From the NCBI GenBank assembly GCA_023511585.1, contig JAIMBF010000014.1, positions 1-49,270 of the forward strand: a DNA stretch of 49,270 nucleotides, given 5' to 3'. A program made the position numbers and the translations under genes. Below, one piece after another: positions 1 to 49,270 of the stretch. Position 1 is the first letter of the stretch. The number at the start of each line of letters is the position of its first letter. The DNA is from Terriglobia bacterium (GTDB taxonomy: Bacteria > Pseudomonadota > Alphaproteobacteria > Acetobacterales > Acetobacteraceae). Below the pieces are notes generated by a model, which did no database searches, had not been told where the DNA came from, and saw only the letters and a list, made by a program, of their open reading frames with translations.

Positions 1-47
1 CCCCTTTGGGATAGGTCGCCTCCGGGGGGCCGCCGTCAGCCGAAAGA

Positions 48-76
48 TTGACGGACTAGGTGGCGCCGCATAACGT
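48..76 (+). promoter_or_regulatory. Candidate sigma-70 promoter of the first liv operon
   Basis: TTGACG (48-53) is followed by a 17-base spacer and TAACGT (71-76). The -35 box matches consensus at five of six positions; the -10 box is poor, with three of six. The position, about 50 bases ahead of the livK start, is sensible. It could also be chance. Confidence 0.3.
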
Positions 77-124
77 CCGGCCGGCATAAGCTTTCGGCGT
101 AAGCAAATGACAGGGAGGCCCGGA

Positions 125-1381
125 ATGGTTCGGTGGACATGGTTGATTTTGCTTTTGGCGACGCTTGGCCTGATCGATAGCCGAGGATGGGCAGCCGACG
201 TTGCCCCAAGCGAGATTCGAATCGGACATCTGCACGCAAGCACCGGGCCCTATGCCAGCATTTCCATGCCGGTTTATCTCGGGCTGAAACTTTGGATCGA
301 CCAGGTCAACGCCCAAGGCGGGGCGATGGTTAAGCCGTTCGGCAAAAAAATCCCGCTGCGGCTGATTTCTTATGACGACCAAAGCAATCCGGGCACCGAG
401 GCCACCCTGGTGAACCAGCTGATTACCCAGGATAAGGTTGATATTTTAATTTGCGACTCCGGTTCGGTGCTTACCGCGGTTTGCGTGCCGATCGCCCGGG
501 AGCACAAGATGTTTCTTTTCGACCCCACCGGCACCGGGGCAGCATTTTTTAGCAAAGATAATCCCTACATTGCGTTGCTTGCAGATCCTGTATCCACTGT
601 CTGGCCGCGCTATCTCTGGGAATTTCTGAAAACCGACGTGGCGGCCGCCGGGCTGAAACGGGTTGCGATACTTTACTCAACCAACGATTTTACCGGCACG
701 CAAGCCAATGCCGTCCGCAATGCGCTGAAGGAAAAAGGATCGCCGGTGCAGATTGTGTTTGATCAAGGTGTGCCGACAAGCACATCGAACTATACGGTGT
801 TGATCAACAACATTGCTGCCACGAACCCCGATGTTGTTTTGGAGCTCGGCTATGTTGGCAATGATATCGCGTTTCTTCGAAACCTTCAGGATTCCGGCGT
901 AAAATTTCCCATGGTTTTTACGCTGTACCCCGGGATCGAAACCCCGACATTGCTCAAAAATGTCGGAGCCGCGGCTTTGGATGGGGTGTTTTCATACGTC
1001 ACTGCGCTGGCGATGTCGTATCAACCTGAAGTGGGCATGACCGAGCAGCAGTTTCATGCCGCCTGGGAAAAGGCGTATGCCCATTCGGGCGTGGAGTACG
1101 GCTGGAACGCTTTGGCCGGCTATCTCACGGGTTTGGTTGTCGGAGAAGCGCTTGCGCGCACCGAGAGCATGGCTCAGCTTGATTTGCGCAAGGCCGTCTT
1201 TTCTCTTTCCGGCAAGCTGAAGACGCTGATCGGCACGTTTCAGCTGAATGACGAAGGCGCGCAAATCGGAGAACTGACGCCGATCGGACAGCTTGCTGCG
1301 GACTCAAAAGGCGGCGTTCATTTTGTGGTGGTTTACCCGCACGACGTCGCCACGGGTCAACCTCGGTTCAATGCACGATAG
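125..1381 (+). CDS. livK: Branched-chain amino acid-type ABC transporter, substrate-binding protein
   Basis: This is a periplasmic solute-binding protein of the Leu/Ile/Val family (Peripla_BP_6), delivering ligand to the membrane permeases encoded just downstream. The ATG at 125 is chosen over an in-frame ATG at 107 because GGGAGG (113-118) sits six bases upstream of it; this gives 418 residues. The protein opens with a hydrophobic signal peptide ending near Gly-Trp-Ala-Ala at about residue 25. The mature protein then begins with the family's IRIGHLHASTGPYAS-type strand and loop. The usual two-lobed fold length is present. It is the first gene of a livKHMGF operon with a thioesterase and an SDR enzyme behind it, so the ligand may be a carboxylic or aromatic acid instead of an amino acid; family members vary widely in ligand. 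The ligand cannot be read from the sequence. Confidence 0.93.
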   Translation: MVRWTWLILLLATLGLIDSRGWAADVAPSEIRIGHLHASTGPYASISMPVYLGLKLWIDQVNAQGGAMVKPFGKKIPLRLISYDDQSNPGTEATLVNQLITQDKVDILICDSGSVLTAVCVPIAREHKMFLFDPTGTGAAFFSKDNPYIALLADPVSTVWPRYLWEFLKTDVAAAGLKRVAILYSTNDFTGTQANAVRNALKEKGSPVQIVFDQGVPTSTSNYTVLINNIAATNPDVVLELGYVGNDIAFLRNLQDSGVKFPMVFTLYPGIETPTLLKNVGAAALDGVFSYVTALAMSYQPEVGMTEQQFHAAWEKAYAHSGVEYGWNALAGYLTGLVVGEALARTESMAQLDLRKAVFSLSGKLKTLIGTFQLNDEGAQIGELTPIGQLAADSKGGVHFVVVYPHDVATGQPRFNAR

Positions 1382-1421
1382 CTTGTGGCACACGTTTGCC
1401 CGTTAGCGGAAGACTGGCCCG

Positions 1422-2297
1422 ATGATAGTTCACGCAGTTATGGCGGGCCTGGTATTCGGCTGTTATTTCACGCTGGTGGGCATAGGGCTTAATTTGATTT
1501 TCGGCGTTATGCGCATTGTAAATCTGGCGCATGGCGATTTCTTGATGCTCGGAGCATTTGCGGCGTTCTGGCTGTATACCTTGCTGCATTGGCATCCGCT
1601 GTTTTCCGCATTGGCAATTGTCATAGGCTTCGGCTTTCTGGGCCTTGCACTTTATTACCTTTTCGTTCCAAGATTGCAAGCGGCCCGCGATGCGGAGATG
1701 CTCTCCATTATTCTTTTCTTTGGGGTCCAACAGTTCATCGAGGCGTTGGCCAGCATTGCCTTCGGCAGTTCGGAACGCTCGTTGCCCGGGGCCATTCTCG
1801 GGCGCGGGCCTGTGCGATTGTTTGGTCAGGCCATGCCTGCGGCCTGGATCTTCTCCGGGGCAATCAGTTTGCTTACTGTGGCGCTGGTGTACGTCTATCT
1901 CTACCGGATGCGCATCGGCATCCTTACGCGGGCGGTGATGGTCAATCGGGAGGAGGCACTGGCGGCAGGCATCAACGTGGACCGCATTTCCGCGATTGCC
2001 TTTGGCATCGGGCTCGGACTTGCCGGTCTTTCCGGGGTCTTCGCTCCGTTCATGTTGGGCAGCGTCACACCTGCGATCGGCGGTGATATCAATCTTTCCG
2101 CATTCGCGGTGACCGTTCTTGGCACGCTCGGCAACCCGTTGGGCACCGCCGTGGGAGGTGTAATCTTCGGAATTTCCATGATGCTGATGCAAACGTACTT
2201 GAGTTCCTGGGCGAATTTGCTTCCCAACCTCTTGTTGATTGGGGTGCTGCTGATCCGGCCGACGGGGCTCTTTGGGCGAGAAACGCGCCGTGCCTAA
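1422..2297 (+). CDS. livH: Branched-chain amino acid-type ABC transporter permease LivH
   Basis: This inner-membrane permease of 291 residues pairs with LivM to form the transport channel. It is almost entirely hydrophobic, with about eight membrane segments, and carries the LivH hallmark stretch GLNLIFGVMRIVNLAHGDF near residues 22-40. A second hallmark, the cytoplasmic coupling region Asn-Arg-Glu-Glu-Ala-Leu-Ala-Ala-Gly-Ile, lies near residues 175-185. It follows livK after 40 bases and its end overlaps the likely start of livM by eight bases, which indicates one transcript and coupled translation. Confidence 0.95.
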   Translation: MIVHAVMAGLVFGCYFTLVGIGLNLIFGVMRIVNLAHGDFLMLGAFAAFWLYTLLHWHPLFSALAIVIGFGFLGLALYYLFVPRLQAARDAEMLSIILFFGVQQFIEALASIAFGSSERSLPGAILGRGPVRLFGQAMPAAWIFSGAISLLTVALVYVYLYRMRIGILTRAVMVNREEALAAGINVDRISAIAFGIGLGLAGLSGVFAPFMLGSVTPAIGGDINLSAFAVTVLGTLGNPLGTAVGGVIFGISMMLMQTYLSSWANLLPNLLLIGVLLIRPTGLFGRETRRA

Positions 2298-3210
2298 TTA
2301 TGTCCGGGACTTTGTTTTTGTGCTTCTGCCGCTCTTGGTGCTGCTTGGCGTGCTTCCCTTTTTCTACAGAAATGAATTGCTACTGTTCAACTTTACGATT
2401 TATTTCGCTCTCGCGCAAGGATTGAATGTGATTTACGGATTCACAGGGTATTTGCCGTTCGGGTATGTGGGCTTTTTCGGCGTGGGCGCCTACGGGTTTG
2501 CTTTGGCGATTATCCACCTGACCACATCTCCCGCACTTGCTCTGGCGATTGCCGGTCTTGCTGCTTTGGTTCTCGGGGTTATCCTGATCCCCTTGCTGCG
2601 GTTGTCCGGAGCTTATTTTGCAATCGCCAACCTTGCAGCGGCGCAAGCGGTCTATCACATCGTCTCCAACCCCGATTTGCAGGACATCACAAAAGGTCCG
2701 TACGGCGTATCCTTGGCCAATGTGTTCGCGCCGAGGCTCAGCTATTATAGCGCTTTGGCAATCACTGCGCTCGCTTCGGTGGTGGTGATCTGGTTTCGTA
2801 ATTCCCGGTTCGGTCTTGCTCTACAAGCCATCCGCGATGATTCGCTCAGCGCTGCCATGGCCGGCATTCCTGTGGTGCGGCAGCGGACAATCGCATGGCT
2901 TCTTTCCGCACTGATTGCGGGCCTGACGGGCGGGGTTTTCGCGTGGCATATCTCCGTATTTTACCCCGAGACGGCTTTCGACATTTCGATCAGCATTTTC
3001 GCTTTGGTCTTCGCTCTCTTCGGAGGTGCAACGACCTTGCTTGGCCCTGTGATTGGCGTTCTGCTTCTCTACGGTCTTTATAATCTTATCGGCATTACAA
3101 TCCCGCAATATTTTCAGCTGATCTATGGGATCCTTATCGTGGTTTTGGTGTTGTTTTTGCCGCAAGGCATCGTTTCTCTCGTTTCCCGGCGAGGCATTCG
3201 TGTCCCATAA
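2290..3210 (+). CDS. livM: Branched-chain amino acid-type ABC transporter permease LivM
   Basis: This is the second inner-membrane permease of the system, about 306 residues. The LivM signature GLNVIYGFTGYLPFGYVGF lies near residues 40-58, and the coupling segment LQAIRDDSLSAAMAGI near residues 177-192. The start is uncertain. GTG at 2290, overlapping the livH stop, is preferred because it leaves a short polar N-terminus before the first membrane helix; a TTG at 2272 would add six residues. Its 3' end overlaps the livG start by 11 bases. Partners are LivH and the two ATPases downstream. Confidence 0.93.
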   Translation: MPNYVRDFVFVLLPLLVLLGVLPFFYRNELLLFNFTIYFALAQGLNVIYGFTGYLPFGYVGFFGVGAYGFALAIIHLTTSPALALAIAGLAALVLGVILIPLLRLSGAYFAIANLAAAQAVYHIVSNPDLQDITKGPYGVSLANVFAPRLSYYSALAITALASVVVIWFRNSRFGLALQAIRDDSLSAAMAGIPVVRQRTIAWLLSALIAGLTGGVFAWHISVFYPETAFDISISIFALVFALFGGATTLLGPVIGVLLLYGLYNLIGITIPQYFQLIYGILIVVLVLFLPQGIVSLVSRRGIRVP

Positions 3211-3931
3211 GGATGCGCTTTTACGCGTTGAACAGGTGGTCATGCGGTTTGGCGGCTTTCGCGCATTGGATGGGGTAAGCTTCCGCGTTGCCGCCGGAGA
3301 GGCACTGGGTCTTCTCGGACCAAACGGGTCCGGCAAGACGACATGTATCAATGTTATTTCCGGGGTCTATCCGCCGAGTGCGGGAAGAGTGTTTTTTGCG
3401 GACCGGGACATTACGGGAAAGGCGCCGAATCTTTTGGCACGAATGGGAATCAACCGCACATTCCAGTCCCCCCGCCCGTTTCTCTCCTTGACCGTGCGGG
3501 AAAATGTGGAGCTCGCGGCGGCTTATGGCGGACGCGGTTCGTTACCCATGGGGATTGAGGACATTTTGGATTTCCTTGAGCTTAGGGAGTTTGCAGAAAA
3601 GCCGGCGGAAGGCCTGAACAGCGCACAGCAAAAACGGCTGGATCTCGCCCGCGCATTAGCGACCAATCCCCGTCTTGTGTTGATTGATGAAATTGCCGCG
3701 GGACTTAATCCCCTCGAGCTTCGGAAAATGGCGCAATGCTTGCGCGCGCTCGCGTCAAGAGGCATTGCGCTTTTGGTGGTGGAGCATCTTTTGAGCTTTC
3801 TTGAAGAGGTAACCGATCGTGTTATTGTCTTGAATGCCGGCAGGGAGATTTTTGAGGGTTCGCTGCGTGCAGCGCGACACGATCAAGAGGTTATTCGCGT
3901 TTTTCTAGGAACCGCCGCGCATGCAGGCTGA
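3200..3931 (+). CDS. livG: Branched-chain amino acid-type ABC transporter ATP-binding protein LivG
   Basis: This is the first of two cytoplasmic ATPases that power the LivHM permease. GTG at 3200 is chosen because GCGAGG lies five bases upstream and it overlaps the livM stop, giving 243 residues. Walker A is GPNGSGKTT (40-48), the Q-loop is Gln89 in TFQSPRPF, Walker B is LVLIDE (159-164) followed by AAGLNP, and the switch histidine is His196. The ABC signature is unusual: LNSAQQKRLDLARAL at 139-153, where LivG proteins normally have a form like LPYGQQRRLEIARAL. The conserved signature glycine is Ala142. Either the protein tolerates this or it hydrolyses ATP asymmetrically with LivF, whose signature is canonical. 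Confidence 0.93.
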   Translation: MSHKDALLRVEQVVMRFGGFRALDGVSFRVAAGEALGLLGPNGSGKTTCINVISGVYPPSAGRVFFADRDITGKAPNLLARMGINRTFQSPRPFLSLTVRENVELAAAYGGRGSLPMGIEDILDFLELREFAEKPAEGLNSAQQKRLDLARALATNPRLVLIDEIAAGLNPLELRKMAQCLRALASRGIALLVVEHLLSFLEEVTDRVIVLNAGREIFEGSLRAARHDQEVIRVFLGTAAHAG

Positions 3932-4631
3932 GGGCTTGGTTGCAGAAGAGATTGAAGCGGGCTACGGCAAAGTCCAGGTGCTGTGGGGGATTTCCGCATC
4001 CGTCGCGAGCGGCGAATCGGTCGTGCTTTTGGGCGCAAACGGCGCCGGCAAGACCACCCTCCTGAGAGTATTGATCGGCCTTTTGCCCGCCCGGCAAGGA
4101 CGCATCTGGTTGAACGGCGAAGAGATCACCCATGCCCGCCCCGACCGGCGCGTGCGCAGCGGGCTTGCGTATATGTCGGAGCTCGGCGTCTTCGGGGGTC
4201 TGACGATTGAGGAAAATCTGCTGATCGGGGGCCAGTTCTTGCCCGCCGCAAGGCTTCGTCGAAGCATGGCGAAGCTTTACGAGATTTTTCCGGTGCTTGC
4301 GGAAAGGCGGCGGGCGCTTGCCAGCAGTCTCTCGGGCGGTGAACGCAAAATGCTCGGAATTGCCAAGGCTCTAGCCGCAGAGCCAAAAGTGTTGATGATG
4401 GACGAGCCTTCCGCCGGGCTTTCGCCTTTGTTTGTGAGCGAAGTGGTCCGTACCCTAAAGCAATTGCGAGAAGGCGCGCTGGCCATGCTGATCGCCGAAC
4501 AGAACATTGCGTTTCTTGATCTCGCCGATCGTGTCTATACGCTTGAAGGCGGGCGCGTGCGGTTTGAGGGAACGGTCGCTGCCATGCACGCCGACAACGC
4601 GCTGCATCGCTCTTACTTCGGCCTGAGCTGA
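3921..4631 (+). CDS. livF: Branched-chain amino acid-type ABC transporter ATP-binding protein LivF
   Basis: This is the second ATPase of the transporter, 236 residues. All motifs are canonical: Walker A GANGAGKTT (38-46), signature LSGGERKMLGIAKAL (about residues 134-148), Walker B VLMMDEPSAGLSP, and the LivF-type switch region IAEQN. The ATG at 3921 overlaps the end of livG by 11 bases. It would dimerise with LivG, whose own signature motif is degenerate, so LivF's complete signature may serve the more active of the two ATP sites. Confidence 0.95.
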   Translation: MQAEGLVAEEIEAGYGKVQVLWGISASVASGESVVLLGANGAGKTTLLRVLIGLLPARQGRIWLNGEEITHARPDRRVRSGLAYMSELGVFGGLTIEENLLIGGQFLPAARLRRSMAKLYEIFPVLAERRRALASSLSGGERKMLGIAKALAAEPKVLMMDEPSAGLSPLFVSEVVRTLKQLREGALAMLIAEQNIAFLDLADRVYTLEGGRVRFEGTVAAMHADNALHRSYFGLS

Positions 4632-4649
4632 ACTGTGAGAAACCAAGCC

Positions 4650-5099
4650 ATGGGCCCAAAAGACACTCGCAACCGGGAAAGAAGAGACGCATATCGCTTC
4701 TTCCACACGATCACGACGCGCTGGAAGGACAATGATGTCTACGGGCACGTGAACAACGTGGTTTATTACTCCTATTTCGATACGGCGGTGAATTACTACC
4801 TTGTGTCGCGCAAGGTCTTGGATATTGCGCGCGCAGAGGTCGTTGGTATTGTCGCGGAAACGGGCTGCCGATTTTACGCCTCGATCTCGTTTCCAGACCG
4901 GGTAGATGTCGGGATCCGGGCCGCGCGAATCGGGCGGAGTTCCGTGCGCTACGAGATTGGTGTATTTCGGAATGACGAGGATATCGCTTCTGCGGAAGGT
5001 TACTTCGTGCATGTCTATGTGGACCGTGTCGGAATGCGGCCAGTTCCGATCCCGGAACCGGTGCGGCGGGTGCTGCAGGAAATCGCCGTAGAAAACTAA
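4650..5099 (+). CDS. Acyl-CoA thioesterase, hotdog fold (4HBT/FadM-YbgC type)
   Basis: This small cytoplasmic enzyme of about 149 residues probably hydrolyses an acyl- or aroyl-CoA thioester. The stretch RWKDNDVYGHVNNVVYYSYF (residues 24-43) is the classic 4-hydroxybenzoyl-CoA thioesterase motif, with Asp29 the likely catalytic acid and the GHVNN turn at the start of the hotdog helix. A GTG at 4635, three bases after livF, would add five residues; the ATG at 4650 is preferred because of its GTGAGA upstream. It lies between the transporter and an SDR gene on the same strand with short gaps, so it may release or recycle the product of the imported acid. The substrate is not determinable here. 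Confidence 0.9.
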   Translation: MGPKDTRNRERRDAYRFFHTITTRWKDNDVYGHVNNVVYYSYFDTAVNYYLVSRKVLDIARAEVVGIVAETGCRFYASISFPDRVDVGIRAARIGRSSVRYEIGVFRNDEDIASAEGYFVHVYVDRVGMRPVPIPEPVRRVLQEIAVEN

Positions 5100-5111
5100 A
5101 GGAGGAACGCC

Positions 5112-5891
5112 ATGGATCTGGGGCTGCAAGGCAAAAAAGCCATCATTTGCGCGGCAAGCAAAGGGCTCGGCCGCGCGTGCGCACTGGCGTTGGCGCGCGA
5201 AGGTGTGGACGTGGTGATCACCGCGCGGAACGCGGATGTGCTCCACCGCACGGCGGAAGAAATACGGGCGGAAACAGGCGCCACCGTCATCCCCGTGGTC
5301 GGCGACATCACCACGGAAGAGGGTCGTACCGCCGCATTGGCGGCATGTCCCAACCCGGATATTTTGGTTAACAACGCAGGCGGCCCGCCGCCCGGAGATT
5401 TTCGCAATTGGAGCCAGGAAGACTGGATCCGCGCACTGAATGCCAATATGCTCACGGCGATCTTTATGATTCGCGCGGTGATCGACGGTATGTGCGCGCG
5501 ACGCTTTGGAAGAATTGTGAACATCACGTCGGCGGCGGTGAAATCGCCGATTGCGGTACTCGGCCTCAGCAATGGGGCGCGCACCGGCCTTACCGGATTT
5601 GTTGCCGGCCTTGCTCGGGAAGTTGCGCAGTACAACGTGACGATCAACAACCTTCTTCCGGGACCGTTTATGACCGATCGGCTACGGGCAACCGCCGTTG
5701 CCGAGGCCGCCAAACACGGCCGAAGCGTGGAGGAAGAACTGAACCTGCGCGCGCAATCCAACCCGACGCGAAGGGTGGGAGACCCCGCTGAGTTCGGCGC
5801 TGCCTGCGCATTCCTCTGCGCAGCGTCCTCGGGGTTTATTGTCGGACAAAATCTTCTTTTGGACGGCGGAGCTTTCAATTCCACGTTTTAG
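5112..5891 (+). CDS. Short-chain dehydrogenase/reductase-family protein lacking the Tyr-Lys catalytic pair
   Basis: This is a Rossmann-fold protein of 259 residues with a strong ribosome site (AAAGGAGGAA before ATG at 5112). The cofactor motif reads CAASKGLG (13-20), and NNAG (87-90), Asn110 and the NITS serine (Ser140) are in place. Classical SDRs have Tyr thirteen residues after that serine and Lys four further on. Here these positions are Ser153 and Arg157, in the segment GLSNGARTG. Similar SNGxR segments occur in a known group of atypical SDRs often annotated as 3-oxoacyl-ACP reductases. The gene is the last of the transporter-thioesterase run. It could bind NAD(P) and a thioester ligand without standard reductase chemistry, or use other residues. 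Confidence 0.9.
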   Translation: MDLGLQGKKAIICAASKGLGRACALALAREGVDVVITARNADVLHRTAEEIRAETGATVIPVVGDITTEEGRTAALAACPNPDILVNNAGGPPPGDFRNWSQEDWIRALNANMLTAIFMIRAVIDGMCARRFGRIVNITSAAVKSPIAVLGLSNGARTGLTGFVAGLAREVAQYNVTINNLLPGPFMTDRLRATAVAEAAKHGRSVEEELNLRAQSNPTRRVGDPAEFGAACAFLCAASSGFIVGQNLLLDGGAFNSTF

Positions 5892-5996
5892 GGAAATGAT
5901 GAAGGCCGCACCTGTGACGCTTTCCGGCCGACCAAGGTGATTCGACCGTGCATAACGGCAAACTCGAGATGCGGAATGGGTCGGGTTTTGTCGCGT

Positions 5997-6452
5997 TTAG
6001 GAAAGCGCTGCAAAGTTGATTTTCCGGGCAAGGGAAATCACACGTTGAGCTTCGCTCCAGAGGCCGATTGCGGCGAATTCGGAATCCTTAATCCAGGCAA
6101 GTGTTGTGATGTCCGAGGCCGGCACCGGTTCTCCGCCGTCCCAGAGCGTCGCAAAATCAAGAATAGTGTAGTGGTATTCAATGCGACCGGAAGCATCTCG
6201 ATGGATGGTATCGACGTAAGTCGTAAAAACGAGCTTTCCGACTTTCAACCCGGTTTCTTCAAAAAGCTCCCGGCGGGCCGCTTCTTCTGCGGTTTCGCCA
6301 AGCTTCTGAGCCCCACCCGGAAGACTCCATGCTCCTTGGGAAGGCGGATGGCCACGGCGAACGAGTAACACGGAATTCGGTTTCAGCACCACAACGCCGA
6401 CACCGACCAGCGGGTGCTTCGGGTAACGGCGGCAGTCAGCCGTTTCGTTCAT
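5997..6452 (-). CDS. Nudix hydrolase
   Basis: This enzyme of 151 residues hydrolyses a nucleoside diphosphate linked to another moiety; ADP-ribose or NADH-like substrates are typical of its subgroup. The complete Nudix box G-x5-E-x7-REL-x-EETGL occupies residues 47-69, preceded by WSLPGG. Its ATG overlaps the stop of the DUF4340 gene (ATGA), so it is the last gene of the five-gene ABC operon. No link between this enzyme and the transporter is evident from the sequence; the operon position suggests co-expression, possibly as housekeeping. It converges with the SDR gene across a 105-base gap where I see no clear terminator. Confidence 0.9.
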
Positions 6453-7531
6453 TTGCCGACGGTCGTGCCGTTGCCGGGCGGTTCAGCCGCCGCAGGCGCC
6501 CGAGCCGAGGATGCAGTGGCGGGCCCATTCACCGGCTTCAGATCATTCAAAGTCGGGGCTAATGCCCGCTCCTTCCACGAGCCGATCTGATAGGCCCAGC
6601 CCTCGAGAGTCTGTTTGAGTTTCTCTGCCTCCTGCTTTGCCTTACCGCTCCCGCTGACGCTGAAGGTTACCCAAAGCGCGTCCTTCTCGGCTTTGTTGGT
6701 TTTTACGGTGACGACAAGCCCGTCATCGGTGGTAAAGACCGCGCTCGCAAGAGGCCCTCCCGGCTCGTCCTTTGCGGGTTTCACGTCTGTAAACGAGACA
6801 AATTCGAGCGCACGCGCAACCTGATCAAGCGCGTTCGAATCGAGAGGAGGATGATCCGCCGGCACCTTCAGCTCAAAACGATCACCGTTGCGTACCAATT
6901 CAAGCTTCTCGTTTCCGCGTTCGATATCGATTTTTGCAACCTTGGCGTGGTCGATACTGATGATGTCATGATTTATCCAGTTTGATGCGTCCGAGTCCGC
7001 ATCCAACTTTCCTTCCGCGAGCCAGGATTGCTGATCATCGGGTTTGCGAACGTAAATCTCGTCCGGTAAATTCGGCTGCGGAGAAGCATGCTTGTTTCCA
7101 ACAATTAGTTCCGCCAGTACTTTGCCCCCGCCATCAATAACCTTAAGCAGGGTTGATCCGCTTGCAGGCTTGCTTGGGTCTTCAACGCCGAGACGGTCGT
7201 AAAATGCGGGGTCGGTCGTGCGCAGCTCCACCAACCGAAGGGAAGCAAGCCCGGCAAGCAATGCGTGCGTTTTGCCCGACAACGCCGGGTAGTTGCTGCG
7301 CTCGGCAATCAGCCATTGGTTGTCTTTCCGCAACAACGTCACCTTGCTACCCTGGCGAATGATTTCTATTCGTTCCGCTCCATTGAGCTTGGCGGCAAGA
7401 TCGGGGAACGCCAGTTGGCCAGCCCTCAAGCTGGCGCTTTCCTTGGTAACATTGTGATTTTGGACAATCCAGCCCAAAGCAAATACTAAAACGGCGACTA
7501 TCAGCAGGATAACAGTTGTACGGGGCTTCAT
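6449..7531 (-). CDS. DUF4340 domain membrane-anchored protein
   Basis: This protein has 360 residues, with one N-terminal membrane helix (about residues 7-23) and a large soluble domain predicted to face the periplasm. The domain begins [21 protein letters not shown] and continues with [13 protein letters not shown] and a YPALSGKT-type segment, which I recognise as DUF4340. These proteins usually lie next to GldF/GldG-like ABC-2 genes, as here. The start overlaps the end of the GldG-like gene by four bases. The C-terminus is low in complexity and rich in Ala and Pro. The molecular function is unknown; a role as an extracytoplasmic partner of the ABC complex is an inference from neighbourhood. 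Confidence 0.85.
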
Positions 7532-9480
7532 CGGGTTTCGCTCTTTGGAAGATTTTGGCCGGGGCCCGCATGCGCATATGCCCGACGGCGTGAGCGCAGC
7601 ACACCCAGGATGATAGCCAAGACCGTAAGCGCAGCAGGAACGGCGACTATATCAAGCAGACGCAGTTTGAAATCCAAGGCGTCGATGTCGTGTTTCAGTT
7701 GGAATTCCACGTCACGAAGCTGGCGCCGTGTTTGTAAAATGTCTTTTTCCGCGGCATCGATAGCAGCTTGTTGCTCCGGGGTCAGCACCGCCGTCCCTGC
7801 ACCGCTTCCGCTGCTGCCTTGCCGGAGCTGCGAGAGCTTCTTTTCGATCTCTTCAAGATGCGTTTGCAGAGCCTGCTCCGTTTGACGGAACCTGAGCTCG
7901 GCCTTGCGCTGCATCTCATCGACCAACGTAAAGGGATGCGTTGTCACGCCCCTTCCGCGCAACCCCAAGAGGATGTCTCCCCCGGCGAGGGACCCAATGA
8001 GGTTCGCCACGAACGCGCCGTTTCCGCTGAATGGCGTTGCCTGCTCCTGGCCGAAGAAATTATCCACATGAACCCAAAACCGGTCTGCTAGGATGTCCGC
8101 ATCGGCAACCACGACGAGATTTGCCGCCCCTTCGGTATGGGAACGATAAGGAGGCAGGTTGGCAGGAGGCTTGGACGCGGGATCTTCCTTTCCTGTTGCC
8201 GTTGCCACTTGCGGCGGGCCGGAAAACGCCGATTTCAACACACCATGAATGCGCGCCGCGATCACGCGGGAATGGCCGTCAATTTTAAATCCTGCCAGAA
8301 TCTGCGCAGGGTCCGGCGAGATCCGCAGTTTTTCGACGGAGATAAGCCCCGACTGCGGACTGCTTTGCAAAAGCGGTGTGAAGACGATGTCGGACTTCGG
8401 GTTTTTCTCGATGAACCCCGGATCGGCCACGGTGACCTGCGCCAAATCGCCGGTAGCCGGATCTGACCGGTTGATGCCGTTGCGGATATTGAACCAAGGC
8501 ACGTACTCCACAACCGAAACCCGATCGGTCGGATTGCTCCGCACCTCCCAGGCACCATTCAAATCACCGACAACCTGATTAGGATCATAGACAATGCCCC
8601 ATGCATCGAACAATTTGTGAAGATCGGAACTGACATCCAACTGGGGCATGCCGTTTGGACCGGGAAGCGAGGATTGGGTGGTGTTATACGGATCCACCAT
8701 CACCATGAGCCTTCCCCCGCGCATCACAAATTGATCGATTGCGTATAAAGTATGATCGGGCAAATGTTGCGGTTGCACGACAAGAAGCACCTGGATATCG
8801 GGGTCGATCATCCAAGTATCGAGCGGCACAGTACGCACGGTAAAGCTTTGCCGAAGGAGAATGGTGGAAATCCAGGGCCGTCCGCCCTCTCCGCGCATCA
8901 TCATCATGCGCGGTTCGCCTTGCAGAGGCAACGATGTCATCAAGCCGACAACCGGGCGCTTCGGGTTCGAGAGCTCATAAACAACCCGGCTGAGGTCGTA
9001 CTCGAGAAACGGCTCCCGCTCGGCCTGGAAGAACGGGATAATCCGCGTATCGTCCAGTAGGTTTGTGCCGACAAGACCAAAATACACCTGCTCGCCGGCT
9101 TGATCGATCGGCACGCCCTGCAAGCCTGCTGCAAGGGCGCGGTCTTCCACATCGCTGAAGGGCTCCGGGTTGTAAAACTCCAGCCGTATCTTACCGTGCG
9201 AAAGCCGCGCATATTCTTGCAGCATCTGCCGCACGCGATCCGCATAAGCGCCGTAGCTTGGAATCCTTGCACCGATATCCCGAGAATAAAATAGGCGAAG
9301 CGTGATGGGGTCTTTTAATTGAGAGAGCAGCTGCTTCGTGCCGGGGGAAAGAGTATAGATATGGTCTTGCGTCAAATCTAGCCGGGCATTTGCCAAAAAC
9401 GGGTCGGCGATCATATTGATGCCAAAAAGAATAACGGCTACGGCAATAACGCCAAGCAGGGAAAAGCTGAAACGTCGCAT
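7528..9480 (-). CDS. GldG-like ABC-2 transporter auxiliary protein
   Basis: This protein of 650 residues matches the GldG / ABC-type auxiliary family. There is an N-terminal membrane helix (about 6-25), then a periplasmic domain opening RLDLTQDHIYTLSPGTKQLL, a characteristic family start. A long alpha/beta region follows, containing GLMTSLPLQGEPRMMM and a VMVDPYN segment. A coiled coil lies at about 540-605 (many Gln, Glu and Arg heptads), and a C-terminal membrane helix at about 612-632. In Bacteroidetes, GldF and GldG form part of the gliding apparatus. In proteobacteria homologues are widespread and their cargo is unknown. It sits between the permease and the DUF4340 gene with four-base coupling at its 3' end. 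Confidence 0.88.
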   Translation of the reverse strand: MRRFSFSLLGVIAVAVILFGINMIADPFLANARLDLTQDHIYTLSPGTKQLLSQLKDPITLRLFYSRDIGARIPSYGAYADRVRQMLQEYARLSHGKIRLEFYNPEPFSDVEDRALAAGLQGVPIDQAGEQVYFGLVGTNLLDDTRIIPFFQAEREPFLEYDLSRVVYELSNPKRPVVGLMTSLPLQGEPRMMMMRGEGGRPWISTILLRQSFTVRTVPLDTWMIDPDIQVLLVVQPQHLPDHTLYAIDQFVMRGGRLMVMVDPYNTTQSSLPGPNGMPQLDVSSDLHKLFDAWGIVYDPNQVVGDLNGAWEVRSNPTDRVSVVEYVPWFNIRNGINRSDPATGDLAQVTVADPGFIEKNPKSDIVFTPLLQSSPQSGLISVEKLRISPDPAQILAGFKIDGHSRVIAARIHGVLKSAFSGPPQVATATGKEDPASKPPANLPPYRSHTEGAANLVVVADADILADRFWVHVDNFFGQEQATPFSGNGAFVANLIGSLAGGDILLGLRGRGVTTHPFTLVDEMQRKAELRFRQTEQALQTHLEEIEKKLSQLRQGSSGSGAGTAVLTPEQQAAIDAAEKDILQTRRQLRDVEFQLKHDIDALDFKLRLLDIVAVPAALTVLAIILGVLRSRRRAYAHAGPGQNLPKSETR

Positions 9481-9483
9481 ATT

Positions 9484-10215
9484 CTAAGCTGCCTTCCGAT
9501 GCTCGAGAATCACCGTATTGACGAATAGCCAAAAGCCGATGAACGAGGCGAGAAATAGGAGATCCCGCGCTTCAATGAGCCCGCGCGTGAAGTTTTCAAA
9601 ATGCGCGACCAAGCTGAGCCCTCGCGCAAGCCCCACCAAGTTAGGAGCATTCCGCCCGAGGAAGTCCGTCACCAGCGGATAAGAGCTTGCGGCAAAGACG
9701 AAACAGACCGCAACCCCCAAGACAAAGGCGATAACCTGGTTTTTGGTCAACGCAGAAAAAGCCGCCCCCACCGAGAGGAAAGCACCCGCGATCAATACGG
9801 CGCCAATGTATCCCGCCAAAATCATGCCGTTATCGGGGCTACCCAAAACATTTACGGTGATGACGAAGGGAAAGGTGAGCACCAAGGCAAGAGTGCAGAA
9901 AACCCATGCGGCAAGGAACTTTCCAACCACTGCCTGGGTTTGACTGATCGGCAAAGTCAACAGCAGCTCAATAGTGCCGAGTCTTCTCTCCTCCGCCCAA
10001 AGCCGCATCGTGATCGCCGGCACAAGCAACACGAAAACCCATGGCAAAAACTGAAAGAAGGAGAGCAAATCCGCTTGATTGCGATCGAAAAAATCGCCGA
10101 GGCTGAAAGTCAGCGTGCCTTGCAAAAGCAAAAAAATGACGATGAAAACCCACGCCACCGGTGTGGCAAAATAGGCATTCAATTCGCGCTTTGCGATAAT
10201 CAGCGTGTTGCGCAT
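9484..10215 (-). CDS. ABC-2 type transporter permease, GldF-like
   Basis: This is an inner-membrane permease of 243 residues with about six membrane helices. The N-terminal pattern (Ala-Lys-Arg-Glu-Leu-Asn-Ala-Tyr-Phe-Ala-Thr-Pro, then a hydrophobic helix) and the cytoplasmic segment LWAEERRLGTIELLLTLPIS (about residues 72-91) are typical of ABC-2 permeases of the GldF/NosY kind. It starts two bases after the ATPase stop and ends three bases before the GldG-like gene, so all are expressed together. It probably forms the channel or force-transmitting unit with the ATPase at 10217-10954. No substrate can be assigned. Confidence 0.9.
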   Translation of the reverse strand: MRNTLIIAKRELNAYFATPVAWVFIVIFLLLQGTLTFSLGDFFDRNQADLLSFFQFLPWVFVLLVPAITMRLWAEERRLGTIELLLTLPISQTQAVVGKFLAAWVFCTLALVLTFPFVITVNVLGSPDNGMILAGYIGAVLIAGAFLSVGAAFSALTKNQVIAFVLGVAVCFVFAASSYPLVTDFLGRNAPNLVGLARGLSLVAHFENFTRGLIEARDLLFLASFIGFWLFVNTVILEHRKAA

Positions 10216-10216
10216 C

Positions 10217-10954
10217 TCACGCCGCCTTTGCTTGAGGGGCCGTCATCGCCCGGAATACCTCTTCCAATTTGCCGGAGGGGTGCCGTCGTGCCAGCTCTTG
10301 CGGCGTGGCATCGGCCACAATTCGTCCGCTGGCGATGATAATGGCACGGCTGCAAACGGCATCGACCTCTTCCAAGATATGGGTGCTGATGATGATCGCT
10401 TTGCTCGGCGCCATGCGCGCGATCAGCGTGCGCACTTCATGCTTCTGGTTCGGGTCAAGCCCGTCGGTCGGCTCATCAAGCACCAGAACTTGCGGATCAT
10501 GCAAAAGCGCCTGTGCAAGGCCGACTCGGCGCCGGAACCCTTTGGAGAGGATTTCCACGGTTTGGTAGGCAACCTCATCGAGCGCGGTCAAATGGATGGC
10601 GTTATCCACGCGGGCTGCAGCTTCCGCGCCGGAATAGCCGCGAATCGCCGCGATAAACCGCAGAAACCCGATGACCGTCATTTCCGGGTAAAGCGGCGCG
10701 CCTTCCGGCAAAAAGCCGAGCATGCGGCGCGCCGCAATCGCATCCTGTTGCACATCATAGCCGCAAATGCGCGCCGTGCCGGCCGTTGGCGTGACAAAGC
10801 CCGCAATCATGCGCATGGTGGTGGTCTTGCCGGCCCCGTTCGGGCCGAGGAAACCCAGCACCTCACCTTGCCCCACGCGGAAACTGACATGATCAACCGC
10901 AACGCGCGTGCCGAATCGCTTGGTCAGCCCATCAATTTCGATTAGTGCGGCCAA
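10217..10954 (-). CDS. ABC transporter ATP-binding protein, GldA/CcmA-like
   Basis: This is the cytoplasmic ATPase of the ABC-2 system. The reading frame extends upstream, but TTG at 10954 is the likely start because AGGAGGGA lies seven bases before it; this gives 245 residues and a normal N-terminus. Motifs: Walker A GPNGAGKTT (37-45), signature LSKGFRRRVGLAQAL, Walker B VLVLDEPTDGLDPNQ and the switch in IISTHILEEV. It heads the five-gene minus-strand operon ATPase-permease-GldG-DUF4340-Nudix and is divergent from the SMP-30 gene, sharing a 158-base intergenic region. Confidence 0.92.
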   Translation of the reverse strand: MAALIEIDGLTKRFGTRVAVDHVSFRVGQGEVLGFLGPNGAGKTTTMRMIAGFVTPTAGTARICGYDVQQDAIAARRMLGFLPEGAPLYPEMTVIGFLRFIAAIRGYSGAEAAARVDNAIHLTALDEVAYQTVEILSKGFRRRVGLAQALLHDPQVLVLDEPTDGLDPNQKHEVRTLIARMAPSKAIIISTHILEEVDAVCSRAIIIASGRIVADATPQELARRHPSGKLEEVFRAMTAPQAKAA

Positions 10955-11112
10955 GTTCGTCCCTCCTGAAGTTGTGGGCGGGAATAGCCGATTTTCCGAG
11001 CAAGGCAAGAGGGTGCGGAAAAAGGCCCAAAGCACATCGCGATTGACACACCGGCAAACCTGTGCCGAGCAATGCGCTCTATCTGAGTCCGCCAGAGAAA
11101 GGGAGGAGTTTC

Positions 11113-12108
11113 ATGCACCCGAGCTTGCCACATCAGGCCGCCGCGTCCTACCAAACCTTGCCGCTTGGCCCGTTGCCGGATACACGCTACCCGGATCCGC
11201 GGATTGAGGTTTTGGACAAGCGTTTCCGCTACAAGCAAGGCAATGCGGCCATCGAGCGCATCGCCAACGGCTTCCGCTGGGCGGAGGGGCCTGTCTACGT
11301 GCGCGCCGGCCGGTATTTCCTCTGGAGTGATATCCCGAACAACCGCATGATGCGCTGGCTGGAAGAAGACGGCCATGTCAGCGTTTTCCGCGCCCCAAGC
11401 AACCACAGCAACGGCAACACGCTAGACCGCCAAGGACGCCTGATCACCTGCGAGCATAGCGGCCGGCGTGTGACACGCACCGAACATGACGGCACGATCA
11501 CCGTGCTGATGAGCAGCCATGCCGGCAAGCCGCTCAACGGGCCGAACGATGTCGTGGTGGCCTCCGACGGCGCAATCTGGTTTACCGATCCGGGCTACGG
11601 CATTGATGGGTTCTATGAAGGCTATAAGGCCGAAGCGGAGCTTCCGCGCAATGTCTATCGGCTCGACCCCGCGACCGGGCAAGCAAGCGTCGTCGCCGAT
11701 GATTTTGCCCGCCCGAACGGGATTGCCTTCTCCCCGGACGAGAAGCTGCTTTATATTGTGGATAGCGGCATTACCCACGGTGGGCCGGCCCATATTCGCG
11801 TTTTTGATGTGGACGGAACGCGGCTCCGCAATGGCCGCGTCTTTGCAGAGGACTTCGCCCCGGGTCTCACCGACGGGCTGCGCTGCGATATCGAGGGCAA
11901 TGTCTGGTGCAGTATGGGCTCGGGCGACCCGAAAGAGGACGGGGTGCGCTGCTATGCGCCGGACGGCACGCTGATCGGCAAAATCCATCTGCCGGAAACT
12001 TGTTCCAACCTTTGCTTCGGCGGGCTGCACCGCAACCGCCTGTTCATGACGGCAAGCACGTCGGTTTACGCGCTGTATCTCGATGTGCAGGGAGCGCAGG
12101 TGCCGTAA
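11113..12108 (+). CDS. SMP-30/gluconolactonase/LRE-like protein
   Basis: This is a six-bladed beta-propeller protein of 331 residues, probably a calcium-dependent lactonase acting on a sugar-acid or related lactone. ATG at 11113 is preferred over one at 11062 because GGGAGGAG lies directly upstream. Family marks are ANGFRWAEGPVY, SDIPNNRMMRW, SNGNTLDRQGRLITCEH, LNGPNDVVVASDGAIWFTDP and ARPNGIAFSPDEKLLY, which supply the metal-binding Glu, Asn and Asp residues. No signal peptide is seen, so it is cytoplasmic. It stands alone, divergent from the ABC operon. The true substrate is unknown; gluconolactonase is the usual but often wrong label. Confidence 0.9.
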   Translation: MHPSLPHQAAASYQTLPLGPLPDTRYPDPRIEVLDKRFRYKQGNAAIERIANGFRWAEGPVYVRAGRYFLWSDIPNNRMMRWLEEDGHVSVFRAPSNHSNGNTLDRQGRLITCEHSGRRVTRTEHDGTITVLMSSHAGKPLNGPNDVVVASDGAIWFTDPGYGIDGFYEGYKAEAELPRNVYRLDPATGQASVVADDFARPNGIAFSPDEKLLYIVDSGITHGGPAHIRVFDVDGTRLRNGRVFAEDFAPGLTDGLRCDIEGNVWCSMGSGDPKEDGVRCYAPDGTLIGKIHLPETCSNLCFGGLHRNRLFMTASTSVYALYLDVQGAQVP

Positions 12109-12186
12109 AACACGGCCCCATCCACACCGGCCTGCGCTTCGCGCCAATCCCCGAGGTGCGGGAGAGCCGCCAGGTCTCGCCCGCCT

Positions 12187-12396
12187 TCAGCCGCCGTTGA
12201 GCCGGCTTGCCAGGCGCCGCGCCAGTAGCCAGCCGACGGCGGCGGCCGCCGGAACACCGAGTACGAGCAGAAGCAGGCCGATCCATAATCCCGCCATCGC
12301 GAGGTTGATGCCGACCCCGAGCAGGATGCCTCCTATCAGGCCGCCCGAAAGGCCGGCAATGATACCCAGCCAGAGAATCTCATCGCGTGTGATCAT
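12187..12396 (-). CDS. Small two-helix membrane protein, unknown function
   Basis: This predicted inner-membrane protein has 69 residues. The reading frame continues upstream, but ATG at 12396 with AAGGCG just before it gives a compact protein. It starts [19 protein letters not shown], runs through two glycine- and leucine-rich hydrophobic segments (about residues 8-31 and 34-57) and ends in Arg-rich [10 protein letters not shown]. Glycine-zipper spacing in the first helix ([15 protein letters not shown]) suggests tight helix packing. It is convergent with the SMP-30 gene and divergent from rpsD. I do not recognise the family. Confidence 0.65.
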
Positions 12397-12445
12397 GACG
12401 CCTTGCTTTTTCGAACAGTTGCGTTCGGCTCGTCTGACCGGCCAT

Positions 12446-12474
12446 TTGACAAGCTCGAGCGCACCCCTTATAGG
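12446..12474 (+). promoter_or_regulatory. Strong sigma-70 promoter of rpsD
   Basis: TTGACA (12446-12451), an exact consensus -35, is followed by a 17-base spacer and TATAGG (12469-12474). Transcription would start near 12481, giving an rpsD leader of about 160 bases. The near-ideal match fits a ribosomal protein gene. Confidence 0.8.
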
Positions 12475-12487
12475 CGCCGCGCAGGAA

Positions 12488-12518
12488 AACCCGCAACGCC
12501 ATCCGGCATGAGCGGGTT
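12488..12518 (+). promoter_or_regulatory. Hairpin in the rpsD leader
   Basis: AACCCGC (12488-12494) pairs with GCGGGTT (12512-12518), and inside it GCC pairs with GGC around the loop ATCC. It lies at the beginning of the predicted rpsD transcript, well upstream of the ribosome site. A second GC-rich inverted repeat (GGCGCC-A-GGCGCC, near 12542-12554) follows. S4 represses its own operon in E. coli through a leader structure, so a similar role here is possible but unproven. Confidence 0.4.
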
Positions 12519-12639
12519 CCATAACGGCCGGGAACGTGGACGGCGCCAGGCGCCGCGCCCGCCGTGCTTTGATATTCAAGGCGCGGCCTACCGGTGCAAG
12601 AACCAGAGCTGCGGCATTTCAACGAAAGGACAGCGGCAG

Positions 12640-13254
12640 ATGACCAAGCGCCTTGCCAGCAAATACAAAATCAATCGCCGGCTTGGGGTAAATCTCTGGG
12701 GGCGGGCGAAGTCCCCGATTGCCAAGCGCGACTATGGGCCCGGCCAACACGGCCAGCGCCGCAGAAAGCCGAGCGACTACGGCGTACAGCTGATGGCCAA
12801 GCAAAAATTGAAGGGATATTACGGGAATATCGGAGAAAAGCAGTTCCGGAAATATTACGAAGAAGCGGTGCGCCGCAAGGGCGATACCAGCGAAACGCTG
12901 ATTGAGCTCTTGGAGCGCCGGCTTGATTCGGTGGTTTACCGGATGAAGTTCGCCATTACACCTTTCGCAGCGCGCCAGTTTGTCTCGCACGGCCATGTGC
13001 TGGTCAACGGCCGGCGGGTGACCATTCCGTCTTATCTCGTTCGCGACAACGACGTGATCGAGGTTCGCGAAAAATCCAAACAACTCGCCGTTTTATTGGA
13101 TGCGGTACAAAACCCGGAACGCGATGTGCCGGAATATCTGGAAGTAGACCACCGTGCCATGCGGGGGCGTTTTGTGCGTGCCCCAAAACTCTCCGACGTT
13201 CCGTATCCGGTTCAGATGGAACCCCATCTGGTGGTGGAATATTACTCGCGCTGA
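12640..13254 (+). CDS. rpsD: 30S ribosomal protein S4
   Basis: This primary rRNA-binding protein of the small subunit has 204 residues, the usual length. It nucleates 16S rRNA assembly and helps maintain decoding accuracy. The N-terminal region has the family's [13 protein letters not shown] and [17 protein letters not shown]. The S4 RNA-binding domain spans about residues 93-155, with [15 protein letters not shown] and [21 protein letters not shown]. The alphaproteobacterial form lacks the zinc cysteines. ATG at 12640 has AAAGGA nine bases upstream. As in many alphaproteobacteria it is a single gene outside the alpha operon, with its own promoter. Confidence 0.98.
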
Positions 13255-13275
13255 TTTCGCTGCGGTTGGATGGCG

Positions 13276-14205
13276 TCAGGCACCATTCCTTGGAAAGCTT
13301 AAAGCGATCGGGATGGTGTCATGGAAACGGCGATAGTCGATCCGCGGCGTACCGTCTTCCGCGCGCGAGAGCACATCCGCGAAAACATGATCGAAGCGGA
13401 TGTCTGCGGGCGTATAGACGTGGCGCGCGTAGACAGTCGCTCCTGTTGTGCCGTCGATGCCCGTCAACACCACCATGATCATTGCGCCTTCGGCTTCAAG
13501 CTCCGTAGTCTGCATACCCGCCAGCGGGCTGTGCGGAGAGAGAGGATGCATCAGCGTCCACCCCAGCGCAAAGGCAGGGTTGCTCTCGCGTAGAAGAGGC
13601 AAGTCAATGAGTCGGCGCAGCTCGATCCCCTCAGGGGAACGTTGCGTGCGCAGCAAGGTCATGCGCGCCCGCGTCTCGATAATCTGGTTCTGACGGAGAT
13701 TGGCCGCGCGGATCATCAAGGTAGGCGTGCCTTCAAACGGCGCGATCACGGCGTTGCGGCTGAAGAGAATGCTGGCCCGGGGCAATGAGAATTTGGCGAT
13801 AACGAGACCGGTGACCAACGGCATCACCATAACCCCGAACACGATTTCCGTGGTGGTGACGATATGCCCGTAAAGCGACCCCGGATGCTGCACGCCGTAT
13901 CCGACGGTTGCCATGGTCTCTACACTGAAGAAAAAAGCTTCGAGCCAGGTATGGGTCTCCGCGCCCGCTATGGCGGCTTTGTCAAGTAGATAGAGCGAGG
14001 CAAAAACGGCGTTTGCAAACACATAAAACCCGATCAGGACCGCGAAAAAGCCGCTCCACGGCAGCGTCAACAGGAAATGGTAGAGATCCCGCCATGGCCT
14101 TGTGGGCTGACCGACGCGGATCGCGAGAACAGCGCCCTGAAGCCGATGCTTTGCTCGTCGGCGCCGTCTTTGCACCGCACGAGGTTTTGAAGAGGTTTGA
14201 TCCAT
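13276..14205 (-). CDS. Inward-rectifier potassium channel, KirBac family
   Basis: This is a tetrameric inner-membrane potassium channel subunit of 309 residues. ATG at 14205 has GAGGGG upstream; longer readings add an unlikely N-terminus. In order there are an Arg-rich N-terminus, an amphipathic slide helix (Pro-Trp-Arg-Asp-Leu-Tyr-His, about 37-43), outer helix (about 50-74), pore helix with filter TVGYG (100-104) in the SVETMATVGYGVQHP context shared with KirBac channels, inner helix (about 115-138), and a cytoplasmic immunoglobulin-like Kir domain to the C-terminus. It probably conducts K+ under control of lipid or pH signals. It is convergent with rpsD and divergent from the indolepyruvate oxidoreductase gene. 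Confidence 0.92.
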   Translation of the reverse strand: MDQTSSKPRAVQRRRRRAKHRLQGAVLAIRVGQPTRPWRDLYHFLLTLPWSGFFAVLIGFYVFANAVFASLYLLDKAAIAGAETHTWLEAFFFSVETMATVGYGVQHPGSLYGHIVTTTEIVFGVMVMPLVTGLVIAKFSLPRASILFSRNAVIAPFEGTPTLMIRAANLRQNQIIETRARMTLLRTQRSPEGIELRRLIDLPLLRESNPAFALGWTLMHPLSPHSPLAGMQTTELEAEGAMIMVVLTGIDGTTGATVYARHVYTPADIRFDHVFADVLSRAEDGTPRIDYRRFHDTIPIALSFPRNGA

Positions 14206-14387
14206 TTTACCCCTCGTATCTTCGGCTTTTGATGTTGCAATGCAATAAACGTAATAAAATTGCGAAAAAGGGACCTCCCTCAAGCCATTTTGATACCGCC
14301 GCCCTCCTAGACCAAGAAGCAAAAATGCGATTTTGTTTAGGGTTGGCTAGCCCCATGGCGAGCACGGCAAAACGGCACTATCTTGCC

Positions 14388-14393
14388 TATAAT
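14388..14393 (+). promoter_or_regulatory. Candidate -10 element for the indolepyruvate oxidoreductase gene
   Basis: A perfect TATAAT lies 32 bases upstream of the ATG at 14426. I see no matching -35 box at 16-18 bases spacing, so the promoter may rely on an activator or be recognised through the -10 alone. Confidence 0.4.
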
Positions 14394-14425
14394 AGACAAG
14401 AGGAACGCCCTGATCGGAGCGGACG

Positions 14426-17400
14426 ATGAAGCACGCCCTTATTTCGCTTGAAGACAAATACGCCACTGAGATTGATCGTGTCTATTTAACAGGCACCCAG
14501 GCTTTGGTGCGCTTGCCCTTGCTGCAGCGAGAGCTCGACAAAAGAGCCGGTTTGAACACCGCCTGTTTCATCAGCGGCTATCGCGGCTCGCCGCTCGGCC
14601 AGCTCGATATTCAACTCTGGCAAGCGCGCAAGCACTTGATTGAGCACCATATTCATTTTCAGCCCGGCCTGAACGAAGAGATTGCCGCAACCGCGATGGG
14701 CGGCTCCCAGCAAGTTCCCCTGTATCCGGGCGCGAAATACGACGGCGTGTTCGCTTTGTGGTACGGCAAAGGGCCCGGCGTGGACCGTTCTTGCGATGCG
14801 ATCAAACACGCCAACTTTGCCGGAACCTCCGCTTACGGAGGGGTGTTGATTGTGGCAGGAGACGATCACGGCTGCAAGTCTTCCACCCTTCCTCATCAAA
14901 GCGAGCCAGCGCTGATCGGCTGCCTGTTACCGGTGCTGGTTCCTGCAAACGTGCATGATCTCTTGGAGCTTGGTCTGCACGGCTGGGCGGTTTCCCGATA
15001 CAGCGGGCTCTTCGTCGGCTTTAAAACAGTCAGCGATGTGGTGGACAGCTCTTCTTCTGTTACCTTCTCCTTAGAGGATTTCTCTATTCGCTATCCGAAC
15101 GGCGAGCGTCGTGCGCCCGGCAACCTCGGTATCCAGCCGAACGCATGGGCGCCGATGGAGCAGGAACATCGCATACACGCCTATGCCTTGCCTGCGGTGC
15201 AGGCTTATGTGCGCGAAAACGGGCTTGATCGCATTGTCCGCAACGACCCAAGTGCTCGTTTCGGCATCATCACGGCAGGAAAATCCTGGCTTGATGTGCG
15301 GCAGGCTTTGGCGGATCTGGAATTGGAAGATGCGGTTTACGGCATACGGCTTTTGAAGCTTGCGCTCACTTGGCCTTTGGAACCCGGCATCATCCGTCAA
15401 TTTGCCAATGGACTTGAGGAAATCCTGGTCGTCGAAGAAAAGGCTCCGATTATCGAAAACCAGGTAAAAGCGATCCTCTACGGCAGCAACGTCAAGCCTC
15501 GCGTTGTCGGCAAGCAGGATGAGAAAGGCGCCGTGTTGCTCAGCCCGGCCGGTGAGTACTCGGCGGCAGATATTGCGCTTGCCATCGCAAAACGGGTTGC
15601 GCCGATTTACGATACCGAGCCCATGCGCCGGCGCCTGGCGTTCTTGCAGGCGCAGATGCAAAAAGTGCAGAGCATTTCGCCGAATGTTGTGCGCCGTCCT
15701 TACTTTTGTTCGGGTTGCCCGCACAACACCTCGACAAAGGTCATCGAGGGCAGCCGCGCAATGGCGGGAATCGGCTGTCATTTCATGGCCCGCTGGATGG
15801 ACCGGCAAACCGACTCTTTTGCGCAAATGGGCGGCGAAGGTGCGGCATGGATCGGGCAAGCACCGTTTACCGAGGAAAAGCATGTCTTCGTGAACCTCGG
15901 TGACGGCACCTATGTTCATTCCGGGATCCTTGCCATTCGCGCGGCCGTGGCGGCCGGCGTCAATGTCACTTACAAGATTTTGTTCAACGATGCGGTTGCC
16001 ATGACCGGAGGCCAGCCGGCGGAGGGCAAGCTTACGGTTCCGCAAATTACCCGCCAGCTTGCCGCCGAAGGTGTGCGAAAAATCTATGTGGTGACCGACG
16101 AGCCGGAGAAATACAAAACAGTTTCGGATCTCGCGCCTGGCGTGCCGGTGCGCCACCGGAGGGATCTGCTTTTGATCGAGCAGGAGTTGCGCGAGATCGA
16201 AGGGGTTACCGCGATTGTGTATGATCAGACCTGCGCCACGGAAAAGCGCCGTCGCCGCAAGCGCGGTTTGATGGAAGATCCGCCAAGACGTGCGTTTATC
16301 AATGCACGGGTCTGCGAAGGGTGCGGCGACTGCTCGACCACGTCCAATTGCCTTTCGGTGGTCCCCTTACCCACGCCGTTCGGCCTCAAGCGCGCGATCG
16401 ACCAATCCTCTTGCAATAAGGATTTTTCCTGCATTGAAGGATTCTGCCCAAGCTTCGTCACCGTTCACGGCGGCAAGCTTCGGCGCGGCGTCGGTGTCGA
16501 AGTGCCGAACGAGAATTTACCGGAGCCCCAGTTACCCTCCTTGACCAAGCCTTACGGAGTGTTGGTGGCCGGCGTCGGCGGCACCGGCGTTATCACCATC
16601 GGCGCCTTGCTGGGCGTCGCGGCGCATGCCGAGGGCAAACACGTTACGGTCCTAGATCAATTGGGGCTTGCACAGAAAGGCGGCAGCGTTTGGAGCCACA
16701 TCAAGATTGCCGCAACGGAGGAAGATCTCCGAAGCTTGCGTGTCGGTACGGGCGGCGCAGATCTGCTGCTTGCCTGTGACCTCGTCGTCGGTGCCGGAAC
16801 CGAATCCTTGGCCGCGTTGGAACAGGGCCATTCCCGAGTGGTGGCGAATACGCACGATACCATTACCGCGGATTTCATCCTGCATCCTGGCACGCAAGTG
16901 CCTACAGAGAAGCTGAAGCAAACCCTGCTTGCCGCAGTAGGCGAGGAAAATGTAGACATGCTCGATGCCACGGCGCTGGCCACGGCATTGGTGGGCGATG
17001 CAATCGGCAGCAATGTTTTTCTCCTCGGGTTTGCGTATCAGCGGGGGCTGATCCCCATTGGGCGAGACGCCCTTCTGCAGGCGATCGAGCTGAACGGCAC
17101 AGCTGTGGAGATGAATAAAGCCGCCTTCGAATGGGGGCGCCTTGCAGCGGTCGACCTGGCACGCGTCACAGCCCTTGCAAGCAAAGGGCATAAGACCGAG
17201 ACAGGCCCGCAAACTCTCGACGAATGGATTGCATATTTCGCGAAAGATTTGGTTGCGTATCAGAACCGCGCCTATGAGCGGCGTTATCGCAGGCTTGTCG
17301 ATGAAATACGCGCCGCCGAAGAGCGGGTCGCGAAGCATTCCACAGCATTGACCATGGCGGTGGCTCGCAACTTTTACAAGCTTATGGCCTACAAAGATGA

Positions 17401-17869
17401 ATACGAAGTGGCGCGGCTTTATACAGACGGAAGCTTTCGCGAGAGCCTGCAAGCGCAATTCGAGGGGGATTTCCGTCTGGAATTTCATCTCGCCCCGCCG
17501 CTTTTGGCGAAACGCGATCCCCGCACGGGCCATTTGCTCAAGCGCGGATACGGGCCGTGGATGATGCCGCTTTTCCGCTTGCTCCGCTATGGAAAGTTCC
17601 TGCGCGGGACACGGTTTGATATCTTCGGCCGAACCGAGGAACGCCAGGCCGAGCGTCGGTTGATTTCGGAATACGAGGAAATGATGCGGGAAGTTGCACG
17701 CACGCTCCGTGCGGAAAAGCTTGAAGTCGCGATTGCTCTTGCCTCATTGCCGGCTCGTATTTCCGGTTTCGGTCACATCAAGGAGCGACGCTTGCGGGAA
17801 GCGGACGCCGAACGCAAGCGGCTGCTGGAGCGCTACCGGGCAGAGCCCGTGCTGATGGCGGCGGAATAA
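14426..17869 (+). CDS. Indolepyruvate:ferredoxin oxidoreductase, fused alpha/gamma form
   Basis: This is a large cytoplasmic enzyme of 1147 residues that oxidatively decarboxylates aryl- or branched 2-oxo acids to acyl-CoA, passing electrons to ferredoxin. Domains in order: pyrimidine-binding TPP domain with FISGYRGSPLG (about residues 48-58) and GKGPGVDR; transketolase-like domain; TPP-binding domain with CSGCPHNTS (about 429-437) and GDGTYVHSG (about 491-499); a short cysteine-rich segment CEGCGDCSTTSNC near 630-642 for an Fe-S cluster; and the gamma domain beginning GVGGTGVITIG (about 716-726). This matches the proteobacterial single-chain form of 1150-1190 residues. ATG at 14426 has GGAG six bases upstream. 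It stands alone; amino acid catabolism fits the neighbouring amino-acid-type transporters. Confidence 0.93.
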   Translation: MKHALISLEDKYATEIDRVYLTGTQALVRLPLLQRELDKRAGLNTACFISGYRGSPLGQLDIQLWQARKHLIEHHIHFQPGLNEEIAATAMGGSQQVPLYPGAKYDGVFALWYGKGPGVDRSCDAIKHANFAGTSAYGGVLIVAGDDHGCKSSTLPHQSEPALIGCLLPVLVPANVHDLLELGLHGWAVSRYSGLFVGFKTVSDVVDSSSSVTFSLEDFSIRYPNGERRAPGNLGIQPNAWAPMEQEHRIHAYALPAVQAYVRENGLDRIVRNDPSARFGIITAGKSWLDVRQALADLELEDAVYGIRLLKLALTWPLEPGIIRQFANGLEEILVVEEKAPIIENQVKAILYGSNVKPRVVGKQDEKGAVLLSPAGEYSAADIALAIAKRVAPIYDTEPMRRRLAFLQAQMQKVQSISPNVVRRPYFCSGCPHNTSTKVIEGSRAMAGIGCHFMARWMDRQTDSFAQMGGEGAAWIGQAPFTEEKHVFVNLGDGTYVHSGILAIRAAVAAGVNVTYKILFNDAVAMTGGQPAEGKLTVPQITRQLAAEGVRKIYVVTDEPEKYKTVSDLAPGVPVRHRRDLLLIEQELREIEGVTAIVYDQTCATEKRRRRKRGLMEDPPRRAFINARVCEGCGDCSTTSNCLSVVPLPTPFGLKRAIDQSSCNKDFSCIEGFCPSFVTVHGGKLRRGVGVEVPNENLPEPQLPSLTKPYGVLVAGVGGTGVITIGALLGVAAHAEGKHVTVLDQLGLAQKGGSVWSHIKIAATEEDLRSLRVGTGGADLLLACDLVVGAGTESLAALEQGHSRVVANTHDTITADFILHPGTQVPTEKLKQTLLAAVGEENVDMLDATALATALVGDAIGSNVFLLGFAYQRGLIPIGRDALLQAIELNGTAVEMNKAAFEWGRLAAVDLARVTALASKGHKTETGPQTLDEWIAYFAKDLVAYQNRAYERRYRRLVDEIRAAEERVAKHSTALTMAVARNFYKLMAYKDEYEVARLYTDGSFRESLQAQFEGDFRLEFHLAPPLLAKRDPRTGHLLKRGYGPWMMPLFRLLRYGKFLRGTRFDIFGRTEERQAERRLISEYEEMMREVARTLRAEKLEVAIALASLPARISGFGHIKERRLREADAERKRLLERYRAEPVLMAAE

Positions 17870-17894
17870 AGCTTGTGATAGCGTGGAGGCAGGC

Positions 17895-18032
17895 TCAGTC
17901 GTCGAACAGAATCCGGTTCGCGGCGCCGTCGAGATCGTCATATTGGCCGGAACGCAGCGACCACAAAAACAAAGCGAGCCCCCCCGCGCCGAGAGCAAGA
18001 CTGATTCCGATGAGATAAATCAATACCGTCAT
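17895..18032 (-). CDS. ccoS: cbb3-type cytochrome oxidase assembly protein CcoS
   Basis: This 45-residue single-pass membrane protein is needed in other bacteria for cofactor insertion into cbb3 oxidase. It starts MTVLIYLIGISLALG, has one hydrophobic helix ending FLWSLRSGQYDDLDGAANRIL, and closes with Phe-Asp-Asp. The SGQYDDLDG-A-RIL run is diagnostic of CcoS. Its ATG overlaps the ccoI stop by four bases, as is usual for the last gene of ccoGHIS. Confidence 0.95.
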   Translation of the reverse strand: MTVLIYLIGISLALGAGGLALFLWSLRSGQYDDLDGAANRILFDD

Positions 18033-20482
18033 CTGCCGGTCCCTCTTTGCAGGCGGAGGCTGTTCAGCATAACGGCAAGCGATGAGGCCGACATCGCCGC
18101 AGCGGCAAGCCAAGGGGTGACATAGCCCGCCATCGCCAGCGGCACCATCGCGGCGTTGTAAAAGAGTGCCAGCCCCAAATTTTGCCGCATCACCGCTCGT
18201 GCGCGCCGGGCGAGACTCAAAACCTCGGCAACCGGGCGCAGCGAGCGTCCTTGGAAGACAAGATCGGCCACGTTCTGCGCAATTTCCGTAGCGCTGGCAG
18301 GCGAGGCGGAGATATCTGCGGCGGCCAGCGATGGTCCGTCATTCAACCCGTCGCCGACCATGAGCACCCGGTGACCGGCTTGCTGAAGAGATTTCACCAA
18401 TGCAATCTTTTCCACCGGCGTGAGGCCAGCGTGCGCAGCATCGATCCCCAATGCGGCGGCAACGGCACGCACGGCTTCCGCGCGATCTCCCGAGGCCAAG
18501 ACCACCCCAAACCCTTGTGCAGCGAGATGGCGTACCGTCTCGGCCGCTTCGGGCCGAAGCCGTTCCATAAACGCAAAGCGCACCGGCTGATGGTTCGGGC
18601 GGCGGAGCCAAAGTTCCGGCGTTTCGGGGTTTGCTTCATCCCCGAGCAAATCCGCGCCGGTGAGGCCGCAGAAAGACCGGCTGCCGAGCCGCACCTCTCC
18701 TTCCGGCCCGGCCCAGGCGATGCCGGAACCAGCATATTCAACGGCCCCCGAAACCGGCGGCACCGGCCCGGAAGCAGCAAGCAAAGCCCGTGCGAGCGGA
18801 TGGCGGCTGATACCAGCAAGCGAAGCAGCCAAGCGAAATGCCTCTTGGTCCGGCATCCCGGCAAGCATGAAGTTCGGCTCCGTCAGCGTGCCGGTCTTGT
18901 CGAAGATCACGGTATCGACCTCGGCAAGGCGTTCCAAAGCGGTCGGCGATTTCAAGAGAATTCCCTGGCGGAACAGCCGGCCTGTTGCGATCACCTGCAC
19001 GGCCGGCACAGCCAGTGCCAGCGCACAAGGACAGGTAATGATTAAGACGGAGGCGGCAATCAACAAGCTTTGTCCGAACGGCGCTTGTAACCCAAGCCAC
19101 CAGATCCACAGAGTGGTCAAGGCCAAACCATGGACCGCCGGCGCATAATAGCGCGCCACGCGATCGGCCAGAATAACGAAGCGCCCGCGCGCGTTTTCAG
19201 CAGCCTCGATCAGGCGCACGCATTCCGCAAGCAATGTGGATGAGCCGGCCGCTTTCACCCGTATGCGAAGCGGCGCTTCAAGATTCACGGTGCCGGCGAA
19301 AACATTGCTCCCGACCCCGACACTCTCCGGCAGGCTTTCACCGGTCACCAGGCTGGCATCGACGCTGGAAGCGCCCTGCTCCACCACGCCGTCGGCGCCG
19401 ATGCGTTCTCCCGGAGCAACGAAAATGAGGCTACCCGGCGGCAGGCTTTCTTGCGGCACGCGCCGCATGGTGCCATCGGGCTGGAGCAGCGTCACCTCAC
19501 TGGTGCGAAGTGCAAGCAAGTGCTCCGCTGTCGCGCGAGCCTCCTGCCGCGCGCGCTGGTCCAAGACACGGCCGAGCAAAAGGAAGAACAGCAGCATCAC
19601 GGCGCTTTCGAAGTAGGTGTGAGCGCCGGCGCGCAAAGTTTCGACAAGGCTCTGGCCGGTCACGACGAGAACACCGAGGCTGATCGGCACGTCCATATTC
19701 GTCCGCCCGGCGCGGAGCGCCCCCACAGCCGAACGGAAAAAAGGCATGCCTGCATACGCCACTGCAGGCAGCGCAATCAGGGCGGAAAGCCAATCCATCA
19801 GCACACGTGTGGCCGGACCCATGTGCTGCGCGAAGCCGACCCAGACGCCGAACGCCAAAAGCATCACGTTGCCGGCAGCAAAGCCCGCGACAGCCAGCGC
19901 ACGAAGCAATGTCCGGTCAGCATTTTCGCTCGCGGCGGCAAGACATGCCCGATCAAAGGGTACCAGCCGATATCCAAGTTGCTCGATGCGGCCGACGAGC
20001 CGTTCCGCCTTTCCCGCTTCTCCACGCCAGGCAAGACGCAAGCGTCGCGTGGTCATATTGACCCGGCCGGAAACCAGATCCGGCTCACGCGCCAATACGC
20101 TTTCAATCAGCCAAACGCAGGCGCCGCATTGCAACCCGTCCACAGCCAATTCTAGGGTTTGAATGCCGTTCGCCTCGGTTCGGATGTAGCGCGCGAGGTC
20201 AAACCGCTCGGTAGGTTCCGGACGCAGCGGGCGACGGGTCGTATCCAGCACACGCTGGGTATAATAACGGCCGAGCCCCAAGCTTTGAATGGTGGCATAA
20301 GCGGCGGCACATCCCGGGCAGCAAAACCGCCGTTCCTGGCCCGTTGCAAATGACGTATCGGCTGTTCCGGCCAAAGGCTCGCCGCAATGCGCGCAGACAG
20401 CATCGGCAGCGGAAGAAGAGGCTTCTGCGGGCACTCCCCCTGCAGCCTCGAGAGAGATACCGGTTAGGGTGGTTGCGTTCAC
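18029..20482 (-). CDS. ccoI: Copper-translocating P-type ATPase CcoI (FixI)
   Basis: This inner-membrane Cu+ ATPase of 817 residues supplies copper to the haem-copper centre of CcoN. The N-terminus has the FixI cysteine domain (CAHCGEP near 30; FCCPGCAAAY near 53-62) and a heavy-metal domain with GLQCGACVWLIES (about 114-126). The membrane copper site is the CPC motif in ITCPCALALAVP (about 480). Phosphorylation occurs at the Asp of DKTGTLTEPN (about 525), and the hinge is GDGLNDGPSLAAADIS (about 714). The start is GTG at 20482, overlapping the ccoH stop (GTGA). Length and order match rhizobial FixI. Confidence 0.96.
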   Translation of the reverse strand: MNATTLTGISLEAAGGVPAEASSSAADAVCAHCGEPLAGTADTSFATGQERRFCCPGCAAAYATIQSLGLGRYYTQRVLDTTRRPLRPEPTERFDLARYIRTEANGIQTLELAVDGLQCGACVWLIESVLAREPDLVSGRVNMTTRRLRLAWRGEAGKAERLVGRIEQLGYRLVPFDRACLAAASENADRTLLRALAVAGFAAGNVMLLAFGVWVGFAQHMGPATRVLMDWLSALIALPAVAYAGMPFFRSAVGALRAGRTNMDVPISLGVLVVTGQSLVETLRAGAHTYFESAVMLLFFLLLGRVLDQRARQEARATAEHLLALRTSEVTLLQPDGTMRRVPQESLPPGSLIFVAPGERIGADGVVEQGASSVDASLVTGESLPESVGVGSNVFAGTVNLEAPLRIRVKAAGSSTLLAECVRLIEAAENARGRFVILADRVARYYAPAVHGLALTTLWIWWLGLQAPFGQSLLIAASVLIITCPCALALAVPAVQVIATGRLFRQGILLKSPTALERLAEVDTVIFDKTGTLTEPNFMLAGMPDQEAFRLAASLAGISRHPLARALLAASGPVPPVSGAVEYAGSGIAWAGPEGEVRLGSRSFCGLTGADLLGDEANPETPELWLRRPNHQPVRFAFMERLRPEAAETVRHLAAQGFGVVLASGDRAEAVRAVAAALGIDAAHAGLTPVEKIALVKSLQQAGHRVLMVGDGLNDGPSLAAADISASPASATEIAQNVADLVFQGRSLRPVAEVLSLARRARAVMRQNLGLALFYNAAMVPLAMAGYVTPWLAAAAMSASSLAVMLNSLRLQRGTGR

Positions 20483-20967
20483 TTAACCAAAACGCGACGC
20501 GTGACCCGGTACTCTTGCCCCGCACGCACCGCGTGGACCATCAGATCCCACTGCCCGCGAAGCGGAAGCGCCATATCCGCGAGATAGCTGCCGTCTTCGG
20601 TTGGCAGAAACTGCAGCCGGGTTGCATGGGCCGGCCCAATCGGGCGGATGGCATTGGCCTCGATCTTTGCGCCCGTCAGCGGCTGGCCGTTGCGGTCTTT
20701 CAGATGCAAGACGGCGCGGCCGTTGCTCAGGGTATCCGCCGCTACCTGCCAGCCAAGCGCGTTTTGCCGCTCCACCGCAGCGAGGATCTGGTTGTAAGCG
20801 TTGCTTTCATCGAATCCGTCATTTTGCGCTGCCCCCGGAAACGTGCTGAGAGCACTCCAAACCATTCCGGCATTGACGACCATCACCAAGACCAGCGCCC
20901 CGGCCGTCGCCAGAGGAAAGAACCGCCAAGGCGATCTCGCTGTTTCTCGTTCGATGATGCGACGCAT
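20479..20967 (-). CDS. ccoH: cbb3 oxidase assembly protein CcoH (FixH)
   Basis: This membrane-anchored protein of 162 residues has one N-terminal helix (about residues 17-38) and a periplasmic beta domain. FixH marks are GFDESNAYNQILAAVERQNALGW and, later, LKDRNGQPLTGAKIEA and a C-terminal GQWDLMV. ATG at 20967 is chosen because GGAGG lies seven bases upstream; an upstream extension of 24 residues is possible but has no ribosome site. CcoH binds the oxidase during assembly in other bacteria, probably with CcoI. The gene overlaps ccoI by four bases. Confidence 0.93.
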   Translation of the reverse strand: MRRIIERETARSPWRFFPLATAGALVLVMVVNAGMVWSALSTFPGAAQNDGFDESNAYNQILAAVERQNALGWQVAADTLSNGRAVLHLKDRNGQPLTGAKIEANAIRPIGPAHATRLQFLPTEDGSYLADMALPLRGQWDLMVHAVRAGQEYRVTRRVLVK

Positions 20968-20980
20968 AGGATTGCCTCCG

Positions 20981-22438
20981 TTAGTGTTCGTGAGGACCCA
21001 TGAACACCGAGTGGTAAACGGCCTGTTCGCCCGTAGCAATATTGCGCAGCACGAAATCGAGCGGCTCTCGACCGTCTTCCAAATGATCCGGCTGCCCCTG
21101 AACCAGCACCCGCACGCTTTGCACGGTATCCGGCGGCATGGTCAGGGAGAGCACCTTTTGCGGGGTGGAGCTCGTTTCGGGAAGAACCAAACGCGCGGAA
21201 GGAAAGCTTGTGACGCTCAGGCGAAATTCCGCCGGCTTACGGTCTTTGTTGATCAGCAAGACCGTATAGCCGTTGCGCAAATCGCCGTTTTCCAGCCGGA
21301 CGAAGAGGGGCGCGCGATCGTGCGCAACGGAGAGGCCGATATGAGAGCGCATCATCAGCCCGGCCACAAGCACACCGGCCCCGATCAGCAGCACGCCGAG
21401 GTAGATTAACACCCGTGGGCGGATCAAACGCACGGAGGGAGGACGGCCCTCGGCGCGATCTTTCTGGCGAGCGAGCGAATCCCACGTAATAAGCCATGGC
21501 TTGCTGCCGGTTTTGGCCATAACGTGGTTGCACGCATCGATGCAAAGCCCGCAGCCGATGCACTCAAGCTGCACGCCGTCCCGAATATCAATTCCGGTGG
21601 GGCAAACATGGACGCAGGCCTTGCAATCGACGCAATCGCCTAGCAGGCTCGTGCCGACGCCTTGGCGTTTGCCATGCCCGCGCGGCTCACCGCGCCAGGC
21701 TTCATACGTAACAATGAAAGTGTTTTCATCCAGCATCGCCGACTGAAAGCGCGGCCAGGGACACATATAGGTGCACACCTGCTCGCGTGCCCAGCCCGCG
21801 AGCAAGTAGGTGGTCGCCGTAAACAGAAACGTGAACGCATAAACAGGCGCAGAGGCGGTTCCGGTCCAGAATTCGCGCACCGCCGTCGGCGCATCAACGT
21901 AATACATAATCCACGCGCCGCCCGTCCAGAATGCGATGAACAACCATACCGCGTGCTTGGCGATCTTTCGCCAGATTTTATCAAAGGTTAGCGGGCCGCG
22001 ATCCCGCTTGATCCGTTTATTCCGGTCGCCTTCGATCTTGCGTTCCACCAGCAGATACAAATCCGTCCAGACTGTTTGTGGACAGGTGAAACCGCACCAA
22101 ACGCGACCAAAGAGGCTGGTGACCAAGAACAGACCGACCGCGCCAAGCGCAAGAAGTCCGGCAAGAAACCAAATGTCCTGCGGCCAGAGCTCAAGGCCGA
22201 AAAAGTAGAACCGTTCGTTCCATAAATCCAACAGCACCGCTTGATTTGGCGCGCCGGGTCCGCGGTCCCAGCGGATCCAGGGCAATAGGTAATAGACGGC
22301 AAGGCAAACGACCAAAACCGCCCATTTGATACGCCGCAGCAGGCCGGAGACGGCCTTTGGATACACCCGCACGCGGTTCGCATAGAGCTTCGGCGGCGGC
22401 GCCAACTCCGCCTCGGCAAGCCGAGAAGTGCCTTCCAT
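20981..22438 (-). CDS. ccoG: cbb3 oxidase accessory protein CcoG (FixG), polyferredoxin
   Basis: This is a membrane iron-sulfur protein of 485 residues, a Cu2+ reductase in characterised systems that provides Cu+ for oxidase assembly. ATG at 22438 is preferred; the frame runs on upstream into ccoP coding sequence and an ATG at 22492 is a less likely start. There are about five membrane segments. Fe-S motifs include VWCGFTCPQTVW, CTYMCPWPRFQ and the two-cluster run CVDCKACVHVCP ... CIGCGLCIDACN. The C-terminal periplasmic domain is an immunoglobulin-like FixG_C fold. It follows ccoP by 25 bases. Confidence 0.95.
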   Translation of the reverse strand: MEGTSRLAEAELAPPPKLYANRVRVYPKAVSGLLRRIKWAVLVVCLAVYYLLPWIRWDRGPGAPNQAVLLDLWNERFYFFGLELWPQDIWFLAGLLALGAVGLFLVTSLFGRVWCGFTCPQTVWTDLYLLVERKIEGDRNKRIKRDRGPLTFDKIWRKIAKHAVWLFIAFWTGGAWIMYYVDAPTAVREFWTGTASAPVYAFTFLFTATTYLLAGWAREQVCTYMCPWPRFQSAMLDENTFIVTYEAWRGEPRGHGKRQGVGTSLLGDCVDCKACVHVCPTGIDIRDGVQLECIGCGLCIDACNHVMAKTGSKPWLITWDSLARQKDRAEGRPPSVRLIRPRVLIYLGVLLIGAGVLVAGLMMRSHIGLSVAHDRAPLFVRLENGDLRNGYTVLLINKDRKPAEFRLSVTSFPSARLVLPETSSTPQKVLSLTMPPDTVQSVRVLVQGQPDHLEDGREPLDFVLRNIATGEQAVYHSVFMGPHEH

Positions 22439-22463
22439 GGCGATATATCCCTCGCCTGCTCCG

Positions 22464-23333
22464 TTATTCGCCGCCGCCAAGCGAGTGGACATAGAGTGTA
22501 ACTGCCTTGATCGTGGCCGGTGAAAGCCGTTTGTTCCAGTTCGGCATGACGCCGTGGCGGGGACGGGTAACTTGCGCCACAACCGTTTCCCGCGAATCGC
22601 CATAAAGGTGTACGCGCGAGGCAAGCGGCGGCGCGCCGACATCGCGATTGCCCTGCCCCTTATCGCCATGACACATGGCGCAATTCTCGGCGAAGATTTT
22701 TGCGCCGGCGGAGACATCCACCCCAGGTTTTGCCTTGCCGTAGAGCGTCATCACATAGTCCGCGACCTGTTGGATTTGCTCGGGCTTCAGAATGCCGTCT
22801 GCACCGAAGCTCGGCATTTGGCTGTTGCGCGTTTCCGGATCGTTGGCACGAATGCCGTGCGTAATGGTCTGCTGGATCGCCTCCAATGTTCCGCCCCAGC
22901 GCCAGACATCGGTATCGAGAGCCGGGAAGCCGATTCTGCCCTCGCCGTTCGGTCCGTGGCACGGCTGGCAATTATCGGCAAACGTAATCCGCCCCGCGGT
23001 GAGCGCAACTTCCATAAGGTCGTGATTCTTTTGAATCTCTGCGAAACTCAGCTTGCCGATCTGTTCCATTTGCTTGGCATGCAGCGCGTTCATTTCGCTG
23101 ACCCCGGCCATGGCATCCGCACGCGATGAGTAGCCGAGCAATCCGTGGAAATAGCTGTGTACGAACGGAATGGAAGGATAAAGCAAAAACATCCCAATCG
23201 CCCAGACGATCGTTGCGTAAAAAACATACACCCACCACTTGGGCAAAGGAGTGTTCAGCTCGCGAATACCATCCCACTCATGGCCGGTGGTTTCTCGTCC
23301 GGAAATGGTATCCTTTTCAATTTTGGTCGGCAT
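22464..23333 (-). CDS. ccoP: cbb3-type cytochrome c oxidase subunit III, dihaem cytochrome CcoP
   Basis: This 289-residue membrane-anchored subunit passes electrons toward CcoO and CcoN. The N-terminus carries HEWDGIRELNTPLPKWW, the standard CcoP entry to the single membrane helix (about 31-56). Two c-type haem sites follow in the periplasmic part: CQPCH near 120 and CAMCH near 216, each with downstream methionine ligands such as NSQMPSFG and GVMPNW. AAGGA lies ahead of the ATG at 23333. It is 11 bases after ccoQ. Confidence 0.97.
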   Translation of the reverse strand: MPTKIEKDTISGRETTGHEWDGIRELNTPLPKWWVYVFYATIVWAIGMFLLYPSIPFVHSYFHGLLGYSSRADAMAGVSEMNALHAKQMEQIGKLSFAEIQKNHDLMEVALTAGRITFADNCQPCHGPNGEGRIGFPALDTDVWRWGGTLEAIQQTITHGIRANDPETRNSQMPSFGADGILKPEQIQQVADYVMTLYGKAKPGVDVSAGAKIFAENCAMCHGDKGQGNRDVGAPPLASRVHLYGDSRETVVAQVTRPRHGVMPNWNKRLSPATIKAVTLYVHSLGGGE

Positions 23334-23344
23334 AGGGCTTTTCC

Positions 23345-23500
23345 TTAGCGCTCGTCATCGAGCGGAATCATGGCGTTCTGTTCGATACGCGCCCTGCGGC
23401 CCGGCCAGTAAAGACTGAGCAACAAGGCCAGAAACAGGACAATCCCTGGGAGAACCAATTTTCCATGAAGCCAATTACTGATATCGAGAAATATATGCAT
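23345..23500 (-). CDS. ccoQ: cbb3-type oxidase small subunit CcoQ
   Basis: This 51-residue single-pass protein lies exactly between ccoO and ccoP. It begins MHIFLDISNWLHG, has one hydrophobic helix (about 15-31), then YWPGRRARIEQNAMIPLDDE and a final Arg. The short tail with aromatic, basic and DDE residues is typical of CcoQ, which stabilises the complex. GAGG lies eight bases before ATG 23500. It is short enough to be missed by gene callers. Confidence 0.9.
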   Translation of the reverse strand: MHIFLDISNWLHGKLVLPGIVLFLALLLSLYWPGRRARIEQNAMIPLDDER

Positions 23501-23510
23501 CCGACAAACC

Positions 23511-24230
23511 TCAACGCTGCAATTGCTCTTCGCTCGTATCGGCGAAATTAACCATAGTGCCGAGCACTTGCAGATACGCTATCAGCGCATCCATTTCGGT
23601 AATCGTGTGGCCGATCGCCGGCACGATTACCGCTTTGGGATAACGCTTCAACAGCGCGTCATGATTGGCATTGGCATCGGCCTGCGCTTCGAGATCCGCA
23701 CGCGCATTCGCGATGTCTTCGTCCGTATAAGGCACCCCGACTGCCCGGTTGGTACGCAAATCTTCCGCAATCCGTTCGTAGGACAACGGCGTTTCTTCAA
23801 GAAACGCATAGCGCGGCATCAAACTCTCCGGCACGACCGACTGCGGATTGCGCAGATGAGCATAGTGCCAATCGTTGGAATATTTACCGCCCACCCGAGC
23901 CAAATCCGGCCCGATCCGTTTCGACCCCCATTGGAACGGGTGGTCGTACATACTCTCGGCAGCAAGGCTATAATGGCCGTATCGTTCCACTTCGTCACGA
24001 AGCGCGCGAATTTGCTGGCTGTGACAAAGATAGCAACCTTCGCGGATATAGATATTGCGTCCGGCAAGCTCAAGAGGAGAATAGGGTCGCACGCCTTTTA
24101 CTTTTTCAATCGTGTTTTCAATGAAGAATTGCGGCACGATCTCGACCAGTCCGCCAATGGCAACCGTAACAAGCGCGGCAACCAACAAGTAAAACGCGTT
24201 TTTTTCCAGGGTTTCGTGGCGGATGAACAT
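23511..24230 (-). CDS. ccoO: cbb3-type cytochrome c oxidase subunit II, monohaem cytochrome CcoO
   Basis: This 239-residue membrane-anchored cytochrome c passes electrons from CcoP to CcoN. It starts [13 protein letters not shown], the usual N-terminus, with one helix (about 12-35). [22 protein letters not shown] contains the haem motif C66-YLC-H70. The axial methionine lies in [11 protein letters not shown], and the family run [22 protein letters not shown] is present. The ribosome site overlaps the end of ccoN, whose stop is only four bases upstream. Confidence 0.97.
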
Positions 24231-24234
24231 AGTA

Positions 24235-25722
24235 CTATTCTCCTGCTACCCCCACGATTGCCGGAATTTCAATTGCCTCCGCCGGGCGAGTGGCCGTGCT
24301 TGGGCTGCGTACCGTCATGAACAGGTTATAGACCATCATCAGCATCCCGGTTAGGAAAAACATCCCGCCAAGCCACCGCACCACATAAAGCGGGTGCACG
24401 GCGTTAATGCTGTCGATAAATGAATACTGCAGGAAGCCCTGTGCGTCATAGGCGCGCCACATCAAACCTTCCATAATACCCGCAACCCACATCGACGTAA
24501 TGTAAAGCACGATGCCTAATGTTGCGATCCAGTAATGCCAAGCGGCAAGTCGTGTCGAATATAAGCCTTTTCGCTGCCAGAGAGCGGGAACAAGGTAGTA
24601 GATCGCGCCAAACGTTATGAAAGCGACCCACCCGAGCGAGCCCGAATGGACATGCCCGATCCCCCAATCGGTATAATGGCTGAGCGCGTTTACCGTGCGC
24701 ACCGACATCACCGGCCCTTCAAAAGTGGACATGCCATAAAAGCCCACGGCAGTGACGGAAAAGCGCAAGCCGGGATCTGTGCGAAGCTTATCCCACGCTC
24801 CGGAAAGGGTCATCAACCCGTTAATCATTCCGCCCCAGGAAGGCATCCAGAGCATCACGGAAAACGCCATCCCTACGGTTTGAGTCCAATCCGGCAAAGC
24901 CGTCCAGTGCAGATGGTGGGGACCGGCCCAGATATAGATGAAGATCAACGACCAAAAATGCACGATGGAAAGCCGATAGGAATAAATCGGCCGGTTTGCC
25001 GCTTTCGGAATGAAATAGTACATCATCCCAAGAAATCCGGCAGTGAGGAAAAACCCGACCGCGTTGTGACCGTACCACCACTGCACCAGCGCATCCTGTG
25101 CCCCAGAAAAGAGCGAATAGCTTTTCGCGCCAAAAACGGAGACGGGAATGGCAAGGTTATTAACGATCACCAACATGGCAATCGTAAGAATGAACGAAAG
25201 ATAAAACCAGTTGGCGACGTAAATATGCGGCTCTTCGCGTTTGACCAATGTCCCGACGAAGATCGTAAGGTAAGCAACCCAGACGATCACAAGCCAGAGA
25301 ATAAGATGCCATTCCGGCTCGGAATATTCGCGGCTTTTGGAAAAGCCGAGCACGTAGCTCAGCGCCGCCATGACGATAAAAAGCTGATAGCCCCAGAAAA
25401 CGAAGTCCGCCAATGCTTCGCCGCCGAACAGGCGTGCTCGGCAGGTGCGTTGCACCACATGAAAAGACGTTCCCAGCAAGGCAGAGCCACCAAATGCAAA
25501 GATTGCCGCCGAGGTATGAACCGGGCGGATCCGGCCGAAATTAAGATAAGGCGGCCAGAAGTTCAGCTGCGGCCAGGCCAGTTCCGCAGCAATGAAAACC
25601 CCGACGAGGAATGCCACCACTGCCCAAAAGACCGACGCAATAACAAACTTTTTTACCACCGCATCGTTGTAAACGACGGCACTCCGCGCGGCCGGAAGAG
25701 CCGTAATTTCTGCTGCGCTCAC
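24235..25722 (-). CDS. ccoN: cbb3-type cytochrome c oxidase subunit I CcoN
   Basis: This is the catalytic subunit, 495 residues and about 12 membrane helices. It carries haem b and the haem b3-CuB centre that reduces oxygen with high affinity. Ligand histidines appear in [24 protein letters not shown], the CuB region [15 protein letters not shown], and [17 protein letters not shown] near the C-terminal third. The tyrosine in [11 protein letters not shown] fits the helix VII residue cross-linked to a CuB histidine in cbb3 oxidases. The start is GTG at 25722, with TGAGG five bases before it. It follows the 81-residue protein after seven bases. Confidence 0.97.
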
Positions 25723-25729
25723 GTTTGCC

Positions 25730-25975
25730 TCATTCAGAGCTGCTGGATTCAGTGGAGGAAGCCGTCGCAGCCGATACCGCCGTTATGCGAAGGCTTTCGA
25801 TGCGATCATAGTGGCGACGGATCAAGCCGAAGATGAAAAGGCATGCCAAAGCGACCAATGAAAAACCGAAGATCGACATTTCCAGATCGCGCGCGTTCGC
25901 CGCCAAAAACAGCCCGACTAGCCCGAAAATCGCCATCAGCACGCCGACGATGAGAGCGCTGGTGTCTTCTTCCAT
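25730..25975 (-). CDS. Small membrane protein heading the cbb3 operon, unknown function
   Basis: This 81-residue protein starts [19 protein letters not shown], with GAGG six bases before ATG 25975. Two hydrophobic helices (about residues 7-25 and 33-52) are followed by [15 protein letters not shown] and a Ser/Thr/Glu-rich tail. It is the first gene after the FNR box and ends seven bases before ccoN, so it is made with the oxidase. It is not CcoQ, CcoH or CcoS, all of which are present elsewhere in the cluster. It could be an extra subunit or assembly helper; I do not recognise the family. Confidence 0.75.
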
Positions 25976-26068
25976 AACCCACCTCAAAGAAACGCCTGCC
26001 GCTGTTTCGCTCAGCGAACAGAAAATCAAGCCGGTGGGACGTATTTGCCGGGCGGGGCGCCTCCGGCT

Positions 26069-26082
26069 TTGATCTAAATCAA
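26069..26082. promoter_or_regulatory. FNR/FixK-type binding site between the cco operon and a divergent gene
   Basis: TTGATCTAAATCAA matches the TTGAT-N4-ATCAA consensus in all ten fixed positions. It lies 93 bases before the first gene of the minus-strand cco operon and 35 bases before the plus-strand TauE/SafE-like gene. On the minus strand a weak -10-like AAATAC begins 22 bases after the site, the class II spacing. Low-oxygen activation of the oxidase, and perhaps of both genes, is the natural reading. Confidence 0.85.
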
Positions 26083-26117
26083 ATCTCCGCCGCGAAACCG
26101 AAATTAGTACTTGCGGA

Positions 26118-26876
26118 ATGTTCACGGTTGATGGCTCATTCGCGGCCTGGTGCGGTCCGCAAGGATTTCATGACATCTTGCACTACGGCTCGCTCATCGG
26201 GCTCTTTGCCGGCGGGGCGGCCGGAAGCCCGATCCACTGCACTCCGATGTGCGGACCGTTTGTGCTGGGGCAAGTCGCCGACCGGATGGCGCGCATCCCC
26301 GCTGCACAGCTCTGCGAGGCACGGCGGATGACAAGCGGCGCGTTGCCCGGCTACCATACCGGGCGGCTCATCACCTATGCGCTGCTCGGCGCCGGCGCCG
26401 GTATGGCGGGGCATGCGTTGCGCGGCTTCTTCTGGCTTGATGCTCTGGCCGGTGCCTTGCTGCTGTTTGCGGCTTTGCTCTTCGCAGCTCAGGCATCTCG
26501 CCGTTTTCTGCGCCGGCAAGGATGGACGGCTGGGATAACGCGCCCCTGGTTTCCCCTGCTCGCGCGCCTCACAAGCAAGATCAGCGGCCGCGCGCGGGGC
26601 AAAAGCTTGTTTGTCGGGCTTGTGCTCGGCCTGCTTCCCTGCGGTTTTCTCTACGCTCCACTCGCCGTTGCCGCCGCCAGCTTTTCGCCATGGCGCGGCG
26701 CGGCCGACATGGTGGCCTTTGGCCTTGGCACCATGCCGGCATTAATCGCAGTGGGGATCGCCGGCCAAGCCGGAGGGCGCGCCTGGCATCGCGCGACAAC
26801 GCGCTTTGCACCCCTTGTGCTGGGATTAAACGCGATCGTGCTCGCCGGCTTGGGGCTCGGGAAACTTGGTCTGTAG
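26118..26876 (+). CDS. TauE/SafE-like (DsbD_2) membrane protein associated with cbb3 oxidase
   Basis: This inner-membrane protein of 252 residues has about six helices. It carries the family motif His-Cys-x3-Cys-Gly-Pro at residues 40-47 (HCTPMCGP), followed later by GLVLGLLPCGFLYAPLAVAAAS. Homologues labelled sulfite exporter or urease accessory UreH-like often lie beside ccoGHIS and are suspected to help copper or redox handling. Here the gene shares the FNR box with the divergent cco operon. The ATG at 26118 has only a weak ribosome site and could be translated from a very short leader. Confidence 0.88.
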   Translation: MFTVDGSFAAWCGPQGFHDILHYGSLIGLFAGGAAGSPIHCTPMCGPFVLGQVADRMARIPAAQLCEARRMTSGALPGYHTGRLITYALLGAGAGMAGHALRGFFWLDALAGALLLFAALLFAAQASRRFLRRQGWTAGITRPWFPLLARLTSKISGRARGKSLFVGLVLGLLPCGFLYAPLAVAAASFSPWRGAADMVAFGLGTMPALIAVGIAGQAGGRAWHRATTRFAPLVLGLNAIVLAGLGLGKLGL

Positions 26877-26927
26877 CCTGATCGGGCGTGTGCACGTGAT
26901 ATCTTCGCCGGCGGCGCCAGTGCCGTG

Positions 26928-27644
26928 TCAATCGGTTTTGGCCAGACTTGGGCGGGATCCGACGGCCAGGTGGACAGCTAGTTCGGGTGCGGTGAGGAGT
27001 TCGGACGCTGCCCCTTCGTGCAGGATGCGGCCCTTTTCCATCACATAGCCGCGATCGGCCAACGCGAGCGCGAAACGCGCGTTCTGCTCGGCCATGAGGA
27101 TGGAAAGCCCCTCTTCACGCATCCCTTTGAGCCAACCCCCGAGCTCCCTGACCACCACGGGTGCGAGCCCTTCGGTGGGCTCGTCGAGCAGAAGCAGGCG
27201 CGGCTGGGACAGCAGCGCACGCGCAATCTTCAGCATCTGTTGCTCGCCCCCGGAGATGAATGCGGCGTGGCGAGAAGCAAGCTCGGCAAGTTTGGGAAAC
27301 AAGGCAAATACCCGCTCCCGCGTCCAGGGGCCCCCCGGTTGCTCGGCGAGGGCAAGATTCTCTGCCACGGTGAGAGCGCCGAAAAGCCGCCGCCCGCTCG
27401 GCGCAAGGCCGAGGCCGGCACGTACGATCGCGTGCGGCGGAAGATGAGTGATAGTTTTGTTTTCAAAGGTTATCGTGCCGCGTCGCGGCGGGGTAAGCCC
27501 CATGATGGCGCGGAAGGTGGTCGTCTTGCCCGCCCCGTTGCGGCCAAGCAGCACAACCACCTCGCCCGCGCGCACCGTGAGCGAAACGCCCTGCAAGACA
27601 TGACTTCTTCCGTAATAGACGTCGATTGCCGCAACCTCCAGCAT
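26928..27644 (-). CDS. livF: Branched-chain amino acid-type ABC transporter ATP-binding protein LivF, second system
   Basis: This is a cytoplasmic ATPase of 238 residues, the last gene of the second liv operon. Walker A is GRNGAGKTT (34-42), the signature ISGGEQQMLKIARAL, Walker B LLLLDEPTEGLAP and the switch MAEQN. The TEGLAP ending of Walker B is the LivF hallmark. Its ATG overlaps the livG stop by one base. It differs clearly from the first LivF, so the two systems look like separate acquisitions or old paralogues, not a recent duplication. Confidence 0.95.
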   Translation of the reverse strand: MLEVAAIDVYYGRSHVLQGVSLTVRAGEVVVLLGRNGAGKTTTFRAIMGLTPPRRGTITFENKTITHLPPHAIVRAGLGLAPSGRRLFGALTVAENLALAEQPGGPWTRERVFALFPKLAELASRHAAFISGGEQQMLKIARALLSQPRLLLLDEPTEGLAPVVVRELGGWLKGMREEGLSILMAEQNARFALALADRGYVMEKGRILHEGAASELLTAPELAVHLAVGSRPSLAKTD

Positions 27645-28405
27645 CAGGCCGCGCTCCCGAGATAGACCTCGGCCACCTCCGGATCAGCCTGCACCGAGGC
27701 CGCATCGCCCTCGGCAATGACGCGGCCCCGATGGATCACCGTGATGCGTTCGGAAATGCCGAAGACCACGTCCATGTCGTGTTCGGAAAAAAGCACGGTG
27801 AGACGGCGGGCACCCGCAAGACGCTGAATCATTGTTACGGTCCGCTCAGTCTCGAAGGGCGACATGCCGGCGGTGGGTTCATCAAGGAGAAGCAGCCGCG
27901 GCCGCGTGGCGAGCGCGAGCGCCACATCAAGCGCCCGCTGATCGCCGTGCGAGATCGTCTCCGCCCGTCGCTCCGCGACCTCGGTAAGCCCTACTTCGGC
28001 AAGGAGCGCCTCCGCCTCGGCCATCACGTCACGGTGCCCACCGAGGCGCGGAAACCCGCTCAACATCCGCCACGAAGCGGTGCTTTGTGCGATGAGCGCG
28101 AAGATCACCTGCTCGCGCACCGAAAGCTTCGGAAAGATCGTCGTGATCTGGAAAGACTGCGCGAGACCGAGGCGAGCAATGCGGTGCGGGGCAAGCCCGG
28201 CGATGTCACGACCGGCGAAGCGAATGGTGCCGGCGGTCGGCGTGTGAAACCCCGTCAGCAGGCGAAACAGGGTGCTCTTGCCCGCTCCATTTGGGCCGAT
28301 CACGGCATGAATACTGCCTTCGGCCACGGCAAAGCTCACCCCATCCACGGCGGCCAAGCCGCCGAAACGCTTCACAAGGCCCGTAACTTCCAGCAGCACC
28401 GCCAT
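27644..28405 (-). CDS. livG: Branched-chain amino acid-type ABC transporter ATP-binding protein LivG, second system
   Basis: This ATPase has 253 residues from ATG 28405, with GAGAGGTGAGA directly ahead; upstream in-frame extension overlaps livM and is discounted. Walker A is GPNGAGKST (37-45), the signature ISHGDQRALDVALAL, Walker B LLLLDEPTAGMSP and the switch histidine in VLFSEHDMDVVF. The signature keeps its glycine, unlike LivG of the first system. TAGMSP and EHDMDVVF are typical of urea, amide or aromatic-acid branches of the family as well as amino acid systems. Confidence 0.95.
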   Translation of the reverse strand: MAVLLEVTGLVKRFGGLAAVDGVSFAVAEGSIHAVIGPNGAGKSTLFRLLTGFHTPTAGTIRFAGRDIAGLAPHRIARLGLAQSFQITTIFPKLSVREQVIFALIAQSTASWRMLSGFPRLGGHRDVMAEAEALLAEVGLTEVAERRAETISHGDQRALDVALALATRPRLLLLDEPTAGMSPFETERTVTMIQRLAGARRLTVLFSEHDMDVVFGISERITVIHRGRVIAEGDAASVQADPEVAEVYLGSAA

Positions 28406-28407
28406 TC

Positions 28408-29340
28408 TCACCTCTCCTCCCGGCCGCCCAAAAGGCTCACAAGTCCGCCGGGGCGGAAGAGAACAACGAGCAGCAGAAGCGCACCGAGCGCCATTTGCCA
28501 ATCGCGGGTGAGGGCAACGAGGGCGTCATGTGCGATCTGGTAGAAGAGCGCCCCCCAAAGAGGGCCGGCAAAGGACGAGATGCCGCCGATGACGGCAACG
28601 ATGACAGGCTCGCCCGACTTCACCCAATTGAGAAGCTCTGGATAGGCGGTCTGGTCGTGAACAACGTAAAGCGCGCCGGCAAGTCCGCAGAAGGCACCGG
28701 AAAGCGTAAAGGCGGCTAGTTCGTGATGGGAAACGGCAAGACCCAGCGCCTCAGCCCGCACCCGTCGCTCGCGGATAGCCTGAAGCGCGAGGCCGAACGG
28801 CGAATGACCTATGCGGTAGAGGAGAAGCAGGGCGACCATGACCACCGCGAGGGTGAAATAGAAGCCAATGCGGGGCGAAATGAGCAGAGCGGGCACCATC
28901 GCCCCGAAAATACCGTTGGCGCCGTTGGTGATGTCGTAAAGCTGTTCGGCAAGCACGTAAAAGAGTTCGGAGAAAGCAAGCGTGAGAAGAGCAAAATAAA
29001 GCTTTCGGGCGCGGAGCGCGATGGCGCCGGTGAAGAGGGCGATAAGGCCCGCGATCAGAGGCGCAGCGACGAAAGCAAGCGAAAAAGGAGCAATGCCGTG
29101 CAGCCAGGCAAGCGCCACGGTATAGGCGCCAATCCCGTAAAACGCGGCCTGGCCGAAGGAGACAAGCCCCGTCCAGCCAACCAGGAGATTGGTCGCGGTG
29201 GCGAAGAGGGCGAGCACCAGAACGTTCTCGAGAACAAGAAGCCAGGAAGTGGGCACCACCCAAGGCGCTGCAACAAGAAGAAGAGCGGCAATCCCGACAC
29301 CAACCATGGAGATGCCGCCACCGTATGCTCTTTGCGTCAT
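28408..29340 (-). CDS. livM: Branched-chain amino acid-type ABC transporter permease LivM, second system
   Basis: This inner-membrane permease of 310 residues has about ten hydrophobic segments. The LivM signature is ATNLLVGWTGLVSFGQAAFYGIGAY (about 49-73) and the coupling segment LQAIRERRVRAEALGL (about 186-201). It ends two bases before the livG start and begins two bases after livH, as expected of one operon. Compared with LivM of the first system, its signature is the more common form. Confidence 0.95.
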   Translation of the reverse strand: MTQRAYGGGISMVGVGIAALLLVAAPWVVPTSWLLVLENVLVLALFATATNLLVGWTGLVSFGQAAFYGIGAYTVALAWLHGIAPFSLAFVAAPLIAGLIALFTGAIALRARKLYFALLTLAFSELFYVLAEQLYDITNGANGIFGAMVPALLISPRIGFYFTLAVVMVALLLLYRIGHSPFGLALQAIRERRVRAEALGLAVSHHELAAFTLSGAFCGLAGALYVVHDQTAYPELLNWVKSGEPVIVAVIGGISSFAGPLWGALFYQIAHDALVALTRDWQMALGALLLLVVLFRPGGLVSLLGGREER

Positions 29341-29342
29341 AT

Positions 29343-30239
29343 TCAGTCTTCCTCGGCCCAGGCGCGTTGCGCGGCGCCCAAGAGCCCCGAAGGACGAATG
29401 ACGAGCACCATGATCATCGCCAAGAAGATGAAAGCGGGCGCCCAGGTGGGCAGCCAGAGCGTCCCCACCGCCTGAAAGAACCCTATGATCGCCGCTCCGA
29501 GTGCCGCCCCTGCGATCGAGCCGAGGCCGCCAATAACGGCAACGATAAAGGCGGAGACGAGTATGGCGCTGTCCATGCCGGGACCAATTGCTTGCAGCGG
29601 CGCGACCGCTGCGCCGCCAAGAGCGGCAAGAAAAGCGCCGAGGGCGAAGACGGCGGTGAACAAAGCGGGCACGTTTCGCCCGCAGAGTGAAAGACCTTCA
29701 GCATCCTCGACCGCAGCCCGGATCTCCCAGCCGAAACGCGTGTGCCGGAGAAGCACCCAGAGACCAAGCCCGACCGCCAGCGAAAGTGTAATGACGAAGA
29801 GGTTATAAAGCGGAAAGCTCGCTCCGCCCACCACAAGCACGCCTGCCAATGCCGCAGGCGTCGGTACGCTGCGCGTGTCCGCCCCCCAAATCCGCAAAGC
29901 CAGATCGGCAAGCATGAGTGAGAGCGCATAGGAAAGAAGGAGCTGCACAAGATGCTCCGCGTGATAAATGCGGCGGAAAAGCAAACGTTCCAGGATGGCA
30001 CCGAAGCCTGCCATCAGCAAAGGAGCAAGGACGAGGGCGGGCCAGAAGAGGATTTCCGGCCGCCCCAGCGCAAAAAGGCTTGCCATCAGGAGCGCGCCAA
30101 TCATGTAGAAGCTCCCATGGGCAAGGTTGATGATGCGAAGCGCACCGAAGACAAGGGAAAGGCCGGCGGCGATGATGAAGAGGTTCGCCGCCGCGGTGAG
30201 CGCACTGAGGACCTCAATCGCCACCGATGCGAAATTCAT
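29343..30239 (-). CDS. livH: Branched-chain amino acid-type ABC transporter permease LivH, second system
   Basis: This inner-membrane permease has 298 residues. The LivH signature AAGLSLVFGALRIINLAHGSFYMIGA lies near residues 24-49, and the coupling segment IRAAVEDAEGLSLCG near 173-187. It forms the channel with the adjacent LivM. ATG at 30239 follows the livK stop by about 20 bases. Cys186 in the coupling loop, in place of the usual Gly or Ala-rich stretch, is a small variation. Confidence 0.95.
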   Translation of the reverse strand: MNFASVAIEVLSALTAAANLFIIAAGLSLVFGALRIINLAHGSFYMIGALLMASLFALGRPEILFWPALVLAPLLMAGFGAILERLLFRRIYHAEHLVQLLLSYALSLMLADLALRIWGADTRSVPTPAALAGVLVVGGASFPLYNLFVITLSLAVGLGLWVLLRHTRFGWEIRAAVEDAEGLSLCGRNVPALFTAVFALGAFLAALGGAAVAPLQAIGPGMDSAILVSAFIVAVIGGLGSIAGAALGAAIIGFFQAVGTLWLPTWAPAFIFLAMIMVLVIRPSGLLGAAQRAWAEED

Positions 30240-30259
30240 AGAGATGAGCTCTCGCGAAG

Positions 30260-31528
30260 TCAGTGCCGAGGCTGGAGTTTCTGTGCCTCTTCGCAGGTGA
30301 GCATGGTCTCCTCACCCGGGATCGCCTTGACGTCGGTATAGATCTGCTGGCCGTAACGCGGGTCGACCTCGCGGGAGACGCGGCCCACGTATTCGGCAAC
30401 ATTGCCCTGATGGTCGCAAGCGCGCAGCGTGATCGGCCCGCGAATGGTCTCCACGGTCGTTCCCGAAAGGGCGGCGACGAGTTTGTCGCCATCGAAATCA
30501 CCTGCCTTTTTCACTCCTGCCGCCCAGGTCTCGACCGCGGTGTAGCCGAGGATCGCCCAAGCCGAGGGCCATTCATGATAACGCGTGTGATACGCCTCGG
30601 TGAAACGCTTCACCCCCTCACCCTCCATCGCCCAGTATGGGGCACGATCGAAGGCGATGGTGCCGGCCGGCACCTGGCCGGCAAGCGCTGTGAGCACTTG
30701 CCTCCCGTACTGGCCAACCACGGTGCTAACCTTGAACAAACCAAAGCCAAGCGCCTGCTTGGTGAAGGTGATGAGATCCCCGCCATACTGGCCGACGAAG
30801 ACGTAATCGGCATGCGCGGCGACAAGCGGCGGAATGTAGGGGGTGTAATCGGTCTCGCCGAGTTTGGGGAATTGCTGGGTGAGAACCTTGACATCGACAC
30901 CGTAGGCTCTCAGGGCGGCGACGAAGGAGTCCGCGGAATCACGGCCAAAACTGTAATTGGGGGTAATGATCGCGAGGGTAATCGGCTTCTTGCCGACAAG
31001 CTCGGCGAGATAGCGCGCCACTGCCCTCGGCTCCATCACCGTATTCGGCACCACCTGGAAGGCGTAAGGCGTGAACACTTGGGTGGTCATCCGCACGTCA
31101 TTCGAGGTAAAGAGGAAATAAGGGATCCGGTACTGCGCCGCGAGCGTTTCCTCGGCCGCCCCCACCGCACTCGAGACCGGCCCAAACAAGGCCTTGATAT
31201 GATCGGAGAGAATCATCTGACGGACATTGGTGGTGCCGTTGGCCGGTGTCATCCCATCATCGGCCACGACGAGGCGCACTTTTTGACCAAGCAACCCGCC
31301 TTCGGCGTTGATCTTATCCAGCGCCATGGTGATGCCGCGCTGGCCGGTGATCCCGAGCTGGGCAATGGAACCAGAGAGTGAAGTGGACTGCCCGACCGTC
31401 ACCTCGCCCGCTCTGGCACTGAGGCTTCCTGCCAGCACCAGAGTAGTAGCAAGTCCCGCTGCGCCGAATAGGGAACGAATCCGTCCCGCCCGGCCTTCCC
31501 GACGTTCCGCTTTGCTATTTCTCGCCAT
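30260..31528 (-). CDS. livK: Branched-chain amino acid-type ABC transporter substrate-binding protein, second system
   Basis: This periplasmic binding protein has 422 residues from ATG 31528, with GGGGGGAGA close upstream; a second ATG ten codons earlier is less well placed. A long, very basic N-terminus (many Arg before residue 20) precedes a hydrophobic signal segment ending near Ser-Ala-Arg-Ala. The mature start GEVTVGQSTSLSGSIAQLG and the GQKVRLVVADDGMTPANG stretch are typical of the Peripla_BP_6 family. It leads the second livKHMGF operon. Ligand unknown; no enzyme gene in the operon gives a hint. Confidence 0.92.
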   Translation of the reverse strand: MARNSKAERREGRAGRIRSLFGAAGLATTLVLAGSLSARAGEVTVGQSTSLSGSIAQLGITGQRGITMALDKINAEGGLLGQKVRLVVADDGMTPANGTTNVRQMILSDHIKALFGPVSSAVGAAEETLAAQYRIPYFLFTSNDVRMTTQVFTPYAFQVVPNTVMEPRAVARYLAELVGKKPITLAIITPNYSFGRDSADSFVAALRAYGVDVKVLTQQFPKLGETDYTPYIPPLVAAHADYVFVGQYGGDLITFTKQALGFGLFKVSTVVGQYGRQVLTALAGQVPAGTIAFDRAPYWAMEGEGVKRFTEAYHTRYHEWPSAWAILGYTAVETWAAGVKKAGDFDGDKLVAALSGTTVETIRGPITLRACDHQGNVAEYVGRVSREVDPRYGQQIYTDVKAIPGEETMLTCEEAQKLQPRH

Positions 31529-31552
31529 AAGTCTCCCCCCATTCTCGTTGCG

Positions 31553-31574
31553 GCCCACCCGTATGATCGTGGGC
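31553..31574 (-). promoter_or_regulatory. Hairpin in the leader of the second livK
   Basis: GCCCAC (31574-31569 read on the minus strand) pairs with GTGGGC (31558-31553) around a ten-base loop. It lies between a nine-codon open frame and the livK ribosome site. Six G-C-rich pairs are suggestive only. Confidence 0.3.
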
Positions 31575-31594
31575 GAAGGTGCTCTTGGATCGGA

Positions 31595-31621
31595 TTACTC
31601 TGGTTTTTTCTTTCGTGCCAT
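31595..31621 (-). CDS. Possible leader peptide upstream of the second livK
   Basis: An ATG at 31621, nine bases after AAGGAG, opens a frame of eight codons reading MARKKKPE and then TAA. The ribosome site is good and three Lys in a row plus Arg are notable. With the hairpin just downstream it resembles the arrangement of a translated leader that could influence livK expression. A frame this short can arise by chance, so this is tentative. Confidence 0.25.
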   Translation of the reverse strand: MARKKKPE

Positions 31622-31690
31622 ACCCCCCCACTCCTTCTTCGTTGTTCTTTCTAATACTGCGATAGACGCTGTTCCGCCCTGATATCCCGC

Positions 31691-31717
31691 AACCTCCGGC
31701 CCGTTCGGCCCGAGGTT
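31691..31717. repeat. Inverted repeat downstream of tRNA-Arg
   Basis: AACCTC pairs with GAGGTT, and inside, after one mismatch, GGCC pairs with GGCC around a five-base loop. It lies 64 bases downstream of the tRNA on the minus strand. No T-run follows on either strand, so it is not a standard intrinsic terminator, though it could end or stabilise the tRNA precursor. Confidence 0.45.
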
Positions 31718-31780
31718 CTCACCCTTGTCTTCGGAACAGTCACTCAACCGTGTCTCCGGACTGGACAAACATGCCTGGAG

Positions 31781-31854
31781 CGTCCCCGGCGGGATTCGAA
31801 CCCACGGCCCCAGGATTAGGAATCCTGTGCTCTATCCGGCTGAGCTACGGGGAC
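31781..31854 (-). tRNA. tRNA-Arg, anticodon CCT
   Basis: The 74-base cloverleaf is complete. Acceptor stem GTCCCCG pairs with CGGGGAC, D stem GCTC with GAGC, and anticodon stem CAGGA with TCCTG around the loop TTCCTAA. The T arm is GTGGG-TTCGAAT-CCCGC, and the discriminator base is G. The anticodon CCT reads AGG. The CCA end is not encoded. The gene stands alone. Confidence 0.97.
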
Positions 31855-31875
31855 AAAAAGAGACAATCGCCGTGC

Positions 31876-31904
31876 TCTATAGCCGATTCGGCACCCTCCG
31901 TCAG
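31876..31904 (-). promoter_or_regulatory. Promoter of tRNA-Arg(CCT)
   Basis: On the minus strand CTGACG (31904-31899) is followed by a 17-base spacer and TATAGA (31881-31876). Transcription would begin near 31869, about 15 bases before the mature tRNA. Confidence 0.6.
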
Positions 31905-31982
31905 CCATCCTCGTGCCTGCCCTTGCGCAAATTTCATCCGGCAAACACAGATGATTGATCTGGACTCGGTCATATTCGCCCC

Positions 31983-32273
31983 ATGCCTGGCTTTCATCGT
32001 GTCGTGCTGTTCTCGCTACCGCTTATGTTCTTAACCTCCGTGACACCGGCTCAGGATACGGTGCACGTGATCACTGATAGCGTCGCCTATTGCAACCAGC
32101 TGGCGAATCAGCTTGCCGATGCTCTGCGCGCGACAAGCCAGAAGCCGCCGGAACGTATCCAGATTCTGGCCGATGCCGGCAAACGGCTCTGCCAGCAAGG
32201 GGAGATCCATGGCGGCATCTTACGGTTACGTCGGGCTTTGATGCTTGCCCACCAAGGTGAGACCCAGGATTAA
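31983..32273 (+). CDS. Small secreted protein of unknown function
   Basis: This protein of 96 residues has a clear signal peptide: basic start MPGFHRVV, hydrophobic core LFSLPLMFLTSV, and a likely cut after Pro-Ala-Gln near residue 24. The mature part is helical, with two cysteines (Cys37 in AYCNQLANQLADALR and Cys70 in GKRLCQQGEI) that could form a disulfide. The end GEIHGGILRLRRALMLAHQG resembles one tetratricopeptide-like helix pair. There is no good ribosome site before the ATG. It converges with hpnK. I do not recognise the family. Confidence 0.7.
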   Translation: MPGFHRVVLFSLPLMFLTSVTPAQDTVHVITDSVAYCNQLANQLADALRATSQKPPERIQILADAGKRLCQQGEIHGGILRLRRALMLAHQGETQD

Positions 32274-32301
32274 AAAGGATTGGTGAGAGCGAGGGCGCCC
32301 G

Positions 32302-33150
32302 TTAACCCCGGTGAAGTTCGCCATAGCTCGTCCGGTGCGCGCCGACGGCGGCCAGGGCTTGGGCAAATCGCGGATCCAAAAGCGCGGCCAGTTCTGCTTC
32401 ATGCTCGTAATCGGGCATGAGAGATTTCAGAACACCGTCCCGCTCGCTTGCCGGGTGGAAATAAATTTCGCTGACACCTTCGGGCAGATGTTCGGCCAGC
32501 CGCAACAGCCGCGGCAAGGTCATGTGACCGCTCCAAGCAATTCCGAAAGCATAGTCGTTCACGGTAAGGCCGGCGCGCAGAGCCTGCCGGCGTAAGACGC
32601 GGCTCCATGCATAAAGCGCAAACTGCGCCGGGTGGGGCGGGGTGCCGCAAGCGCCGAGCACCGCCGGCGGTTCTGCGGGTACGCGTAACGCGCGGAGGCC
32701 GAAGTCCCGGCCGATCTCGATCACAAGCCTCGCCACGGCGGGATGCAAATGCATGTGCTTGTGCGCGTTCACGTGATCGAGCGCCAGGCCAAAGCGATGG
32801 AATGCCCGAAACTGCGCTGCGATCTCCCGCTGCAGCTGCGCCCGCACGCGGGGCGAGAAAAAATAAGACACCCCCCGGCGCCATTGATCGGCGCCGAATC
32901 GCCCATTCTCGTCCAAAAGGTCGGGGATCTCGTCAATCCGGCAAGCCGCCGGCCCATCCACCAAGACCACGTGCAAGCCGACACGAAGCCCGGGCAAGGC
33001 ACGCGCGCGGCGTACGGCATCGGCGGCAAAGGGAGCGGCCACCATCAAACTTGCCGTGGATAAAATCCCCTCTCGACAAGCGCGCTCGACGGCTTCATTG
33101 ACGGCGGCGGAGAGCCCGAAATCATCGGCCGAGATAATCACCCGCCGCAT
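32302..33150 (-). CDS. hpnK: Hopanoid biosynthesis deacetylase HpnK (YdjC/ChbG family)
   Basis: This 282-residue cytoplasmic deacetylase has a YdjC fold. In characterised hopanoid pathways HpnK removes the acetyl group from N-acetylglucosaminyl bacteriohopanetetrol made by HpnI. Metal and catalytic residues are visible in SADDFGLS (residues 7-14), GLHVVL (His60) and DHVNAHKHMHLHP (about 129-141). It is the last of four hopanoid genes, 14 bases after hpnJ, and converges with the small secreted protein gene. Confidence 0.93.
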   Translation of the reverse strand: MRRVIISADDFGLSAAVNEAVERACREGILSTASLMVAAPFAADAVRRARALPGLRVGLHVVLVDGPAACRIDEIPDLLDENGRFGADQWRRGVSYFFSPRVRAQLQREIAAQFRAFHRFGLALDHVNAHKHMHLHPAVARLVIEIGRDFGLRALRVPAEPPAVLGACGTPPHPAQFALYAWSRVLRRQALRAGLTVNDYAFGIAWSGHMTLPRLLRLAEHLPEGVSEIYFHPASERDGVLKSLMPDYEHEAELAALLDPRFAQALAAVGAHRTSYGELHRG

Positions 33151-33164
33151 CGCAGCCGAGGGCG

Positions 33165-34610
33165 TCAGGCAGATTTTGCGACGGCCTTTTGCTCCTGACG
33201 TTCACGCAGGAACTGGAAAAACTCTCGCCCTTCCCGCAAACGGCGAACAAGCATTTGCGGGCTGGTGGCCATTTCGCCCACAATCGCTGCAATTTTCGAG
33301 GCCCGGAAATAGAAACGCCGATAAAACTCCTCAACCCCGTCGAAAATTTCGGTATGGGAAAGATGCGGATAGTGCAGCGGCGCAATTTGGATGCCGTGTT
33401 CGTCGACAAGCTCGGCATGTTCGGCATCAAGCCAGCCATTCTCGACCGCCTGTTGATAAAGCGCGGTACCGGGATAAGGCGCGGCAAGCGATACCTGGAG
33501 CGTATGGGGATTGACTTCGATGGCAAAACGGATGGTTTCTTCGATCGTCTCCCGCGTTTCTCCGGGAAGGCCGAGAATAAAGGTGCCGTGAATGCGGATG
33601 CCGAGATCGTGGCAATCCTTGCTGAAGCGCTTCGCGACCTCGATACGCATTCCCTTTTTGATGTTGTGCAGAATTTTCTGGTTGCCGGTTTCATAGCCGA
33701 CAAGCAGCAAGCGAAGGCCGTTGTCTTTCAGGACTTTGAGGGTTTCACGCGGTACGTTGGCCTTGGCATTGCACGACCATGTGACGCCGAGCTTTCCAAG
33801 CTCACGCGCAATGGCCTCGGCGCGGGGCAGGTTGTCGGTAAAAGTATCGTCGTCGAAGAAGAATTCCTTGACCTGGGGAAAATACGACTTCGCCAGGCGA
33901 ATTTCCTCGATCACATGCCCGACACTCCGCACCCGATAGCGATGGCCGCCGATCGTCTGCGGCCAGAGACAGAACGTGCAGCGCGACTTGCATCCGCGCC
34001 CGGTGTAAAGCGAAAGGTAGGGATGTTTCAAATAGCCGATGAAATAGTTTTCGACTTTGAGATCGCGCTTATAGACTTCCGTAACAAAAGGCAGTGCGTC
34101 CATATTCTCGAGGATTTCGCGCTCCTCGTTATGGATGATTTTGCCGTTTTTATCGCGCCAGGAAAGCCCGGCAATTTCCGACAAGGGACGGCCTTCTGCA
34201 ACCTCTTTGACGGTAAAGTCGAACTCGTTGCGGGCCACCCAATCCACCACCTCCGCCGCGCGCAGGCTTTCTTCCGGTTGCACCGCGACTTTGGCGCCGA
34301 CAAGACCGATGAGCAGCGAAGGCTTGGCGTTTTTCAAAGCCTCCGCAACGCGGATATCAGCGGCAAAGGACGGCGTGGAGGTATGCATAACGACGAGGTC
34401 GTAATGGTGCACCTCACGCAAAATCGTCTCCAGCGTGATGCCGGCAGGCGGCGCATCGATCAGCTTGGATCCCGGCACAAGCGCCGCCGGCTGGGCCAGC
34501 CAGGTCGGATACCAAAACGAGCGAATCTCGCGCCGGGCTTGGTAGCGAGCGCCCGCACCGCCGTCAAAGCCCTGAAATGAAGGGGGATGCAGGAATAAAG
34601 TTTTCATCAT
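33165..34610 (-). CDS. hpnJ: Hopanoid biosynthesis radical SAM protein HpnJ
   Basis: This 481-residue radical SAM enzyme has an N-terminal B12-binding-like region starting MMKTLFLHPPSFQGFDGGAG. The cluster motif is CKSRCTFC (about 204-211) followed by LWPQTIGGHRYR. HpnJ is required in other bacteria for conversion of glucosaminyl bacteriohopanetetrol to the cyclitol ether. The ATGATG start overlaps the hpnI stop; either ATG (34610 or 34607) may serve. Confidence 0.95.
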   Translation of the reverse strand: MMKTLFLHPPSFQGFDGGAGARYQARREIRSFWYPTWLAQPAALVPGSKLIDAPPAGITLETILREVHHYDLVVMHTSTPSFAADIRVAEALKNAKPSLLIGLVGAKVAVQPEESLRAAEVVDWVARNEFDFTVKEVAEGRPLSEIAGLSWRDKNGKIIHNEEREILENMDALPFVTEVYKRDLKVENYFIGYLKHPYLSLYTGRGCKSRCTFCLWPQTIGGHRYRVRSVGHVIEEIRLAKSYFPQVKEFFFDDDTFTDNLPRAEAIARELGKLGVTWSCNAKANVPRETLKVLKDNGLRLLLVGYETGNQKILHNIKKGMRIEVAKRFSKDCHDLGIRIHGTFILGLPGETRETIEETIRFAIEVNPHTLQVSLAAPYPGTALYQQAVENGWLDAEHAELVDEHGIQIAPLHYPHLSHTEIFDGVEEFYRRFYFRASKIAAIVGEMATSPQMLVRRLREGREFFQFLRERQEQKAVAKSA

Positions 34611-35818
34611 CGCTCAATTCCAACCGTTTGCTTGACGCCCAAGGCGCCCTTTGCCTTTGCCGATTTATCGAGAGCCGATATGCCCGCCTTCGGGTTTGGC
34701 GGGCGGTCTACAATGATGCTGCGGCCTCGCCAATCCACGGTATTACCGAACCAGCTCGCTATGACAATGGCGAAGGAAAGTGCCTCGCGCAATGGCAAAA
34801 GCAGTGAAATTAGCGGCAGAGACCGCTGCGCAAGCAAGCGCAGCTCGTCTTTGGCAAGATAGCTCCGAGCCAGCCAGACGCAAAGCAGCAGCAAAACGTT
34901 GGGCAACGCGGCTTTGCTTATTAAAGCGATCATCGCCCATACGATCGGGTATTGGAGAATCGAAAACAAAAATCCGAACGGCGCCAAGGAGCGTATGGTT
35001 CGTGCCCAACGCAGCTCATGGCGCAGCAACGCCGCTATTCGGGCTTCGGAAACGGTGGTGGCGGGCAGCGATGCCGCCAAAGCCACATGCCCCCCTTTTG
35101 CCCGAATCAGACGCCCGAGAACCGCATCATCGGCAAGCCGATCGGCAAGCACCTCGAATCCGCCGACCGCTTGCAGCGTTTCACGGCGGAGTGCCATGGT
35201 AGCTCCAAAACAGTCTTCGCGGCCGAGCTGCCGGCCGATCAAGGCACTGGGCAAAAAGCCGCAGACGATGTGCAAAGCGCCGAGCCGGGCAGCAAGCGAA
35301 GGATTGGCCGGCAGGGCGCCGTAAAGCGTGGTAACAAGTTCGACGCCCGGCGCACGCAAAGCCGTTATCACCTTCCGCAAATAATCCGGCGGGGCGTGAA
35401 TATCGGCATCGGAAATCACCAAATAGTCATAACGGGCAGAGGAAAGCATGTTGATGAGGTTGCTGACCTTGCCGTTCGTCCCGTGGCGCGCGGGATTGAC
35501 TACCAGGGTAATGTCCTGCGCCGGGAAACGGTGTTGCAGCCGCTCGACGACAAGCGCGGCGGGATCCTTCGGGTCCTGCACGCCGCAAACGAGCTGAAAG
35601 CAAGGGTAATCCTGGGTGCAAAACGAAGACAGCGCCTGCTCCAAAAGCGGTTCATCGTCATGGAGCGGCTTCAGGACGCTCACGGGCGGCCAAGCGGCTT
35701 CTTGAGCGGCAGGGGACCGCAGGAGCGTTGCAAAACGCTTCACCTGCCACCATCCGGCAGCCGAGTATGCCAAGCCGATCACCGAGAGACCAACGGCGAT
35801 CCCGCTTAAGAAGGGCAT
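34607..35818 (-). CDS. hpnI: Hopanoid glycosyltransferase HpnI
   Basis: This membrane glycosyltransferase of 403 residues belongs to the ceramide-glucosyltransferase-like GT21 group. It adds N-acetylglucosamine to bacteriohopanetetrol in characterised pathways. There is an N-terminal helix (about 5-24), the domain start VSVLKPLHDDEP, DxD in VISDADIHAPP (about 135-145), ADDAVLG, and the acceptor motif HELRWARTIR (about 266-275). C-terminal membrane segments follow. It begins 15 bases after hpnM and overlaps hpnJ by four bases. Confidence 0.94.
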   Translation of the reverse strand: MPFLSGIAVGLSVIGLAYSAAGWWQVKRFATLLRSPAAQEAAWPPVSVLKPLHDDEPLLEQALSSFCTQDYPCFQLVCGVQDPKDPAALVVERLQHRFPAQDITLVVNPARHGTNGKVSNLINMLSSARYDYLVISDADIHAPPDYLRKVITALRAPGVELVTTLYGALPANPSLAARLGALHIVCGFLPSALIGRQLGREDCFGATMALRRETLQAVGGFEVLADRLADDAVLGRLIRAKGGHVALAASLPATTVSEARIAALLRHELRWARTIRSLAPFGFLFSILQYPIVWAMIALISKAALPNVLLLLCVWLARSYLAKDELRLLAQRSLPLISLLLPLREALSFAIVIASWFGNTVDWRGRSIIVDRPPNPKAGISALDKSAKAKGALGVKQTVGIER

Positions 35819-35833
35819 GCAAATGCTGCTTTT

Positions 35834-36463
35834 TTAGGAAATGGCGCCATCGGAGAGGTCTGCCACTTTCTTATGTAATGTCCGGATAAGCGCCGGGGCT
35901 CCGCCGCTGGCAAGCGTGGTCCGAAAATCCGATCGCTGGATCGCCACGCGGCTGATGGAGCCGTCGAGCAAAACGTCAACCGCCTTCCAGACGCCGCCCT
36001 CTTGACGCATCACATAGTCAAGCTTCGAGGCATCCCCGTTTTTAGGCACGATCCGGGTTTGCACGATGCGTTCGTCTCCGACCTGTCGAATTTCCGGCAA
36101 GATTTCGAAGCGCTGTCCGTCGAAACTGTCAAAGTTTGCGGTATAGCTCGCCAAAGTGAAGAGTTCAAAAATACGGAGCAGCTCGTTCTTTTGATCGTCG
36201 GAAAATTCATTCCAACGCAGACCGACGCTTGTGCGCAGAATGCCCGGAAGATCGAAAGCCTGCTCGATTGCGGGCGCCAGCATTTTCATGCGTTGCGTAA
36301 ACGGCGTGGCCCTGCCCGCCTTCATGATGGTCAGCAGCGCCTCGTTGAGCTTTGCAATCGGCGCGATAATGGCTGAATCATCGGCCGCCTGTGCAAGCTG
36401 CAGCGTCGCCAAAGCGCCCAGGAAAAGGAAAACGAACTGTCGGCGGAGAAAAATTACGTTCAT
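35834..36463 (-). CDS. hpnM: MlaC/HpnM family periplasmic hopanoid or lipid-binding protein
   Basis: This 209-residue secreted protein of the Ttg2D/MlaC family is usually named HpnM when next to hopanoid genes. ATG at 36463 gives a typical signal peptide: MNVIFLRRQFVFLFLGALA, then cleavage near Ala-Gln-Ala-Ala at about 26. The mature part has AFDLPGILRTSVGLRWNEF and FELFTLASYTANFDSFDGQ, family hallmarks. It probably carries hopanoid or phospholipid between membranes. The ribosome site is weak, and 187 bases without an evident gene separate it from ispA upstream; I see no clear promoter there. Confidence 0.9.
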   Translation of the reverse strand: MNVIFLRRQFVFLFLGALATLQLAQAADDSAIIAPIAKLNEALLTIMKAGRATPFTQRMKMLAPAIEQAFDLPGILRTSVGLRWNEFSDDQKNELLRIFELFTLASYTANFDSFDGQRFEILPEIRQVGDERIVQTRIVPKNGDASKLDYVMRQEGGVWKAVDVLLDGSISRVAIQRSDFRTTLASGGAPALIRTLHKKVADLSDGAIS

Positions 36464-36650
36464 GCAGGCACCACGGAGACCAGGGGTTGACCGAGCGCGT
36501 CGGGAACGACCGGCATGAATGCATGATAGGTGCGGCAAGCTCCCAACAGCCGGCGGGTAGGCAGGAAATATGGCAGACAGGAGGCAAAGCACCCGACGAG
36601 GCGGACCTGAAAGCGGAGCAACGACCGATTTGCCATTTCCAAGACCGCCG

Positions 36651-37583
36651 CTAACGTCTTCGCGCGACCACGTAAGCTGCAAGCTGGCGTAAGAGTTCGG
36701 CACGTTCGCCGAAACTATCAAGATGAGCAGCAGCTTGGGTTCCGAGCCGTTCCGCCTGTGCCCGCGCCCGCTCTGCGCCAAGAATAGACACCAGCGTGGC
36801 TTTCCCCACCGCGGCATCTTTGCCGGCGGTCTTTCCGATCTCGGCGGAGGAACCGAGCGCATCCAGCAAATCATCGACGATCTGAAACGCGGCTCCAAGA
36901 TCGCGGCCATACCATGCCAGCGCGTGGCGTTGGGAAGGCGCAGCACGCCCGAGGATCGCCCCGGCTTCCGCGCTGAAGGCAATCAAACGCCCGGTTTTCA
37001 GAGCCTGCAGGCGGGTTACCTCGCTTGCCGTCAGCGTTTGGCCTTCCGCCAGCATATCGATCATTTGTCCCCCTGCCATGCCACGCGCACCGATCGCAGC
37101 AGCCAGGGCAGCCACGAGCTCGCAACGTGCCTGCGGATCGGAATGCGTGTCAGCTTCGGCCAAGACCTCGAACGCACGTGACTGCAAGGCATCTCCAACA
37201 AGGATCGCAGTGGCCTCATCATACGCCCGATGCGTGGCAGGCTTGCCGCGGCGGAGGTCATCATTGTCCATGGCGGGCAAATCGTCATGCACTAAAGAAT
37301 AGGCGTGCACCATTTCCACTGCGGCGGCCACGCGCGCCGCAGAAGTGGGGCTGACGGCAAAAAGCGAAGCGCTCTGCAAGACCAAAAACGCCCTGAGTCG
37401 CTTGCCCCCGCCTAGGGTGGCATAGCGCATCGCCTCCAAAAGCCGCGCTTCCGGCCCGTCGGGAACCGGCAGCAAAGCAGAGAGCGCCTGTTCCACCTGC
37501 TCGAAGCAGCTCGCCAAGGCCTCGCGCAAGGCTGGAGGAATTTGCTCTTTCTCTTCTTGTCCGGCGATTTCGGCAAAAGTCAT
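36651..37583 (-). CDS. ispA: Farnesyl diphosphate synthase (geranyltranstransferase)
   Basis: This cytoplasmic prenyltransferase of 310 residues condenses isopentenyl diphosphate with dimethylallyl and geranyl diphosphate to give C15, the precursor of squalene and so hopanoids. Motifs: GGGKRLRAF, the first Asp-rich motif DDLPAMDNDD (about 99-108) in the VHDDLPAMDNDDLRRGKP context, GGQMIDM, and the second Asp-rich motif DDLLD (about 238-242). It follows xseB after 18 bases, the xseB-ispA order common in proteobacteria, and precedes the hpn genes. Confidence 0.97.
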   Translation of the reverse strand: MTFAEIAGQEEKEQIPPALREALASCFEQVEQALSALLPVPDGPEARLLEAMRYATLGGGKRLRAFLVLQSASLFAVSPTSAARVAAAVEMVHAYSLVHDDLPAMDNDDLRRGKPATHRAYDEATAILVGDALQSRAFEVLAEADTHSDPQARCELVAALAAAIGARGMAGGQMIDMLAEGQTLTASEVTRLQALKTGRLIAFSAEAGAILGRAAPSQRHALAWYGRDLGAAFQIVDDLLDALGSSAEIGKTAGKDAAVGKATLVSILGAERARAQAERLGTQAAAHLDSFGERAELLRQLAAYVVARRR

Positions 37584-37601
37584 AGTAAACCCCCCGCTTG
37601 C

Positions 37602-37895
37602 TCAGGCGGCGTTTCCGCCCCGGCCGACAAGCGGGCGTAGGCTTAAAGTTCCGCCCGTCTCGACGATAGCCGCCACGCGTTCCTCTACTTCGGCAAGCTT
37701 CGCCTCGCAATGCCGGCGCAAAGCCTCGCCGCGTTCGTAGGCCGCAATCGCCTCCTCGAGCTTCTGCTGGCCGCCCTCGAGCGCGCGCACAATCTGCTCG
37801 AGCTCGGCGAGGGCCTCTTCGAACGACATCTTGGCTACCTCTTCTGCCGATATCGGCTTGGTCTGCCCTTCCGGCGTTTGCTTTATCTGCGCCAC
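37602..37895 (-). CDS. xseB: Exodeoxyribonuclease VII small subunit
   Basis: This small helical protein pairs with XseA to degrade single-stranded DNA. MSFEEALAELEQIVRALEGG (residues 23-42) and LEEAIAAYERGEALRRHCEAKLAEVEERV are diagnostic. The start is uncertain: GTG at 37895 gives 97 residues with a Lys/Gln/Pro-rich extension, while ATG at 37829 would give 75 residues, close to the family norm. It is divergent from ffh. Confidence 0.93.
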   Translation of the reverse strand: MAQIKQTPEGQTKPISAEEVAKMSFEEALAELEQIVRALEGGQQKLEEAIAAYERGEALRRHCEAKLAEVEERVAAIVETGGTLSLRPLVGRGGNAA

Positions 37896-38029
37896 AACCT
37901 CTGCCCCCCGATGCTCTCGAGCCTTGCACGTTCCTTTTGGTACTCACTCTCGCCTTGCCCGCCAAGTCTTCTTGCAACCTGCCGACTGATCTTTCGCCCG
38001 AGTGTGAGGCGAAGAAGGCGCAGCCGATC

Positions 38030-38058
38030 TTGACTTTACGCCCCTTTCCACCCATAAG
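38030..38058 (+). promoter_or_regulatory. Candidate promoter of ffh
   Basis: TTGACT (38030-38035), a 17-base spacer and CATAAG (38053-38058) match the sigma-70 pattern at five and four of six positions. The start would be near 38065, leaving a leader of about 65 bases that contains a strong hairpin. Confidence 0.5.
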
Positions 38059-38077
38059 TGCAGTCCCAGCAGGGAAA

Positions 38078-38107
38078 CGCCGCTCCGCGAGGGTTCGCGC
38101 AGCGGCG
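38078..38107 (+). promoter_or_regulatory. Strong hairpin in the ffh leader
   Basis: CGCCGCT pairs with AGCGGCG, and after a one-base mismatch CGCGA pairs with TCGCG around the loop GGGT: twelve pairs in 30 bases. It is followed by TGCTTGTTGTTTC, a broken T-rich run, and ends 23 bases before the ffh ATG. It could act as a partial terminator or attenuator ahead of the ffh-to-leuB run, or as an mRNA stability element. Confidence 0.5.
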
Positions 38108-38130
38108 TGCTTGTTGTTTCAGGGTTTCTC

Positions 38131-39501
38131 ATGTTTGAAAATCTTTCCGGCAAACTGGCCGGGGTGTTTGAACGCCTTCGCGGCCGCGGGACACTGAACG
38201 AGACCGATGTTGCCGAAGCATTGCGCGAGGTGCGGCTTGCGCTCTTGGAGGCCGATGTGGCGCTGCCGGTGGTGAAAGACTTTATCGCCGCCGTTCGCGA
38301 GCAAGCCATGAGCGCGCAAGTGATGGAATCGGTCACCCCGGGCCAGCAAGTCATCAAAATTGTGCACGATGCGTTGATCGCCCAACTGGGCGGTGCGGGC
38401 GCCGTGCCGCTAAATTTGAATGCCCCGGCGCCGGTGCCTGTGCTGATGGTGGGTCTGCAAGGCTCCGGCAAGACGACGACGGCAGGCAAGCTCGGCCTGC
38501 GTCTGGCAAGCCGGGAACGAAAGCGGGTGCTGCTCGCAAGCTTGGATACGCAGCGCCCCGCTGCGCAGTTGCAGCTGGAACAACTCGCGAAACAGGCCGG
38601 TGTGCCGAGTCTTCCGATTGTGGCCGGGGAAACGCCGATTGCCATTGCCAATCGCGCGATCAGCACCGCGCGGCGCGAAGGCTTCGACGTTGTTATTCTG
38701 GATACCGCCGGGCGGCTTTCCATCAACCAGGAACTGATGGACGAAGTTCGTGCCGTCCGCGATGCCACCCATCCGGCCGAAACCTTGCTGGTGGTGGATG
38801 CCATGACCGGTCAGGACGCCGTTAACACCGCGCGGGCCTTTAACGAAGCAGTCGGGATCAGCGGCATTGTCATGACTCGCATGGACGGTGACGCCCGCGG
38901 AGGCGCCGCGCTTTCCATGCGCGCCGTTACCGGAGCGCCGATCAAGCTGGTGGGTGTCGGCGAAAAGCTTGATGCGTTGGAAGAATTTCACCCCGAGCGT
39001 GTGGCCGGCCGAATTTTGGGAATGGGCGACGTGGTCGGACTCGTGGAGCGGGCGCAGGAAACCATCGAGCGCGAGGAGGCCGAGCAACTGGCCGCCAAAC
39101 TCGCCAAGGGCCGCTTCGACCTTGAGGACTACGCCAAACAGCTTCGCCAGATTACCCGCATGGGAAGCCTCTCTTCCATTTTGGGGATGCTACCCGGGGC
39201 GGGTAAGCTCGCCGCCCAGCTCGACGAAAGCAAGCTCGACGGAAAACTGCTGCGCCGTCAGGAAGCGATTATTCTCTCCATGACGCCTGAGGAACGGCGT
39301 CGGCCGGAAATTATCAAAGCCAGCCGGAAACGGCGTATCGCGGCCGGCTCCGGGGTGACGGTGGCGGATGTGAACCGCTTGCTCAAACAGTTTGACGACC
39401 TCTCCACGATGATGAAGCGGGTCAACAAACTCGGCCAGAAGGGTTTGATGCGTCATGGGCTTGCGGCATTGCTGCCGGGCCGGCGCCAGAGCTGGCATTG
39501 A
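38131..39501 (+). CDS. ffh: Signal recognition particle protein Ffh
   Basis: This GTPase of 456 residues binds signal sequences and 4.5S RNA and targets ribosomes to FtsY. ATG at 38131 gives the normal start MFENLSGKLAGVFERLRGRG. The N domain has ALLEADVALPVVKDF; the G domain has GLQGSGKTTTAGKLG (about 108-122), DTQRPAAQLQLEQLA, LDTAGR and TRMDGDARGGAALS. The M domain (about 325-435) carries GKLAAQLDESKLDGK, SMTPEERRRPEII and SRKRRIAAGSG. It starts the plus-strand run to leuB. The 4.5S RNA gene was not seen in the window. Confidence 0.98.
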   Translation: MFENLSGKLAGVFERLRGRGTLNETDVAEALREVRLALLEADVALPVVKDFIAAVREQAMSAQVMESVTPGQQVIKIVHDALIAQLGGAGAVPLNLNAPAPVPVLMVGLQGSGKTTTAGKLGLRLASRERKRVLLASLDTQRPAAQLQLEQLAKQAGVPSLPIVAGETPIAIANRAISTARREGFDVVILDTAGRLSINQELMDEVRAVRDATHPAETLLVVDAMTGQDAVNTARAFNEAVGISGIVMTRMDGDARGGAALSMRAVTGAPIKLVGVGEKLDALEEFHPERVAGRILGMGDVVGLVERAQETIEREEAEQLAAKLAKGRFDLEDYAKQLRQITRMGSLSSILGMLPGAGKLAAQLDESKLDGKLLRRQEAIILSMTPEERRRPEIIKASRKRRIAAGSGVTVADVNRLLKQFDDLSTMMKRVNKLGQKGLMRHGLAALLPGRRQSWH

Positions 39502-39546
39502 AATTTTCGTGTATAGCAACCCCGATTGTGACGGAGAGCCAAAACC

Positions 39547-39879
39547 ATGGGATTAAAAATCCGCCTTGCCCGAGCCGGCGCCAAGAAGCGCCCTTATTAT
39601 CATATCGTCGTCGCCGACAGCCGTGCCCCGCGGGACGGACGGTTTCTGGAAAAGCTCGGATCGTATAATCCGATGCTGCCTTCCGGGCATGCCGATCGCG
39701 TGCGACTGTTCAGCGAACGGATAAAGCACTGGCTGCAGCACGGCGCACTGCCGACCGAGCGCGTGGCGCGGTTTCTTGCGGCTGCCGAGCTGGCGCCGCC
39801 GCCGGTGATTCGCCCCCAACCCATCAAATCCGCGCCGAAGAAGAAGGCACAGGAGCGCGCCAAGGCGCAGGCCGGTTAG
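39547..39879 (+). CDS. rpsP: 30S ribosomal protein S16
   Basis: This small-subunit assembly protein has 110 residues. It opens [20 protein letters not shown] and continues [19 protein letters not shown], the invariant S16 core; the tail is a Lys/Ala-rich extension common in alphaproteobacteria. GGAGAG precedes the ATG. The gene follows ffh after 45 bases and begins the standard rpsP-rimM-trmD-rplS block. Confidence 0.98.
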
Positions 39880-39913
39880 CGAGGCGGACGCGCTCCGAGC
39901 AAAGCATATCCAG

Positions 39914-40426
39914 ATGCCGAACAAACGGGTTCTGCTTGGGATCATCGGGCGGCCGCATGGCGTGCATGGGCTTGTGCGCGTGCAAAGCTTCACCTCCGAC
40001 CCTGAGGATCTCGCCCGTTACAGCCCGCTTGAGGATGACAAAGGACAAGCCTTTCGCTTGGCCTGGCAACGCCCGGGAATAGCGGAAGTCTCAGTCTACA
40101 ACGCTGGAACATGGCAGCCCGTGCGCGACCGGACCACGGCCGCACGTCTGACGCACACACGGCTTTATGTCGCGCGATCAGCGCTGCCGGAACCCGAGGC
40201 GGACGAATTTTATCTCGCCGACCTGATCGGGCTTCGGGCGATCGGCCCTGAGGGAGAGCTTGGCACCGTCACCGCCGTGCACGATTACGGCGGCGGCGTG
40301 AGCCTGGAAATTGCACGGGCCGATGGCAAAGTCTTGCTGGTTCCCTTTACGCGCAGTGCCGTGCCCGAGGTAAACCTCGCGCATGGTCGCATTGTGGTGG
40401 AACCCCCGATGGAGGTAGCGCCATGA
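39914..40426 (+). CDS. rimM: Ribosome maturation factor RimM
   Basis: This 170-residue protein aids 30S head assembly and binds S19. The N-terminal domain begins [21 protein letters not shown]; the C-terminal PRC barrel includes [10 protein letters not shown] and [17 protein letters not shown], ending in [20 protein letters not shown]. The stop overlaps the trmD start (ATGA). There is no strong ribosome site, so translation may depend on rpsP 34 bases upstream. Confidence 0.96.
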
Positions 40427-41157
40427 GCTGGCGCGCAACCGTGTTGACGCTCTTTCCGGAGATGTTTCCGGGGCCGCTCGGGCATTCCCTTGCCGGCCGG
40501 GCGCTGCGGGAAGGCATTTGGTCGCTTGCCGCGCATGATCTTCGCGCCCACGCCACCGACCGGCACCGAAGCGTGGACGATGCACCCTTCGGCGGCGGGC
40601 CGGGAATGGTGCTGCGCCCCGATATCGTCGATGCCGCGATCGCTGCGGTTGCTGACGGCCGGCCGATGATCTTTCTCACCCCTCGCGGCCTTCCCCTCAA
40701 CCAAACCATGGTTCGCAGCTGGGCCTCCGGGCCGGGGCTGATACTGCTTTGCGGCCGTTACGAGGGGGTTGATCAACGCGTGATCGATGCCCGCGGCCTT
40801 ATGGAAATCAGCATCGGGGATTATGTGCTCGCGGGCGGTGAGATCGCCGCCATGGCGGTCTTGGATGCCGCCGTGCGGCTGCTGCCGGGCGTCATGGGAG
40901 ATGCCGCCAGCGCGGAAGACGAGAGTTTTTCTAACGGGTTGCTGGAATATCCCCATTATACGCGCCCGCCGGTTTGGCAAGGCCGGGCGGTGCCGGAAGT
41001 GCTTTTGAGCGGTGATCACGCTGCAATTGCCGCCTGGCGACGGGCCGAGGCGGAGCGCATCACCCGCGAACGCCGGCCGGATCTCTGGGCGCGTTATCTG
41101 CAAAGCTGCCGTGCATCCGCTGAAAGCGCGGTTGCCAGCCGGTTTACAGCGCCGTAA
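40423..41157 (+). CDS. trmD: tRNA (guanine-37-N1)-methyltransferase TrmD
   Basis: This SPOUT methyltransferase of 244 residues makes m1G37 in tRNAs, preventing +1 frameshifting. The knot region shows [26 protein letters not shown] (about 107-121) and [12 protein letters not shown] (about 129-140). The substrate motif [11 protein letters not shown] lies near residues 49-59. GGAGG lies seven bases before the ATG inside the end of rimM. Confidence 0.98.
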
Positions 41158-41183
41158 GGAAACATCCCGAAAGGACCAGGACC

Positions 41184-41603
41184 ATGAATCTCCTCCAAGA
41201 ATTTGAAACGGAGCAAGTCAAGCGCCTCTCCGCGCAACGTGCGGTTCCCGATTTTTCCCCCGGAGATACGCTTCGCGTTTTGGTAAAGGTTGTGGAAGGG
41301 GAACGCATCCGCACGCAAGCCTTCGAGGGCGTCTGCATCGCGCGTGCGCGCAAGGGCATCAACAGCAATTTCACGGTGCGAAAGATCAGTTACGGTGAGG
41401 GTGTGGAACGCGTCTTCCCGCTGTATTCGCCGATGATCGCGGAAATCCAGGTTCTGCGCCGAGGTGACGTGCGCCGCGCCAAGCTCTATTATCTCCGCGG
41501 CCGCAGCGGCAAAGCGGCACGGATTGCGGAAAAGGCACGCGGTGGAGAAGCTCTTGTGGAGGCACCGCCAAGCCCTGAGCCGACCGAGACCGAAGGAACT
41601 TAA
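41184..41603 (+). CDS. rplS: 50S ribosomal protein L19
   Basis: This large-subunit protein at the 30S-50S interface has 139 residues. The core is present: [57 protein letters not shown] and [17 protein letters not shown]. The acidic, Pro-rich tail after residue 118 is longer than in E. coli, as in many alphaproteobacteria. Only three bases separate it from leuC. Confidence 0.98.
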
Positions 41604-41606
41604 ACG

Positions 41607-43019
41607 ATGGCGGAAAACCGTCCCCGCACACTTTATGAAAAGATCTGGGATGATCACGTCGTAGAGCGGCTTCCGGACGGTACCTGTATTCTCTACATCG
41701 ACAGACACCTTGTGCATGAGGTGACCAGCCCTCAGGCGTTTGAAGGGCTGCGGTTGGCGGGGCGTAAGGTGCGGCGCCCCGATGCCACGATTGCGGTAGC
41801 CGATCATAACCTTCCTACCACCGATCGACGCGGCGGCATTACCGAAGAAGACAGCCGCATCCAAGTCGAAACGCTGGAGCAAAACGTCCGAGAGTTCGGC
41901 ATTCCGTATTTTCCGGTTCTCGATGTTCGGCAAGGCATTGTGCATATCGTCGGGCCGGAGCAGGGAATCAGCCTGCCGGGCATGACCATTGTCTGCGGTG
42001 ACAGTCACACCTCCACCCACGGCGCGATGGGCGCGCTGGCTTTCGGGATCGGCACCTCGGAGGTGGAACATGTGCTTGCGACCCAGACGCTTTTGCAGAC
42101 CCCTGCAAAAAACATGAAGGTAGAGGTCGTGGGCCGGCTGCCGATCGGCGTGCGGGCGAAGGACATGATCCTGGCCATCATCGGGCGCATCGGCACCGCC
42201 GGCGGCACGGGCTATGTGATCGAATATGCGGGAGAGGCGATCCGGGCGTTGGATATGGCGGGGCGGATGACCGTCTGTAACATGTCGATTGAGGCCGGAG
42301 CGCGTGCGGGCCTGATCGCGCCGGACGAAACCACTTTCGCTTACGTGAAATCCCGCCCGTTTGCGCCCCAAGGAGATGATTTCGAGCGGGCGGTGGCCTA
42401 TTGGCGCACGCTCCCCTCCGATCCCGGCGCCGTATACGACAAAGTGGTGACACTGCGGGCAGAAGAGATCGCACCGATGGTGACATGGGGGACGAATCCC
42501 GAAGCGGTGGTGCCGGTTACGGGTTCGGTGCCCGATCCAGCCGCGGCGGAAGATGCCGCCGTGCGGGCGCAGATGCAACGCATGCTCGATTATATGGGCC
42601 TCAAGCCCGGCCAGCGGATCACCGAGATCCCCATCGACGTGGTCTTCATCGGCAGCTGCACCAACAGCCGCATCGAGGATCTGCGCGATGCGGCCCAGAT
42701 CGCCCGTGGCCGGCGCGTGGCCGAAGGCGTGCGGGCGTTGGTGGTACCCGGCTCCGGCTTGGTCAAAAAACAAGCCGAAGAAGAGGGGCTTGACCGGATC
42801 TTCCGGGAAGCAGGATTTGAATGGCGGGAGCCGGGCTGCTCGATGTGTCTTGGCATGAACCCCGATAAGCTCACGCCCGGCCAGCGCTGCGCCAGCACCT
42901 CCAATCGCAATTTCGAAGGCCGGCAAGGACCGGGAGGACGCACGCATCTCGTCTCTCCGGCCATGGCCGCGGCGGCGGCAATCGCCGGCCGGTTCGTCGA
43001 TGTGCGGGAGTATCTCTAA
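41607..43019 (+). CDS. leuC: 3-isopropylmalate dehydratase large subunit LeuC
   Basis: This 470-residue aconitase-family subunit pairs with LeuD to isomerise 2- and 3-isopropylmalate in leucine synthesis. It begins [12 protein letters not shown] and has [32 protein letters not shown]. The [4Fe-4S] ligands are the Cys in [11 protein letters not shown] (about residue 350) and the pair in [11 protein letters not shown] (about 410-413). AAGGAA precedes the ATG. The placement directly after rplS, with leuD and leuB following, is typical of Rhodospirillales and relatives. Confidence 0.98.
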
Positions 43020-43023
43020 CACC

Positions 43024-43644
43024 ATGGAAAAATTCACCACGCTGACCGGAATTGCCGCGCCGCTTCCCGCCGCGAATATCGATACGGACAAAATTATCCC
43101 TGCCCGTTTTCTGAAAACCATCAAACGCACCGGGCTTGGCGTGCATTTGTTTGATGCGCTGCGTTATTTGCCGGATGGGCGCGAAAATCCCGATTTCGTG
43201 CTCAACAAGGAGCCTTACCGCCAAGCCCGGATCCTGATTGCCTATGAAAATTTCGGTTGTGGTTCCTCGCGCGAGCATGCACCTTGGGCTTTGCTCGATT
43301 TCGGCATTCGCGCGGTGATCGCGCCAAGTTTCGGCGACATTTTTTACAATAACTGCCTCAAGAACGGCCTGTTGCCTGTGCGTCTTCCGAAACCCCGGTG
43401 TGAGCAATTGATCACCGATGCCCAACTCGGCGCCAATGCCCGCCTTACGGTTGATCTGGAACGCCAAGTCGTGATCTCCGCTAACGGAGAAGCCATTCCC
43501 TTTGAGATCGATCCATTCCACAAGCACATGCTTCTCAATGGGCTGGACGACATCGGGCTGACGCTGCAACATGCCGATAAAATTGCTCGCTACGAGCAGA
43601 TGAAACAGGCGGAAAAGCCCTGGCTGCCCCCGCTGCATACGTGA
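43024..43644 (+). CDS. leuD: 3-isopropylmalate dehydratase small subunit LeuD
   Basis: This 206-residue partner of LeuC forms the swivelling domain of the enzyme. Marks are [22 protein letters not shown] (about 19-40), [17 protein letters not shown] (about 76-92) and [20 protein letters not shown] at 43024, four bases after leuC, is preferred; an earlier in-frame ATG at 43000 inside leuC is unlikely. Confidence 0.98.
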
Positions 43645-43671
43645 TTCGCCGCTAGCGTGAAAGGATAGGCC

Positions 43672-44793
43672 GTGACGCTTGCCAATAAGCGATTGCTCAT
43701 TTTGCCGGGCGATGGGATTGGCCCGGAAGTAATGTACGAGGTGCGGCGCATTATCGACTGGATGGCACGCCACCGTGCGGTGAGGTTTGAGGTGGAAGAG
43801 GAGCTTGTGGGCGGGGCGGCCATTGATGCGAAAGGTCGGCCGATCTCCGAGGAAGTAGTGGAAAAAGCGAAGCGTGCCGATGCCGTCTTGTTCGGCGCCG
43901 TCGGTGGACCAAAGTGGGATCACCTCGGTTTTGACCGTCGTCCGGAGCTTGCCATTCTGACGCTGCGCCGCGAGCTCGGTCTGTTTGCCAATCTTCGTCC
44001 CGCCGTGGTGTTGGATCCGCTCGTGGATGCAAGCACGTTGAAGCCGGAAATCGTCCGCGGACTAGACTTGATGATTGTGCGCGAAAGTACGGGAGGAATA
44101 TATTTCGGCGAGCCACGCGGGATCGAAACATTGCCGGACGGGCGCAAGCGCGGCATCAACACCGAGGTTTATACCACCGACGAGATCGAGCGGGTTGCAC
44201 GCGTGGCTTTTGAACTCGCACGCGAACGGAAAAAACAGGTTTGCAGCGTAGAGAAAGCCAACGTCATGGAAAGTGGCCTGCTTTGGCGCCAAACCGTGCA
44301 AGCGCTTCGGGATCGGGAATATCCCGATATCACGCTTTCGCACATGTATGCAGACAATTGCGCTATGCAGCTTGTGCGCAATCCGCGCCAGTTTGATGTG
44401 ATCGTCACAACCAACCTTTTCGGTGACTTGCTTTCCGATCTTGCTTCCATGCTCACGGGAAGCCTGGGTATGTTACCCTCGGCCACGCTCGGAGCACCTG
44501 ATAGTACCGGCAAGCGTTACGCGCTCTATGAGCCGATCCACGGCAGCGCACCCGACATCGCTGGTAAGGGAATTGCCAATCCCTTGGCTGAAATTTTGAG
44601 TTTCGCGATGTTGCTTCGCTATTCGTTCAGCATGCAGGAGGATGCGCGGCTTATCGAACGCGCCGTTACCAACGTGCTTGCGGGCGGCTTGCGCACACCC
44701 GATATCATGGCACCGAATTGCGCAAAGGTCGGCACCCAAGTGATGGGCGAAGCCGTCGTGCGCGAACTTGATAAGCTGGTCGGAACGGCTTGA
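43672..44793 (+). CDS. leuB: 3-isopropylmalate dehydrogenase LeuB
   Basis: This NAD-dependent enzyme of 373 residues oxidatively decarboxylates 3-isopropylmalate to 2-oxoisocaproate, the precursor of leucine. The start is GTG at 43672 with AAGGATAGG upstream. Motifs: [40 protein letters not shown], the substrate loop [34 protein letters not shown] with metal Asp residues, and [19 protein letters not shown]. It ends the plus-strand run and converges with the glycosyltransferase gene after 29 bases. Confidence 0.98.
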
Positions 44794-44822
44794 GCCGCCG
44801 ATTGTGCAAGTGCGCGCGGGGC

Positions 44823-47819
44823 TTATTTGCGTGCGGCCGAGGGTTGCAATTTTTCCAAAATATCGCGAATACGTTTGCGGTACGCCGAAGCGTTGTGCTC
44901 ATGCCGGATACGGGCAAGGGCGCCTTCGCTTATCTTTTTCCACTCCGTTTTGGAATGATAAAGAGCAAGCATGGCGCGCGCAAACTCCTTTGCGTTTGAT
45001 CCCACGCGCAACTCGACGCCATCGCGCCAGCCGAGCTGCGTGGCCAACAAAGCCGTAGCGGCGATCGGCAGCCCATGCGCCGCAGCCTCGTAAACTTTAT
45101 AAGGGGTACCGGCGGCATAGCGTGTCGGCGCAACGAAAACGCGATACTGCTCGTAAAGCGGCGCAAGATCTTCCACCTCACCCAGCAACTTTACGCCGGG
45201 CATCGAAGCAAAAGCGGCAAGATCAACCCCCGGCGCGCGGTATCCTGCAACGGCAAATTCGACGGGCTCTGCCGATGTGCGCGCAACGAGCGGAAGGACG
45301 TCACGCGTGAACCAAAGCAGACCATCATAATTGGGTGAATCGATCGCGTGGATGCTCCCGACAAAGAGAAAGCCGCTGCGATCTTCAAACCGCTTTGTGG
45401 TCGGGACAGGTTCCTTTGTGGTGCCAAGTACAGCGATATCGGAGAAACCGAAGCGTCGCAAACATTCTGCCTCCGCCTCGTTTACCGCCAAAATCAGCTG
45501 GCAGAACCAAGCCGCTTTGAACTCTTCGGCAAGCGCTGCATCAAGATCAAACGGTTGCCCCCGCAGCTTGGCCTTTGCCGCTTCGCGCAACGAAAACACC
45601 GCCTCGGTATCCAAGATGACGGAAACGGCCGAAACATCGGCACAATGGGCCTCTAGCGTGGGTAAAGCCTTGACAAGATTGTGTGCGCGGCTAACCCAGA
45701 CGATGTTGTAAAAACCGCGGCGATCGGCGAAAAGATCTTCAAGATCGTCAATCGTGCGGTCATGCATGATCTCCACGGTTTCCGGCAATGCCTGGGAGAG
45801 ACGTGCCAACGGCACGCGGGTGGGATTGACCGGAAAGATCGTGACTTCGGCCCCGATTTCTGCAAGCGCCCGAATAATATCATTCGACCGGCCGTAGCCC
45901 GATCCCAGCCAAGGCAACGGCACGACGTCTTCCAGAAAGAGCACGCGCCAGCGAGACGGCCGCGCCGAACGTGCAAAAACCGCAAGGTCCGGCCTCGGGG
46001 CGTGCTTTTGCCGAAGGCGGGCTTGATGTTTGAGTTGAAAAACCTTTCTTCTCTCCTCCATCCATCGCGCCGCATCGGCCGAAGAGCGTAAGCTTGCGTG
46101 CTCAAAATGCGTTATCATAACAGCGGGGTCATAGACCACCCGCCAGCCTGCTTCCTGGAGGCGGAAACAAAAATCCACATCTTCGTAATAGGCCGGCGAA
46201 AAGCGCTCATCGAAGCCGCCGATCTGCCGCAACGCTTGCGTGCGCACAAAGAGAAAGGTGCCCGATGCAAAGTCCACTTCTCGCAGGAAATTCGCTTCCG
46301 GCACAGTCGCCGCCGCATCGCGCATGTAGCCGAGAACGCTGCCGTCACGCCAGATCATGGAGCCGGCTTCTTGCAAGCGGCCGTGCGTACGCAAGATTTT
46401 CGCGCCGACGGCTCCAATTGCCGGATCCTTGGCGAGCCGATGGAGTCCGCGTGCGATTGCCATCGGCGAGAGGGTAATATCGTTGTTCATAAACAAAACG
46501 ACGGGCGACTGAACTTCCCGCAGCGCGGCGTTGACCGCACGAACAAAACCGATGTTTTCGGCAAATCGTAAAATGCAAGCTCCATTGACATAGCGTTCGA
46601 TAAAACGGGTTTCATCCAACGAGCCCGAGTCCACGAAAATGAGTTGGATCGGCTCCGCATAGTTCGCTCGCAATGACGCAAGCGCCTGCACCGTTAGCGC
46701 GAACCGATTATGCGCTACAACAATAACGCTAATATGCGGTTCTCCGGTATAGCCGAAATTTAACTCACCGGGCCGCAAAGACGCAGCAAAAACTTCAGCA
46801 CGGCGAAGAAAATCGGCTTGCGCCTTGGTCTCTTCGATATCGGGTAACGTTACAAATTCATGCGCGGTCGCGTGCTCTAAAAGATAGGTAAAAACATCGC
46901 GTGTCCGCCCGTTCTGAACCGCCCTCCGCGCTGCCGCGGAATTGTTCCAATAAGCCTGCAAGTCGCATAAAGGGCTCGGGGCACGAAGCTCGAAAACACC
47001 GTGGCCGAGAAAATGCAGATATCCGGTTTGAAATTTCTTTTCCTGGATGGCATCTTTAACGTCCGGATTCTCTTCCAAATAGTAGCGCTCCGAAAACAAT
47101 GGATGTGGGTCAAATGCGCCCGGCGCGCCGTTGCAAAGATAATGATGAAGCGCGCCAAGATAACGCCTGTCGGAAATCGCGCGCTCGGCATCCGGATAGG
47201 TTTGCCGATACCACCGAGGATCAAAATAAAGGGAGCATTGCGGTTCTACCGTACGGCGATGAAGACGAAGCAAATAAGCGCCGAAAAGGTTGATGGCTTC
47301 CGCTTCACTCGGCTGGTTACGGTCAGCAAAAAAATTGGGATCAAACAAGGTGTGGCATGGGCGCCCCAATCTTACTCCGTGACGCAAATATTCATCGTAA
47401 AGATCGAAGAACCCACGCCGCCTTAACAATTCGATCGAAGGATTTCCGCAGATATTGCCATAGAACGCGCGATCAAACAGCCAATGCGGCGACCGATCGG
47501 CAAAACCTTCTGCGCAATAATGATCGAAACCGGAGCGAAATATCCCTTTCCGGACGAGTTCGCAGACATCCGGATAGCGCTGCAAATACCAGAGCTCATC
47601 AAAAAAGATGTTCGGTGAATGGCCGAGCGACTGACCCTTTTCAAGATAAAAACGCAAGACTTCGGAGCTCTCGGCCCCGGCAAGAGAAGCCTCTGCCTCC
47701 GGATAAGCACGCAGATACCACGCCGCATCGAATGCACCCCAGATCATCGGCACCGCATTCGACGCCAAAAATTCCTCTGCCGGTGCGGATTGTGCCGGTT
47801 TCTTCGGGGCTGAATCCAT
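44823..47819 (-). CDS. Repeat-containing double glycosyltransferase (GT2 plus GT4-like)
   Basis: This large protein of 998 residues has no signal peptide. Residues 29-326 hold seven degenerate repeats of about 42 residues. Each has an aromatic-Asp start (FDAAWYLRAYPEAE, FFDELWYLQRYPDV, YFDPRWYRQTYPDA are the clearest) and a Tyr/Gly-rich end such as HYCAEGFADRSP; the Phe-Asp anchors fall at 30, 73, 115, 159, 199, 242 and 285. A family GT2 domain follows (about 362-600), with ISVIVVAHNR, MNNDITLS and the acidic motif YYEDVDFCFRL. The C-terminal part (about 625-990) is GT4-like, with GSGYGRSNDI and PTRYAAGTPYKVYEAAAHGLPIA-type donor-binding residues. It probably builds a cell-surface polysaccharide; sugars and target are unknown. 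Confidence 0.9.
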   Translation of the reverse strand: MDSAPKKPAQSAPAEEFLASNAVPMIWGAFDAAWYLRAYPEAEASLAGAESSEVLRFYLEKGQSLGHSPNIFFDELWYLQRYPDVCELVRKGIFRSGFDHYCAEGFADRSPHWLFDRAFYGNICGNPSIELLRRRGFFDLYDEYLRHGVRLGRPCHTLFDPNFFADRNQPSEAEAINLFGAYLLRLHRRTVEPQCSLYFDPRWYRQTYPDAERAISDRRYLGALHHYLCNGAPGAFDPHPLFSERYYLEENPDVKDAIQEKKFQTGYLHFLGHGVFELRAPSPLCDLQAYWNNSAAARRAVQNGRTRDVFTYLLEHATAHEFVTLPDIEETKAQADFLRRAEVFAASLRPGELNFGYTGEPHISVIVVAHNRFALTVQALASLRANYAEPIQLIFVDSGSLDETRFIERYVNGACILRFAENIGFVRAVNAALREVQSPVVLFMNNDITLSPMAIARGLHRLAKDPAIGAVGAKILRTHGRLQEAGSMIWRDGSVLGYMRDAAATVPEANFLREVDFASGTFLFVRTQALRQIGGFDERFSPAYYEDVDFCFRLQEAGWRVVYDPAVMITHFEHASLRSSADAARWMEERRKVFQLKHQARLRQKHAPRPDLAVFARSARPSRWRVLFLEDVVPLPWLGSGYGRSNDIIRALAEIGAEVTIFPVNPTRVPLARLSQALPETVEIMHDRTIDDLEDLFADRRGFYNIVWVSRAHNLVKALPTLEAHCADVSAVSVILDTEAVFSLREAAKAKLRGQPFDLDAALAEEFKAAWFCQLILAVNEAEAECLRRFGFSDIAVLGTTKEPVPTTKRFEDRSGFLFVGSIHAIDSPNYDGLLWFTRDVLPLVARTSAEPVEFAVAGYRAPGVDLAAFASMPGVKLLGEVEDLAPLYEQYRVFVAPTRYAAGTPYKVYEAAAHGLPIAATALLATQLGWRDGVELRVGSNAKEFARAMLALYHSKTEWKKISEGALARIRHEHNASAYRKRIRDILEKLQPSAARK

Positions 47820-47825
47820 AGCGGA

Positions 47826-49076
47826 CTAACGACGTCGTCGCGAGAGCAAGACGCTTTCCGCCTGCAGGGTTTCGATCTCTTCGGCGGAGAAACCGGCTTT
47901 GCTCAAGACCTCGACTGTCTGTTCAGCAAAACGGGGCGGCGGCATACGCGTTCCCCCTGGGGTGCGGAGAAACTTGATCGGCGTGCCGAGGCCGCGATAG
48001 CCTTCGCGTTCGCTGACCATTGCGCGGGCGCGCGCATGCGCCGAGTTCAACGCTTCATCCACGGCAAGCACCGGGCCTGCCGGCAGGCCGGCGCGCAACA
48101 GACGCAGCGCCAATTCGTGCCCATCTTGATCGGCGACGGCCGCAGCCAAACGCTCGGCAAGAGCGACGCGATTAGCAAGCCTTGCTGCGTTGGTAGCAAA
48201 GCGCGGGTCATCAGCGAGATCTGCAAGACCAAGCTCGGTGCAGAGTTTGCGAAACTGCCCGTTATTGCCAGCTGCGATAAAGACTTCGCAGGTACGGGTG
48301 CGAAACTTTTCGTAGGGCGCAAGATTGGGATGCGGATTTCCGGTCGGACGGGGCCTCACTCCATTCAGGAAATAGTTGGCGGCATGCGGATGCAGCAGGG
48401 CAATGGCACAGTCGTGCAATGTCATGTCAAGGAATTGGCCTTGGCCTGATCGGTTGCGTTCATAAAGCGCCATCAGAATACCAACGGCGGAGTAAAGCCC
48501 GGTGGCCAAATCCACTACCGGTGTAGCCAAACGCAACGGGCCTGTAGACGGATCCCCGTTGATGCTCATCAGCCCCGTCATGGCTTGCAAAATCGCATCA
48601 TAGCCGGGCAAGCCACCGAGTGGCCCATCCGCGCCGAAACCGGAAATACGGCAATGAATCAAGCGCGGAAAGCGCTTCGATAGGACCTCGGAATATCCAA
48701 GCCCCCATTTCTCCATCGTCCCGGGCTTGAAATTCTCCACCAAAACATCCGCGCCTTCCAAGAGACGAAGCAGGACAGCGCGCCCCTTCGGTTGTGCGAG
48801 ATCAAGCCCGACCGATTGCTTGTTGCGATTAACACCGATGAAATAGCTGGCATCGCGCGTTCCGTCGGCATGTTCCACGAACGGAGGGCCCCAATCGCGT
48901 GTCTCATCGCCCTGCGGCGGTTCCAGTTTGATCACCTCAGCGCCGTGATCGGCAAGAATCATGGTGCAATAGGGCCCTCCGAGAACGCGGGTAAGATCGA
49001 TCACGCGCAAACCCGCCAGAGCTCCTTGCGCGGCACTCGATTTTTCTACAATATCCGTGTTTGTTGCTGAATCCAT
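47826..49076 (-). CDS. CaiB/BaiF family CoA-transferase
   Basis: This family III CoA-transferase of 416 residues moves CoA between carboxylic acids, as formyl-CoA or succinyl-CoA:acid transferases do. It has LAGLRVIDLTRVLGGPYCTMILADHGAEVIKLEPP-type N-terminal residues, VENFKPGTMEKWGLGY, the catalytic Asp160 in GGLPGYDAILQAMTGL, and GQFLDMTLHD. ATG at 49076 is preferred: it lies 23 bases after the end of the upstream gene, whereas a TTG at 49127 would overlap it. It ends only seven bases before the glycosyltransferase start. The acid substrate is not determinable. Confidence 0.93.
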   Translation of the reverse strand: MDSATNTDIVEKSSAAQGALAGLRVIDLTRVLGGPYCTMILADHGAEVIKLEPPQGDETRDWGPPFVEHADGTRDASYFIGVNRNKQSVGLDLAQPKGRAVLLRLLEGADVLVENFKPGTMEKWGLGYSEVLSKRFPRLIHCRISGFGADGPLGGLPGYDAILQAMTGLMSINGDPSTGPLRLATPVVDLATGLYSAVGILMALYERNRSGQGQFLDMTLHDCAIALLHPHAANYFLNGVRPRPTGNPHPNLAPYEKFRTRTCEVFIAAGNNGQFRKLCTELGLADLADDPRFATNAARLANRVALAERLAAAVADQDGHELALRLLRAGLPAGPVLAVDEALNSAHARARAMVSEREGYRGLGTPIKFLRTPGGTRMPPPRFAEQTVEVLSKAGFSAEEIETLQAESVLLSRRRR

Positions 49077-49099
49077 CAAAGCTTTTTCCTGCTGTAGGT

Positions 49100-49270
49100 C
49101 TAGAGATTGTTCCACACGCGCCGACAAAATTCCGGATAATCGCCGCGCATCTTTGCGGCGACCGGTCCGCGCAAGGCCTCAAGCTCCTCAATCTTGGGTT
49201 CGGGCGTTTGCGGAACTTCGGAAGGGCAGTCGAAATCGAAGCCGGTTGCGGCCCGGATGCTTGCAATGCT
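49100..49270 (-). CDS. C-terminal end of a gene entering from outside, possibly a family I CoA-transferase beta subunit
   Basis: Only the last 56 codons before a TAG are in the window. They read IRAATGFDFDCP, then VPQTPEPKIEELEALRGPV and GDYPEFCRRVWNNL. The pattern of an A-TGF-F-P strand, a V-TP-PT/P turn and an E-L-LR helix resembles the C-terminus of glutaconate- or ketoacid-type CoA-transferase beta subunits. The start lies beyond 49270. Its closeness to the CaiB/BaiF gene downstream suggests one operon for organic acid activation. Identification rests on this short tail only. Confidence 0.5.
   Translation of the reverse strand, partial: SIASIRAATGFDFDCPSEVPQTPEPKIEELEALRGPVAAKMRGDYPEFCRRVWNNL

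Follow-up and report, generated by a model that had tools for sequence, protein, structure and literature searches.

In O-GlcNAc transferase, tetratricopeptide repeats (TPRs) lie N-terminal to the catalytic part. In Caulobacter FlmG, an N-terminal flagellin-binding domain provides specificity (PMC7591256). The 998-residue protein considered here, encoded in a 49,270-nucleotide stretch of DNA that was analysed as a whole (the window), resembles both in placing an N-terminal non-catalytic module before its transferase domains. It differs from them in that its repeat is not a TPR by Pfam and is predicted to form three short helices per ~43 residues, and in that repeats of this type also occur on non-glycosyltransferase enzymes and on secreted-type proteins. 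An analogy may also be drawn with the Caulobacter S-layer protein RsaA, whose N-terminal module is alpha-helical and binds O-antigen along its length (PMC6978808). Both modules appear to be helical, and an RTX-type protein of Rhodospirillum rubrum carries units of this repeat at its extreme N-terminus. A Foldseek search of the array against the PDB gave a best E of 9.8, in a library that may or may not include the RsaA chain.

The nearest named GT2-GT4 models, TIGR03965 (MftF) and TIGR03087 (stp1), have their catalytic halves and motifs in common with the window protein. Membership of either family was rejected, with scores of 84.4 of 280 bits and 75.9 of 316.65 bits, respectively. Orthology to PolE of the Acetobacter pellicle (pol cluster) was likewise rejected, because size and neighbourhood differ: the window gene is 3 kb long and lies beside a CoA-transferase and a gene read as leuB, whereas polE is ~1 kb and lies behind dTDP-rhamnose genes. 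In K. baliensis, the PCR product measured 1950 bp after polE was deleted, against 3000 bp before (PMC5553594).

The repeat array and the two transferase domains

Pfam finds a GT2 domain (PF00535, E = 7.6e-19) from residue 364 and a GT4-type domain (PF13692, E = 6.6e-20) at residues 817–955, as in the original prediction of two glycosyltransferase domains in one chain; both follow the seven ~43-residue units, which run from residue 30 to ~327 (Table 1). The catalytic NND and ED of the GT2 domain and the K-x-x-E signature of the GT4-type domain (K908, E911) are intact. Foldseek with a model of the whole protein matched ordinary GT4 and GT2 structures, and residues 1–345 had zero Pfam matches. 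No signal or membrane segment was seen on inspection by eye, and the protein is probably cytoplasmic.

Table 1. Features of the 998-residue protein and its upstream neighbour, in window coordinates
Feature	Position	Strand	Basis
Class III CoA-transferase	47826..49127	-	ORF and annotation; 6 nt upstream of the 998-aa gene; recurs upstream in part of the family
998-aa protein: seven-unit array, GT2 and GT4-type domain	44823..47819	-	ORF and domain search
Repeat unit 1, residues 30-72	47604..47732	-	Segment scores, HMM, profile comparison, predicted fold
Repeat unit 2, residues 73-114	47478..47603	-	Segment scores, HMM, profile comparison, predicted fold
Repeat unit 3, residues 115-158	47346..47477	-	HMM, profile comparison, predicted fold
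Repeat unit 4, residues 159-198, diverged	47226..47345	-	Profile comparison and predicted fold only
Repeat unit 5, residues 199-241	47097..47225	-	Segment scores, HMM, profile comparison, predicted fold
Repeat unit 6, residues 242-284	46968..47096	-	Segment scores, HMM, profile comparison, predicted fold
Repeat unit 7, residues 285-~327, degenerate, last	46839..46967	-	HMM, profile comparison, predicted fold
GT2 domain, ~residues 360-600, NND 445-447 and ED 546-547 present	46020..46742	-	Pfam and motif reading
GT4-type domain, ~residues 620-990, K908 and E911 present	44850..45962	-	Pfam and motif reading

The repeats had been proposed from aromatic-Asp anchors, and these are where they were said to be: residues 30, 73, 115, 159, 199, 242 and 285 begin FD, FD, FD, FD, FD, FS and CD, with spacings of exactly 43, 42, 44, 40, 43 and 43. 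Summed over all pairs, the BLOSUM62 score of the seven segments is 665, against 402 ± 17 for within-segment shuffles (maximum 470, n = 300) and 400 ± 16 for non-overlapping 43-residue blocks from the glycosyltransferase half (maximum 447, n = 500). Controls of random and [FYWL]D-anchored segments from that half (637 on average, and 833) permitted overlap and were set aside because overlapping segments inflate the scores. Within the window sequence alone, units 1, 2, 5 and 6 are clear (the pair 1–6 weakly), unit 3 is similar to 2 and 6, and for units 4 and 7 there is at most a weak resemblance; an HMM built from units 1, 2, 5 and 6 recovers 3 and 7 in part and misses 4. When per-unit profiles from 74 aligned modules were compared, all 21 pairs outscored every one of their 20 column-shuffled controls, pair 2–4 by a small margin (15.2 versus 14.3). 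The segment scores and profile comparisons thus indicate a real array outside the catalytic domains, and the profiles indicate that its seven units are mutually homologous.

A predicted structure lacking any repeating unit would have counted against the original prediction; instead, each unit is modelled as three short helices in register. In the full-length model (pTM 0.73, with low confidence in the placement of the array relative to the transferase domains), helix A starts at anchor +2 in all seven units, helix B at +10 in five and at +13 and +14 in the remaining two, and helix C at +19 to +25. Most conserved residues of the array are common to several units (aromatics, Gly and Pro) and look structural; others are unit-specific, among them SGF and YC in unit 2, PHWL at its end, and HYL.N in unit 5. 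Sequence conservation is low in units 4 and 7.

The array has no match at E 0.001 or better in Pfam and NCBIfam, and a Pfam scan of the 74 modules returned no TPR, Sel1 or other repeat family at E ≤ 0.001. The weak matches from that scan were scattered, the commonest being PF19450 (DUF5988) in 16 of 74 modules (best 0.0071; best overall 0.0039). The array profile found two PDB sequences at E 1 and none better, VIA-align compared 7 chains and gave none with Z ≥ 2, PHROGs matches were confined to the transferase domains apart from weak ones, and no account of the repeat was found in the accessible text of open-licence PMC papers. The best structural matches in BFVD were giant-virus glycosyltransferases, from Fadolivirus (E = 2.8e-3, probability 0.51, TM 0.13) and, more weakly, Hyperionvirus; a scan of viral contigs with one 114-residue stretch gave zero relatives. 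We regard the giant-virus link as a lead.

Distribution of the repeat and loss of catalytic motifs

Of 4383 ORFs scanned with the unit HMM, 138 carry the repeat, with 643 units in all, a count that takes in training sequences and some repeated contigs; shuffled ORFs gave 0. Units in other bacteria, ~38 residues long with the consensus FDxxYYLxxNPDVAxAGxxPLxHYLxxGxxEGRxP, belong to the same repeat family, whereas those of the window clade are ~5 residues longer and come in a module fixed at seven. A profile of units from other proteins only (A5) matches the window array (G000:C173:46914-47225, E = 4.4e-16); this match is reciprocal, not independent, because the rows of A5 came from a search with the array profile A3.

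Units occur with GT2, GT4, GT61, WbsX and nucleotidyltransferase domains in several phyla and with a sulfotransferase match under its cut-off, at the N-terminus, C-terminus or middle of the host protein. The repeat was also seen in a capsule-export type locus, and HMM-verified units are carried by four secreted RTX- or M10-type proteins. Units on WbsX, nucleotidyltransferase and secreted RTX-type proteins take the profile beyond named glycosyltransferase domains, and the contrary outcome held out by the original prediction, matches to such a domain only, was absent. Plasmid records with a match number 121; among the 60 listed, tallied by hand from annotated names as given and with near-copies counted, 40 are named as glycosyltransferase, GH99-like, rhamnan-synthesis, methyl- or sulfotransferase proteins, 7 as secreted RTX, M10, beta-helix or similar, and 13 lack a useful name. 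A search of 50,697 phage records returned one match, to a single canonical array.

Relatives of the window protein were gathered by array similarity (best 80 of 205), a choice that biases the sample toward array conservation. Duplicate contigs or the window itself (L001, L035, L096, L098, L100), ORFs lacking a match to GT2 or GT4, and those with array scores <100 bits or GT4 scores <90 bits were excluded before the count of 73 full-length relatives. Of the 73, 20 lack the Asp of the GT2 NND motif, which was lost in at least two lineages; the GT4 K-x-x-E is gone as well in 7 of those 20. In all seven, K908 is replaced by Glu and E911 by Asp, so that GT4 activity is likely gone in this group. 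Gluconobacter has a dead-looking paralogue that lies next to secB. The loss of the GT2 motif is polyphyletic, with 4 changes and a single clade rejected by the tree test (p-AU 0.0002), which, like the group means, places L039 among the GT2-lost relatives although it retains the Asp (SAD). Mean identity to the window protein in intact, GT2-lost and both-lost relatives is 38.0, 39.7 and 37.8% for the array, 51, 38 and 28% for GT2, and 41, 44 and 29% for GT4. The original prediction that the two domains make consecutive sugar additions is possible for the window protein, which retains its motifs; as a statement about the family it fails for the 20 relatives without the GT2 Asp, 7 of them also without the GT4 signature.

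In four both-lost pairs, computable dN/dS values range from 0.02 to 0.13, and those of the array from 0.04 to 0.08 in the three pairs for which it could be computed, with several dS values near or past saturation. These ratios indicate that motif-lost relatives remain under purifying selection. The array is the most conserved domain in three of the four both-lost pairs (in one by a single point, and with L072 used twice), the exception being L067–L081, with 89% for GT2 and 91% for GT4 versus 86% for the array. In all eight intact pairs conservation is higher in GT2 than in the array, and among five GT2-lost pairs the array falls below GT4 in two (L041–L044, L078–L093) and below GT2 in one.

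What the array may hold

We tentatively infer that the solenoid is non-catalytic and holds the growing glycan or the acceptor for the transferase, a binding role that seems quite possible. In this reading, seven three-helix units make up a single solenoid across the N-terminal 300 residues. It would bind a growing surface polysaccharide, or an acceptor linked to its carrier, and offer the end of the chain to the GT2 and GT4 domains that follow; in the window protein, where both look active, these would add two sugars. In relatives with decayed motifs, the holding module may still serve the same pathway, for example as an adaptor or regulator. Because the array is kept despite the lost catalytic residues, it probably holds a sugar chain or a partner.

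A protein partner would account for most of the facts cited for glycan holding, and the usual ligands of helical solenoids are proteins. The array could thus be a protein–protein scaffold that docks the transferase to enzymes, an exporter or itself with no sugar contact, which is possible if somewhat doubtful. Such a scaffold would fit the survival of the array beyond the catalytic motifs and the existence of ORFs of 163–200 aa with just two units, one of which (L119) has zero Pfam or NCBIfam matches. Candidate partners are found in acetic acid bacteria, where in 16 loci the gene is flanked on both sides by members of one PF13524-type transferase cluster. However, neighbours change by lineage, and the sole sugar-transfer gene found among ten window genes scanned is the hopanoid gene HpnI. 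A scaffold also does not readily account for units on secreted RTX-type proteins. A wider form of glycan holding, which we consider speculative and rather doubtful, would accommodate these: a single undescribed family of glycan-reading solenoids would hold the cell's own polysaccharide on its synthetic enzymes inside and let RTX-type proteins stick to it outside, and dead-transferase proteins would be pure readers, regulating the chain or capping it.

It is unlikely that the array recognizes a protein acceptor on behalf of a cytoplasmic protein O-glycosyltransferase. FlmG provides the precedent, but no flagellin or adhesin is among the few annotated neighbours, and proteins named methyl-, sulfo- or nucleotidyltransferase carry the repeat too, as does the capsule-export type locus.

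A role for the array as spacer or stability tag, with no specific ligand, is quite unlikely. The poor conservation of units 4 and 7 is consistent with such a role, as is a GT2-GT4 fusion from the same genome as the window (L136) that manages without any detected unit. Against it are the conserved unit-specific residues, the low array dN/dS in the three both-lost pairs, and a unit count by alignment of seven in every one of the 74 modules; the unit HMM detects 4 to 6 units per full-length relative, window included (i-E <1e-3). Change occurs as whole modules, as in Commensalibacter, where the seven-unit module is present three times (5 loci). On these alignments the array is therefore a module of fixed size and not a ruler that can be adjusted, and the earlier suggestion that repeat number sets polymer length, favoured by adjacency to transferases only, is highly improbable.

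Our analysis describes a repeat that is widespread on polysaccharide-building enzymes and is without a Pfam or NCBIfam match or a solved structure in the libraries searched. Should the array hold sugar chains, this would account for the way in which many surface-polysaccharide enzymes keep hold of their product, and would provide a modular binding tool. The motif-lost relatives are natural experiments in which the role of the array is separable from catalysis.

The seven-unit array

Pfam and NCBIfam place a GT2 domain from residue ~360 of the array protein and a GT4-type domain up to residue ~990, whereas neither database has a match to residues 1–345. The original prediction had put seven aromatic-Asp anchors, 40 to 44 residues apart, in this N-terminal region, and the translation reproduces anchors and spacing exactly. 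The summed pairwise score of the seven segments is 665, whereas shuffled segments reach 402 ± 17 and blocks from the glycosyltransferase half 400 ± 16. Each unit segment retains at least 30 residues in every one of 74 aligned modules, and the unit profiles recognize one another in 21 of 21 pairs, outscoring every one of 20 column-shuffled controls, although the margin for units 2 and 4 is narrow. A unit HMM, built from units 1, 2, 5, and 6 and iterated once, found 643 units, spread over 138 of 4383 ORFs (a count that includes training sequences and some duplicated contigs), and none in shuffled ORFs. By itself this HMM passes 4 to 6 of the seven units per full-length relative at i-E 1e-3, so units 4 and 7 depend on profile comparison together with fold. 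The AlphaFold2 model of the array alone has pLDDT 92.9 and pTM 0.89, and that of the whole protein pLDDT 92.1 and pTM 0.73. Predicted helix A begins at anchor +2 in all seven units, followed by helix B at +10 to +14 and helix C at +19 to +25.

By alignment, the seven-unit module is constant across the ortholog group. Five Commensalibacter loci (L036, L064, L073, L088, and L102) carry three modules in a row, followed by the same GT2–GT4 pair. One in-frame stop interrupts the array ORF in two draft contigs (L048 and L065) and could be a sequencing error.

A 38-residue motif of this kind is familiar from annotated transferases and calcium-binding proteins of Alphaproteobacteria, but it is not known to us under any name, and our search of open-licence PMC papers found nothing on the repeat motif. 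No Pfam family matched the 74 modules at E 0.001 or better; weaker matches were scattered, the commonest being DUF5988 (16 of 74; best E 0.0071). The canonical ~38-residue arrays of other bacteria that were scanned likewise had no Pfam or NCBIfam match, and no PDB sequence matched the module profile better than E 1. Among predicted viral structures (BFVD), the top matches to the array are giant-virus glycosyltransferases, too weak to support a claim.

Loss of catalytic signatures

Relatives were collected through their array, and the best 80 of 205 were kept; 73, the window included, are full-length, with array, GT2, and GT4 all present. Both catalytic signatures are kept in 49 of the 73. The contig end cuts off the GT4 site in two, and Ser replaces the GT4 Glu in L032. 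The GT2 Asp is lost in 20 (21 were first scored, but L039 keeps it). Seven of these 20, from Gluconobacter and Neokomagataea (L067, L072, L074, L081, L082, L101, and L103), have also changed GT4 K-x-x-E to E-x-x-D, yet all seven keep the array. All seven adjoin a gene of one neighbor cluster, which is SecB by Pfam (one member scanned, at L082), and the GT2 and GT4 Pfam models still match in all three of the proteins scanned. Gluconobacter frateurii has two copies, one intact (L094) and one dead-looking (L103).

On the array tree, the GT2 label needs four changes, and a single clade is rejected (p-AU 0.0002, with L039 counted as lost). The sequences clearly indicate that GT2 loss happened at least twice, because the intact L030 is sister to a ten-row Rhodopila-like group, far from a nine-row Acetobacter–Gluconobacter group. 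Measured against the window, the array averages 38.0% identity in intact, 39.7% in GT2-lost, and 37.8% in doubly lost proteins; the corresponding means are 51, 38, and 28% for GT2 and 41, 44, and 29% for GT4 (L039 counted as GT2-lost throughout).

In all eight intact pairs GT2 is better conserved than the array, and in seven of them it ranks first among the domains. The array ranks first in three of four doubly lost pairs (array, GT2, and GT4 identities of 90, 86, and 82%; 93, 92, and 92%; 90, 81, and 74%), the exception being L067–L081 (86, 89, and 91%). Among five GT2-lost pairs, GT2 is less conserved than the array in four and more conserved in one, and GT4 exceeds the array in two. Because the relatives were gathered through the array, sampling favors array conservation; this bias bears less on the comparison of one group with another. 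Computable dN/dS ranges from 0.02 to 0.13 in doubly lost and from 0.05 to 0.45 in GT2-lost pairs. With several dS values close to or beyond saturation and some sequences used in more than one pair, these figures serve as indications; they point to purifying selection on the doubly lost paralogs.

Distribution and neighboring genes

Array-protein relatives in named records are mostly from Acetobacteraceae. Within the phylum, 47 of the 398 genomes searched match the module profile. A profile built solely from other proteins' units matches in 22 of 190 genomes of the class, with up to 19 matches in one genome, and recognizes the window's array at E 4.4e-16; this is reciprocal, since the module profile had found those units. 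Outside the ortholog group, one to eight units were detected per protein. One canonical array matches 121 of 72,556 plasmid records (E 1e-5), and the matches listed include Enterobacteriaceae, a Bacteroides, and two cyanobacteria. By hand tally of the 60 records listed, near-copies included, 40 are named as glycan-building enzymes and 7 as secreted proteins of RTX, M10, beta-helix, or comparable type; the other 13 lack a useful name. Four secreted-type proteins have 6, 6, 5, and 3 units confirmed by HMM (E < 0.01). Type I secretion genes and rfbC neighbor the Rhodospirillum rubrum RTX-type gene. In Leclercia, a unit-bearing locus adjoins genes for an ABC exporter and for polysaccharide export, and an ABC transporter lies beside the Bacteroides protein.

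Coordinates and composition of the array gene, its neighbor, and unit-bearing relatives
Feature	Location	Strand	Description
Array protein, 998 residues	44823-47819	minus	ORF translation
Class III CoA-transferase	47826-49127	same as array gene	6 nt directly upstream; Pfam on its L031 relative
Rhodospirillum rubrum plasmid RTX-type protein	L142:3489-5978		three units at its start
ORFs of 181-200 aa	L153:1474-2073, L155:1225-1767		two units, then basic Lys/Thr-rich tail
ORF on contig labelled Mycobacterium sp.	L089:5878-8892		array, methyltransferase, and GT61 domain; perhaps contamination
Array gene flanked by PF13524-type pair	L069, L076, L086-L088, L091, L094-L096, L102, L105		one member per cluster scanned

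The genome comprises 3.14 Mb in 201 contigs, of which the window is one. It also encodes a GT2–GT4 fusion with no unit detected (L136) and another protein, L137, in which two units accompany a weak GT2 match. One flank of the array gene holds what we take, from translations, to be leuB, leuD, leuC, rplS, trmD, rimM, and ffh; farther off lie the hopanoid genes HpnI and HpnJ, as well as one for a subunit of cbb3 oxidase. A CoA-transferase relative is directly upstream in 17 of the best 80 loci, and also in L009 (same contig as L100); the 12 clustering members are on the array gene's strand. Acetic acid bacteria include 11 loci where two genes from a single PF13524-type transferase cluster flank the array gene, which lies behind an S1-domain gene resembling rpsA; five further loci have the flanking pair only.

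A putative role for the array

The array is most likely a solenoid borne by glycan-building enzymes; it is conserved as a single block and retained after catalytic-motif loss. FlmG, whose N-terminal domain selects a protein as acceptor (PMC7591256), illustrates an alternative to glycan holding. A protein scaffold is a rival role that we consider only slightly less likely than glycan holding. The unit occurs on both internal glycan enzymes and secreted RTX-type proteins, which points to a ligand present on either side of the envelope; the cell's own polysaccharide would be the simplest candidate. A known analogue for such a role is the helical N-terminal domain of RsaA, which binds O-antigen along its length (PMC6978808). 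Foldseek against the PDB found no matching fold for the array (sole match E 9.8). Glycan holding is a tentative reading, one to which we give somewhat less than even weight, in which the array solenoid would hold the cell's own polysaccharide for its glycan-building enzyme.
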